47,014 bases of DNA from Candidatus Aegiribacteria sp. MLS_C (lineage in GTDB: Bacteria > Fermentibacterota > Fermentibacteria > Fermentibacterales > JCC-6): the NCBI GenBank assembly GCA_002030045.1, contig LQBI01000011.1:1-47014 (forward strand). The letters run 5' to 3'. The notes under the pieces are model-generated. The model was not told where the DNA came from and did not search any database. It was given only the letters and a program-made list of their open reading frames with translations. Positions 1-47,014 of the stretch are shown one piece after another (position 1 is the first letter of the stretch; each line of letters opens with the position of its first letter). A program made the translations under genes and the position numbers.

Positions 1-184
1 GGCGGAGAAGGCTACGGGAGAAACCTGGCGCACGATCCGGAACACGCTCCGGACACAAAAGATTGGTCAATTGTTTACGCCCTCGGGACGCATCTATCAG
101 GCTTCAAATCCGAGCCACGAAGTCTGTAAGCTTTACAAGCTGTTGCAGATAGAGGCACCGAAACAGGTCCTCTCGGTCGAATAG
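1..184 (+). mobile_element. 3' end of an IS transposase gene (partial, cut by window edge)
   Basis: The frame starting at base 2 is open and ends at TAG 182-184, giving about 60 residues. It contains TWRTIRNTLRTQKIGQLFT, followed by a basic, leucine-rich tail. This resembles the C-terminus of IS1634/IS4-type DDE transposases, which commonly end in a leucine-rich tail ('cKLLklL'-like). The catalytic domain lies outside the window. The copy of this family at 8555-9240 is an N-terminal piece in the same orientation, so the two are not halves of one element. The family call rests on weak similarity from memory. Confidence 0.5.
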
Positions 185-347
185 CCCCTTTGAAAAACAT
201 GGTCACACGCCTCTTTCGAGGGGAGCGGACCTTACTATATACGTGGTAATCAGTTACAGCGGAATCGTGTGACCACCCGTGTCAAACACCAGTCTCAGGT
301 ATCGCCGGCTCAGGTGTGCGAAGGAAATCTGCGGAGCGGGGAAGTCC
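185..347. other. Non-coding stretch between IS transposase and kinase gene
   Basis: This stretch lies between two genes that read towards each other. It probably holds the right end of the insertion sequence and the 3' flank of the kinase operon. The heptamer CTCAGGT occurs twice (294-300 and 310-316). No clear terminal inverted repeat could be assigned because the other IS end is outside the window. Confidence 0.35.
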
Positions 348-3300
348 CTACTTATCGGGATCGAGAGCCTGTCTTACCATTCTGAGAAGTCTGTCGGAGG
401 TGTAGGGCTTCTGCAGTAGCAAAATGCCTTGGTGCAGTATGAAATTGGTGTGTATGGCGTTCTGGGTATAGCCGCTGGTGAAGACCGCTTTGACATCCGG
501 ATCCATGGTCCGTATCTCTTGAAGGACCTCGTTCCCGGACATCTTCGGCATGATGACGTCCAGCAGAAGCAGGTCGACGGAAGGATTGGCCCGGAATACC
601 TCGATCGCCTCCTCTCCATCGGAAGCGGTGAGGACCGTGTAACCGACACGCTCTAGCATCATTACCGCCAGCTGCCTGACCATCTCGTCATCCTCCGCGA
701 GAAGGACAGTCTCAGAGCCTCCCTCAGGCCTTCCCTCTATGCGGGCGCCCACAGCCACCGCCTTCTGCTCGCTCAAGGGAAAGTAAAGCTTGAACATGGA
801 GCCCTTTCCCGGTTCGCTGTAGGCGGTTATCATGCCGTCATGCTGCCTGACGATGCCATAGACTGTAGCGAGGCCTATCCCTGTACCCTCGCCCTCCGGC
901 TTGGTAGTGAAGAAGGGTTCGAAGATGTGCTCCATGATATCCTTCTCAATGCCCTGTCCGGTATCCGTCACCGTAAGCAGTACGAACCTTCCCGGTCTGG
1001 CCCAGGCGTGGCTGGCGCAGTACTCCGAATCTATCACCACGTTCATGGTCTCTATGGTGAGCAATCCGCCCTTCGGCATCGCGTCCCGGGCGTTCACGCA
1101 GAGGTTCATCAGCACCTGTTCTATCATTCCGGAATCGGCGCGAATGGAACCTACGTTGTTCCCGGGAAGCCATTCCAGTCGAATGTCCTCTCCTATAAGT
1201 CTTCGAAGCATGTTCAGCGTTCTTGAAACCAGTGTATTGAAATCCACCGGTTTGATCTCCATGACCTGCCTGCGGCTGAATAGAAGCAGCTGCTTCGTCA
1301 GTTCCGCCGCCCTTTGAGCGCCGTCGTTTATCTCAATCAGGTTCTTGCTGTCCTCTGGACACAGGGAATCGTTTTCAAGAAGTATATGGCTGTGCCCGAG
1401 GATAACCTGGAGTATGTTGTTGAAATCGTGCGCCACTCCTCCGGCGAGACGGCCCACCGCCTCCATTTTCTGCGACTGCATCAGCTGTCGTTCTATCTCC
1501 TCCTTCTCCTCCTCCGCCCGCTTCCGCGCCTCCCTGTCAGCGATGGAATTTAGGGCAAAGGCAATGTCGCCGGCCATCTCGCTGATCAGCTCCAGCTCCT
1601 CTTCATTGCGGGCGATGCTCTCCTCAAGAGCCACCGCCATATATCCGTGACAGATACCCGCGTTCACCAGACCTACGGACATGGAGATGGAATCAGCGCA
1701 CTCCCTTTCAAGAGGGCACCCGGAGCATATCTCCTTCCGGTCGTCCCCCTCTATTGCCACCGGTGTTCCGGAGTCATCCGTGGAAGCGGCACAGCCGGGC
1801 AGCTTACCCGAGGCGAGCAGCGAATCAACGGAAGCATGAACATCCTCCATTCCCGCCTGGTGCCATGCTACGGGATTTCCCTGTGGATCCACCAGTATGA
1901 TTAGTGAGGACAGGTAGCTCCTGTGCGCAACCAGCACTTCCGAAGCGTTCTTGATGAGCCTTTCTGGAGAATTCTCACGGACGATGAGCTGGTTGATGTC
2001 CCGGATCGCGAGAAGGACCCTGTTAAGGTGGATTATCCTCTCCTCCGCATTCCTGATATCCGTTACATCCTGAATGGAACCCCTGACCTTGACCGTCTTT
2101 CCGCCGGCCACTTCGGGTTTTCCTTTAACACGGACCCATTTCTGGCTGCCATCAGGGGTGACCAGCTCCATTTCTAGGTCGAAAGGCTTCCCCGACTCCA
2201 CGGCTTCCCGCGCCGCCGAGCTGATCATTCCTGCGAAATCCCCTCCGTAGAAACCAAGGAAGTAATCGAGGCTCACAGGCTCATCCGGCGATACTCCGTG
2301 TATCCTCGCCGTCTGGTCGGTCCACGTACCCGCCCCGGTCCCGGGGTCGAATTCCCAGCCTCCCACGTCGGCAATCTCTTCCATCTCCTTCAGCAGCGCC
2401 TGGTTCTGTCGCAGCTCCACCGTCTTCAGCCGGACCTGCCTGCGGAGGAGACGGAGCCACAGGAGTATCCATATCAGAAGGAAACCGAGGGGAAGTAGTA
2501 CGACAAGCGACCTGCGAAGTATCTCGGCGAAGGAGACCGGATCATCGAAGGGCGGCTGGCCCATCCATTTCTCGAATATCCGCCTGTACGCGCCTGTCTC
2601 CACCAGGATGCGAAGTCCTTCGCTGAACTGGGCGGCAAGGGCCATGTTGCCGCGGGCCGTGGCTATGCAGTAATTCCCGGTATAGATGGGGTTGGAGCCC
2701 ACTTCCAGGTCCCAGCCGTTCCTCTCGATCCAGTAGGAAGCAGATATTCGACCCACCAGGGCGCAGTCGGACGCACCCAGAGCGACCTCCCGCAGCGCCA
2801 TTTCCTGGTTGGGAACGAAATTCGCTTCCTCCGTCAGGCCGTGTTCCTCCAGCAGGTCGTGCATGATGTCGTCGCGCTCCACCGACAGCGACAGCCCTTC
2901 CAGCTCCTCGAAAGTGGAGGGCGGAATTCCCTCTCTCACCACGGCCACATAGTGGACCGCGGTATGAGGCTGGGTGAACTCGTAGAGCCTGTCGCGGTGG
3001 GGGGAGTAGAACACTCCCGATATGGCGTCTATGGTCCCGTTCTCCAGCCTGTTGATGACAGATGACCAGTCCCCCAGCCGCACATCCACGTCCATACCCA
3101 CCTCGGCCGCTATGGCGCGCACTATCTCCACGTTCATGCCCGTGGGATTGCCCAGGGAATCGAGATACTCGTAGGGGGGGAAGTTCCTGTCGCCCCCTAC
3201 TATCACCCTGCGGCCGGCGGGAATCTCCATGTATGCGAACCAGGAGGCGTGAAGGTGGGAGTAGGTGCCGTCGGCCATCACCAGGGCAAGTCCCTCGTTC

Positions 3301-3959
3301 AGCAGCGCAAGAAGCTCACTGTCGCCCTCTCGGACCGCGAAGCAGAAATCCTGGCGGAAGTCGAGCAGGGGCCAGTCCAGCACTTTCAGGTCGACGAAAC
3401 CATGTTCCGATATCAGCCTGAGGGCCACGATGCGCTGGACCACGACAGCGTCGAGGGAGCCGGCAGAGAGCTGTTCGAAAGCACCCAGAAAGGTGGGTTC
3501 GGTAACTATTTCGACATCCAGGTCGCTCCCTCGGAGGTATTCCTCTGCGTTGTCGCCCTCCATCACCCCCACGACCAGCCCGGAGAGGTCTTCGGCGGAC
3601 AGTATGGAATCGCAGTCGGCGCGGACCACCACAGCCCCGTGAAGGGTCATGTAGGGGAAGGTGAAATCGAAGATATCCTCCCTCTCGGGGGTCCTGCCCA
3701 CAAGAGGAAGGGCGTCGACCGACCCGGATTCCAGCCATCCCTTCACTTCGGTCCACGTGCCCGTTTCGAAGACAACGTCCCGGCCCATTGCGCCGAGGGT
3801 TTCCGTGAGCAGTTCTACCGAGAATCCGGCCGCTTCCCCGGAATCGTCGGCAAAACAGAATGGGGGGTAGTCGACCTCGCAGCCGGAGTGGACGGCCTGA
3901 CCGGAAAGGCCGGAGGGGATAAGGAAAAGAAGAATGCACAGGATTGGAACAAATCTCAC
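348..3959 (-). CDS. BvgS-like hybrid sensor histidine kinase with two periplasmic SBP domains
   Basis: Membrane sensor kinase that should bind a small solute in the periplasm and pass phosphate from a cytoplasmic His to its own receiver. Numbering from the longest frame (GTG at 3980): signal peptide about 8-28; two tandem SBP_bac_3 solute-binding lobes about 30-250 and 258-475; one TM helix about 490-512; PAS about 535-642; GAF-like about 650-810 with a Cys cluster ([10 protein letters not shown], 752-761); HisKA with phospho-His 851 in [10 protein letters not shown]; HATPase with [17 protein letters not shown] and GTGIGLATV boxes; C-terminal REC with phospho-Asp about 1141 in [11 protein letters not shown] prefer the second GTG at 3959: AAGGAG lies 7 nt upstream and the signal peptide then starts cleanly. 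The upstream GTG at 3980 has only a weak CAGGA. It lies downstream of the HD-GYP regulator on the same strand, so the two probably form a two-component operon. The ligand is unknown. Confidence 0.93.
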
Positions 3960-4028
3960 TCTGGCTCCTTCGAGTTGCACGTATCCTGCTTGTTAATGTC
4001 TATATACTTGTAGATTAATGGTCAAGCA

Positions 4029-4046
4029 AGGCGCAACCGGGCGCCT
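4029..4046 (-). other. Small inverted repeat between regulator and kinase genes
   Basis: AGGCGC and GCGCCT are perfect 6-bp arms around a 6-nt loop. They sit in the 90-odd bases between the regulator stop codon and the kinase start. No U-run follows in the direction of transcription, so this is more likely an attenuating or processing hairpin than a full terminator. A TTGACC motif just downstream could be a secondary -35 box for the kinase, but no convincing -10 goes with it. Confidence 0.3.
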
Positions 4047-4069
4047 GCGGCGAAGTTATGAGAGGTCAG

Positions 4070-6034
4070 TCAGACCGGTTGGCTGAAACAGCGGTACTGG
4101 TGGCTGGAGATTATCTCCGCGGGGCTTGATGTTTCAAGGATGGAGATGAAAACGCGCCCGATGTCCCTGTCGAACTGGGAACCCAGGTTGCCGTGCAGTT
4201 CCTGTATGGCGTATGCGAGGCCGGGGGACTTTCTGTATACCCTGTCCGAGATCATGGCGTCGAACGCGTCGGCTACCGCCATTATTCTCGCCTGGAAAGG
4301 AATGTCGTTTCCTGAGAGGCCGTGGGGATAGCCGGTTCCGTCTATCCTCTCGTGATGGTATCTCACCGCGTCCAGGAAATCGCTGAAGGCTGTGATGGGC
4401 TTGAGAATGTTGTACCCCGTCTCCGGATGTGAGCGTATGAGTTCGAACTCCTCCTTGGTAAGAGGGCCCTCCTTGTTCAGCACGGCTTCCGGAATGCCTA
4501 TCTTACCTATATCATGCAGCAGCGCGCCATGGTTGAGCCTGGATATCTCCTTGGAGGTCAGGTCCAGATGCGTTCCTATGAAGGTGGCGTAGGCGGCAAC
4601 GTTCCTTGAGTGGTTGTGCGTATAGGTGTCCTTGGCGTCCACCGCTTCGGCCAGGGCGGCGATTGTCTGGATGTAACTCCGCTTGCTTGATTCGAAGAGA
4701 TAAGCGTTGCTTAACGCGGCGGCGGCGTGCCTCAGCAGAAGATGCACATGGGACGATTCCCTGTAGGGCCTGAGCGTAGGATTCCATGAAGCGAGAACTA
4801 TGATTCCGCTCAGTGAGCCGACATCACCCAGGTCTACAGTCTCAATGCTCGGCACGGAGTCCCAGTCGGACATGGAGCGGGAGACGAAGGAATCCACTTC
4901 TCCGGTCAGGAGGATATGGCTCACATCATCAGTGGACTGACTTCTCTCCAGCTTCTCTCTGAAGCTTGTCTGAAGCACATCGAACGGCAGGTCGGACCTG
5001 GCCATGATATAGCTGAAGGGAAGCATGTTCTCTCCCCTCAGCAGGACTCCGAAGAGGTCGAACTGAACCATGGACCGGAGGCCGATGCACACCGAGGAGA
5101 GCGACTTTTTAAGGGACAGAGAGGAAAAATTCCCCGCCAGAAGGTTGGTGTTTTCCAGTATCGATGCCCTGTTCTCAAGGTTTGATGTCATCCTGTGATT
5201 GATGAGCTGCTTACCCGCCTGGGCGGTGAACAGGTTGAGGAGCTTATGGTCCCTCGGAGTGAAAGGGAACGGATTTTCAGATCTTGCGATCGCGATGGTA
5301 CCGATGTGCCTGTCAGAGCTGGGTATGGGCGCGGTCATTACCGATGAGACCCCCATATCCGCGGTTATGAAATTGTTGGTGCGGGAATCTCCCAGAACTC
5401 CCCTGCCGCTCCTCAGAGATTCGGCTATGATCCGATCCCAGTCCTCCTCCCCCATCAGGCTCTCGTTGCCGGATCCCGCTGCTTTCGAGATTTTCCTCTT
5501 GTCTGGATCGTCGGTCATGTAAATCCGGCAGGCATCTCCCCTGAAGGTCTTTCTGATGATGGCCGAAAGACTGTTCAGATACACGTGGTACGAACTGTCC
5601 GATATGTTCACGCCCACGATCATGTCGTACAGATCGGTGAGTTCAGGCGACGGCAGCTCGGAGAGCTTCCTCTTCCTTATCTCCAAGGCCCTTTCCACCG
5701 CCTTGCTGAGTTCATCCCTGCTGAAGGGTTTCGTTATGAAATCGAAAGCGCCACGCTGTATGGCGTCCTTGGCCAGATCGATGCTTCCATAGCCGGTCAT
5801 CAGTATCACGAAGGAATCAGGATACTTGCCCATGAATATCGAGGCAAGTTCAAGTCCGTTAATACCGGGCATCAACACATCGATGAGGACGAGGCTGAAA
5901 GGAGTTTCCGATGCCTTTCGCAGAGCCTCGCTTCCGCTGAGCGCCTCCACAACCTCGTAGCCTAAGCCTTCCAGGAGTTCCCTGATCAGGTTCAGCATGT
6001 CCTGTTCATCATCGACGATCAGAATGCGGTCCAT
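4070..6034 (-). CDS. Response regulator with GAF domains and HD-GYP cyclic-di-GMP phosphodiesterase
   Basis: Predicted phosphorylation-controlled enzyme that hydrolyses cyclic di-GMP in the cytoplasm. Residues 1-120 are a REC domain with acidic pocket DDE (8-10), phospho-Asp 52 in LIDVLMPG and Lys 102 in TKPF. Residues about 130-285 are a GAF domain, and about 300-450 look like a second, diverged GAF. Residues about 455-640 are HD-GYP with H507-D508 (LLHDIGK), HHERIDGTGYP at 560-570 and the later VADAFDAM motif, so the metal site looks complete. It is the upstream gene of an operon with the hybrid kinase, a plausible phosphodonor. pilT is divergent from it, which fits a role in switching between motility and surface growth. 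ATG at 6034 gives a REC domain that starts immediately, as is normal. Confidence 0.94.
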   Translation of the reverse strand: MDRILIVDDEQDMLNLIRELLEGLGYEVVEALSGSEALRKASETPFSLVLIDVLMPGINGLELASIFMGKYPDSFVILMTGYGSIDLAKDAIQRGAFDFITKPFSRDELSKAVERALEIRKRKLSELPSPELTDLYDMIVGVNISDSSYHVYLNSLSAIIRKTFRGDACRIYMTDDPDKRKISKAAGSGNESLMGEEDWDRIIAESLRSGRGVLGDSRTNNFITADMGVSSVMTAPIPSSDRHIGTIAIARSENPFPFTPRDHKLLNLFTAQAGKQLINHRMTSNLENRASILENTNLLAGNFSSLSLKKSLSSVCIGLRSMVQFDLFGVLLRGENMLPFSYIMARSDLPFDVLQTSFREKLERSQSTDDVSHILLTGEVDSFVSRSMSDWDSVPSIETVDLGDVGSLSGIIVLASWNPTLRPYRESSHVHLLLRHAAAALSNAYLFESSKRSYIQTIAALAEAVDAKDTYTHNHSRNVAAYATFIGTHLDLTSKEISRLNHGALLHDIGKIGIPEAVLNKEGPLTKEEFELIRSHPETGYNILKPITAFSDFLDAVRYHHERIDGTGYPHGLSGNDIPFQARIMAVADAFDAMISDRVYRKSPGLAYAIQELHGNLGSQFDRDIGRVFISILETSSPAEIISSHQYRCFSQPV

Positions 6035-6350
6035 ATCATGTATCCAGCAAAATCCTGTTCAGATAGGAAAGGCATCGGGTTCCATTTTCGAGTCACCAGT
6101 CCTTCAGCGGCATGCGGCAAAGACACACATGTATTATTGCATGCGGCGGGCGGAGATGTCAAAGACCGCCGGCAACGCCCATCGGTCCTTTCCTGTGATT
6201 GACAAACCTCGCTGCCAGTCGGTATTGTCCTTCGGGAAGTTTGCCGATGAGGCGGAATTCGTGATTCGCTACTTCCGGGGAAGGTCAGAATGTCAGCTGC
6301 CATACCATTACTGTTGACGTTGCCTGCGGACCTTCAGGCGGAGCCTGGCC
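6035..6350. other. Divergent intergenic region between the HD-GYP operon and pilT
   Basis: About 315 bases between two divergently read genes, so it should contain promoters for both. I could not identify a strong sigma70 pair or an obvious sigma54 site in either direction. No ORF with family similarity is present. Confidence 0.4.
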
Positions 6351-7421
6351 ATGGCTAGGGTGGACAAGCTTCTGGGCATTCTCAGGAAGAATGGCGGGTC
6401 GGACCTTCACATATCCCCTGAGAATCCCCCGATAGTGCGGATATCCGGCGACCTCTTCCCTCTGGGCGAGAGGAAGATGCAGCTTGAAGAAACCGGTTCG
6501 CTACTGCTGGAGATAATGACCGAATCCCAGAGGAAGGACTTCGAGAGAACCAGCGACGTCGATTTCGCGTACGAGGTCGCGGAACTTGATTCCCGGTTCA
6601 GGGTGAACGTTTTTCTGGGCTACCGCGGAATCAGTGGCGTCTTCCGCCTGATCCCCAACGAAATCCTTTCCATCAGTGAACTGAAACTGCCCCAGGTGGT
6701 GCTGGAATTCACCAGGTTCTCCAAGGGCCTGGTCCTGGTCACCGGGCCCACCGGAAGCGGGAAGTCCACCACGCTGGCTTCCATCATCGACCATATTAAC
6801 AGTAACAGCAAGAGCCATATCATTACCATCGAGGACCCTATAGAATTCGTTCACGCCAGCAAGGCCGGCCTGGTCAATCAGAGGGAGGTGGGGAATCATA
6901 CGAAGTCGTTCGCAGCGGCGTTGAGGGCCTCTCTTCGGGAAGACCCCGACATCATCCTGGTAGGCGAGATGAGGGACCTGGAAACCATCGAGCTGGCCAT
7001 TACCGCAGCCGAGACGGGGCACCTGGTGTTCGGGACCCTTCATACCAGTAGCGCCGCGAAAACGGTGGACAGGATAATTAATGTATTTCCCACCGACCAG
7101 CAGGAACAGATAAGAACCATGCTGGCCGAATCAATTCTGGGCGTTGTGGCCCAGCAGCTGGTCCGTACCGTGGATGGGAAACGCCGGGCCGCCGTGGAGA
7201 TACTCTTCGTCACAGCCGCCGTTTCCAACCTCATCCGGGAGGGTAAGACCTACCAGATACCTTCGGTCATTCAGACCGGCAGGGATCGAGGAATGCAACT
7301 GATGGACCAGGACCTTCTGGAGTTCGTCAAGAGGAAGATCATTGCTGTGGAGGAAGCTCACAGGTACGCTGCCGACAAGAGGTTGTTCCCAATAGATAAA
7401 GAGGGTCTGCTATACAGATGA
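6351..7421 (+). CDS. pilT: Type IV pilus retraction ATPase PilT
   Basis: Hexameric AAA+ motor that disassembles the type IV pilus at the inner membrane, powering twitching motility. The 356-aa length is normal for PilT. Seen: N-terminal PAS-like domain with GGSDLHIS; Walker A GPTGSGKST (132-140); Asp box with EDPIEF; Walker B DPDIILVGEMRD (198-209); His box GTLHTSSAAKTVDRI; and NLIREGK, the PilT-specific AIRNLIRE-like motif, which separates it from PilB/GspE (no tetracysteine zinc motif). ATG at 6351 has a GGAG about 10 nt upstream. The stop overlaps the next gene by 4 nt (ATGA). It is divergent from the c-di-GMP phosphodiesterase gene. Confidence 0.96.
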   Translation: MARVDKLLGILRKNGGSDLHISPENPPIVRISGDLFPLGERKMQLEETGSLLLEIMTESQRKDFERTSDVDFAYEVAELDSRFRVNVFLGYRGISGVFRLIPNEILSISELKLPQVVLEFTRFSKGLVLVTGPTGSGKSTTLASIIDHINSNSKSHIITIEDPIEFVHASKAGLVNQREVGNHTKSFAAALRASLREDPDIILVGEMRDLETIELAITAAETGHLVFGTLHTSSAAKTVDRIINVFPTDQQEQIRTMLAESILGVVAQQLVRTVDGKRRAAVEILFVTAAVSNLIREGKTYQIPSVIQTGRDRGMQLMDQDLLEFVKRKIIAVEEAHRYAADKRLFPIDKEGLLYR

Positions 7422-7867
7422 GCGATGTAAGGATAGATATGGCAACCAGAGAGGTGGAGTTCGTCCTGACCGACGGGTCTGAACTCAAAGGCCAGGTCTA
7501 CGTCAGTATGCACTCCAAAAGCGGGGCCGGCATTCAGAGAATAGACGAGCTGCTCAGCGTGGGTGACCAGTTCCTGCCTTTCCGGAGTTCGGATGGATTC
7601 CTTCTGCTGAACAGATCCCGGGTGATGCTGGCAAGGGTAAGCCTGGAGGAGAACACCGGTGAACTGGCCAGAATGGGCGAAAAGTACCGGGTGAAGATGA
7701 CGACTATTCTGGGTACGACTATCACGGCGGAGATATTTGTGAATCTTCCCAAGGATTACCAGAGAGTGAAGGACTACCTGAACCATCCGGTGAAATACTT
7801 TACATGCTTCACCGAGGAACACGTCCTCTATGTCAACCGGGAATTCATCCTCCTAGTGGAGGACTAG
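7418..7867 (+). CDS. Conserved small protein translationally coupled to pilT
   Basis: 149-aa soluble protein with no signal peptide, TM segment or motif I can name. It looks like an all-beta fold: alternating hydrophobic strands such as VEFVLTDGSELKGQVYV near the N-terminus, and EEHVLYVNREFILLVED at the C-terminus. The start overlaps the pilT stop as ATGA, so it is probably made by re-initiating ribosomes in a fixed ratio to PilT. A role in pilus function is inferred from that coupling only. Confidence 0.8.
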   Translation: MSDVRIDMATREVEFVLTDGSELKGQVYVSMHSKSGAGIQRIDELLSVGDQFLPFRSSDGFLLLNRSRVMLARVSLEENTGELARMGEKYRVKMTTILGTTITAEIFVNLPKDYQRVKDYLNHPVKYFTCFTEEHVLYVNREFILLVED

Positions 7868-8060
7868 TTCGGCCTCCTTCTATATCGAGGCTCTAGGACG
7901 AAGGTAGAGCCTGGCGCTTCCCGGGAGTTCGCTTACGATTAAGAACGCAATCTTCTCATTAACCACTGAATGAACCAAACGCAAGCTGGTAAGCGCATGG
8001 GGTTAAGAAGTATGAGCTGGTTATTCAGATTATTGGGTAAATAACAGGAAAGAAACAATA

Positions 8061-8534
8061 ATGGCAGGACTCATAAGTATCGTCAGTATGTTGGTCGGGG
8101 CAATCGGTATATTTTTAGGATTCTTCTATCTTTCAAGTGATCCGCTTACATCCCTTAATATAGTGACCATCACCACAGTAGGCATTGTAGGGACTCTAGC
8201 TTTTATCCGCCATGTCATTCTTCATAAGTCAGATGCTAATAGACTTGGCTGGGAGACAGAAAGACCGGATTGGATGTTTGAAGTCGGTTTTGCAAACCTT
8301 GCTTTTGGTTTCATGGGATTTCTTTCGGTCCTTGCCGTAGGGGGAAACCATGCCCAAGTAGTTGTGCTCTTCGGTTATGCACTGTGCCTATTCCAAGCGG
8401 CTGGCTTACATGGGTATCGGTATTTTACGGACGAGAAAAAACCATCGGCCCGACTCTGGCGCAGTTGCATCGCTACACTTCTCTATGTGGGGATGATGGT
8501 TTTCTTTGGCCTTCATGCGCTTCTGATGCGATGA
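8061..8534 (+). CDS. Small integral membrane protein, DUF6790-like
   Basis: 157-aa protein with four hydrophobic helices (about 5-25, 33-50, 70-108 probably two, and 134-154) and little else. The motif GFANLAFGFMGF and the overall layout recall the DUF6790 membrane family, a recollection that needs a profile search. The gene is visibly AT-richer than pilT and the signalling genes. It starts after a 190-base AT-rich spacer and ends only 20 bases before a broken transposase, so it marks the left edge of the accessory island. GGAAAG about 10 nt before ATG is the likely ribosome site. Confidence 0.75.
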   Translation: MAGLISIVSMLVGAIGIFLGFFYLSSDPLTSLNIVTITTVGIVGTLAFIRHVILHKSDANRLGWETERPDWMFEVGFANLAFGFMGFLSVLAVGGNHAQVVVLFGYALCLFQAAGLHGYRYFTDEKKPSARLWRSCIATLLYVGMMVFFGLHALLMR

Positions 8535-8554
8535 GTTTTCGCTTGACTTGATGG

Positions 8555-9240
8555 ATGAATCTCCAGCGACTGATTTCAGAACTTGAAGAAACGGAAAACG
8601 ACTCAACAACCGAGTGGACACGTGCGCAAGTAAGCCGCGCCGCTTCGCTCTGCGGCTCATTTGCGCCGGTCATTCGTGACATCTGCTGCTATGAGCAGTG
8701 GCTTGCTGAGGATGTTTACTTCACCGAGGGCAGGGAAGTGCAGCTTCATCACCTCTACAGGGCTCTGGATCTCCTTGATCGTCACAAGGATGAGATCGAG
8801 GAAGCGGTTTACTGGCGTATAGGTGATCTTCTGAACCTTGATGCAGATCTGATCTTCTATGACACTACCAGCGTCTACTTCGAGATAGATAAAGAGGATT
8901 ATCTCAAGAGACGGGGTCACAGCAAGGATGGGAAGGGTGACCGCCCTCAGATAGTGGTTGGTCTTGCTGTAACCAGGGATGGGATCCCCGTGAAATCCTG
9001 GGTGTTCCCCGGCAATGCCGCCGATGTATCCACTATCGAGCATGTGAAGAATGATCTTCGGGGCTGGAAGCTGAACCGTTGTATCTTTTGTTACCGATGC
9101 CGGAATAAGCAGCGAGGAGAATCTTCATACTCTCTCCATGGGCGGCGGTCATTACATCACGGCCATGTCCTGCATCATAGGTTCAGAGGTGGTTAACGAA
9201 GTTCTCTCCAGAAGAGAGCGCTACAAGCGTGTAGCTGGTG
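8555..9240 (+). pseudogene. IS1634-family transposase, frameshifted and truncated
   Basis: The open part encodes residues resembling the middle of IS1634-type DDE transposases, notably the FYDTTSVYFE segment around 8856-8885, followed by RPQIVVGLAVTRDGIPV. Near 9090 the reading frame is lost. The next frame continues with the expected conserved block VTDAGISSEENLHTLSMGG and reaches RRERYKRV, then similarity stops near 9240. The N-terminus also seems shortened. The element is therefore dead, and no terminal inverted repeats could be assigned. Confidence 0.82.
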
Positions 9241-9397
9241 CCCATCCAGCATTACCTATCACGTTGTAATAGATACATAGGGCCTACTGAACATAGGATA
9301 TCTATTTACACTGCATAGAGATAGATATATATTACAGGTGCATTGATGCACGGATAATACCGTATAATGTCTAAAACCCTTGCACCTGGAGAGAGCA

Positions 9398-9697
9398 TTG
9401 TACAAGCACAAAAGTCATCAGTTGGAATTCGTTGAATTCAAAAGCCCTTTCGGAGAACATCTCAGGGCTGACAATCGCTGGGTGAGACTGTCGGAAGTCA
9501 TTCCCTGGGCGCTCATCGAAGAGAAGTACAGGGAGAGTTTGAGCAGCCCTACCCGAGGACAGAAGGCCTGTTCATCCCGTGTGGCTTTCGGTGCCATGAA
9601 CATCAAGGAACAGATAGGTCTCACAGATGAGGATACGGTTCTTCGCATACAGGAGAACCCGTACCTTCAGTACTTCCTCGGGTTCCCCGAGTATCGG
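9398..9697 (+). mobile_element. N-terminal remnant of an IS5-family transposase
   Basis: Translation from TTG 9398 (GGAGAG just upstream) gives YKHKSHQLEFVEF, then FGEHLRADNRWVRLSEVIPW and NPYLQYFLGF. This is the DUF772-type N-terminal domain of IS5-like transposases. Similarity breaks off at about 9695, and the same frame then runs antisense through the 3' end of the AbiEii-1 toxin gene before a stop at 9797-9799. The catalytic DDE domain is missing. The stretch 9240-9380 just upstream is AT-rich and holds nothing I recognise apart from probable IS flank. Confidence 0.8.
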
Positions 9698-10628
9698 ATG
9701 GATCCTCACGGCCCGACCAGGGGCCGTCTTTGGGCCACTTTGCTGGAACCGAGGTGTTACCGGATGCCGCTTTCATGGGAAGCAGCAGGAATTCTCTGAG
9801 GCGCGAGAGCAGTTCCAGGAATCCAGGCGCATCTTCGTCGAGGCCGCTCTTTCGAACGAATGCTGTCCACTGGACCAGTTTTACTTCATCGCGGCCGAAA
9901 TCATCGCTCAGGGCCAGCGGCGTTTTGATGGGGATGTCGGTTTTTCGTCTCTTGAAAGTCGCCTTCATTGCACGGACAAGTGTATTGCCATCGAAAGAGA
10001 AGTCGCGGGCCAGCACGTACAGGTCATAGAAATCCTTCATCCGACTATTGGCAATGCCCAACATGACCATGGCATGGAACTTCTCGGCGACAACCGTTTC
10101 CCGTGGGCATGCCCGAATGCTCGGGGCGGGAAAATCCAAGAGCGTGGGATAACGGGTCTTCTTTGCCCTGGGCGTGACGACGTCGCCGAATCCTACGTCG
10201 ACCTGTACGGAAATGCGGGTCTTGCCAAGGAAGGCGGTTAGCGTAACGCGCTGTCCCTGGTATTCCTGTCCCTCGCGGATGGGCACAGCCGCCACGGTGT
10301 CGGCATCAAAGACAAGACCATCGGGCTCAACGCCTACACCGCAGACCTTGCGGAATACTTCCGCGAGTCGTTCGCTGGAATCGTCACCATAGCCGAGGAA
10401 GTCCATATCCAACGTTGGCCTGTAGGTTTTGCCCGTCCAAACCATGAACAGCATGGCACCCTTGAGTATGAACTCTCCCGCATACTCCGAAACGGAAAGG
10501 CGATAGAGAAGACGTTCCGTAGCGTAGCGCGTCCATACGAAATTCGGATCGTCTCCGGTATTACGGATGATGTTCAGAAGTCGCTGACGAACGGATGCCG
10601 CGATGTTCGACGGGGTGTGCCTGGTCAT
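9621..10628 (-). CDS. AbiEii/AbiGii-type nucleotidyltransferase toxin (pair 1)
   Basis: Cytoplasmic toxin of a type IV (AbiE-like) toxin-antitoxin system, predicted to be a DNA polymerase beta-like nucleotidyltransferase. The ATG at 10626-10628 overlaps the antitoxin stop (ATGA); a start 81 nt upstream is also open but lies inside the antitoxin gene. Seen: KGAMLF near residue 55, TLDMDFLG (metal Asp pair), RVTLTAFLGKTRISVQVDVG, VAEKFHAMV and RMKDFYDLYVL, the usual order of AbiEii blocks. It belongs to a different subfamily from the toxins of pairs 2-4, which carry GGT and RFSEDLDF. The family tail ends near KWPKDGPW at about 9717; the last 31 residues come from the antisense strand of the IS5 remnant. 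The native C-terminal end therefore appears replaced, and activity is uncertain. Confidence 0.88.
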   Translation of the reverse strand: MTRHTPSNIAASVRQRLLNIIRNTGDDPNFVWTRYATERLLYRLSVSEYAGEFILKGAMLFMVWTGKTYRPTLDMDFLGYGDDSSERLAEVFRKVCGVGVEPDGLVFDADTVAAVPIREGQEYQGQRVTLTAFLGKTRISVQVDVGFGDVVTPRAKKTRYPTLLDFPAPSIRACPRETVVAEKFHAMVMLGIANSRMKDFYDLYVLARDFSFDGNTLVRAMKATFKRRKTDIPIKTPLALSDDFGRDEVKLVQWTAFVRKSGLDEDAPGFLELLSRLREFLLLPMKAASGNTSVPAKWPKDGPWSGREDPSDTRGTRGSTEGTGSPVCEEPYPHL

Positions 10629-11233
10629 ACGGTCGCTTCCATATACGGGCGCATGGTTTTCGTTACCCGACAAACCTTCGCGTACTTCCAAAGCTCGTCG
10701 GTTGAGCACTTGCGGCCATGCAGAACGTCACGCAGTGCCTCGAGCGCAACATCAATCCCGATCTTATTCCGGTACTTGAAGCAATCCGCGATGGTCTTAG
10801 CCGGGCTGTAGATTTTCACCTGAACACCTTCGATGGTGTGTTCTTCAACGCCTTCGGTAAGTGCTTTGCCTGAGAAACGAACGATCCGTGTTTTCGGATG
10901 AGTGATTCGCGGGCGTGCCGCTCTTCTGTCAAGGGCCATCCAGACTTCGTGGGGAGCCTGCGTCCCTATCTCGTGAAAACGAAGGGAAGAGAGCAGGCAT
11001 ATCACTCCCTTGGGAGCGGTCTTTGCCACCTGCACCAGACCGTGATGAACCGTTATATCGGCATTCGGTAGGCTATAGAGTCCGTGACCCACTCGCACGA
11101 GTTCTCCTTTGGCGCACAGCTGCCTCAGGTACTCATGGTGAATACCGTGAGAACGCACCTCTGCGGTACTCACAACGCCCGATTGGCGAGCAAGCTCCAG
11201 TATCCTCTCTTTCTTTCCACCACGGTTCTTCAT
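10625..11233 (-). CDS. AbiEi-type antitoxin / transcriptional repressor (pair 1)
   Basis: Antitoxin of the AbiE family: an N-terminal winged helix (residues 5-55, AEVRSHGIHHEYLRQLCAKG then RVGHGLYSLP) that represses its own promoter, and a C-terminal domain (about 70-195) that counters the toxin. The KIYSPAKTIADCFKYRNKIG block is typical of the family. An ATG also exists at 11251, but it lies inside the palindromic operator and upstream of the -10 box, so it cannot be on the transcript. I therefore start at the ATG at 11233 (MKNRGGKKER), which falls about at +1. Neither ATG has a Shine-Dalgarno sequence, which supports leaderless translation. The stop overlaps the toxin start by 4 nt. Confidence 0.9.
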   Translation of the reverse strand: MKNRGGKKERILELARQSGVVSTAEVRSHGIHHEYLRQLCAKGELVRVGHGLYSLPNADITVHHGLVQVAKTAPKGVICLLSSLRFHEIGTQAPHEVWMALDRRAARPRITHPKTRIVRFSGKALTEGVEEHTIEGVQVKIYSPAKTIADCFKYRNKIGIDVALEALRDVLHGRKCSTDELWKYAKVCRVTKTMRPYMEATV

Positions 11234-11240
11234 ATGCGTA

Positions 11241-11268
11241 ATTATAGACATTTATCAATAAATGTCAA
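11241..11268 (-). promoter_or_regulatory. sigma70 promoter with 20-bp palindromic operator upstream of AbiEi-1
   Basis: Read on the minus strand, TTGACA (11268-11263), a 16-bp spacer and TATAAT (11246-11241) both match consensus perfectly. The perfect palindrome GACATTTATCAATAAATGTC (9-bp arms, 2-bp centre, 11247-11266) fills the spacer and enters the -35 box. The antitoxin ATG follows 7 nt after the -10 box. AbiEi proteins are known to repress by binding inverted repeats near the -10/-35 boxes, so this is the likely autoregulatory operator. Confidence 0.85.
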
Positions 11269-11331
11269 GGATTATGCAAAATACATCTTGAGCTGCCTTG
11301 GTCTTCTCCTTGCTTGTTCCTTGCCATTTCT

Positions 11332-11466
11332 TCAAATCCGCCGAGGTGCGCGCAACTCCGAAGGCAATCCCACCGAGCTCTCGCAGGTCGTAACCGTGCC
11401 CAGAGGCGTCGAGTTCAGAAGCCGCGTCAGGTCGGCGGGCTTGAGTTGTCTGGGGTCAATCGTCAC
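11332..11466 (-). pseudogene. Phage-like short ORF remnant (second of two)
   Basis: GTG at 11466 overlaps the stop of the preceding ORF. The 44-aa product begins TIDPRQLKPADLTRLLNSTP. The 'LLNSTPLG.V' phrase recalls small phage or Mu-like accessory proteins seen in PVC-group genomes. After TPLGTV the similarity is lost and the frame soon ends, so it looks frameshifted. It lies in the gap between AbiEi-1 and the GNAT fragment, antisense to a longer meaningless frame. The family assignment is from memory and weak. Confidence 0.4.
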
Positions 11467-11566
11467 GGTTCGCCAACTCCCTCGCCAGCCATGCGGCATA
11501 ATGAAACAGGCTGATGCTCCCGTCGGTGTTGACGGGCGCGCCTGCTTTGATGTCGCAGCGGATCAT
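11456..11566 (-). pseudogene. Phage-like short ORF remnant (first of two)
   Basis: 36-aa ORF from ATG 11566, containing IKAGAPVNTDGSISLFHYA and AAWLARELA. The FHYAAWLARE phrase suits a C-terminal tail of a small phage protein. It is directly followed by, and overlaps, the GTG start of the next remnant, as adjacent phage genes often do. Probably debris of an integrated phage-like element. Confidence 0.35.
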
Positions 11567-11599
11567 ATCCCCTTCATCCGGTTACGTGCGGCGAGGCAT

Positions 11600-12025
11600 A
11601 TGAAAGCCGGGGTCAGCAAGACTATGGTGCATCCCGCTGATGAAAAAATGGAGAATGGAAAGTACCCGATTTGCGCGTACTACACAATGGCTCCCAGTTC
11701 GATATCGGTTAACGAACTGCTGAAGAAACAGGCCGGAAAACTACCACATTATCCAGTTCCTGTATACCTGTTGGCCCGGATGGCCGTTAATTCGGAATGT
11801 CAGGGTAAGGGTCTTGGAAAGATCACACGTATCAAAGTGCTGGAGTACATGTCGGGAATCTGCGAGAGTATGCCTGCCTGGGCTGTGATAGTCGATTGTC
11901 TGAATTCTGGCACATCCAGTTTCTACTCAAAATATGGTTTTAAGTACCTTTTCGACTATAACGGCAAGGAACGCATATTCCTGCCAATGAAGACAGTTTT
12001 AAGTTTGTTTGGCTCAAAGCAGTAA
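11600..12025 (+). pseudogene. GNAT acetyltransferase toxin, N-terminally truncated
   Basis: 141 residues resembling the C-terminal three quarters of the TacT/AtaT-like GNAT toxins, which acetylate aminoacyl-tRNA. Seen: GVSKTMV, ICAYYTMAPSSI, PVPVYLLARMAVNSECQGKG (acetyl-CoA binding region with the Q/RxxGxG/A motif as QGKGLG) and GFKYLFDYNGKERIFLPMK. Family members have about 30 more residues at the N-terminus. Here similarity seems to begin near 11570, just after the phage-like debris on the other strand, and no RHH/DUF1778 antitoxin gene is visible upstream. Probably inactive. The frame stays open far upstream but that extension has no meaning. Confidence 0.75.
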
Positions 12026-12058
12026 ACGCTTCGGCTAATGACGGAGAGCTTTCCATAC

Positions 12059-12850
12059 TCATGTTGCGATATCAGCTTCCACCCAGTTACGAAGTATTTC
12101 AGGGAACAGCTTCACCTTCTGAACTTCCTTCCGGTCCGGGAGGAAAGGCGCCAGATCGGATGCCAGGCGTTGGATGTCGCGTTGGGACAGCTTTCTGTTG
12201 ATTCTATTTGCCAGTTCCCGCCTGTTATCCGTGCCCTGCTTCTGAAGAAGGTATCGCATGTCCGGTTCGGTTCTGCCGAAAAGGTAGACCGAGTCGTACA
12301 GATCCCTGGCCATTACTCTGCTCCTCTCCAGGATCGCATTCAGCTTCTGCGCCAGGACAAGGCTGTCCGGAGCGACCGGAATGGTAGCGGTTATGTCGAA
12401 ACGATTGAGTATTCTTATCTCCGGGCTGTAGCTGTAGTTCTGCGATCCCGCGTCTATCTTAAGTCTCAGTACCTCATCCCCGCGGGCGGTGAGTTCCCAT
12501 TCCTGAAGTATTCCCGTGAATCTGACCGTTCCCATGAACGCGCCGGGCCTCTTTGCCGAAACTTCGCACTCCACACCCTCCAGCTCGAATTCCTTCCCGA
12601 CGGTGTCCATCAGTTCCGTGAACCGCTGAAAGGAAACATCGATGGAATCGAAATCGAGATCCTCTGAAAACCTTCTGGTGCCGTAGAAAATCCGAAGAGC
12701 AGTACCGCCAATGGAAACAAGACCCTTCGAGAGGACCGAGCCATAGATGTATCCCAGGATTTTACACTGAAGGTATTCGGTGAGCATTGCTCTCCTGAAA
12801 CCCTTCGGAATACCGGAAAACGCCGAATATACAAGTTCAGGATCCAGCAT
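12059..12850 (-). CDS. AbiEii-type nucleotidyltransferase toxin (pair 2)
   Basis: 263-aa toxin of the DUF1814 nucleotidyltransferase family. Seen: GGTALRIFYG followed by RRFSEDLDFDS (metal-binding DxD), EWELTARGDEVLRLKIDAG, then APDSLVLAQKLNAIL and RVMARDLYDSVYLF, the conserved Lys and RDxYD blocks. All expected catalytic positions look intact. ATG at 12850 has GGAGG 9 nt upstream, inside the antitoxin gene; the TTG two codons earlier would be too close to it. The gene overlaps the antitoxin by 14 nt, so translation is coupled. Confidence 0.92.
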   Translation of the reverse strand: MLDPELVYSAFSGIPKGFRRAMLTEYLQCKILGYIYGSVLSKGLVSIGGTALRIFYGTRRFSEDLDFDSIDVSFQRFTELMDTVGKEFELEGVECEVSAKRPGAFMGTVRFTGILQEWELTARGDEVLRLKIDAGSQNYSYSPEIRILNRFDITATIPVAPDSLVLAQKLNAILERSRVMARDLYDSVYLFGRTEPDMRYLLQKQGTDNRRELANRINRKLSQRDIQRLASDLAPFLPDRKEVQKVKLFPEILRNWVEADIAT

Positions 12851-13457
12851 GTTCAACTACCTCCAGCAGCATGTGACACCTCTTCAGCAGCATTCTGTTC
12901 TGGAATCTCCCGGCAGTTTCCAGAAGGTCACCGGTTATGGGTCCCAGTCGTTCTCCGTTCAGTCTCAGTTCGATGAAATCCCCCGGCGTCCTCAGATCCT
13001 GCCTTAGGTAGAGCAGGTCGATTATCGCCCTTTCCGGCCGCGCGATCATGAACTTTCCGCGTTGTGTTTCCTCAATGCTATAGCCGAACCAGTAGCCGGG
13101 CTTCACCGTTCTGTAGATGAATTCGCCGATCTCGGAGGAAATCGTCCTTGTCTTCCTGGTGGTTACCGAGGTTACCGCGAGCGGGGTTTCCGGAATGAGT
13201 CCATACCATGCCAGTGCCGATTCCAGCGATACAAAAGAAGGGGTGTACAACCTTGAGGCAATTGCGAAAAGGTCCTGTTCTGTTTCGATGGAACCGGCAA
13301 GTACATAGAATCCAGGCGCAACCATGTTTATGTATCCGCTCTTTCTCCACCTGTAGATTGTCTCTCTGCGCAGACCGGGCAGGGCGGTTTCAAGGTCGGC
13401 AAGAGAAACTACCGGCAGTTTCTCCGCAAGCCTTCTGAACTCCTGAAAACGAGCCAT
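12837..13457 (-). CDS. AbiEi-type antitoxin / repressor (pair 2)
   Basis: 206-aa AbiEi-like antitoxin. N-terminal winged helix about 10-60 (LADLETALPGLRRETIYRWR, then GFYVLAG), middle SLESALAWYGLIPE, then VTTRKTRTI and the ERAIIDLLYLR block, which is the family's conserved core. Same architecture as the antitoxins of pairs 3 and 4 but clearly diverged from them. A promoter lies about 30 nt upstream of the ATG. The leader has no strong Shine-Dalgarno sequence, only GGAAA. Confidence 0.92.
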   Translation of the reverse strand: MARFQEFRRLAEKLPVVSLADLETALPGLRRETIYRWRKSGYINMVAPGFYVLAGSIETEQDLFAIASRLYTPSFVSLESALAWYGLIPETPLAVTSVTTRKTRTISSEIGEFIYRTVKPGYWFGYSIEETQRGKFMIARPERAIIDLLYLRQDLRTPGDFIELRLNGERLGPITGDLLETAGRFQNRMLLKRCHMLLEVVEHAGS

Positions 13458-13487
13458 ATCATTTCCATTCTATTACAAACATGTCAT

Positions 13488-13516
13488 ATTATAGAAATGG
13501 ATAATCGTTGAAGCAA
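13488..13516 (-). promoter_or_regulatory. Candidate promoter of the AbiE-2 operon
   Basis: Minus strand: TTGCTT (13516-13511, 4 of 6 consensus positions), a 17-bp spacer and TATAAT (13493-13488). An imperfect inverted repeat, TCCATTCTAT (13464-13473) against ATAGAAATGGA (13491-13501, one extra base), spans from the -10 into the leader and could be the AbiEi-2 operator. Confidence 0.6.
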
Positions 13517-14050
13517 TAACGAACTTACCGGGGCCTTCCTCGAGTACTTGGAGACCACCTGCTCTATGGTCGCCACTTCCCGGGGCCTGTCGATCTCCCC
13601 GGTAACGTAGTGCTCTACTCCATGAGGGGAGGCGATATCGTACCGCAGGTCCCTGCTGAGGGGTCCCAGGTACTGCCTCTGCTCATCTATCAGGGCATCG
13701 AGATCGTCCAGCATCTCCAGGGTTCAGGCCTTCTGCAGGACGTTGTAGAGCTGCCTGACGTTGCCGGGCCAGTCGTACTCCATCAGAAGCTGTTCCTGCT
13801 CCTTGGTTAACAGCGGCAGCTCCATGTCGTGCTATTTCTCCAGGACGCGTCTTACTGAACCCGCAAGGTAGGTTATATCCTCCCGGCGCTGTCCGAGCGG
13901 CGGTATCCGGATGATCAAAGCGCCAAGGCGGAAGAACAGGTCGGCTCTGAACTTCTTCTCTGCAATCATCTGTGGTAGGTCTCAGTTGGTGGCGGAAATT
14001 ATTCTGAAGAGCCTTGCTACGATGGGCGGGATTTTGTATTTCTGTCCAGC
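13500..14050 (-). pseudogene. Decayed sigma-54-dependent (NtrC-type) activator
   Basis: Minus-strand pieces spell out the sigma54-interaction AAA+ domain in order: [10 protein letters not shown], stop, [34 protein letters not shown], stop, and EYDWPGNVRQLYNVLQ, stop, then ALIDEQRQYLGPLS. At least three in-frame stops interrupt it. The Walker A/GAFTGA half is absent, so only the C-terminal half of the AAA+ domain and some linker remain. Longer frames on both strands through this region have no meaning. Confidence 0.8.
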
Positions 14051-14180
14051 CAAGGCGTGCACCCGCATTTCAAATAGAAGTGCCGGTGGCAGGAGCTTCA
14101 TGCGACTGTCTGATTCGACCATACCACGCCATATGATTGTGTGTCCAGCGATCCGTTCTTTAAACCCGGGAAGGGCTCTG

Positions 14181-15734
14181 ATGAAGATATTTGAATTCCG
14201 CATATCTCTGAGAGATGTGGAACCTGAGATATGGAGAAGGATCCAGATAAGGTCTGACAGCAGTTTCTGGTATCTCCACTGTGCCATTCAGGATGCCATG
14301 GGATGGCTGAACGGTCATCTGCATTGTTTCAGGGTTCCTGCTGCCGGTCCGGGCGGGCGGATCGAGATCGGCATACCAGACCCTGAAGGTTTTGATTCTG
14401 TTGAGATCCTGCCGGCATGGAACATTCGTATAGATGAGTATTTCACCAGAGAGGGTGACCGTGCTGAATACGATTACGATTTCGGGGACGGATGGGAGCA
14501 TGACCTGATTCTCGAGAGAATACTTGAAGCTGAGGAAGGAGCCAGGTATCCGCGCTGCATAGACGGAGCAAGGAGTTGTCCACCCGAGGACTGCGGAGGT
14601 CCTCTGGGTTATGAACGCCTGCTGAAGATTGTCTCGAATGATGAGCATGAGGAGCATGAGAGCATGATGGAATGGCTGGGAGGAACATTCGATCCCGAGG
14701 CTTTCTCTGTTGATGATGTGTATTTCCTGGATCCGGAGTCTGCTCTATCTGATGCACTTGCTGAATACGATGACGATCATCCGGCAGCCGTCGTGACCCT
14801 TCCTGCGCCCGGAGCCGGCAGTATCGATGATCTTGATGACATCGGGGACATTCTTCATAAACTTACATACTACAGGGGCGAATTCCAGAAGTATGCTCTG
14901 AAGGCGGCTGTTGCGAGAAAGGATGAGATAACACCCCGTCTTCTGGAAATTCTCGAGGAGTTCATCTCAGAACCGGAAATCTATATCGAAGATGAGGACA
15001 GGGTGCTTCATCTTCATGTTCTTCTCCTCCTTGCACAGTTCAGGGAGACCAGGGCATACCCAATGGTCATGGAGGTATGCAGGTTTCCGAAGGATTATCT
15101 GGATACTCTGCTCGGAGATTTCATGCCCGAGTATCTGGATCGTATCATTGCTTCGGTCTTCGACGGTGACCTGGACAGGATAAAATCCGTAATTGAAGAC
15201 GCCTCGCTGGAAGAGTATGCAAGGGCTTCGGCCCTGACCTCGCTCCAGATTCTGGTGCATACGGGAGTGCTGAGCAGGTCCGAAGTGACAGATTATTACA
15301 TTCGGCTCTTCCGGGGCGGCCTGGAGAAGGATTATTCGTTCATTTGGGACGAACTGGCAAACGAAGCGGTTGATCTGCACGCGGTAGAACTTGCGGATGA
15401 CATCCGCGAGAAGTTCGAAGCAGGTTTCCTGGATCCTTCCTACATGACTCCGTCGGATGCGAATATGGAACTGGCACTGCCTCTGGAAGAAGCAATGGCA
15501 AGAGCGAAAGACCATTGCCGGGGGCTGATTGATGACGCGGTCTCCATCCTGGATGACTGGCTTCATCCCGATGTTGAATTCACCCGGCATCCCGTACTGG
15601 AAGAGCTACTGGAATCCTCGGAAGAGTATTACCGTGACGGCCGTGTATTGAAGAGGGTGGAACCCAAGGTGGGCAGGAACGATCCCTGTCCCTGCGGCAG
15701 CGGGAAGAAGTACAAGAAATGCTGCGGGAAGTGA
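14181..15734 (+). CDS. pRiA4b ORF3-like / DUF1186 / SEC-C fusion protein
   Basis: 517-aa cytoplasmic protein. Residues about 1-185 match the plasmid pRiA4b ORF-3 family ([46 protein letters not shown]). Residues about 220-440 match the DUF1186 helical-repeat family ([27 protein letters not shown]). The last 20 residues are a SEC-C zinc motif ([19 protein letters not shown]). The three domains are known to co-occur; the biochemical role is unknown. ATG at 14181 has GGAAGGG at good spacing. The frame is open 270 nt further upstream, but that part overlaps the decayed NtrC gene and has no family similarity. A truncated DUF1186 paralogue lies at 17724. Confidence 0.88.
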
Positions 15735-15849
15735 GATGTTGTTCTGAGCATTGGCCATTAGGTTCCCACTCGATGTTAATGCAGGAAGCATTCAGATACT
15801 GAAAGCATCGAACAGAAATACATAGAACATTTCGATCCCCAGGCTAGCG

Positions 15850-15875
15850 TCTGAATGTTGATAGCCACATTCAGA
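15850..15875. repeat. Perfect 9-bp inverted repeat upstream of the mntA-like gene
   Basis: TCTGAATGT (15850-15858) and ACATTCAGA (15867-15875) are perfect complements around 8 bases. The phrase CATTCAGATACTG of the right arm also occurs at 15789-15801, so the motif is partly duplicated. It could be a terminator remnant of the upstream gene (no U-run seen) or a distal operator for the gene at 15930. Confidence 0.6.
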
Positions 15876-15893
15876 TACTGGATCATGATGATA

Positions 15894-15936
15894 TTTACTT
15901 ATCCCTTAAAGGGAACAATAATTCCCAATATGGGAA
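15894..15936 (+). promoter_or_regulatory. Promoter with two palindromic operators 21 bp apart (mntA-like gene)
   Basis: TTTACT (15894-15899), 17-bp spacer, AATAAT (15917-15922, 5 of 6), then 7 nt to ATG 15930. Two palindromes with GGGA arms overlap it: TCCCTTAAAGGGA (15902-15914) inside the spacer, and TTCCCAATATGGGAA (15922-15936) over the start codon. Their centres (15908 and 15929) are 21 bp apart, two helical turns, as expected for cooperative dimer binding. The encoded protein has a winged-helix domain and is a natural candidate ligand. Confidence 0.75.
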
Positions 15937-16532
15937 AGATACTGATACAGGAATCTGCGGGAGCGCTGTTCGGCAAGGTCAGGAGGAGGCTGCTCACTCT
16001 TCTTCTGCTTGACCCTGACGAGTCGTTCAATTTCCGGGAGATAAGGGACAAGGTGGAGTCCGGCTCGGGAGCGGTTCACCGTGAAATCGCTAATCTGGTT
16101 GAAGCGGGTATACTTACGCGGCGTGAGATGGGCAATCAGACCAGGTATCAGGCGAACAGGGATTCTGCCATCTTCAGCGAACTCCGTTCACTGTTCCTGA
16201 AGACCTCCGGTGTTCCTGAATTGTTACGTAAGGCTCTGAAGCCGATTAATGGAAGAACAAGCCTTGCTTTCATATTCGGAAGCTATGCTGAAGGAACGTT
16301 GGGTACCGGAAGTGATATTGATCTGATGGTTGTTGGTGATGTGGGTTTCAGTGAAGTAGCTGTAGCACTTCAGGCGGTCCAGAACGAGATAGGCAGAGAG
16401 ATCAATCCTGCGGTCTATTCTCCTGCATCCCTGAAGGAGAGGAAGGAAACCGGGTTCATCATGGGGGTACTCCAGGGAGAGAAGATATTCCTGAAGGGAG
16501 GGATGGATGAGCTTGAAGAAATGGTTGGATAA
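15930..16532 (+). CDS. HTH-fused MntA-like nucleotidyltransferase antitoxin
   Basis: 200-aa protein. Residues about 10-80 form a winged helix (SFNFREIRDKVESGSGAVHR, then GNQTRYQANR). Residues about 105-195 are a minimal nucleotidyltransferase with GSYAEG (117-122) and SDIDLMVVG (metal Asps 129 and 131), all intact. In MNT/HEPN systems the nucleotidyltransferase AMPylates and silences the HEPN RNase; here the next gene is a HEPN-like protein. The start at 15930 is chosen because the promoter and operators lie directly before it; an ATG 75 nt upstream has no support. There is no Shine-Dalgarno sequence, consistent with a leaderless mRNA. The 3' end overlaps the HEPN gene by 26 nt. Confidence 0.88.
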   Translation: MGKILIQESAGALFGKVRRRLLTLLLLDPDESFNFREIRDKVESGSGAVHREIANLVEAGILTRREMGNQTRYQANRDSAIFSELRSLFLKTSGVPELLRKALKPINGRTSLAFIFGSYAEGTLGTGSDIDLMVVGDVGFSEVAVALQAVQNEIGREINPAVYSPASLKERKETGFIMGVLQGEKIFLKGGMDELEEMVG

Positions 16533-16791
16533 CGGATACCTGAAAAAAGCAAAGCCCACGAAACGGGACATAGATGCCAAGTTCGGTGTGGCCCGTCGTG
16601 ATCTGGAAGATGCTTCCACCACTGAGATCAGCGATGATTCCCGCTATAGATTGGCCTATGAAGCCATGCTAGTGGTAGCACAGGCCATGCTATTGGCTGA
16701 TGGATACAGACCTGCTTCGCAAGGCAGTCACTACTCCTCGATAGAGAGCCTCGAACACACCATGGGTGAAAGCAGGGAGAAGATAGAGTAG
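16507..16791 (+). CDS. HEPN-domain protein, C-terminally truncated
   Basis: 94 residues. The stretch ARRDLEDASTTEISDDSRYR and LAYEAMLVVAQAMLLADGYR is the usual N-terminal half of HEPN (SAV_6107-like) proteins. Family members are about 130-150 aa and carry the catalytic Rx4-6H near the C-terminus; this frame stops at 16789-16791 before that motif. The ATG at 16507 is preceded by GGGAGGG inside the upstream gene, so translation is coupled to the nucleotidyltransferase. The break coincides with the start of a repeated sequence (16800 onward) also found at 27411. The toxin half of this pair is therefore probably dead. Confidence 0.8.
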   Translation: MSLKKWLDNGYLKKAKPTKRDIDAKFGVARRDLEDASTTEISDDSRYRLAYEAMLVVAQAMLLADGYRPASQGSHYSSIESLEHTMGESREKIE

Positions 16792-16799
16792 AGTGCGTT

Positions 16800-16925
16800 C
16801 GAGTGGTGTCCGAAGGGTTGTCTAGAAGTTAAGACCAACGCATCTTTGGCAAGTTCACTGAAAACTGTCTAATCCTCGCGGAGGCATTCCATTGGCCAAG
16901 GAGAATACCACACACCTGGATCGGC
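16800..16925 (+). repeat. Diverged direct repeat, copy A (with 27411-27540)
   Basis: AGTGGTGTCCGAAGGGTTGT here matches the 27411 copy with one substitution. The GCATCT following the TTGTC lies at the same distance in both copies. After a less conserved part, both copies have CATTG and then a GGAGAA.AC.ACACACC.GGA block. In this copy the second block opens a small gene coupled to the DUF6933 gene. The repeat therefore looks like the promoter and 5' part of one gene family present twice. Confidence 0.65.
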
Positions 16926-16984
16926 TTTGCAAGAAGCTGGAGGATAGGGACAACCATCCTGATCATCGAACAGGCTGGAAATGA
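16892..16984 (+). CDS. 30-residue ORF coupled to the DUF6933 gene
   Basis: TTG at 16892 has GGAGG 8 nt upstream. The product, starting AKENTTHLDRLCKKLEDRDN, is short, charged and helical. Its stop overlaps the next ATG as ATGA (16981-16984). The same block is repeated, decayed, at 27500-27540. It may be a real micro-protein partner of DUF6933 or only a leader peptide; I know no function. Confidence 0.5.
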   Translation: MAKENTTHLDRLCKKLEDRDNHPDHRTGWK

Positions 16985-17469
16985 TTGTCAGACTTACCGC
17001 CAGGCTTGCTGAGAAGATCGATGAACCGCTGGAAGAATCGCTTCCTTTGGAGAATAATCCCTTTGCCGATTGGACAGCCCGTCTGTTCAGGGTCGAGCGT
17101 GTTGAGCACATTCTGATCACGAACACAGCTTCGCTCTATTCGACCATTATATACGGCCGGGGTATCAGATCCTGGGATGTTCTGTATAAACGGATGCTTC
17201 ACGCTTTACGAGAGTTTCTTGCGGATGGGGGGCATCGGACGATCTATGATCTGCTTATCGTGCCTTCGATCAGTGAGATCAGGTTCTGCAAGGCGCTCAA
17301 TAGAAACGTGACCGGTTCCATGAACGACCTGGTGTTCATGGCCGGGCAGTATCTGGCAGACGGGATGATGAGCCTGACCGATGCTTCCATCAGACTAAAC
17401 GAAATGCCGTTGTCCTATCTGGATCATAGCTCTCCGAAGACGGCGTTCGATCAGATGAGAATCGACTGA
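16981..17469 (+). CDS. DUF6933 domain protein
   Basis: 162-aa soluble protein matching the DUF6933 pattern as I recall it: IVRLTARLAEKIDEPLEESL, NPFADWTARLFRVERVEHIL, ITNTASLYSTIIYG, GSMNDLVFMAGQYL and MPLSYLDHSSPKTAF. Length is normal for the family and the gene looks intact. The biochemical function is unknown. The start is coupled to the 30-aa ORF upstream (ATGA). Surrounded by toxin-antitoxin genes and fragments, it may itself belong to an uncharacterised two-gene unit. Confidence 0.82.
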   Translation: MIVRLTARLAEKIDEPLEESLPLENNPFADWTARLFRVERVEHILITNTASLYSTIIYGRGIRSWDVLYKRMLHALREFLADGGHRTIYDLLIVPSISEIRFCKALNRNVTGSMNDLVFMAGQYLADGMMSLTDASIRLNEMPLSYLDHSSPKTAFDQMRID

Positions 17470-17723
17470 AGTCAGTGTTATCCGGTACTTGGAACTGGCT
17501 GCGGTATCATGCTGGAATGTGGCGGGGAGTATCGCAGCGCCCTGTCAGCTGCTGAAGCCAATAATGGATGGTGTATCCTGGTTGGAGGAAGCCGACAGGC
17601 ACATCGTCAGAATTACCCTTCGCATGACTGACAGGGCTTTCCCAGGACGGATTGAGTCCTGGAGCAATTCCGAGTATGGTTCCCGGGCAGGTTCAGTCTG
17701 TCAATCGGAGGAGTGGGAGACCG

Positions 17724-17855
17724 ATGGAAGTAGATGAGATACTGGATGCACTTAGGTACTATAGAGGCAGTTACCCAAGGGAAGCCATGGATGATGAGGT
17801 AAACCTCACGGGGCGATGGGCGTGCTTCAATGAAGACGGCCCCTGGTTGCCTTAA
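17724..17855 (+). pseudogene. N-terminal fragment of a DUF1186 protein
   Basis: ATG 17724 with GGAGGAG upstream. MEVDEILDALRYYRGSYPRE is the canonical start of DUF1186 proteins and parallels the DUF1186 block in the 14181 gene. After MDDEV the similarity stops and the frame ends 18 codons later, where sequence belonging to the GHKL ATPase locus begins. The insertion of that locus appears to have cut this gene. The 250 bases before it (17470-17723) hold nothing I recognise. Confidence 0.7.
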
Positions 17856-17892
17856 GGACGGAACGGAAGGAAAGGGAGACCCGGGCAGGACC

Positions 17893-20094
17893 ATGAGTGG
17901 AGTCCTGAGGAAACAGCTGGAAGTCGATAGGAGGACGCTGCGGCAGAACGCCTCCCTGGCCATTCGGGATGTGTACGACGCGATCGTTGAACTGGTGACC
18001 AATGCCGATGACAGGTACCAGGTACTCGAATGCTCCGGGCGGATCGAGATCGAGGTGGACAGGCGCAAGGGGGAACCGAGCCTGCTCAGGGTAAGGGATT
18101 TCGCCGACGGCATGACGGCGGAGGTCATGGACAGGAAGCTTTCGAGAATGGGCGGCAGGGTAAGCGGCCTGGAGAGCGGGAAGTCGGTCCGTGGCACGAA
18201 TTCGAGAGGGGCCAAGGATGTGGCCGCGCTTGGTCTCGTGCGTTTCGAGTCGATAGCTGGCGACGGTTTCTACCACCGTTGCGAGATCGATCCACAGTTC
18301 GAGTTTTCCCTCTGGGAGTCGGTGAAGGCCGGAGCGAAGCACCGCAAGGCTATGGGGATAGCCAGGGGAACCGGCACTCTCGTGACTCTGGAAGTGGAGA
18401 GGAAGAACCGCATCCCATGGCACGATACCATGGTGAAGCATCTCGGCAGGCTCGTTCCCCTGAGGGACATCCTGCTGGATCCTTCAAGGGAGGTCGTCCT
18501 GAGAGATACCGGCAAGAACCGGAAGGACGTGATAGAGCCTCCCCACGTAGAGGGAGTGGACAGAGTAAAGATATCGTTCCCTGTCCCCGGTTATTCTGAG
18601 GCGAAGGCCAAGCTCGTTGTTCGCCGGGCGAAAAAGCGTTTCGAGAGGGAGGCGCCGAAGTTCAGGCTGGGGGGGATACTCATCCAGTCCAGGCATGCGA
18701 TCCATGAAGCAACACTTTTCGATCCCGCGTTCGAGAACGATCCCAACGCGCTCTGGTTCTTCGGCAAGCTCAGGTGCGAGTACATAGACGAACTGTGGAA
18801 CCAGTACGACGAACTCTACGCGAAGGGTATCGAGCACGATGAGGACAATCCGTGCCCCGTGATCGATCCTTCGCGCAGGACCGGCCTGACCAGGGAACAC
18901 CCCTTCGTGCAGGCGCTGTTCGACCAGGTCCTGAACCGGCTGAGGCCTCTGGTGGAGGAGGAGAGAAGGAGGGAGGAGAGACGCAGGACCCAGGTCGAGA
19001 GCGAGGAGACGAGAAAGAGGCTGGACGCTCTGGAAAAGGCGGCGACGGATTTCATGATGGAGTTCGCCGAGGAGGAGGAACCCTCCAGGGACCCGGACAG
19101 CAGGAAAGCCGAAAGCAAGTTCGTGGAGAACGGTTTCATACTCTACCCGCCATTCGCGCAGATTGTCGTGGGCGACAGTCAGAAGTTCTGGTTCAACGTG
19201 AACCAGAAAGCCTTTCCCGAGATAGGCGAGGGTACTTCTATCGAGATCAACTGCGTCACTCCGGATCTCGTCTCCGAGAAGACCGCCTGTGAACTCTCCG
19301 GGCATCCCAGGCAGGATGACGTCGTCAGGGCGGTTTGGAGCGTCAAAGCTCAGAATGTAATAGATGCCACCGGACTTGAAGTGCGGGTAGGCCCGATATA
19401 CGCTTCCAGTGTTGTTGAAGTGCTGGCCAGCGAGGCGGAAAGATACAGGGACATAGATTCCCTGCGGTTCCAGAAGAAGCAGTACAGAATGAGGACCGAT
19501 ACCGGAAGGAAGAGGATACGGCTCTTCGCGCCCATGGAACTGGTTCAGGACAATGCGAGTGTCGAACTGGACATAACGGGGAATTCCTTCGAGGTACGGG
19601 GACAGCACATTTTCAGGCATGAATCGGAACTGGGGATCGCTGTCTGCAAGATCTCCATCGTATCCGACGGTACCGAGGCATCCGAGACCATAACCGCGAG
19701 AGCGGGCGGTCAGACCGCATCCGCTGAACTGGTGAGCTACCAGCCCCTGGGCGCGGGGCTGGAGATACGCATAGAGGATTCGGACATGGGGGATTTCCGT
19801 TACAGGTGGAAGCAGAACGTGCTGGAGATAGCGGCAGGCCACCCGTCGCTGAGGCGGTATCTGGGGTCGAAGAAGGACAACTATCCCGGCCAGGACGAGA
19901 AGCACTTCAGGCTCCTGATAGCCGAGATAGTGGCCGAGGCAGTGTGTTCCCAGATAGTCTCCAGGAATGTGGAGATGAACCCGGGAGCATACGTCAGCGC
20001 CGGATGGGACGTCCTCTATTCCGAGTACTCACATCTCATGACCAGATTCCTGCCTGTCACCCACAAGCTGCAGTGTCCCTCCGGCGAGCTGTGA
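17893..20094 (+). CDS. GHKL-family (HSP90/MutL/MORC-like) ATPase of unknown role
   Basis: 733-aa soluble ATPase. Bergerat-fold motifs are clear: N-box AIVELVTNADDRY with general-base Glu 33 and Mg-binding Asn 37; G1 box RDFADGM (68-74); and a lid with RGTNSRGAKDVAALG (100-114). An S5-like transducer region probably follows (about 130-270), then a charged coiled coil about 355-405 (EEERRREERRRTQVESEETR), then beta-rich C-terminal domains without signal peptide or TM. Bacterial stand-alone proteins of this type include the MORC-like ATPases linked to restriction and defence clusters. No nuclease domain is recognisable. An in-frame ATG at 17830 overlaps the DUF1186 fragment; I prefer 17893 (GGCAGGA upstream). 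It is followed 90 nt later by the AbiE-3 operon on the same strand. Confidence 0.8.
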   Translation: MSGVLRKQLEVDRRTLRQNASLAIRDVYDAIVELVTNADDRYQVLECSGRIEIEVDRRKGEPSLLRVRDFADGMTAEVMDRKLSRMGGRVSGLESGKSVRGTNSRGAKDVAALGLVRFESIAGDGFYHRCEIDPQFEFSLWESVKAGAKHRKAMGIARGTGTLVTLEVERKNRIPWHDTMVKHLGRLVPLRDILLDPSREVVLRDTGKNRKDVIEPPHVEGVDRVKISFPVPGYSEAKAKLVVRRAKKRFEREAPKFRLGGILIQSRHAIHEATLFDPAFENDPNALWFFGKLRCEYIDELWNQYDELYAKGIEHDEDNPCPVIDPSRRTGLTREHPFVQALFDQVLNRLRPLVEEERRREERRRTQVESEETRKRLDALEKAATDFMMEFAEEEEPSRDPDSRKAESKFVENGFILYPPFAQIVVGDSQKFWFNVNQKAFPEIGEGTSIEINCVTPDLVSEKTACELSGHPRQDDVVRAVWSVKAQNVIDATGLEVRVGPIYASSVVEVLASEAERYRDIDSLRFQKKQYRMRTDTGRKRIRLFAPMELVQDNASVELDITGNSFEVRGQHIFRHESELGIAVCKISIVSDGTEASETITARAGGQTASAELVSYQPLGAGLEIRIEDSDMGDFRYRWKQNVLEIAAGHPSLRRYLGSKKDNYPGQDEKHFRLLIAEIVAEAVCSQIVSRNVEMNPGAYVSAGWDVLYSEYSHLMTRFLPVTHKLQCPSGEL

Positions 20095-20149
20095 AGGGTC
20101 GGTCGGACCGGAACGCTGAGGGTAGATAATTCCAGGCAATCCTCATCCA

Positions 20150-20184
20150 TTGCATTATGTTAACATATGTGTTATTTATCTGCA
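20150..20184 (+). promoter_or_regulatory. Promoter-operator of the AbiE-3 operon
   Basis: TTGCAT (20150-20155), 17-bp spacer, TATTTA (20173-20178, 4 of 6), then 6 nt to ATG 20185. The spacer carries the near-perfect palindrome TAACATATGTGTTA (20161-20174), with flanking GTTAAC. The layout copies that of AbiE-1: operator between the boxes and a start codon at about +1 with no Shine-Dalgarno sequence. Confidence 0.65.
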
Positions 20185-20817
20185 ATGAAATTTGAAGAAC
20201 TGCTGCAGATCGTCAGGAATGAGCCGGTCTTCTCCACGGGTATCCTGCTGGCGGGGGATACCACAGCGGAGAATGCCAGGGCTCGGCTCTCCAGGTGGGT
20301 GAGGGAAGGCAGGGTCATCAGCCTCAGGAGGGGCTGCTATGCGCTTGCCGAACCTTATGCGGATACTCCTCCCCATCCATTCCTGGTGGCCAACGCCATG
20401 GAGCTGGGGTCGTATGTCAGCTGCCAGACTGCCCTGGCATGGCATGGGCTGGTTCCGGAGACGATCGGGGCTGTGACTTCCATTACACCGGGCAGGCCTT
20501 CCGTAGTAAGGAACGAACTGGGCACCTTCATTTACCGTCACATGCGGCGGGAACTCCTTGCAGGCTACAGGAGAGAGACCCTGCCTGGAGGCAGGAAGGC
20601 AAGGGTAGCTTCGCCAGAAAAGGCTCTGCTGGACCTTATTTACCTGGAGCCGGGAGGGTACTCCCCGGAATACCTGGAGGAGCTGAGGCTCCAGAACACC
20701 GATATTCTATCCCAGGAATCTCTGGAGGAACTGGTGGAGATGTGGGACAGGCCAAGGATGAGAAGGGCACTGGAGAATCTGCGCCCTTATCTGTCGGGAA
20801 GCAGGAGGAAAACATGA
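20185..20817 (+). CDS. AbiEi-type antitoxin / repressor (pair 3)
   Basis: 210-aa AbiEi-like antitoxin: winged helix about 25-60 (RARLSRWVREGRVISLRRGC, then YALAE), then SCQTALAWHGLVPETIGAV, SITPGRP and ASPEKALLDLIYLE, in the family order. An ATG at 20167 is also in frame but lies upstream of the -10 box, so 20185 (MKFEELLQ) is preferred. The stop overlaps the toxin ATG (ATGA), and AGGAGG just before that overlap is inside this gene. It follows the GHKL ATPase on the same strand. Confidence 0.92.
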   Translation: MKFEELLQIVRNEPVFSTGILLAGDTTAENARARLSRWVREGRVISLRRGCYALAEPYADTPPHPFLVANAMELGSYVSCQTALAWHGLVPETIGAVTSITPGRPSVVRNELGTFIYRHMRRELLAGYRRETLPGGRKARVASPEKALLDLIYLEPGGYSPEYLEELRLQNTDILSQESLEELVEMWDRPRMRRALENLRPYLSGSRRKT

Positions 20818-21632
20818 AGGAGGAACTCAGGAGCATCGTCGAGGCGGCTCCTTCGGTTCTTGCCGGTATGAACCTGACCCGCGAGTACCTGCAGTCCCGG
20901 ATCCTGCTACTGATGCAGGAAGCAGGGGCCATGATCCCCCTGGCCTTCTGCGGGGGGACCGCTCTGAGATTCCTGTACGGGCTTCCCCGGTTCTCGGAGG
21001 ACCTGGATTTCTCCATGGAAAAGCGCATGGAGGAAGACGGACTTCGGTCAATTGTCGACAGGGTTGAGAGGGGGCTTTCCCGCCAGGGATACGATGTGCA
21101 CGTGATTAGCAGGAATGTATCGGCGGTGGAGAGCCATCTCATCAGGTTTCCCGGGCTACCCTACGAGCTGGGTCTTGCAGCCAGACAGTCGCAGATAATG
21201 TCAATCAAGATCGAGGTGGACACCGATCCTCCGGAGGGGGCGGTACTGGAGTTAAGCATAGTCCGCAGGTTCGCCGTCATGCGGCTGCAGCACCATGACA
21301 GGGCATCCCTTCTTGCCGGCAAGCTCCACGCGGTGCTCTCGAGAAGCTACCCCAAGGGCAGGGATTACTACGACCTTCTATGGTACCTGACCTCGGAAGG
21401 CTGGCCGGGTCCCAACATGAGCATGCTCCGGAACGCACTTCGCCAGACCGGCTGGAGCGGCGGGGAGCTGGATTCGATGGACCTGCGAGCAATGCTCGAG
21501 GAGAAGTTCCTCTCGGTTGACTGGACGGCGGTCCGAAGAGATATCGAACCCTTCCTCGAGCATCCTTCCGAGGCGGAATACCTGAACGGGAAGGACATGA
21601 CGGGGCTGCTTGCGGATTCCGGCTTGTTCTAG
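20814..21632 (+). CDS. AbiEii-type nucleotidyltransferase toxin (pair 3)
   Basis: 272-aa nucleotidyltransferase toxin. Seen: FCGGTALRFLYGLPRFSEDL then DFS (metal Asp pair), MSIKIEVDTDPPEG, SLLAGKLHAVLSRSYPKGRD and YYDLLWYL, so all blocks of the family are complete. ATG 20814 has a perfect AGGAGG 6-7 nt upstream and overlaps the antitoxin stop by 4 nt. The frame is open far upstream in the antitoxin gene, but only the part from 20814 has family similarity. A hairpin repeat lies 60 nt downstream. Confidence 0.94.
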   Translation: MKEELRSIVEAAPSVLAGMNLTREYLQSRILLLMQEAGAMIPLAFCGGTALRFLYGLPRFSEDLDFSMEKRMEEDGLRSIVDRVERGLSRQGYDVHVISRNVSAVESHLIRFPGLPYELGLAARQSQIMSIKIEVDTDPPEGAVLELSIVRRFAVMRLQHHDRASLLAGKLHAVLSRSYPKGRDYYDLLWYLTSEGWPGPNMSMLRNALRQTGWSGGELDSMDLRAMLEEKFLSVDWTAVRRDIEPFLEHPSEAEYLNGKDMTGLLADSGLF

Positions 21633-21692
21633 AGACAGCTGCATCATGAATGTTTCGACCGGATGGAGCGCCGGAAACGGCGATCTACGGAC

Positions 21693-21717
21693 GATACTTC
21701 CATTCTGCGGAAGTATC
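21693..21717 (+). repeat. 25-nt hairpin repeat, copy 1 (downstream of AbiE-3)
   Basis: Arms GATACTTCC and GGAAGTATC (9 bp, perfect) close a 7-nt loop ATTCTGC. Copy 2 at 29129-29153 has the same arms except one C-G pair changed to T-A on both sides, and loop ATTCTGT. Weaker similarity continues about 25 nt downstream (TG.C...AAA...CCG...CTGTT). Not a terminator, as no T-run follows. Confidence 0.8.
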
Positions 21718-21843
21718 TGACCGGAAACCGCAACCTGTTCTTTCTCTTCTGCCGCCAGGGTCCCCGGCGAATACCTGTTTGCACCATCCGCTGCCGGGTT
21801 TATCTTTGTCTGAAGGCATGGATACGGACCATTCGGAGGGGTC

Positions 21844-23289
21844 ATGAAAGCATACAGGCACTTCATCATCGGAGTTACCGGCCGCATCGAACTCAACGAA
21901 CTGACTCGCAGGATGGCGGAGCGGCATCCCGGGATATCCGCGGAGGATTCCGCCCTGCAGGACGCAATTCCGTGCAGGGTGTTCAGTCCCGTATCCGGGG
22001 GCACGCTTACTGTCGCTGGCACTGAGATCGATTTCCGCATGGACCTTTACGTTATGCATCACGGGGTGTTCATGTTCGAGGTGGCCATGGAGGCGGAACA
22101 GCTGCCGGAGATGGTCACCGGCGGGAACTTCATGCTGGAGCAGGTGGGCATATCCGCCGGAGGGGTTCATTCCGAGAACCCTCTCATGATGCACGGCTGG
22201 ATGTTCCTGTTCAACCTGCTGGATTTCGAGGAGGTCATTTCCAGGCTGGGGGAGGTGGGCTCATTCAGGGAGGAGAGCCAGAGGGAGACCCACGACGCCA
22301 TTCTGGAGACGGCTCTGATAGATTCCTGCTACCTGGGTGACCAGAACTACCTGCAAACCCGGAGGGGCGTGAGCGAGTCGGTCCTTCTGGTGGGTGGTGC
22401 CGGAGAACTGGAACCGCCGGAGGATGCTGTAGAGGTGTACCGGGGCGGGTCGGTGGTTCGCATGATCGACAATGTCTTCTCCGCTCCGGAGGAGGATGAG
22501 GGATTCCTGGACCTGATGAGGTTCCTGCTCTACCGCGAGAACGTCATTGGTGTCTTCAACAAGACGATGTCCGACTGGCTCTCGTCCGTGAGCGAGCAGT
22601 CCAGGTACATCAGGGACAACATAGGGGAGACCAACAAGGTCTACTGGAGCAGGCTGAAGAGAAGGCTCGAGGTCTGGGACCTGAACTTCCTCGATACGTT
22701 CGCCTCGGCCAATGCAGTTATCAACTCCCTGGAGAGCGTGGAACCGGCGGGTCTGCAGCCGCCGTATTCGGAGACGGTCCGAGAAGAATACGAAAGGAGC
22801 AGGAAACTCCTGCTCCGCAACATGGATTCGCTTAAGTACTCCATCTCCAACCTGAGGACTCCCTGCGAGGCCCACGATGAGGATCTGCTGCAGAAGGAGA
22901 CCGAGAAAGTCAACGAGCGAATAATGCTCCTCTCGTTCCTGGCCATGTCCATACCGCTCCTGGGGGCCGTCCTGGCGCCGGGGATAGCAACCTCCACGAA
23001 ACTGGTGGCTGCAGCGGTCCTGTTCACACTTCCGGCCGCCTACGCCTACTTCAGGAGACTGCAGAAGAAGAAGGGCCACAGGAAGGCGACGGCAAGCTAC
23101 CTCCTGAACCAGAAGAGGAAACTGGAGGAGGAGATAGAAAACAGCAGGAAGACCCTGGACGGCATCATCAACCAGGAGGAACTCGATGAGAAGACCAGGT
23201 CCCAGGCGGTCGAGTTCGTAAGGAAGACACTTGCAGCTTCGGAAAAATACCTCGGTGAGCTGGAACGGGAGATCGAGAAATACGACTGA
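21844..23289 (+). CDS. Unknown protein with two TM helices and C-terminal coiled coils
   Basis: 481 aa, family not recognised. Residues 1-215 form a globular alpha/beta part (MKAYRHFIIGVTGRIELNEL). Residues 215-335 are mostly helical. Residues about 338-358 are a charged helix, 359-380 and 385-404 are two TM helices separated by a short polar turn, and 405-481 form a long charged coiled coil (KRKLEEEIENSRKTLDGI). The termini should therefore both be cytoplasmic. ATG 21844 follows a GGAGGGG at good spacing. It reads in the same direction as the GHKL ATPase and AbiE-3, 210 nt after the toxin, and could be an effector or sensor in that cluster. That is inference from position only. Confidence 0.8.
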   Translation: MKAYRHFIIGVTGRIELNELTRRMAERHPGISAEDSALQDAIPCRVFSPVSGGTLTVAGTEIDFRMDLYVMHHGVFMFEVAMEAEQLPEMVTGGNFMLEQVGISAGGVHSENPLMMHGWMFLFNLLDFEEVISRLGEVGSFREESQRETHDAILETALIDSCYLGDQNYLQTRRGVSESVLLVGGAGELEPPEDAVEVYRGGSVVRMIDNVFSAPEEDEGFLDLMRFLLYRENVIGVFNKTMSDWLSSVSEQSRYIRDNIGETNKVYWSRLKRRLEVWDLNFLDTFASANAVINSLESVEPAGLQPPYSETVREEYERSRKLLLRNMDSLKYSISNLRTPCEAHDEDLLQKETEKVNERIMLLSFLAMSIPLLGAVLAPGIATSTKLVAAAVLFTLPAAYAYFRRLQKKKGHRKATASYLLNQKRKLEEEIENSRKTLDGIINQEELDEKTRSQAVEFVRKTLAASEKYLGELEREIEKYD

Positions 23290-23381
23290 CCGGGCTGAAT
23301 CCTCGCGGTGAGCGGAGCACATCGGTTGGTCTTCATTGCTCTTCGCCTAAGCGTGGAATGTAAGCATGGCCGTTACCAGAG

Positions 23382-23438
23382 GGTTGCCGGTTTTACGGAA
23401 TCCGCTTCTTTCTGTCCCCGCTGCATGGACCGGCAACC
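23382..23438. repeat. 10-bp inverted repeat in the convergent gap
   Basis: GGTTGCCGGT (23382-23391) and ACCGGCAACC (23429-23438) are perfect complements separated by 37 bases. They sit between the convergent 481-aa protein gene and the TIR-STAND gene. The 23290-23561 gap is otherwise AT-rich towards its right end and holds no gene I can support. It could form a bidirectional terminator-like stem. Confidence 0.6.
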
Positions 23439-23561
23439 ATAGTTCTGATGCGGATCCATATTGAGACATAGTAATATTTAAGGAGATGCACCTTCATTCT
23501 TGGGATTTCTTGATGATGAGCACACAGTACGGAAGCATCGAATTTATACAGTCTGTTATGC

Positions 23562-26500
23562 CTATGCTTCTCCAGTGGTATCCCAGTGAGCCGGCAGGGG
23601 TACATCCTCCGCCGCGCAGACCGAGGCGACAAGCCTGTCATGGAGTTCCGCGAGACCTTTCAGTGAATCTCTGTCAAGTTTCAGGTCCGATGCGATGGTG
23701 AGTGCCTCGGTATAGCATTCAAGAGCTTTGCCCGTATCAACATCAATGCTGATAAGCAGACATCCGAGGTTGGCCAGCACGTTGGCGACTTCCTTCAGGT
23801 TCTTTGTCTCCCTGTCCACTTCGAGCGCCATCTCGTAATGACTGTGCGCCGTGTCATAGCGTTCCAGCTTCATATATGCGTTGCCAAGGTTACCCAGTAT
23901 TATCCCTTCACTGATCCTGTTCCCGACCTCGCGATGTATTTTCAGGGCTTGCAGGTAGTTTTCGACAGCTTCGTCAGTTGATCCCTTTTCGGCGTAGAGG
24001 ACACCGAGATTGCCAAGAATGCTACCCTCTATGAAGCGGTCGCCTATCTCCCTGATAGCTTCCAGGCTCCTTCTGAAGTGATTGAATGATTCGTCGAAGC
24101 GACCCTGCGACATGCGCAGAATACCGAGATTTACCTCGATAATACCGGTGGAACGCCGATTTCCGATCTCCCGCTGTCTGACAAGGGATTTTTCGTAGTA
24201 CTCCCCCGCTTCATCCAGGTCGCCCCTGGACCACAGGAGTGAACCCAGATTGTTATGCACATCTGCGATGGACCGTCTATCACCAACTCTGCGAGCTATC
24301 TCCAGGGCCTGTTCGTAGTACGACCGCGCCTCGTCAAAGAGCCCCCTCGTCTTGAAAAGGATACCGAGATTCCCGAGAATGACGCCCTCTGACCGGAGGT
24401 CACCCGCTTCTTGGTGTATTTCCAGCGCTTTTGTGTAAAAGTCCTCGGCTTCGTCCATTCGACCCTGGTTCGTGCTCAGCGCTCCGAGATTGCCCAGGAC
24501 TATTCCCTCGAAGGCCCGGTTCCCCGCTTTCCTTGCAAGCTCCAGTGCTCTTTTCCAGCTGGTTCCGGCCTCTTCCACAGCGCCTGTGACCCTTTCCAGA
24601 TTGCCCCGCTTCTTGAGTGCGACGGCCATCCTGTAATCTGAGCCGGTCCTTTCCGCCAGATCGATCATCCTCCGGACAGTGTTCTTCTGCTCAGTCCGGT
24701 CGCCCAGTATGTCCAGTACCTGTTCCCGGCCGGAGAGGAGCTTGAACAGATTCTCATCCAGCTGCCTGTCGTCCTTTTGTCTGTTCAGCAGCTCCTCCAG
24801 ACTGTAGGAGAGCTTCAGGGCCTCTTCGCCCATGTAGTTCTCCATGGCCCTGAACCCCCACATGATCGCTTTGTGGTCCAGTTCGGCCTTCTGGTAGTGA
24901 TGCATGAGTATTCCAGATATTCGATCGGTCTCGTTCGGAAGCAGTTCCTCTATGGACTCCGCGGCCACTTTATGCAGAAGCTTCAGGTTGATCTCGTGTA
25001 TGCTGGAGTAGGCCGTGTCATGAATCAGGACATGCCTGAAGGCGTATGACCTCTCGATGGGACTGCCGGTCTGCAGGAGCATCTTCCTCTCCTCCAGGCC
25101 TTCGAATACCTCATCCTTCGCCCTTCCGAGGAACAGCTTCTCCGCCAGCTTGTGGTAGAGCCTGAGCTGGAACTCCATTCCCAGGACGGAAGAGTGCTGG
25201 AGGACGTTTCTCCATGATTCCGGCAGTCTGTCCAGCCTGGACTGCAGCAGCCCCGTGATAGTGTCCGGGACGAAGATCTCTCCGATCGGTGTGGCGAACC
25301 TCCATTCCTGTTCCAGCTCGGTCAGTGAACCTGATTCAACCAGGTCCAGCACCAGCTCCTGCAGGTAGAACGGGTTGCCGCCGGAACGGTTCAGAAGGAA
25401 TTCGACGACATCCGATGCGACCATTCTTGAACCTCGGTCGCTGATACCTGAAAGGAGTTTCCTGACTAGTTCAGTGGAGGCTTCCTGGTCTACTTCCGTC
25501 AATTCCATCCGATCGAAGCTGGAGTGGTTTCCCAGGCTCTCGAACTCAACTGCTGAGCCGTCCTCTCGCTCGGGTCTTGCTATCAGCACGAATAGTACTG
25601 GAAACTCGGTATCCAGATTGTCCAGGATGAACTCGAGTACCCCGAGGTCACTGTCGTCCATCCACTGCAGGTCATCGAGGATCACCAGGAGTATTTTCCC
25701 GTCGGCAAGTACCTCGATGAGTCCGCGGAAGGCGATCCTGGTTTCGAGTTCTATCGCCTTCCTGTCCAGTTCCGCCATCCTTCTGTCACCTGATGGTATC
25801 GATAGCAGTTCGGCGAGGAAGGGAGCGGAATCATCCAGGATTCCATCCTCATCGTAGTCTTCAAGCCTGTCGAGGAATCCACGGTAATCGATCCTGCTGC
25901 CGTGTTCTATGTCCAGTGCGTGCCTCAGAAGTGTTGTCCACAGCCAGAAAGGAGGCTGGGCGAATGACAGTGTCTGTCCCCGCAGGACGATCTCGTCACC
26001 GGAACGGTTCTGCTCGATGAACTCGTGCACCAGTCGGGATTTACCTATTCCGGCATCGCCGCTGATGCACATCACCAGGTGACTCGCTGACGAAGGATCA
26101 TGTCTGTGTGAACTGCACCTCTGTCTTTCCAGCAGAGATGTCAGTCTCTCGAGTTCCTTTTCCCTGCCCACGAATGGTGACTGTATTCTCAGGATCCTGG
26201 CACCCGGAACCGCGCTATGGCGCCGGGCTAGGCGGTAAACTCCTTCAGAATGGGATTTCCAGGTATACTCATCCCTTAGTGCATTACGGACCGTTTCCGT
26301 TGCCAGAAGAGAACCGGAAGCGATTCCAGACAATTCAGCTGCTTGCTCGAGCACCTCTCCGCGGGGTTCGACGCGCTCTTCCGCCGAGGGATCAACATCG
26401 ATCATACCCGACGCTGCTCCCAGGCCGAACGCCAGGTTCATCTCCCTGCCGCCCAGGGTCGAGTCGATACTAGACAGCGCCTTCAGGAGCGAGATCCCGC

Positions 26501-27242
26501 AGTCCAGTGCCCGTTTCCCGTGATCCTCCTGCGCATGAACAAGTCCGAAGACACACCTGTAGGAGTTATGGGACTTTCCTCCGGAAGCCCCTCCGAAGTG
26601 GTCCAGATAGCGCTCGATGATGGTATTCAGAGAGCGTGCGACGGTTGCTCTCACCGCGGAGGGGATATCCTCGCCTCTCAGCTCCGCGTTGACGCTGAGG
26701 ACCGTGACCATTCTCCGTTCATCGTTGAGCATGATCCTTGATCCTTCTCCGGCATCATAGTCCAGCGCAGAGGAAATGGCTGCCAGGTCATTCTCCAGCA
26801 GTTCCGAGAGTTCTCTTTCACAGGGTGCGCCAGTGCTCAAGGAGAGTTCCTTCCTCAGTGGGTCCAGGAGCTCGGATAGCCTCCTGTCGAGGGGAACGTC
26901 TGTGGCATCTCGCCATTGATGCGGGGATATGTAGTACTGCATCCACTTGGATAGCTCGATCTCCTCGATAACGACCGGGAAGATTCCTATGCCGTTGTTT
27001 ACAGCTCTCTCGACTTCTCTTCTGACCTGAGGTGACCTGTTGGAATGCCTGGAAAGCAGAAGCACCATGCAGGAGGACGAGTCGATCCCGTCGATGATGG
27101 ATTCTGCCCAATCGGCAGCGGGGGGGATGTCCCTGGGGGCTATCCAGCATCCGATGCCCCTGGACTCGAAGAATGAAACGACATGGTCCGCGGTTTTCCT
27201 GTCCTGTGATGCGTAGGATATGAACAGCTGAGTTCTCTTCAT
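23562..27242 (-). CDS. TIR / cyclase-like / STAND NTPase / TPR protein
   Basis: 1226-aa NLR-like multidomain protein. Residues 4-135 are a TIR (TIR_2) domain (LFISYASQDRKTADHVVSFF, CWIAPRDIPPAADWAESI, with Glu in SPQVRREVERA). Residues 172-340 resemble a class III nucleotide cyclase, but the metal Asps are lost (VTVLSVNAELRG where LFADIxG is usual), so this part is probably a dead sensor or scaffold. The STAND NTPase starts near 355 (FVGREKELERL) with Walker A GDAGIGKS (395-402) and Walker B ILLVILDDLQW (517-527). From about 870 there are eight TPR units with NLG recurring exactly every 40 residues (918, 958, 998, 1038, 1078, 1118, 1158). Known relatives sense a ligand through the repeats, oligomerise and activate the TIR (NAD hydrolysis or signalling) in antiphage defence. 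TIR enzymatic activity here is unproven. Confidence 0.9.
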   Translation of the reverse strand: MKRTQLFISYASQDRKTADHVVSFFESRGIGCWIAPRDIPPAADWAESIIDGIDSSSCMVLLLSRHSNRSPQVRREVERAVNNGIGIFPVVIEEIELSKWMQYYISPHQWRDATDVPLDRRLSELLDPLRKELSLSTGAPCERELSELLENDLAAISSALDYDAGEGSRIMLNDERRMVTVLSVNAELRGEDIPSAVRATVARSLNTIIERYLDHFGGASGGKSHNSYRCVFGLVHAQEDHGKRALDCGISLLKALSSIDSTLGGREMNLAFGLGAASGMIDVDPSAEERVEPRGEVLEQAAELSGIASGSLLATETVRNALRDEYTWKSHSEGVYRLARRHSAVPGARILRIQSPFVGREKELERLTSLLERQRCSSHRHDPSSASHLVMCISGDAGIGKSRLVHEFIEQNRSGDEIVLRGQTLSFAQPPFWLWTTLLRHALDIEHGSRIDYRGFLDRLEDYDEDGILDDSAPFLAELLSIPSGDRRMAELDRKAIELETRIAFRGLIEVLADGKILLVILDDLQWMDDSDLGVLEFILDNLDTEFPVLFVLIARPEREDGSAVEFESLGNHSSFDRMELTEVDQEASTELVRKLLSGISDRGSRMVASDVVEFLLNRSGGNPFYLQELVLDLVESGSLTELEQEWRFATPIGEIFVPDTITGLLQSRLDRLPESWRNVLQHSSVLGMEFQLRLYHKLAEKLFLGRAKDEVFEGLEERKMLLQTGSPIERSYAFRHVLIHDTAYSSIHEINLKLLHKVAAESIEELLPNETDRISGILMHHYQKAELDHKAIMWGFRAMENYMGEEALKLSYSLEELLNRQKDDRQLDENLFKLLSGREQVLDILGDRTEQKNTVRRMIDLAERTGSDYRMAVALKKRGNLERVTGAVEEAGTSWKRALELARKAGNRAFEGIVLGNLGALSTNQGRMDEAEDFYTKALEIHQEAGDLRSEGVILGNLGILFKTRGLFDEARSYYEQALEIARRVGDRRSIADVHNNLGSLLWSRGDLDEAGEYYEKSLVRQREIGNRRSTGIIEVNLGILRMSQGRFDESFNHFRRSLEAIREIGDRFIEGSILGNLGVLYAEKGSTDEAVENYLQALKIHREVGNRISEGIILGNLGNAYMKLERYDTAHSHYEMALEVDRETKNLKEVANVLANLGCLLISIDVDTGKALECYTEALTIASDLKLDRDSLKGLAELHDRLVASVCAAEDVPLPAHWDTTGEA

Positions 27243-27587
27243 TTCTGCCTTGATCCATGCTTAAGGGTCATTCAATCTGAACGACCATACTCCCGAAGCA
27301 TATTACGGTCAAATACCGTGGAAGACAGATTGTGCAGAAGTCGGGTTCAGTGTAAATGGACACCCAAATCCCAGCAGCTAGGGGACACCTGTTTAGCAGA
27401 GTCCTCCTGAGTGGTGTCTGAAGGGTTGTCCGAACACTGATGCAATAGCATCTCAGGAATGACGAATACACAGAATCCTTACCGTAATCAAGATGATTCA
27501 TTGCTCAGGAGAACACAACACACCCGGACTGGATTCAGAGGAAGCCGACGTTGTCAAGAGCCAGGCATGGATCAGACAGCTGGAATA
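27243..27587. repeat. Intergenic region with diverged direct repeat copy B (27411-27540)
   Basis: AGTGGTGTCTGAAGGGTTGT (27412-27431) matches 16801 with one substitution. The later GGAGAACACAACACACCCGG block matches the start of the 30-aa ORF at 16892. Here one base is missing before the block, no GGAGG site precedes it, and no DUF6933 gene follows; the AbiEii-4 gene ends at 27588 on the other strand instead. It looks like the broken 5' end of a second small-ORF/DUF6933 locus. No other gene is supported in this gap. Confidence 0.6.
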
Positions 27588-28415
27588 TCAGAACGCCTTG
27601 TCGATGAAGTGCAGGAACATCTCGCTGCTCCAGTTCCGGACTGTTTCCCTCTCTTCTGCGCGCAGGAACGGGAGGACATCCCTGGCCGCCTGCTCGAGAT
27701 CGGTCTCCATGACCTTCTCCCGCAGTCTCTGAACCAGCCAATCCTCCGATTCCGGGACGGCCTGTCCGGCCCAGGGACCCGTCTGTTCCATCGAGCTGGA
27801 GAAAAGCCTGAGGTTGGGCCTGACATTCCTCGAACAGAACCACAGCAGGTCGAACCAGTCCCTGCCCTTCATCCAGTTGCGGCAGAGCAGAGCATGGCAC
27901 TTGAGAGCGAAAGAGGAGGGAAGGTCCATTACCGATACCTCATGCGGCACCGGAAAGTCCAGGAATCCGGTCTCGGCTGTTGCTCCAGATGGTGGGGAAG
28001 TGTCTATCTCGAGACGGATCCTGGTGTATCCCGGTCTGCCTGAAGAATCACTGACTGCCAAAGAGCTTTCGATGAGCATTATGGCTCTGATGGTGCCCTT
28101 TTCTCTGGGTTTCCGCCGGATCTCGAGTCTGATATCGTACCTGGAGAAGGTCGCCAGGAGTTTGTCCTCGTAAATCTTCCAGTCGAATCCTTCATCAGGT
28201 TCCCGAAGCAGGAAATCAAGGTCCTCGGAGAAACGCGGCAGCCCATGAAGCAGTCTGAGTTCCGTTCCGCCGTGAAAGAAAGCTTCCTTGAAGAAATCGT
28301 GGGCAGAAAGGGAATAGATAGCCATTTCCTGCAGGAGCTCCCTGAAACGCTGAATTCGGAATTCCGGGGTTCTTTCATCGAATCCGCTCAGTCTCTCCCC
28401 GATGATCCTGTTCAT
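27588..28415 (-). CDS. AbiEii-type nucleotidyltransferase toxin (pair 4)
   Basis: 275-aa toxin of the same subfamily as pairs 2 and 3. Seen: FFHGGTELRLLHGLPRFSED then LDFLL (metal Asp pair), YTRIRLEIDTSPPSG, SSFALKCHALLCRNWMKGRD and WFDLLWF. All family blocks are present. The ATG at 28413-28415 overlaps the antitoxin stop by 4 nt (ATGA), with GGAGG inside the antitoxin gene a few bases before it. The C-terminal half is longer than in pair 2, otherwise the layout is the same. Confidence 0.93.
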   Translation of the reverse strand: MNRIIGERLSGFDERTPEFRIQRFRELLQEMAIYSLSAHDFFKEAFFHGGTELRLLHGLPRFSEDLDFLLREPDEGFDWKIYEDKLLATFSRYDIRLEIRRKPREKGTIRAIMLIESSLAVSDSSGRPGYTRIRLEIDTSPPSGATAETGFLDFPVPHEVSVMDLPSSFALKCHALLCRNWMKGRDWFDLLWFCSRNVRPNLRLFSSSMEQTGPWAGQAVPESEDWLVQRLREKVMETDLEQAARDVLPFLRAEERETVRNWSSEMFLHFIDKAF

Positions 28416-29065
28416 TGCTCACCTCCAAGGGCTGACAGGAGTCTCCGTAACAACAGTCTCACTGACCTGCTCCTGTAGAACTCCTCGAGCTTTCCAAGCA
28501 GAGTGATATCCAGTTCCTCGAGAACACTCATGTCTATTCTCAGTTCATCGCATAACCCTGAAATCCCGCGCCATTCGGACTGCCTGAAGTAAAGGGTATC
28601 TCCCAGAGCCCTTTCAATTCCCGCGATCATGTAGACATTTTTTGAGATCTCATTTCTATTCACACCAAGATAGTAATCGCTTCCAAGAGCAGGGAGAGTC
28701 CTGTAGACGAATTCACCTATCGGATTTCCGTAGCTGCGGCTCCTGCCCGAAGGAATGCAGCTCTGGACTGCCACCGGAGCCTCCTGAAGCCATCCGTGAT
28801 AGCTTAGAGCTGTTTCCATGGAAATGTAACTTTCCGGGACAAGTCTGTTCGCAATGGAATAGACACTTACTGTTTGTCCGGTCAGAGCCGGGTCAAGCAG
28901 GTAGAGCCCTCTTTTCAGCTTGATAAGCTCTCCACTTTCCAGTGCTCTGTGGACAAGTCCCCATCTCCGTTGTCTGCTTCCAGCTACCAGATCCGAAACT
29001 GCCGACGTAGATACAACTCTTCCCGCCATTCCATTCTTGATGAGAATCTCTGTAAGTGTTTCCAT
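28412..29065 (-). CDS. AbiEi-type antitoxin / repressor (pair 4)
   Basis: 217-aa AbiEi-like antitoxin: winged helix about 15-60 (STSAVSDLVAGSRQRRWGLV, then KRGLYLLDP), SYISMETALSYHGWLQEAPV, CIPSGRSRSYGNPIGEFVY and the AGIERALGDTLYFRQ block. Unlike pairs 1 and 3, this gene has a 24-nt leader with a strong GGGAGG site, so it is translated conventionally. Its promoter lies just downstream of a hairpin repeat. Confidence 0.93.
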   Translation of the reverse strand: METLTEILIKNGMAGRVVSTSAVSDLVAGSRQRRWGLVHRALESGELIKLKRGLYLLDPALTGQTVSVYSIANRLVPESYISMETALSYHGWLQEAPVAVQSCIPSGRSRSYGNPIGEFVYRTLPALGSDYYLGVNRNEISKNVYMIAGIERALGDTLYFRQSEWRGISGLCDELRIDMSVLEELDITLLGKLEEFYRSRSVRLLLRRLLSALGGEQ

Positions 29066-29089
29066 CCTTATCCTCCCACTCGTAAATGT

Positions 29090-29118
29090 ATCATACTAAG
29101 ACAAAGAAAAAGTGGCAA
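29090..29118 (-). promoter_or_regulatory. sigma70 promoter of the AbiE-4 operon
   Basis: Minus strand: TTGCCA (29118-29113, 5 of 6), 17-bp spacer, TATGAT (29095-29090, 5 of 6), then a 24-nt leader with GGGAGG to the ATG at 29065. No obvious palindrome fills the spacer, unlike AbiE-1 and AbiE-3. Confidence 0.7.
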
Positions 29119-29128
29119 TTATTGGGAA

Positions 29129-29153
29129 GATACTTTCATTCTGTGAAAGTATC
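29129..29153 (+). repeat. 25-nt hairpin repeat, copy 2 (upstream of AbiE-4)
   Basis: Arms GATACTTTC and GAAAGTATC close a 7-nt loop ATTCTGT. Compared with copy 1 (21693-21717), one stem pair is C-G there and T-A here, a compensatory change that preserves the 9-bp stem. It ends about 10 nt from the -35 box of AbiE-4. The rest of the gap to 29387 holds no gene I can support. Confidence 0.8.
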
Positions 29154-29387
29154 TGGCGAAAAATACCGATCTGTTGCCGATCTTCCAAACCGATCAGCCA
29201 ATGCTCTCTGGAAACTTACCGATTCAGGAACAGGGGAATCATGGCTTTTTCACGGCCTCCCCTATCGGTACTGACACCGGAACTCAGATGTACCTGCTAT
29301 TCCGCTGATTGACCCGCTCCGACCTCTCCGATATGATGTGACCGGGTCTCCTGAGTGCTGCGACAAAACCTTCTTCGAGGCGGGGGA

Positions 29388-30623
29388 ATGGGGTCATACG
29401 GCGGTACTTCAACATCCGACTTCAAGGCGCTCTACGGCAAGATAGAGAGGGCGCTGGAGAAGTTCGAGCAGGTCAGCGACAGCACGAGGCTGCTCGAGGT
29501 GGTGATGGAGACGCTGGTGCAGGATTTCCGGGACGACCTGGGGATCGAGATGGCCAGGCTCTACCGCCGGGAGGGGGAGGACTTCTACCTTCGGGGGGTC
29601 TTCGGGGGCTCCCGTCCCGTGCAGCTGGGTTTCAAGGTTCCCCGTGACTATCCACCCCACGTGAGGACGCTGGAGAAGGGTCTGCTGGTCATGGACAGGG
29701 ATGATCCGGAGTACGACGAACAGTTCGAGTGGGCCATCGGGGTCAACTCCAACTTCGCCGCCATTTCGGTTGGCCCCGGCGCCACTCACGTGATCGCCTT
29801 CTCCATAAGCGGGGACTTCAGGGAGGAGGACATCCTGTACTCCCTCTCCGCGGTGCGCCACGTCATCAATCTCAAACTGCAGGAGCACAGGCTCGCCGGT
29901 ATCATCGACGAGGCCAGGGTGATACAGGAGAGCCTGCTGCCGGAATCCGCTCCCGAATCCTCCGTCTACAGCATCCACGGGCAGTCAAGGCCCGCAGAGG
30001 TGGTGGGAGGGGATTTCTTCGACTACATGGAGCTGCCGGATTCGGTGCTGGGCATAGCCATAGGGGATGCCTCCGGCCACGGGCTCCCTGCGGCGCTTCT
30101 GGCCAGGGACGCATTCACCGGTCTGCGGATGGGGATCGAATGCGGCGCCGGAATAGTGTCGACGGTGGAAAAGCTGAACAGGGTCGTGCACAGGGCGGAG
30201 CTTTCCAGCAACTTCATATCGCTCTTCTACGGCGAGTTCCACCCCGACGGGAGCGTGGACTTCTGCAACGCAGGCCACAACCCGCCCCTGCTGCTGAGCC
30301 GCGGCGTCCTGAAGGAACTCCGGAAAGGCGGACTCGTGCTGGGGCCGGACCCCTCCGCCGTATACGACCATGCCCTTGTAGGAATGAACCCGGGAGACAC
30401 CCTGGTACTGTATACCGACGGCATCATAGAAGCGGAGGATCCCGCAGGAGAGCAGTTCGGGATGGACAGGCTGGCCGGGACAGTAAGGGAATGCGGCCGG
30501 TCCGAGGTGAATGAGATAGTCTCCGGAGTGTTCCGGGCATCAGTTGAGTTCTCCCGGGGATGCCCACAGCGTGACGACATGACGGTGGTGGCGGTGCGCC
30601 GAATCCCCCGGAGTGAGAACTGA
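29388..30623 (+). CDS. GAF-SpoIIE (PP2C-type) serine phosphatase
   Basis: 411-aa cytoplasmic protein phosphatase of the RsbU/SpoIIE type, expected to dephosphorylate an anti-anti-sigma or similar partner. GAF-like sensor about 40-165; helical linker 165-190; PPM catalytic domain 190-405 with VVGGDFFDY (metal Asp 209), GDASGHG (227-233), CNAGHNPPL, LYTDGIIEA (Asp 344) and QRDDMTV. All metal residues are in place. ATG 29388 has a GGCGGGG purine tract before it; a GTG at 29355 is an alternative. No anti-sigma factor or STAS gene is adjacent, so the target is unknown. The next gene follows after 40 nt. Confidence 0.92.
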   Translation: MGSYGGTSTSDFKALYGKIERALEKFEQVSDSTRLLEVVMETLVQDFRDDLGIEMARLYRREGEDFYLRGVFGGSRPVQLGFKVPRDYPPHVRTLEKGLLVMDRDDPEYDEQFEWAIGVNSNFAAISVGPGATHVIAFSISGDFREEDILYSLSAVRHVINLKLQEHRLAGIIDEARVIQESLLPESAPESSVYSIHGQSRPAEVVGGDFFDYMELPDSVLGIAIGDASGHGLPAALLARDAFTGLRMGIECGAGIVSTVEKLNRVVHRAELSSNFISLFYGEFHPDGSVDFCNAGHNPPLLLSRGVLKELRKGGLVLGPDPSAVYDHALVGMNPGDTLVLYTDGIIEAEDPAGEQFGMDRLAGTVRECGRSEVNEIVSGVFRASVEFSRGCPQRDDMTVVAVRRIPRSEN

Positions 30624-30663
30624 TGATCATCGCGTGGAATTCCGTATCCAGAATGGAGGCGGC

Positions 30664-31851
30664 ATGAGACCTGCATTGTTCAGTCTGGTTGCCGTGGCAT
30701 TGCTTGCCGGCTGCGATGTCATGGGAGGCTCCGGCGGAGAAGCGGGGCAGGGGGGAGGCGGCGAGTGGGAACATCCGGACTACGACACCACCCTTGTCGT
30801 GAGCAACGTGTCGGAACTGCTTGCCGCGGCGGAGTACGGAAACTCCCACGGGAACGTGGAGGTGCTTCTTGCGGACGGGACCTACCAGCTGGAGGACATG
30901 CTCTGGATAGACGGGGTCAACGTGGGTTTCCGGGGACAGTCGGGGAACCGGGAAGCCGTGGTTGTTCGTGGGGAGGGGATGGCCGGCGGGGTCTCCCACG
31001 TCTTCAACGTGGCGGGGGACTACTTCGCCGTGCAGGACATGACCGTCGGATGGGTGGGCAACCACGCGGTTCAGATACACGGGGATGCCGATGCCGACTA
31101 TCCTTATTTCTATAACGTCCGTTTCGTGGATACCGGAGAGCAGATGCTGAAGGTGTCGACTGATCTCGGGAGCAGCTGGTCGGACGGCGGCATCGTCGAG
31201 GACTGCAGTTTCGAGTACAGCGCCGGGATCGGGCCCCAGTACTACATCGGAGGAGTGGACGGACACCAGTGCAGGGACTGGACAGTCCGCGACTGCTACT
31301 TCTACGGCATCATCAGCCCCGAGGCCGACCTGGCGGAGCACGCCGTACACTTCTGGTCGGAGTCCGAGGGGACGGTCGTGGAGCGCAACCGCATCACCAG
31401 CTGCGACAGGGGCATAGGCTTCGGCCTCGGGGACAGCGGCCACGGTCCGGGGACGATCCGCAACAATTTCGTGCATACCACCAGGGACGTGGGTATCGGC
31501 CTGGAGAACGCATCGGGAGTGGACGTCTACAACAACTCCCTCTACACGGTTGACTACTCGAACTCCATAGAGTACCGTTTCGCCGGGACCTCGGGAGGGG
31601 AGATCGTCAACAACCTGACAAGCGGGGAGATAGCCTCCCGTGACGGCGGTTCGGCCACCGTGGAGACCAATGTGACCGCCGCCCAGTCCTCGTGGTTCCA
31701 GGATGCCGGCTCGGGAGACCTGCACCTGACCTCTGCCGCTTCGGAAGCGGTGGATGCAGGGCAGACCCTGAGCGAAGTGACCGTCGACTACGATTCAGAG
31801 GACAGGCCGGCAGGAGCGGCCTACGACATAGGAGGCGACGAGGTCCACTGA
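30664..31851 (+). CDS. Lipoprotein with parallel beta-helix repeats
   Basis: 395-aa exported lipoprotein. Signal MRPALFSLVAVALLAGC with lipobox LLAGC (Cys 17), then a Gly-rich linker (18-34), then a right-handed beta-helix of the pectate-lyase/PbH1 type (about 60-340: VEVLLADGTYQLEDML, NRITSCDRGIGFGLG, DVYNNSLYTVDYSNSIEY). The C-terminal GAAYDIGGDE phrase is common in such beta-helix proteins. Proteins of this shape bind or cleave polysaccharides; no catalytic residues can be named here. ATG 30664 has GGAGG at 5 nt. Possibly co-transcribed with the phosphatase. Confidence 0.88.
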   Translation: MRPALFSLVAVALLAGCDVMGGSGGEAGQGGGGEWEHPDYDTTLVVSNVSELLAAAEYGNSHGNVEVLLADGTYQLEDMLWIDGVNVGFRGQSGNREAVVVRGEGMAGGVSHVFNVAGDYFAVQDMTVGWVGNHAVQIHGDADADYPYFYNVRFVDTGEQMLKVSTDLGSSWSDGGIVEDCSFEYSAGIGPQYYIGGVDGHQCRDWTVRDCYFYGIISPEADLAEHAVHFWSESEGTVVERNRITSCDRGIGFGLGDSGHGPGTIRNNFVHTTRDVGIGLENASGVDVYNNSLYTVDYSNSIEYRFAGTSGGEIVNNLTSGEIASRDGGSATVETNVTAAQSSWFQDAGSGDLHLTSAASEAVDAGQTLSEVTVDYDSEDRPAGAAYDIGGDEVH

Positions 31852-31912
31852 GGCTGATGGTCGGCCGGGGCCATTGATAGACAGATGGTCTTCTCTGATG
31901 TATAGTGCTTCT

Positions 31913-31930
31913 GCAGCGAATCGGCGCTGC
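31913..31930 (+). other. Short hairpin before the BON gene
   Basis: GCAGCG and CGCTGC, perfect 6-bp arms around AATCGG, lie 20 nt before the ATG and just upstream of the AGGAAGGAG ribosome site. It could modulate translation or be chance. Confidence 0.3.
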
Positions 31931-31950
31931 GGTGGAGGAAGGAGCGGGGA

Positions 31951-32400
31951 ATGGGAATGCTGGATTTCATTCGGGACGCGGGCGAGAAGCTGACCGAGAT
32001 GGGCGAGGAGGCAAAACTCGCCGGAAGGATCGAGAAGCGGATCATCGCCCTGGGCGTTGATGTCAAGGGTCTTGATGTGGACGTTGACGGAGAGAAGGTT
32101 GTTCTCAAGGGCTATCCCGCGAGCGAGGAGGACCGGCAGAAGGCGGTGCAGATAGCCGGGAACGTGAGGGGCATAGCCAGGGTCTACGACCGGATGACCC
32201 TCAAGGGCGGGCACACCGGGACCGGGAAGCCGGCGAAGCCCGTGCAGAAGAAGGACAGGCCGGCTAAGCCCCTGGATAAAGCGGAGAAGCCTTCGAGGAA
32301 GATGATGAAGGAGCCCAGGCAGGGGGGAAGGAAGGTAAGGCCGGCGGAACCCGCACAAAGGAAGGCAAAACCCGCGAAGACCGGAAGGAGAACTCCGTAG
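31951..32400 (+). CDS. BON-domain protein with basic low-complexity tail (Kbp/YgaU-like N-terminus)
   Basis: 149 aa. The first 85 residues match the N-terminal region and BON domain of the K+-binding protein Kbp (MGMLDFIRDAGEKL, then VDVKGLDVDVDGEKVVLKGY and AVQIAGNVRGIARVYD). Kbp normally continues into LysM; here residues 86-149 are a Lys/Pro/Arg-rich disordered tail (KPAKPVQKKDRPAKPLDKAE) and LysM is missing. The tail is strongly positive and could bind nucleic acid or acidic polymers (inference). No signal peptide. A strong GGAGGAAGGAG precedes the ATG. Confidence 0.85.
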   Translation: MGMLDFIRDAGEKLTEMGEEAKLAGRIEKRIIALGVDVKGLDVDVDGEKVVLKGYPASEEDRQKAVQIAGNVRGIARVYDRMTLKGGHTGTGKPAKPVQKKDRPAKPLDKAEKPSRKMMKEPRQGGRKVRPAEPAQRKAKPAKTGRRTP

Positions 32401-32690
32401 CCGCTTCTCTTCCTTGATCTTGCGGCTGCTTTTGCACTTTTCATTTGACAGTGCCGGCTCCTGAAGCCCCGGGAGGCGGATTCCGTATTCCGAGGGCCGA
32501 AAGCGCGGTTTTATGGTCCGTGCTTCGCAGTTGCGCCGGCAGAAGCAGCTTCTGCTGCCTATTCCTGACCAGGCGCTTTTCACCGCATCAGGTTACAGGC
32601 GGTTCAAGGGTGTTACGGCGCCGGCGGCGGGTATTGACGCATTCAAGTATTTTAGCATTTCAGAAAACGTTGAGATCAGAGGATGCCCGG

Positions 32691-32834
32691 ATGGATCCAC
32701 ATGAGACGGCGGAGGCGTTCAAGGTTCTGTCATCGGACAGGAGGGCACCGGCTGCGAGGAGATACACGGCGGGGTGCCGCATCCCCATTCCAGGGGTCAA
32801 TGCGGCGGCTGTCACTAGACCTGAATACCGCTGA
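32691..32834 (+). pseudogene. ArsR-family regulator, N-terminal remnant
   Basis: ATG 32691 starts MDPHETAEAFKVLSSDRR, the usual opening of ArsR/SmtB regulators (helix 1-2). The helix-turn-helix that should follow is missing, with only a trace (GVNAAAV) where family members have CVNALA. The frame ends at 32834. An internal deletion is the simplest explanation. The intact ArsR at 37961-38269 has MCVNAIT at the corresponding place. Confidence 0.5.
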
Positions 32835-32836
32835 TA

Positions 32837-32871
32837 CTGACAGCCCGGTCCGATACGGGCCGGGCTGTCAG
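32837..32871. terminator. Strong 15-bp hairpin, terminator-like but without U-run
   Basis: CTGACAGCCCGGTCC (32837-32851) pairs with GGGCCGGGCTGTCAG (32857-32871) across a 5-nt loop GATAC, with one G-U wobble. No T-run follows on either strand. It could end transcription from the BON/ArsR remnant side by a Rho-assisted route or stabilise a 3' end. Confidence 0.6.
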
Positions 32872-33149
32872 AAGGCGGTACGATGATCCTGAGCCTTTTC
32901 TCGGGCACGGGGGCGCGCGGGGTTCCCCGGGACGGTTCACCTCGGGCAGAGCTGATGCGTCCTGTTCCGTGCCGGTTCCGAGGCGTAGAATACCGGAACG
33001 GGAATTCACAGGTTCATTCCCGGTCAGACATATCCGGCACCGGCACGCCCACTCGGTATCATCTGAGCGAAAGGATCCTTTGGGCGGGCGGCTGGAGCCC
33101 TGGTGTCCGGTTGCCTTTCCGGACCAGACAACGATCGGAGGTCCATTTG

Positions 33150-34298
33150 ATGGGCAGATCTGTTTCCTGCGCTATGATGTTCGCCGCTGCGGCGGTCGCT
33201 TTTTCCTGCGGGAACGGAGAGACCGACCGCGAGGCAGTTTCCGACTCCGGCAACGGTGGTTCCGGGGAGGGGAGCCCCTCGCACCTGGAGCTGGAGGTCA
33301 TCGACACCATAGGGGTCGAGCTTGGCGCTCCGGAGTACGTGTTCGGCTTCGTCGCCGACGCCGCCAGGGACAGCGAGGGGAATGTGCTGGTACTGGACGC
33401 GTCGACCATGAACCTCCGTGTATTCTCTCCGGAGGGGCTGCATCTCCGGACCGCCGGCAGACAGGGCGCCGGACCCGGCGAGTTCCAGATGCCCAGGGGC
33501 ATGGCGGTGACAGGCAGCGGGGACATCCTGGTATCGGACATCACCGCAGGCGTCGTAAGCGTGTTCGATGATTCCCTTCGATGGAAGGCCAACATCACGG
33601 ATTTCTTCCCCCGTCCTCCGGTCCTCATCACTGCTGCGGGCGATTCGGCCTTCGTGGGAATGCTCCCGGAGGTCAACAGGGAGGAGGGGCTCAGGGGCTT
33701 CTCGGTGGCCCGGATGGAAGGGTCCGCCGAACCCTCGGTGGTCTACGCGGAGGAGCTCAGGCCATTCGATCCCTCGACGTTCGGCCCTTCGTCGAATGAC
33801 GATAATCCCGTGTTCGTTTCCGGCCCGGACGGCAGTGTGTTCATCTCCTGGCCGGGTACCGACGCAGTCGAGGTCACCGGTTACACGGCGGAGGGGGAGC
33901 AGTTCCTATCCATCAGTGAACCGATCGAGAGGGTAGCCAAGACCGAGGAGGAGATAGCCAGGGAGAAGGCTGATTTCCAGGAGTTCACCACCATGTCCGG
34001 CAGGCGCGTCTCCAGGGCCGACGTTCCCTTCGAGCCGGCCCCCTGGCGAAGGGCGGTCAGCGACCTGGGTCTCGACTCCATGAACAGGCTCTGGGTAAGG
34101 CTGGGAACCTGCCGTTATCCTTACTGGAAAGTGTACGACATGGAAGGTGAGCTTCTCTTCACCGCGTCCCTTCGAATGGACGATCCCGATATCGACGATA
34201 TGAAGGTCCGCATCTCGGAGAACGGAATTGCCGCATGGGTGCCGGACCCGTCCACCTGGCCGAGGGTATTCGTGGTTGAGGACCCCGGGACCCCCTGA
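33150..34298 (+). CDS. Six-bladed beta-propeller lipoprotein
   Basis: 382-aa exported lipoprotein. Signal MGRSVSCAMMFAAAAVAFSC with lipobox ending at Cys 20, a Gly/Ser linker, then a propeller of NHL/6-bladed type: GNVLVLDASTMNLRVFSPEG, GRQGAGPGEFQMPRGMAVTG and SGDILVSDITAGVVSVFDDS are three clear blades, with weaker blades to the C-terminus. This architecture is common in FCB bacteria as a surface or periplasmic binding scaffold; the ligand is unknown. ATG 33150 has GGAGG 8 nt before it. The open frame upstream to 32883 has no signal peptide and is ignored. It converges on the ABC operon. Confidence 0.88.
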   Translation: MGRSVSCAMMFAAAAVAFSCGNGETDREAVSDSGNGGSGEGSPSHLELEVIDTIGVELGAPEYVFGFVADAARDSEGNVLVLDASTMNLRVFSPEGLHLRTAGRQGAGPGEFQMPRGMAVTGSGDILVSDITAGVVSVFDDSLRWKANITDFFPRPPVLITAAGDSAFVGMLPEVNREEGLRGFSVARMEGSAEPSVVYAEELRPFDPSTFGPSSNDDNPVFVSGPDGSVFISWPGTDAVEVTGYTAEGEQFLSISEPIERVAKTEEEIAREKADFQEFTTMSGRRVSRADVPFEPAPWRRAVSDLGLDSMNRLWVRLGTCRYPYWKVYDMEGELLFTASLRMDDPDIDDMKVRISENGIAAWVPDPSTWPRVFVVEDPGTP

Positions 34299-34339
34299 CA
34301 GGTGTCACTGGAGTCCGGGCCGTGCAGGTCGGGAGGTCA

Positions 34340-36112
34340 TTACTGCCGGGCCTGTTTACTGAACGCTTGAGCCAGGTCCGACGGGGTTGAGACGGCTGTT
34401 ATCCTTCCGTCCTCCATCAGCGCCATCCTGTCGGCGTTCCTCACGGTTGCGAACCTGTGGGCGATGATGATGGTGGTCCTTCCCCTGGAGACCTCTTCCA
34501 TGGCTTCCCTGAGCTTCTTCTCCGTGAGGGCGTCCACGTGGGCGGTGGTCTCGTCGAGGATCATTATCAGCGGGTCTGCCAGGACCGCCCTGGCCAGTGC
34601 GACCAGCTGTTTCTGGCCGCCGGAGAGAAGGGCCCCCGCCTCGCCGGCCTGGCTTTCGTAACCGTCAGGCAGGTTTCGAATGAATTCGTGGGCCTGGACA
34701 AGCTTCGCCGCGTCCTCCACTTCCCTGTCCGATGCGGCCGGGTTGCCGTAGCGGATGTTCTCCCTCACGGTGTCGGGGAACAGGTAGGTCTCCTGGGGCA
34801 CCAGGGTGACCAGCTCTCTCAGCTTCAGGTTGCCTATTCTCCTGATGTCCGTGCCGTCTATCAGGATCTCCCCACGGGCGGGGTCGTACATCCTGGCCAG
34901 GAGAAGGGCAAGAGTGGTCTTGCCCGCTCCGGTGGGTCCCGCCACCGCAAGCGTCTCGCCGGGCTCGACGGTGAGCCGGATATTCCTGAGGATCGGCTCC
35001 TCGTCGTAGGAGAAGTCCAGGTCCCTTATCTCCAGCCTTCCCCTGAAGCCTTCGGCTGGTTCCTCCGGGTCCGGGGGCTCAGGGATGTCCGGTTCCATCT
35101 CGAGGTATTCGCCAATTCGAGTGAGGGAGGCGGCCGCCGCCTGCAGGGAGTTGTACACCAGGCTCAGCTCCCTTATGGGGCTGTAGAACCTGTTCACGTA
35201 ACCCAGGAAAGCAAGGATCACGCCTATCGTCAGAGTCCCGCCTGCCACCAGGGATCCTCCGTAGCCTATCACCAGGGCCACGCTCAGCATGTTGCTTATG
35301 GTCATGACGGGGAAGAGGGAGGCGAACATGACCGCCGTCTTCAGGTTCGCCTTCATGTTCCTCAGGCTGAGCATCTCGAACTGCTCCACGTTGAAGGACT
35401 CTCTGGATAGGGACTGAGTAACCTTCATGCCCACCACGCCCTGCTCCACGCCGGTGTTCACCGCCGCCATCTCCTGCTGCACGTGTATGTAGGCCTGCCG
35501 CATCCTCCTGGCCAGGAAACCCAGGCTTGCCACGACCACCGGGACGCTGAGAAGTGTGACCAGGGTGAGGCGCAGGTCCAGCAGGGCCATCACCACCACG
35601 ATGCCGGAAACCGTCAGCATGTCGTTGAAGAGGTTGATGAGGCTGGTGGATACGAAGTCCGCCACGTTGTTGACGTCGTTGGTTATTCGGGACATCACCT
35701 GTCCCACCTTCTCGCGCCTGTGGAACTCCAGGGACCTTCGAAGGACCTTCCTTAACATGTCCCTGCGCATGTCGTAGACCACGTGCTGGCTCACCCATCC
35801 CGAGAGGTAACCCTGTCCGTACAGGGCAGGCCAGTACACGGCGCCCAGGAGCAGGTAGGCGAGGGCCACCAGCGTCAGCCCTCCCAGGTCGCCGGGGACT
35901 ATGTAGCCGTCCACCGCCAGCTTGGTCAGAAGGGGCATCGCCAGGGAGGCCGCCGTGGAGATGATCATGAGGAGTACAGCGAACACCATTCTACCGATGT
36001 AGGGACGGACGTAGCCGGCTATAAGCCGCAGCGAGCCCCTTCTGACCCTTGAGAGCCTGAAGTCCGTCTCCTCCTGCTGCAGCCGGCCCATGAAACCGCC
36101 CCTTATGGTCAT
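34340..36112 (-). CDS. ABC exporter half-transporter, second subunit
   Basis: 590-aa type IV ABC exporter subunit: six TM helices about 30-310, then the nucleotide-binding domain about 345-575 with Walker A AGPTGAGKTT, signature LLSGGQKQL, Walker B LIMILDE and H-loop IIAHR. The catalytic Glu and His are present, so this site seems active. Its ATG at 36112 overlaps the stop of the first subunit (ATGA), as in MdlA/MdlB-like heterodimers; an ATG 21 nt later with AAGGGG upstream is also possible. Substrate unknown: lipid-linked or drug export are typical for the family. Confidence 0.94.
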   Translation of the reverse strand: MTIRGGFMGRLQQEETDFRLSRVRRGSLRLIAGYVRPYIGRMVFAVLLMIISTAASLAMPLLTKLAVDGYIVPGDLGGLTLVALAYLLLGAVYWPALYGQGYLSGWVSQHVVYDMRRDMLRKVLRRSLEFHRREKVGQVMSRITNDVNNVADFVSTSLINLFNDMLTVSGIVVVMALLDLRLTLVTLLSVPVVVASLGFLARRMRQAYIHVQQEMAAVNTGVEQGVVGMKVTQSLSRESFNVEQFEMLSLRNMKANLKTAVMFASLFPVMTISNMLSVALVIGYGGSLVAGGTLTIGVILAFLGYVNRFYSPIRELSLVYNSLQAAAASLTRIGEYLEMEPDIPEPPDPEEPAEGFRGRLEIRDLDFSYDEEPILRNIRLTVEPGETLAVAGPTGAGKTTLALLLARMYDPARGEILIDGTDIRRIGNLKLRELVTLVPQETYLFPDTVRENIRYGNPAASDREVEDAAKLVQAHEFIRNLPDGYESQAGEAGALLSGGQKQLVALARAVLADPLIMILDETTAHVDALTEKKLREAMEEVSRGRTTIIIAHRFATVRNADRMALMEDGRITAVSTPSDLAQAFSKQARQ

Positions 36113-37974
36113 GGCGCCTGCTCCTCTATGAACTGCAGGGAGTAGAGCGTGCTGTAAAGCCCCCCCGAGTCCATCAGGACCTGGTGGGCGGTCCTGCCGC
36201 CTTCCGGCAGTCCCAGCTCCTCTATCCTTCCATCCTTCAGCACCACTATCCTGTCGGCGTGCATCACCGTGCCCAGCCTGTGGGCTATGACGAATGTGGT
36301 CCTGCCCTCCCTCGCCACCTCGAAGGCGTCCCGGAGCTTTCTCTCGGTGCCGGCGTCAACGCTGGAGGTTGGTTCGTCGAGTATGAGGACCCTGGGGTCC
36401 TGGAGGATGACCCTGGCCAGGGCTATCCGCTGCCGCTGGCCGCCGGAGAGGCGGACGCCCCTCTCGCCCACCGGAGTGCCGTAACCCATGGGGAGGGAGT
36501 ATATGAAATCGTGTATCTGGGCTGTCCTGGCCGCCCGCTCGATCTTCCTCTCGGAGACGCCGGGATTGCCGTAGGCGATGTTCTCCCTTATGGAGGTGTC
36601 GAAAAGGAAGACATCCTGCAGGGCTATGCCCACGTTGCCGCGCAGGCTGTCCAGGGTGATGTCCCTCACGTCAGTTCCGTCCAGTGTTATGGAACCCTCC
36701 CGCACGTCGTAGAACCTCGGCACCAGATGGACCAGGGTGCTCTTGCCGGCCCCCGAGGGACCCACCACGGCGACCAGCTCTCCCGGCAGCGCCTCCAGTG
36801 ATACGTCTTCCAGTACCCTGTTCCTGCCGTCGTAGGAGAAGGAAACCCCCCTGAATTCTACTCTTCCTTCCACGTTGGACAGGGGAACGGCGCCCGGGGT
36901 GTCGGCGATCTCCGGCGTGGTGTCCATGACCTCGAAGATGCGCTCCGAGGCGGCCAGGGACCTCATTATCACGTTCATCATCATGCCCGTCTGCCTGACC
37001 GGCCTGAGCAGCATGCCGAGGTAGGCGGTGAAGGCTATGAGCGTACCCAGCGTGATTCTGCCCCTGATAACTCCGTAACCGCCGACCCACAGAATGATGC
37101 CGGTGCCTATTCCGATGAATACGTTCATGAACGGCATCCACAGGGACTGTATGCGGGCGGTCTCGATCCCGGCGCTGAGGTTGCTGCTGCTTGAGGAGTC
37201 GAATCGCTCCTCCTCGAAGGATTCCCTTCCGAATACCTTCACCGCGGCTATTCCCGCCAGGGTTCCCTGCAGCGTGGAACCGAGCTGTCCCAGGGTCCTC
37301 CTCACCCTGCCCATGGCCGGTCTCACCCTCCCGGCGTAAATGCGCACCGCCAGGACCATCACCGGCATCATGGCCGCGTAGACCGCTCCCAGGACCCAGT
37401 TCCAGGAGAAGAGGACGACCATCACGCCGACGAGGAAGAGGGCGTTGGTCAGTACGATTATTCCGGCGCGGCCGAAGAACATGCTCAGGACATCGGTGTC
37501 CGAGGTCACCCTGGACATCAGGTCCCCCGTCCCGGCCCGGTCGAAGAAGGAGAAGGAGAGCCTGTTCAGGTGCGTGAAGAGGTCGTTCCTTATCCTGAAT
37601 ACTATCTTCTGACCAACCAGTGCCGTTAGGTAGAGCCTGAGGAAGTCAACACCTCCCTGGACAAGGGAGACTCCCAGCAGTCCCGCTGCCCAGAGCCATA
37701 CCAGGCCGCCGTCATCACCTGTTATGCTGGTGTCCACGGCTTCGCGGATCAGGAAGGGGGGGAGGAGTTCGAAGGCGGCGGCCAGCACCGCGGTAAGGGC
37801 TGTGGCTGCGAAGAGGCCCGCGTGGGGCCTAATGTAACGGGACAGTCTTTTGAGTATGGGCCAGGCAGGTCCCGAGGCCTGCTCCATGCCGCGGCCCTTT
37901 CCCGGGGCTTTTCCGGAACCTCCGCCTCCTCCTCCGGTCCTGGCACCGGCTTTCTTCTGCTCAGGGGGTTTCAT
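36109..37974 (-). CDS. ABC exporter half-transporter, first subunit
   Basis: 621-aa type IV ABC exporter subunit with an unusual Gly/Lys-rich N-terminal segment (residues 1-35: KKAGARTGGGGGGSGKAPGK), six TM helices about 45-330, and an NBD about 370-605 with Walker A GPSGAGKST, signature LSGGQRQRIALAR, Walker B RVLILDE and H-loop VIAHR. Both ATP sites of the pair therefore look intact. It overlaps the upstream regulator by 14 nt and the downstream subunit by 4 nt, making a tight three-gene operon. Confidence 0.94.
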   Translation of the reverse strand: MKPPEQKKAGARTGGGGGGSGKAPGKGRGMEQASGPAWPILKRLSRYIRPHAGLFAATALTAVLAAAFELLPPFLIREAVDTSITGDDGGLVWLWAAGLLGVSLVQGGVDFLRLYLTALVGQKIVFRIRNDLFTHLNRLSFSFFDRAGTGDLMSRVTSDTDVLSMFFGRAGIIVLTNALFLVGVMVVLFSWNWVLGAVYAAMMPVMVLAVRIYAGRVRPAMGRVRRTLGQLGSTLQGTLAGIAAVKVFGRESFEEERFDSSSSSNLSAGIETARIQSLWMPFMNVFIGIGTGIILWVGGYGVIRGRITLGTLIAFTAYLGMLLRPVRQTGMMMNVIMRSLAASERIFEVMDTTPEIADTPGAVPLSNVEGRVEFRGVSFSYDGRNRVLEDVSLEALPGELVAVVGPSGAGKSTLVHLVPRFYDVREGSITLDGTDVRDITLDSLRGNVGIALQDVFLFDTSIRENIAYGNPGVSERKIERAARTAQIHDFIYSLPMGYGTPVGERGVRLSGGQRQRIALARVILQDPRVLILDEPTSSVDAGTERKLRDAFEVAREGRTTFVIAHRLGTVMHADRIVVLKDGRIEELGLPEGGRTAHQVLMDSGGLYSTLYSLQFIEEQAP

Positions 37975-38269
37975 CGTCGTCCGCTCTTCCGCAGGGGAGA
38001 TGGAGGAGGGCCTCTCTGATCGCGGGCAGGTTGTCGGTGTCGATCCGGTAATGGACCCTGCAGCCTTCCCTGCAGCTGCTGACGAGTCCGGCGCCGCGCA
38101 GGATGCCCAGGTGCTGCGATACTGAGGGCTGGCTGATGCCCAGCCTCTCGGTGATCGCGTTCACGCACATCGGTCTGACGGCCAGCATTCGAAGTATGCG
38201 GAGGCGTGTCACGGAGGAGAGGGCGGCGTGAAGGCTCGCAAGTTCCCTGAGTTCGTCCGGCTCATTCAT
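37961..38269 (-). CDS. ArsR/SmtB-family repressor of the ABC exporter operon
   Basis: 102-aa winged-helix repressor. Recognition helix ERLGISQPSVSQHLGILR (41-58) and wing CREGCRVHYRID (66-77). Four Cys (35, 66, 70, 93) could form a metal or thiol-reactive sensor; C35 lies in MCVNAIT, just before the HTH. The gene heads the operon and overlaps the first ABC subunit, so the exporter is expected to be derepressed by the regulator's inducer. A palindrome covers the start codon and -10 region, and the leader is at most a few nucleotides. Confidence 0.92.
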   Translation of the reverse strand: MNEPDELRELASLHAALSSVTRLRILRMLAVRPMCVNAITERLGISQPSVSQHLGILRGAGLVSSCREGCRVHYRIDTDNLPAIREALLHLPCGRADDDETP

Positions 38270-38304
38270 AGGAATATAGTAATATACCTATATAAGCCGG
38301 TCAA
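38268..38304 (-). promoter_or_regulatory. Promoter and ArsR-type operator for the ABC operon
   Basis: Minus strand: TTGACC (38304-38299, 5 of 6), 17-bp spacer, TACTAT (38281-38276, 4 of 6), then 6 nt to the first ATG-like triplet and 10 bases before the true start codon interval. The inverted repeat ATAGGnATAT...ATATnCCTAT (38268-38291) covers the -10 box and the start codon. No Shine-Dalgarno sequence fits in the few leader bases. Confidence 0.65.
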
Positions 38305-38459
38305 TCCCGAGTGCCGAATCCCGGCATCCGGTCTCTCGCCGACGGCCTCGTGCGGAGCCGGCATGACCATGATGCGCGCTGCCGATGCCGGGTTCGATCG
38401 ATGTCCCGGCGGACGATCCCGGGACAGTACCGCCGGACTTCGGTAAGGCGCAGGGACGC

Positions 38460-38812
38460 TCAATCTTCCATGCACTCGGTCCAGCCGGTCTCGTCATGTC
38501 CCTCCTGCGTGTTCCCGGCGATGAAGCGGGATGTGTCCGCTAGGACCGTCCTCAGCATCTCCAGCTGCCAGTCGCCCTCGTGCCTTCCCGTGCCGTGCAA
38601 GAACAGGGGGAAGTGGAAGAAATCCACCTTCTCACCTTCGACCATGGCAGAGAAGCACCCGTTCACCACGAAAGCCATGGTGAAATGGGTCTCCGGCAGA
38701 CCGTACTCCGCGATAATCCCGGCGGATTTCCATCGGTGACGAGGTGGAGCCATGACTCGTACGCTCCCTCGAAACCGGCCATCAGCTCTTTCACGAGTTC
38801 AAGGGTCTCCAT
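38460..38812 (-). pseudogene. Unknown small gene, apparently frameshifted
   Basis: Two minus-strand frames join into one plausible protein. From ATG 38812, METLELVKELMAGFEGAYES then WLHLVTDGNP; then, after a shift near 38725, AGIIAEYGLPETHFTMAFVV, NGCFSAMVEGEKVDFFHFPL and TVLADTSRFIAGN, ending at 38460. The second part looks like genuine, well-folded sequence but I recognise no family. A sequencing error or programmed shift could equally explain the break. The translation start region is tandemly duplicated (38803-38862). Confidence 0.5.
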
Positions 38813-38862
38813 GATCGAGGGAGCTCCTTGCAGGGTCTCCATGATCGAAGGAGCTCCCTGCA
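38803..38862 (-). repeat. Tandem duplication of a ribosome-site/start-codon block
   Basis: Two adjacent 30-bp units (38803-38832 and 38833-38862) differ at only two positions. Each unit on the minus strand carries a GGAGCTCC and then ATCATGGAGACCC, that is, a Shine-Dalgarno-like AAGGAG and an ATG. A third, diverged copy of the same block (CATGATCGCAGGACCTCCCC) begins at about 38919. The unit length is 10 codons, so the copies stay in frame. Confidence 0.85.
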
Positions 38863-39049
38863 GGAAACCTCCACGGTTCCCGGCGGGTCGGGAAGCAGGC
38901 CGGAAAGCATTATCAGAGCCATGATCGCAGGACCTCCCCCGATGCATATGAAAAGGTTGAAATACATCAACTTCTCACGACGTCCCGGAGCATGATGAGG
39001 AAGCTGTTTACCTGGATACGGCAGATGGGCTAAGGGTAAGCCGAAGAAT

Positions 39050-39508
39050 TCAGTCCGGTTCCCGCCGGGAATTCTGCGAATGTTCCTCCACGAAGTCCAT
39101 GACCCGGGATTCTATCCGGTCGCGGACCTCCCTGAAAAGAGCCAGCCTTTCATCCCGAGACCCTTCAAGTGCGGCGGGGTCCTCAAGGTCCCAGAACTCC
39201 CGCACTCCCGCCCAGGGGTATATGGGACAGTTCTCCTCGGCCCCTCCGCAGACGGTTATCAGGTAGCCGACATGGACCTGTTCCTTCAGGAACTCCTCGA
39301 CCAGCCCCTTGGACCGGTGGCCCTCCGCCTCCAGGTCGATGCCCCTTTCCCTCATGACTTCAATGGTGAGGGGGTTTATCTCCGAGGGTTTCAGGCCGGC
39401 GCTGAAGGGCTCGAATGAACCCCGGCCGTGCTTCCTGAGGAAAGCCTCCGCCATCTGGCTTCGGGCGGAGTTGGCGGTGCAGAGAAAAAGGACTCGAGTT
39501 CTTTTCAT
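39050..39508 (-). CDS. arsC: Arsenate reductase, thioredoxin-coupled (LMW-PTP fold)
   Basis: 152-aa cytoplasmic enzyme reducing arsenate to arsenite. P-loop CTANSAR with catalytic Cys 10, plus the resolving pair Cys 87 (ITVCGGAEENC) and Cys 94, the triple-Cys set of the thioredoxin-dependent class. Start at the ATG at 39508, preceded by AGGAGG; a longer frame to 39565 runs over that ribosome site. Last gene of the arsenic operon, 64 nt after acr3. The thioredoxin-like proteins of the same operon could supply its electrons, although one is predicted to be periplasmic. Confidence 0.94.
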   Translation of the reverse strand: MKRTRVLFLCTANSARSQMAEAFLRKHGRGSFEPFSAGLKPSEINPLTIEVMRERGIDLEAEGHRSKGLVEEFLKEQVHVGYLITVCGGAEENCPIYPWAGVREFWDLEDPAALEGSRDERLALFREVRDRIESRVMDFVEEHSQNSRREPD

Positions 39509-39572
39509 CGCTGTATCCTCCTGTGCTTTGTGCCGCTTTGCAGAACCATGACCCTGATCAGTCAATTCTGTG

Positions 39573-40796
39573 TCAGGCGGTCTTCAAGGCAGGCTCCGGG
39601 CCGTCCCCGTCCTCTCCGGGGAACCAGGACCTGGTTCGAAGGCATACCCTGACCAGCATAAGCATGACCGGAACCTCTATCAGTACTCCCACCACAGTGG
39701 CCAGGGCTGCGCCGGACTTGAGACCGAAGAGCATGACGGCAGTCGCGATTGCCACCTCGAAGTGATTGGAGGCCCCTATCATGGCCGATGGAGCGGCATC
39801 CTCGTAACTGAGTCCGAGCTTCCTTGCCAGCCGGTATCCCAGCAGGAATATCAGGCTTGTCTGAATGAAGAGCGGAACTGCTATCCAGAGAATGGTCAGG
39901 GGTTTCGCAAGGATCTGATCGCCCTTGAAGGAGAAAAGCAGCACCAGTGTCGCGAGAAGAGCCGTGATCGTAACTGGCGTGAGAAGATGGAGGAACTTCT
40001 CCTCGAACCATTCTCCGCCCTTCGTGCGGATTATCGTCTCGCGGGATACGTACCCGGCCAGCAGGGGCAGGGCAACGTAGATACCTATGGAGAGCAGAAG
40101 GGCCTGCCACGGGACCGGCAGCCTTCCAACTCCCAGGAGGAATCCGCCCAGGGGTCCGTAGAGGAAGAGCATGGTGAGGGAGTTTATGGCCACCATTACC
40201 AGCGTGTGCCCGTCGTTGCCCTTTGCCAGGAAGCCCCAGACGAGGACCATGGCGGTGCACGGAGCGATCCCGAGAAGGATGCAGCCCGCCATGTAAGAGC
40301 GCCAGAGGGGTATCTGGAGCATCTTGACGCCGTTCTCCAGCACCACAGTGCCTATGCCGTGGACCGCCCCCACCGGGAGGTCCAGCCCCGCAGGCATCCT
40401 GACGAGGTCCATGGCGTCGGCGCCTATCAGCCCCCTGAACAGGATTCCCAGGAAGAGCAGTGATATGCCCAGCATGGTGAAGGGCTTTACCATCCAGTTG
40501 ACGAAAAGGGTAAGGCCGACCGGTTTTACGTTGCGGCCGGCCTTGAGCACCTCCCTGAAGTCTATCTTCACCATGATCGGGTAGATCATGAAGAAAAGAC
40601 ATACCGCGATGGGAACTGATATGACGGGCGCCCCGCCGGAACTTATCGACATGCCGTCGAGGGACGCCGCCAGACCGGGGGCCCCCCTTCCCAGCAGGAT
40701 CCCGGCACCTATGCATAGGACCACCCACAGGCTGAGCCACCTCTCGAAGAATTCCAATCCTCCGGGTTTCTTCTCGATACAGGTTCCGGCAGCCAT
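39573..40796 (-). CDS. acr3: Arsenite efflux permease Acr3
   Basis: 407-aa inner-membrane arsenite exporter of the BASS superfamily, with about ten TM helices. Seen: N-terminal [30 protein letters not shown], the conserved Cys in [20 protein letters not shown] (needed for arsenite transport in studied Acr3 proteins) and [13 protein letters not shown]. Length is normal. It lies 23 nt after the mini-thioredoxin gene, so it is co-transcribed. The C-terminal 25 residues are hydrophilic and variable. Confidence 0.95.
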
Positions 40797-40819
40797 CTCA
40801 TACTCCTTGCCGTGAGGCC

Positions 40820-41059
40820 TCAGCGGCCGCTGATCATACCCTTTATCTCTTCCGTGGAAGGAATCCTCCCGGCCACTAGGACATCGCCATCTACGGCCAG
40901 CGCCGGCGTCATCATGACCCCCATCGCAGAGATCTCGGAGAGCGTCTCGACCTTCAGCAGTTCGGCGCCTTCCAGTCCCAGTTCTTCAACGGCCTTCTCC
41001 ACCGCCTCGTACATCTTCTTGCACTTCGGGCACCCCATGCCAAGTATCTGGATCTTCAT
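40820..41059 (-). CDS. Small redox-active disulfide protein (MTH895-type mini-thioredoxin)
   Basis: 79-aa glutaredoxin-like thioredoxin fold with active site CPKC (10-13) and the cis-Pro segment [10 protein letters not shown]. Cytoplasmic, no signal. This family is regularly found with permease and arsR genes. Here it could pass electrons from CcdA or NADPH reductases to ArsC, or act as an arsenite chaperone through its dithiol. Both ideas are inference. Confidence 0.9.
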
Positions 41060-41083
41060 GATCCACTCCCTTCTATGTGGTAT

Positions 41084-41803
41084 TCAGACCAGTCTCAGAG
41101 CCTTCAGCAGCAGGTAAACGCCACCGCCTGTCACAAGCGCTCCGCTGATGCTCTTCAATAACGACGCGGACCTGCTGCTTCCCGACCATCCGGCGAGCTT
41201 CTCTATCCTCCCGGTCTGCGACCCGGCAAGGACAACAACGCCTCCGTGACCGACGGCGAAAGCCAGACCCAGACCCACCGCGAGAAGCAGTTTCTCGGAC
41301 GATATCGCCAGTACGAGCCCCAGTACCGGCGCCATGAAGGCGAAGGTGCAGGGACCCAGCGCGGCCCCGAAGACAACTCCCAGGACGAAACCTCCCCATC
41401 TTGAGTTTCCGAACCTGCCTGCATGCCTGCCGGTGTCGGACCCGCTCAGGGGAAGCGGAACGATCCCCAGGATGGAGAGCCCCGCATAAACAACCGCCAG
41501 TGACAGGACGATGTAGCCCGTTGTCCCTATATCCCCCACAATCCTGCCGAGGAGACCTGTTACAAGGCCGGTGAGGGCTATGGCGAGTATCATGCCCGCC
41601 GCGAAGACTGTGGAAAGGGTCACGGAGCTCGAACCGTCGGACTCCACCTTCTTCTCGACGTAGCCGACTATCAGGGGAATGCTGACCAGGTGGCAGGGGC
41701 TGAGGATCATTGAAAGCACTCCCCATGCAAGGGCAGCGGCAAGTGCCGGCACGGGAGCGGAATAGAGGAGCTCCGTCAGGGCCACGAAGACCTCACGAAG
41801 CAT
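41084..41803 (-). CDS. CcdA-family thiol-disulfide membrane electron carrier
   Basis: 239-aa inner-membrane protein with six or seven TM helices. The pair of membrane-embedded Cys is present: LSPCHLVSIPL near residue 36 and GPCTFAFMAP near residue 151. CcdA/DsbD-beta proteins carry electrons from cytoplasmic thioredoxin to periplasmic thiol proteins. The upstream gene encodes just such a periplasmic thioredoxin lipoprotein and overlaps this gene by 11 nt, so they are very likely partners. Confidence 0.93.
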   Translation of the reverse strand: MLREVFVALTELLYSAPVPALAAALAWGVLSMILSPCHLVSIPLIVGYVEKKVESDGSSSVTLSTVFAAGMILAIALTGLVTGLLGRIVGDIGTTGYIVLSLAVVYAGLSILGIVPLPLSGSDTGRHAGRFGNSRWGGFVLGVVFGAALGPCTFAFMAPVLGLVLAISSEKLLLAVGLGLAFAVGHGGVVVLAGSQTGRIEKLAGWSGSSRSASLLKSISGALVTGGGVYLLLKALRLV

Positions 41804-42230
41804 CGGGGGTCTCCCCGCTGTCGTAAACGTCGTACCCGAGGCCGATCCACTTGGCCAGCATCTGCTCTGCGCTCATGTACCCCTCGTGGCGGTAGAGCTC
41901 AGTTCCGTCCGGCGCAAGGAATACCTGCGTCGGTACGATCCTGATGCCGTAACGCGAAGCCGCGTCCGTGTCCTGATAGACATCTATGAAGGTCACCGTG
42001 AGGCGGTCGCCCGTAAGCCTGTCGAGACTGGCTAGTTCCTCCTCCATCATCACACAGGGAACACATGACAGGGAACCGAGGTCGATCACTTCCGGCACGC
42101 CGTCCTGCACTGCATGCGTACTCCGTACTGCCGACGCCGATGATCCACCGGTTTTCCCGCAGGCGGCAACAGCCAGCAGCGGCACTGTATATAATACCAA
42201 TTTGATAGGTATTTTTGATGTCAGCTTCAT
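41793..42230 (-). CDS. Thioredoxin-fold lipoprotein
   Basis: 145-aa exported lipoprotein: MKLTSKIPIKLVLYTVPLLA signal with Cys 24 in AVAAC, linker to about 45, then a thioredoxin domain with CVPC (56-59), FIDVYQDTDAASRYGI and cis-Pro in RIVPTQVFL. Anchored in the periplasm and likely reduced by CcdA. ATG 42230 has AGGAGG; the open frame further upstream to 42881 lies antisense within the permease gene and has no meaning. A role in keeping arsenic-sensitive periplasmic thiols reduced is inferred. Confidence 0.92.
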   Translation of the reverse strand: MKLTSKIPIKLVLYTVPLLAVAACGKTGGSSASAVRSTHAVQDGVPEVIDLGSLSCVPCVMMEEELASLDRLTGDRLTVTFIDVYQDTDAASRYGIRIVPTQVFLAPDGTELYRHEGYMSAEQMLAKWIGLGYDVYDSGETPDAS

Positions 42231-42265
42231 ATGGGTCTTCCTCCTGTGAAGATGATCTGTCGTTA

Positions 42266-43564
42266 TCAGGCGAACGTGCCGTAGATCATTCCGGACAGGG
42301 TTGCCATTGTAACAACCAGAGTGACGTAGGTCAGGGTCTTCCTGGTGCCCAGGACGCTTCTTATGACCAGCATGTTGGGCAGTGAGAGCGCGGGACCTGC
42401 CAGGAGCAGCGCGAGCGCTGGACCCCTGCCCATTCCCGAGCCGAGCAGGCCCTGCAGTATCGGTACTTCGGTAAGCGTTGCGAAGTACATGAAAGCACCG
42501 GCGATCGAAGCGAAGAGATTCGAGAGGATCGAGTTTCCGCCCACCGCGCCTTCGACCAGCCCGGATGGGATCATTCCCTCCATATCGGGTCTGCCGAGCA
42601 GGAAACCTGCCACCAGGATGCCGCCGAACAGCAGGGGCATTATCTGTCTGGCGTAGCTCCAGCTCTCGTCGAGCCAGAGGGACGGCTCGCCCCCGGAGGT
42701 GCCGAGTGCAAGGGCGAAACCGATGAGACCGATGCCGAACGTCAGCATGGGCATTCCCGGGAGGAGCAGTGCCAGAAGGACGACGCCGGCCGCCGCAAGC
42801 GCGATCTTCCAGGCGGAGACCTTCATCCAGCGTACCGACATGAAGCCCAGCACCAGAGCTGCCGCACCGGTTATCAGCCATTTGTACGAGTGGATCAGGG
42901 ACCAGAGTTCCGGAGAATCCTCCCTGACTCCCCAGTTGGCGAATACCAGGATGACTATGAGTATTGCGAAAAGGCTCACGGTCCTGTGGATCGGTTCATC
43001 TGCAGGACCGGCGACCGTCCCGGACAGCCCGTTGGTCCGTTCGGTCTCCTCCTTCCTGAAGATCAGGTGCATCAGCAGCCCTATCACCACGCTGAACACC
43101 ACCGCCCCCACCGCCCTGGCCACTCCGAGGCTCATTCCCAGTATCCTGGCGGTGAGTATTATTGCCAGAACGTTGATGGCTGGTCCCGAGTACAGGAATG
43201 CCGTCGCCGGACCCAGCCCGGCTCCCCTCTTGTAGATGCCTGCGAAAAGCGGGAGGACGGTGCACGAACAGACGGCGAGAATGCTGCCTGAGATCGCCGC
43301 CACGGCGTAGGCCACAGCCTTCTTCGCGCCGGCGCCCAGGTATCTCATGACTGCGTTGCCCTTCACGAATACCGAGATCGCCCCGGCTATGAGAAAGGCC
43401 GGAAGCAGGCACAGGACCACGTGTTCCCTGGCGTAGTCGTGCAGCAGGTAGAGGGATTCCATCACGGAACTCTCCAGTCTCCGCAGACCCACCGGCATGA
43501 AGAGGGCGCCCAGGAAGACCAGTGTGATCACGGCCAGGGGCTTCCATTCGGTCTTCAGGTTCAA
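42266..43564 (-). CDS. Permease of the DUF318/ArsP family
   Basis: 432-aa inner-membrane protein with about ten TM helices in two halves. The CSCTVLPLFAGIYKRGAGLG block and GPAINVLAIILTARILG match the ArsP_1/YraQ permeases; characterised ArsP proteins export trivalent organoarsenicals. Later MYFATLTEVPILQGLLGSGM matches the second half repeat. I place the start at TTG 43562-43564, which overlaps the arsR stop (TTGA) and has GGAG 8 nt upstream; an ATG at 43603 lies within arsR with no ribosome site. Substrate not proven. Confidence 0.9.
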   Translation of the reverse strand: MNLKTEWKPLAVITLVFLGALFMPVGLRRLESSVMESLYLLHDYAREHVVLCLLPAFLIAGAISVFVKGNAVMRYLGAGAKKAVAYAVAAISGSILAVCSCTVLPLFAGIYKRGAGLGPATAFLYSGPAINVLAIILTARILGMSLGVARAVGAVVFSVVIGLLMHLIFRKEETERTNGLSGTVAGPADEPIHRTVSLFAILIVILVFANWGVREDSPELWSLIHSYKWLITGAAALVLGFMSVRWMKVSAWKIALAAAGVVLLALLLPGMPMLTFGIGLIGFALALGTSGGEPSLWLDESWSYARQIMPLLFGGILVAGFLLGRPDMEGMIPSGLVEGAVGGNSILSNLFASIAGAFMYFATLTEVPILQGLLGSGMGRGPALALLLAGPALSLPNMLVIRSVLGTRKTLTYVTLVVTMATLSGMIYGTFA

Positions 43565-43902
43565 CGTGCGTTCTCCATTCTCTTCCTGAAGTCGGTTGCG
43601 CACAGGGCCGAGCCTTCCTCGAGCATGTCGTCGACACAGTCAAGGAATCCGAGAACGCATGGCCGGCTGAGGGAGTAGAGCCTCGTGGTGCCGCAGGCGG
43701 TGCGGGAGACTATGCCGGTCTGCCGAAGGATTCCCAGGTGCCTCGAGACCGTCGAAATGTCGAGATCGGCGACTTCGGTCAGCTCCGAGACCGACATGTC
43801 CCTTTCGGAAAGTTGCTCAAGGATCTTCAGCCTCACGGGATTCGCCAGGGCCGAAAGGACCCTGGCCCTCCGTTCGAGCCTTTCCCCGTCGTTCCCTTTC
43901 AT
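43561..43902 (-). CDS. arsR: ArsR-family repressor of the arsenic operon
   Basis: 113-aa winged-helix repressor: SALANPVRLKILEQLSERDM, recognition helix DISTVSRHLGILR (48-60) and wing ACGTTRLYSLSR. Cys at 70, 82, 89 and 101; the spacing around 82 and 89 at the C-terminal helix could make a trivalent-arsenic site, but it is not the classical ELCVCDL motif. ATG 43902 has GAAGGGAGCCC. First gene of the operon, 25 nt after the promoter -10, so it likely autoregulates all seven genes. Confidence 0.9.
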   Translation of the reverse strand: MKGNDGERLERRARVLSALANPVRLKILEQLSERDMSVSELTEVADLDISTVSRHLGILRQTGIVSRTACGTTRLYSLSRPCVLGFLDCVDDMLEEGSALCATDFRKRMENAR

Positions 43903-43927
43903 CGGGCTCCCTTCGGATTTAAGTTGT

Positions 43928-43955
43928 ATTATAGGCCAAATAACCAAATTGTCAA
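43928..43955 (-). promoter_or_regulatory. Near-perfect sigma70 promoter of the arsenic operon
   Basis: Minus strand: TTGACA (43955-43950), 16-bp spacer, TATAAT (43933-43928), both at consensus. The spacer contains the direct repeat TTTGGTTATTTGG, with no clear palindrome. The mRNA leader is about 20 nt with a good ribosome site, unlike the leaderless layout of the toxin-antitoxin genes. Confidence 0.85.
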
Positions 43956-43956
43956 G

Positions 43957-44351
43957 GAATCAGTTCCCTGGTGATCCTCCAATTCACTTCCATTCTCGCC
44001 GTGACCCTTCCACGGAATCGAGAAAACGGCTTTGCGGACCCGTCCTCGGCCGGCAAGGCGGCTTCCACCGTTGAGTCTCGAATTCCCGGGGCTCCCCCTT
44101 CTTTGGGTCAGCCGTCCATGGCTTCTGCGTATTCCAAGCTTACCATCCGATAGGAAGCTTTACTGCTTGAACTCCATGGAGGGACTTACCTCGACGGAAA
44201 CCGAGGATCGTCCCGGGAAGTACGGGTCCGGCGAACTGCCGGAGGGGGGAACCGTCTGTTGGGTCTCATCCTCCGCCAGTTCAGGGGCGTCTGCAATCTT
44301 CTGCTTCTTTGAGCGGCCGGCGTCACCTTCGCATCGGGCGAGCCGCTCGAC
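43957..44351. other. Degenerate intergenic DNA
   Basis: About 400 bases between the arsenic promoter and the first structured repeat. Frames on both strands lack similarity to families I know. I see no ribosome sites, signal peptides or RNA gene. Confidence 0.45.
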
Positions 44352-44645
44352 GGGCCCTTCGCGGAATATGCTCCATGGAAAGATTGTGTTTCCCAAACCC
44401 GCAGTTTCCATTTGAAACTGCGAACCTGGTCCATCAGGATCAGGCGAGGTCGGCTGAATGAGCTCCTGATCCTACGGGGCAGGTATATCTCCGGGGTCAG
44501 GGCTCCATCCCTGCTTGACCGCCGGGTTTCGCTTCCGTATTCTGCAGCCGAGCGTCATAATCAGTGAAAATGGTTGAAAATCTTGACCGTGAAGCGTGAT
44601 CCCGGAGCAACTCACGGAAGGCTTGAAATCAAGTTGCCTATTGAT
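44352..44645 (+). repeat. Structured interspersed repeat, copy 1
   Basis: 294-base element that recurs at 45724-45966. The core (44400-44490) is nearly identical in both copies. It forms hairpin A, CGCAGTTTC/GAAACTGCG around CATTT (44400-44422), then nested stems ACCTG (44424-44428) with CAGGT (44480-44484) around AGGATCAGG (44436-44444) with CCTGATCCT (44465-44473). A third weaker stem CCGTGA/TCACGG lies near 44588-44615. This copy has about 51 extra bases after CTCCGGGG relative to copy 2. No transposase is inside. Confidence 0.85.
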
Positions 44646-44679
44646 AAAGAAAACAGAAGAAACGAATCAGTACAGGTTC

Positions 44680-44937
44680 ATGCTGGCAAACACAGAGGAA
44701 GAAATAGCCCGCTTCACCAAATAACCGGCCCCGGAACACCTCCAGCTCTCAACCAAAAACCCCGAGGGAACAAAGAACCTGTTCACCAGCTACGGCGCCC
44801 TCTTCCTGGGCGAGAACACTCCGGTCCCCCCGGGCGCTTACGCCGCAGGCCCCAACCACACCCTTCACACCAGCGGTGCGGCAAGGTTCACCGGAGGGCT
44901 TGCCCGTTCATCTTCCTCAGTCCCCGGGCCCGGGTAG
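44680..44937 (+). pseudogene. hisD: Histidinol dehydrogenase (hisD), C-terminal fragment
   Basis: After an in-frame TAA the frame reads PAPEHLQLSTKNPEGTKNLF, TSYGALFLGENTPVPPGAYA and AGPNHTLHTSGAARFTGGL. This is the HisD C-terminal signature (APEHL, GAIFLG-like, YVAGPNHVLPTSGTARF). The preceding EEEIARFTK also fits in frame. Only about 80 of some 430 residues remain, and the frame dies at 44935-44937. The catalytic His of the PNHxLPT motif is still recognisable. The gene is a dead fragment lying between the two structured repeats. The 213 bases after it (44938-45150) hold only the leader of the next gene. Confidence 0.85.
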
Positions 44938-45150
44938 GGAACAGCGGAAAGGAACTCCCTGAACTGGCGGGAAAGCTGGCAAGGGTGGAGGGGTTGAGGT
45001 GACATGAGGAGGCCCGCGGTCCGAGGATGATGTTTGAATAGCCGGCCATACACCCGGAAAGCAGAAAACCGACAGGAGGGAATGCACTTGTTTCCGTACA
45101 CTGAATCAGCAAGATCACTGAGTATCAATAATCATTGAATGGAGGCCAAT

Positions 45151-45579
45151 ATGAAAACAGCCGCAGCCATGCTGTTCCTGATCATGGCTCTTTCCCACGG
45201 GGAAGGCTTCAGCCGTCACTCCGTCTCTGCAACCGTGATTCCCATAGATCCCGGCCTTCTCTATCCTGATATTGCCTATGAGTACTCCCTCACCAGCAAT
45301 GACGCCATCGGTATTGCCAGCGGTGTTGGCCTTATCAATCGGATCACCTACACCAGGAAGATAGGGGTCCTGTGTCTCTCAGGCAGCTTGGGAGCAGTTG
45401 TACCGGAGCATGACCTGCACAGGATAGAGACCTTCACAGCCATCTCAGTCGAGTACAGACAGTCCCTGGGAGAAAACCTCTACTCGAGAATAGTCGGCAG
45501 CGGCGTGTTCTTCGAGGAAATGCCGTACGACATACCGGTGATCCCTGTGATACAGGTGGGTTTCGGCTGGGCTTTCTAA
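45151..45579 (+). CDS. Small secreted protein, probably beta-barrel-like
   Basis: 142 aa with signal peptide MKTAAAMLFLIMALSHGEG, then amphipathic beta strands (SVSATVIPIDPGLLYPDIAY, FTAISVEYRQSLGENLYSRI) and an aromatic C-terminus VIQVGFGWAF, as in small outer-membrane barrel proteins. The family is not recognised. ATG 45151 has GGAGG 5 nt upstream; the ATG at 45139 sits on that ribosome site. It lies alone between the two structured repeats. Confidence 0.78.
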   Translation: MKTAAAMLFLIMALSHGEGFSRHSVSATVIPIDPGLLYPDIAYEYSLTSNDAIGIASGVGLINRITYTRKIGVLCLSGSLGAVVPEHDLHRIETFTAISVEYRQSLGENLYSRIVGSGVFFEEMPYDIPVIPVIQVGFGWAF

Positions 45580-45723
45580 ACAGGCTGGAAACTGGCAGGA
45601 TCGTAGTTCAGGTGAGCCGTTTCCACCTCCATCGAGCAGCCTTCTGTCATCAAGCGGATTCCGGAGCACCTGGATATGCGGGAAGACCCCGGGCCTCCGC
45701 CGCTGCCTCCGGAACTCGTCTGC

Positions 45724-45966
45724 GGGCCCCGCGCGGAATACGCTCCATGGAAAGATGATGTTTCCGAACCCTGCAGTTTCCATTTGAAACTGCGAACCTG
45801 GTCCATCAGGATCAGGCGAGGTCGGCTGAATGAGCTCCTGATCCTACGGGGCAGGTATATCTCCGGGGAGAGTATCATAATCAGTGAAAATGGTTGAAAA
45901 TGTGGACCGTGAAGCGTGATCCCGGAGCAACTCACGGAAGGCGTGAAATCAAGTCTCCCATTGATA
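45724..45966 (+). repeat. Structured interspersed repeat, copy 2
   Basis: 243-base direct repeat of 44352-44645 with both hairpin A and the nested stems intact. The base facing G at the foot of hairpin A is T instead of C, which still allows a G-T(U) wobble. The edges and the last third differ more than the core. It directly precedes the leader of the secreted protein gene at 46173; the 200 bases in between hold nothing I recognise. Confidence 0.85.
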
Positions 45967-46172
45967 CGATCCACCTCACGCCGTTCCTTTCCCTGCTGTT
46001 GATCGCCGTCTCCGTCGGGGAGCGTATAAGCCCCCGGACGGCGGCCGGGCGTGTCATGGTGATCGCGGGGATAGTACTGGAGCGCGGCCTGGGTCGGGTT
46101 GGCGTCGTGGTGGGGCGGGGTTAGCTTCCGAATGAGTGGCACCGGGGTTTCACCGGTTGGAGGGAGAGGGCA

Positions 46173-47014
46173 GTGCTGGCAGCAGCTGCGGCTCTGGCGC
46201 TGGCGGTAGGGCCGGCGGCGCTGGAATACGAGATAGTGGACAGCGTTCGTGTGGACATCGGCTACGAAGCGGCCTTCCAGGTACTGTGCCTGGGAGCCGG
46301 CCCCACCGGCGACGTGGTGGCCGGCGGCGTCACCAGTGAGGGCGTGGACTACATGAACCGGGCTTTCACCGTGGGCCTGGGCTCCGGCTGGAACGTGAAG
46401 TACAGCGGCTTGGTGGAGGGCGTGAACTCAGGATGGATAACCGCGGTAAGCCCCTCGTGGGACGGCGGATGCATCTGTGGCGGGGCCACAGGCTACTCCC
46501 CCGGCAACGAGGGCGACGCCTGGGTGGTGGCTCTGGACCCCGGGGGGTTCGCCCTGTGGCAGCACCACCGGGGGGACGACGGTGAGCTTGCGGAGGTGTC
46601 GTGGGTCTCCGGGGCGCACATGCGCTCCGCCGCCGCGGGCTACAGCCATGATCAGGCCGGCCGTCCGGAGTCATGGCTGCTCCGGCTCGACGATGCCGGC
46701 GGGGCCACTTCCGTGAGCCCGGTGGACCTGGACGGCTTCAAGGTGGTGGATGCCTGCTCCACCTTTGCCGGGGAGACGGTCATGGTGGGCACCCGGTACG
46801 GGGAGGCCGCCGCCGTGATGGTGGACGGCGAGGGCGGAACGGTATGGACCGACCCCGCCATCGTGGAGGGGGCTCTGGCAACGGTGGAGGAGTGCGGCGG
46901 GAGAATCCTCTCCGGGGGCCACGCCTATTCCGACGCCGGGGACCCGATCCTGTGCCTTCACTCCAGTTCGGGAGGCCGCCGCTGGATGCGGAACCTGGCC
47001 GAGGACGGCTACTC
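46173..47014 (+). CDS. Large secreted repeat protein, 5' part (runs off the window)
   Basis: GTG 46173 with GGAGGGAG upstream opens a frame that stays open to the window end (280 codons). Signal peptide VLAAAAALALAVGPAAL, then repeats of a propeller-like pattern: GDVVAGGVTSEGVDYMNRAF, DGGCICGGATGYSPGNEGDA, WLLRLDDAGGATSVSPVDL and GRILSGGHAYSDAGD. The repeating G-x-x-AGG/W-LD units resemble 'PQQ/delta-60'-like secreted propellers in FCB and deltaproteobacteria. No ATG exists in frame upstream before the stop at 46122-46124. The protein is incomplete, so the C-terminal sorting signal cannot be checked. Confidence 0.75.
   Translation, partial: MLAAAAALALAVGPAALEYEIVDSVRVDIGYEAAFQVLCLGAGPTGDVVAGGVTSEGVDYMNRAFTVGLGSGWNVKYSGLVEGVNSGWITAVSPSWDGGCICGGATGYSPGNEGDAWVVALDPGGFALWQHHRGDDGELAEVSWVSGAHMRSAAAGYSHDQAGRPESWLLRLDDAGGATSVSPVDLDGFKVVDACSTFAGETVMVGTRYGEAAAVMVDGEGGTVWTDPAIVEGALATVEECGGRILSGGHAYSDAGDPILCLHSSSGGRRWMRNLAEDGY

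Follow-up and report, generated by a model that had tools for sequence, protein, structure and literature searches.

Within the window, that is, the whole analysed stretch of 47,014 nucleotides, we characterized a minus-strand gene (23562..27242) encoding a protein of 1226 aa. Its start is the ATG at 27242, with an AGG-containing stretch immediately 5' of it. Based on the open reading frame and on domain and structure matches, the protein consists of a TIR domain, a catalytically dead class III nucleotide-cyclase domain, a STAND NTPase and eight TPR units; all domain coordinates below are on the minus strand. The original prediction had placed the open reading frame exactly here and had read the same order of TIR, dead cyclase, seemingly live STAND NTPase and TPR sensor, which was borne out by Pfam, motifs and the predicted fold. 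Proteins of the TIR-STAND-TPR kind are already known, and the dead cyclase between TIR and NTPase represents a new variant of them.

The TIR domain (residues 1-125; 26868..27242) was confirmed at the N-terminus by Pfam TIR_2 (residues 7-115, E = 4.5e-21). Glu76 (codon 27015-27017) is the candidate NADase glutamate: it is invariant in 10 aligned TIR rows and in 11 aligned N-terminal rows, and aligns with a Glu at the equivalent place in the Cat1 TIR. This position is presumably that of the catalytic Glu of TIR NADases, and a TIR fold carrying such a residue makes the domain a putative TIR NADase. Many TIR domains, though, signal without NADase activity.

The STAND NTPase core, comprising AAA_16 and a winged-helix region, occupies residues 354-727 (25062..26183). 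Pfam AAA_16 matched residues 356-552 (E = 7e-19), and the invariant columns of the core are present (G395, G398, G400, K401, D524 and G622-N623-P624). Walker A (GDAGIGKS, residues 395-402; 26037..26060) and Walker B (LVILDD, residues 519-524; 25671..25688) are intact, as had been noted previously, and together with the GNP-type motif in an AAA_16/NOD core they identify a STAND NTPase. Residues 728-867 (24642..25061) form a helical arm-like region, assigned only by conservation and by its position, after the NTPase core and before the first TPR. The putative sensor follows at residues 868-1187 (23682..24641), where Pfam TPR models (TPR_12, E = 8e-53) and the sequence period reveal a C-terminal array of eight TPR units of exactly 40 residues each. 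The 40-residue NLG period reported earlier is exact over seven repeats (918, 958, 998, 1038, 1078, 1118 and 1158), and an eighth unit without NLG stands ahead of them at 868. Self-matches at lag 40 numbered 104, compared with 9-40 at the other lags in the range 30-49. We claim no domain arrangement from the structure model of the N-terminal part including the STAND core, because its pTM was low (0.47).

The gene lies in a region of lowered GC content (0.51-0.58 over about 5-29 kb, compared with 0.59-0.63 on the 30-47 kb side). An AbiEii/AbiEi pair on the same strand (27588..29065; AbiEii 27588-28415, AbiEi 28412-29065) is located upstream, 345 bp away; we regard it as context, not established as part of the system. 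Three further AbiEii genes are present in the window (9624-10709, 12062-12856 and 20295-21632), and at least two of the four have AbiEi partners. Thus, 4 of the 6 AbiEii genes of the genome are found in a 47-kb window that makes up 1.6% of it, a clustering that is not an unbiased test because the window was picked as interesting-looking. A PDC-M05A candidate was also detected (15855-16529).

Several other features of this island were observed. The four AbiEii genes (regions 9624-10709, 12062-13457, 20295-21632 and 27588-29065) belong to different subfamilies, and the one at 20295-21632 is extended at its N-terminus by about 200 residues, which may represent a fused antitoxin. Two open reading frames, 17830-20094 (754 aa) and 21844-23289 (481 aa), had no Pfam, NCBIfam or PADLOC match; the latter is arranged tail to tail with the TIR gene, and inspection by eye showed a hydrophobic hairpin and a possible coiled coil.

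A degenerate cyclase domain retained under selection

The region between TIR and NTPase (residues 166-346; 26205..26747) could not be assigned by Pfam, whose cyclase models gave no match on residues 140-352 even at E = 10. Its sequence matched the cyclase Cya2 weakly (phmmer, E = 0.0023). Structure prediction, suggested previously as a check, gave a class III cyclase fold (AlphaFold2, pLDDT 80) with strong Foldseek matches to class III cyclases, the best being 7yz9, the Rv1625c catalytic domain (E = 3e-11, TM 0.69-0.78); 6aob and 2w01 were also matched. Because Pfam is silent here, the identity of the domain as a cyclase rests on phmmer, structure and relatives.

The five positions that we take to be the catalytic set of class III cyclases are occupied in the window protein by N185 (metal Asp 1), G222 (Lys), N226 (metal Asp 2), E299 (Asn) and E303 (Arg), which agrees with the earlier remark that the metal Asps are missing. 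On the basis of this residue table we reject an active cyclase. Among the 12 proteins with TIR, metal Asp 1 and Asn were lost in all 12, Arg and Lys in 11 each and metal Asp 2 in 7. On the other hand, the full set was retained in 9 of the 10 aligned cyclase-STAND-TPR relatives that lack TIR, and the original prediction's view that a degenerate cyclase is usual in TPR-bearing regulatory STAND proteins could not be upheld. As judged from these alignments, cyclase degeneration goes with TIR presence. The tenth relative without TIR, encoded in the window genome itself (L036:1807-4962, contig C31), lacks both metal Asps and has the Lys, Asn and Arg; this half-dead cyclase is of the complementary type and could serve a partner domain.

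Selection on the dead domain was estimated from the four closest members. Its dN/dS was 0.10-0.20, compared with 0.17-0.22 for the STAND core of the same pairs, and never exceeded that of the STAND core within any pair. In the TIR group, mean identity was 0.40 for the cyclase region and 0.50 for STAND, and the order was reversed in the live-cyclase group (0.58 and 0.43, respectively), as would be expected if constraint had moved from catalysis to fold. The dN/dS values and the retained fold rule out mere debris. Considering the cyclase fold, the single clade (see below) and purifying selection, we regard the dead domain as a retained part of the protein.

Distribution and origin of the family

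We identified at least 11 further proteins with the order TIR-dead cyclase-STAND-TPR, which gives at least 12 distinct members including the window protein, all from Candidatus Fermentibacterota, a phylum that has received little study. Ten of these loci came from a scan of species genomes, in which 80 of 438 relatives were listed; they are titled Candidatus Sabulitectum, Fermentibacteraceae, Fermentibacterales or Fermentibacteria, and their architecture was checked. The eleventh, from genome G049, is cut at a contig end. At 68 other loci of the same scan, TIR occurred alone or with other partners, never with the cyclase or STAND of this family. The matches from outside Fermentibacterota among the 80 of 438 listed involved TIR and a short linker alone, in open reading frames without cyclase or STAND. 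It is therefore likely that the TIR-dead cyclase form is absent outside Fermentibacterota.

In 40 genomes close to that of the window, full-length matches including TIR were limited to a few genomes (G022, G024 and G020, the last with three), and many relatives matched from about residue 200 on, that is, as cyclase-STAND-TPR proteins without TIR. Within the genus, the TIR form was found in 1 of 19 genomes, the window's own, and most of the others contain a live-cyclase relative. No TIR-cyclase fusion was found in two further phyla (one of the two scans had no positive control), and viral contigs gave no match. Phage records yielded one match, to the TIR part only, and plasmids yielded three weak matches when the TIR part alone was the query. 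The cyclase-STAND-TPR chassis matched 643 plasmid records, with 80% or more of the query covered in 52, and is widespread on plasmids of soil bacteria. The original prediction had held that it would fail if the architecture proved to be a common signalling type; this description fits the chassis but not the TIR-dead cyclase version, which was found only in Fermentibacterota among the matches listed.

A recognized toxin-antitoxin or defence neighbour was present at 2 of the 12 loci only, the window and L017; at the latter, the TIR gene is immediately followed downstream, on its own strand, by an AbiEi/AbiEii pair, and that genome contains just two AbiEii genes. Neighbours at the other scanned loci, several of which are on short contigs, encode lyase, sulfatase-modifying, FG-GAP/beta-propeller, secreted or unknown proteins. 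An all-against-all comparison of neighbours revealed no conserved partner gene or operon partner. In PADLOC, no Avs or TIR-STAND model matched; the protein was hit only by generic TPR models and by the TIR part of a SAVED model. The defence link proposed earlier is indirect: the AbiE-rich island, the AbiE pair at L017 and the patchy occurrence speak for it, whereas the absence of defence neighbours at most other loci speaks against it. We consider a defence role plausible.

We also reconstructed phylogenetic trees for the cyclase and STAND domains. In the former, 11 dead domains were on one side of a branch with a support of 100/100. In the latter, the live-cyclase clade fell among the TIR forms, which needs two changes, and a single TIR clade was not rejected (AU p = 0.23). 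Support for a single origin comes mainly from the cyclase domain, in which active-site loss could pull rows together. One explanation is a single emergence of the TIR/dead-cyclase N-terminus followed by exchange of N-termini; the other is a weak STAND signal. More divergent TIR-STAND proteins of the phylum (L131 and L132), with little or no cyclase remaining, could not be placed in the tree because of their long branches.

Comparison with known proteins

The closest relatives by architecture are cyclase-STAND-TPR proteins, including L026 and L027 of the window genome, adenylate/guanylate cyclase domain proteins of Rhizobium and Sinorhizobium and mammalian ADCY10, in all of which a class III cyclase fold is followed directly by a STAND NTPase and helical repeats. 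Over cyclase-STAND, the window protein shares 35-44% identity with its nearest relatives in Fermentibacterota; cyclase-STAND-TPR proteins differ from it in lacking TIR and in keeping the metal Asps, Lys, Asn and Arg (9 of 10 aligned). ADCY10 itself has two cyclase domains followed by a predicted STAND/P-loop region (PMC12802110). Plant TIR-NLRs and bacterial TIR-bearing STAND or Avs-like proteins share the N-terminal TIR, the STAND switch and the C-terminal repeat sensor; in the window protein, however, a dead cyclase lies between TIR and NTPase and no PADLOC model covers the protein. MalT and PH0952 combine a STAND core with a TPR sensor and an expected ADP/ATP switch (PMC6468293), although MalT drives transcription, whereas the presumed output of the window protein is TIR.

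The TOMM kinase/cyclase fusion model TIGR03903 matched residues 352-944 (E = 5e-49), but the score of 167 bits is well below its cut-off of 705.75 bits, and TIGR03903 has no TIR. Catalytically inactive cyclases and TIRs are both described as modules of vWA-MoxR conflict systems (PMC7159879). The core machinery of those systems is MoxR and vWA, and the domain order of the window protein was not found among the passages considered. The earlier statement that a dead cyclase between TIR and NTPase had not been described agrees with our search, in which no published TIR-cyclase-STAND-TPR protein was found in the open-access literature; this is a weak negative, as subscription papers were outside its scope.

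Possible mechanism and alternatives

We lean, by a small degree, towards a stand-alone STAND switch with a TIR output, in which the dead cyclase is kept as a spacer and dimeriser; the likeliest setting would be abortive anti-phage defence. At rest, the ADP-bound NTPase core would be held closed by contacts with the TPRs and the arm, as reported for the TPR-STAND proteins PH0952 and MalT (PMC6468293). The TPRs would bind a ligand (a phage protein, perhaps, or a cue of cell damage), and the core might then exchange ADP for ATP and oligomerise. The dead cyclase domains, whose fold pairs as dimers when active, could draw the TIRs at the N-terminus close to one another; for TIRs on an NLR chimera, induced proximity is reported as sufficient for output (PMC7414095). 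The TIRs would then cleave NAD+, resulting in either depletion of the cell or an ADP-ribose-type signal. Output would thereby have passed from cyclase to TIR on a cyclase-STAND-TPR chassis, the old cyclase being retained as a spacer, dimeriser or coupling part.

A quite different, less probable but still serious reading is that the protein is one of the many STAND-TPR regulators of this lineage and has no part in defence, its TIR being an interaction adaptor or the maker of a housekeeping NAD-derived signal. The window genome indeed contains many STAND-TPR paralogues with other outputs, a neighbour at L020 is a GGDEF-AAA_16-TPR protein, most TIR-form loci lack defence neighbours and the chassis is common on soil-bacterial plasmids. 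What this reading explains poorly is the patchiness of the TIR form when the cyclase form occurs in most of the genus, the position of the window copy in an AbiE-rich low-GC island and the invariance of the candidate catalytic Glu76.

Two other readings concern the dead domain itself. In the first, which follows the nucleotide-sensing part suggested in the original prediction, it would have kept the ability to bind a nucleotide or cyclic nucleotide and would act as a gate on TIR, so that TPR input is integrated with nucleotide state. This seems rather unlikely to us: metal-, base- and phosphate-holding residues are lost or scattered across the family, which speaks against a classical pocket, and no alternative conserved pocket was identified, even though the cyclase fold is kept under purifying selection and inactive cyclases fused in other conflict systems are proposed to be nucleotide binders or dominant negatives (PMC7159879). 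A dominant-negative role, in which the domain would inhibit or titrate the live cyclase domains of paralogues by pairing with them, would have suitable targets in the same genome, namely intact cyclase-STAND-TPR paralogues and other proteins with two cyclase-like regions before the STAND domain. Class III cyclases act as dimers. Nevertheless, residues from each half of the composite site are missing from the dead domain, and several genera have genomes with the TIR form but no partner gene conserved among them; we judge this role very improbable.

Returning to the spacer-and-dimeriser reading, if it is right, a single lineage shows a second-messenger receptor turned into a TIR (NAD+-consuming) receptor, with live-cyclase relatives in the same genomes as controls. 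It would also provide a defined case of a dead enzyme domain kept as a mechanical part within a STAND receptor, and would offer a testable point on the way in which TIRs come together. More tentatively, one could propose that, in a second-messenger receptor of the cyclase-STAND-TPR type, the cyclase died a single time and TIR took over as output, that the dead cyclase now sets TIR-TIR geometry as an obligate clutch which dimerises or reads a nucleotide, and that a whole immune-type receptor family arose by such output replacement. If this were true, one genome would hold a natural before-and-after pair in which to study the change from signalling receptor to cell-suicide receptor.

Other TIR and STAND genes

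Some related genes with unusual arrangements were also noticed. In the window genome, two STAND-TPR proteins (L115:2098-6108 and L117:2231-5977) have two tandem cyclase-like regions and in this order resemble mammalian soluble adenylyl cyclase. L132:1301-6647 contains a convergent TIR-STAND pair: one gene encodes a TIR-STAND-TPR protein that has no cyclase region and whose TIR looks truncated, and the second a TIR-STAND protein of 739 aa that lacks TPRs but shows a trace of cyclase. At L046:3-4990, a second TPR protein of the family, of which the C-terminal part is visible at the contig start (385 aa), is encoded immediately ahead of the TIR gene, an arrangement that suggests tandem duplication. 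Finally, Candidatus Sabulitectum sp. RS_7_28 has five TIR genes in tandem (L062:114-12930), encoding proteins of 812-891 aa with slightly overlapping start and stop codons; the one copy scanned had no Pfam match beyond TIR.
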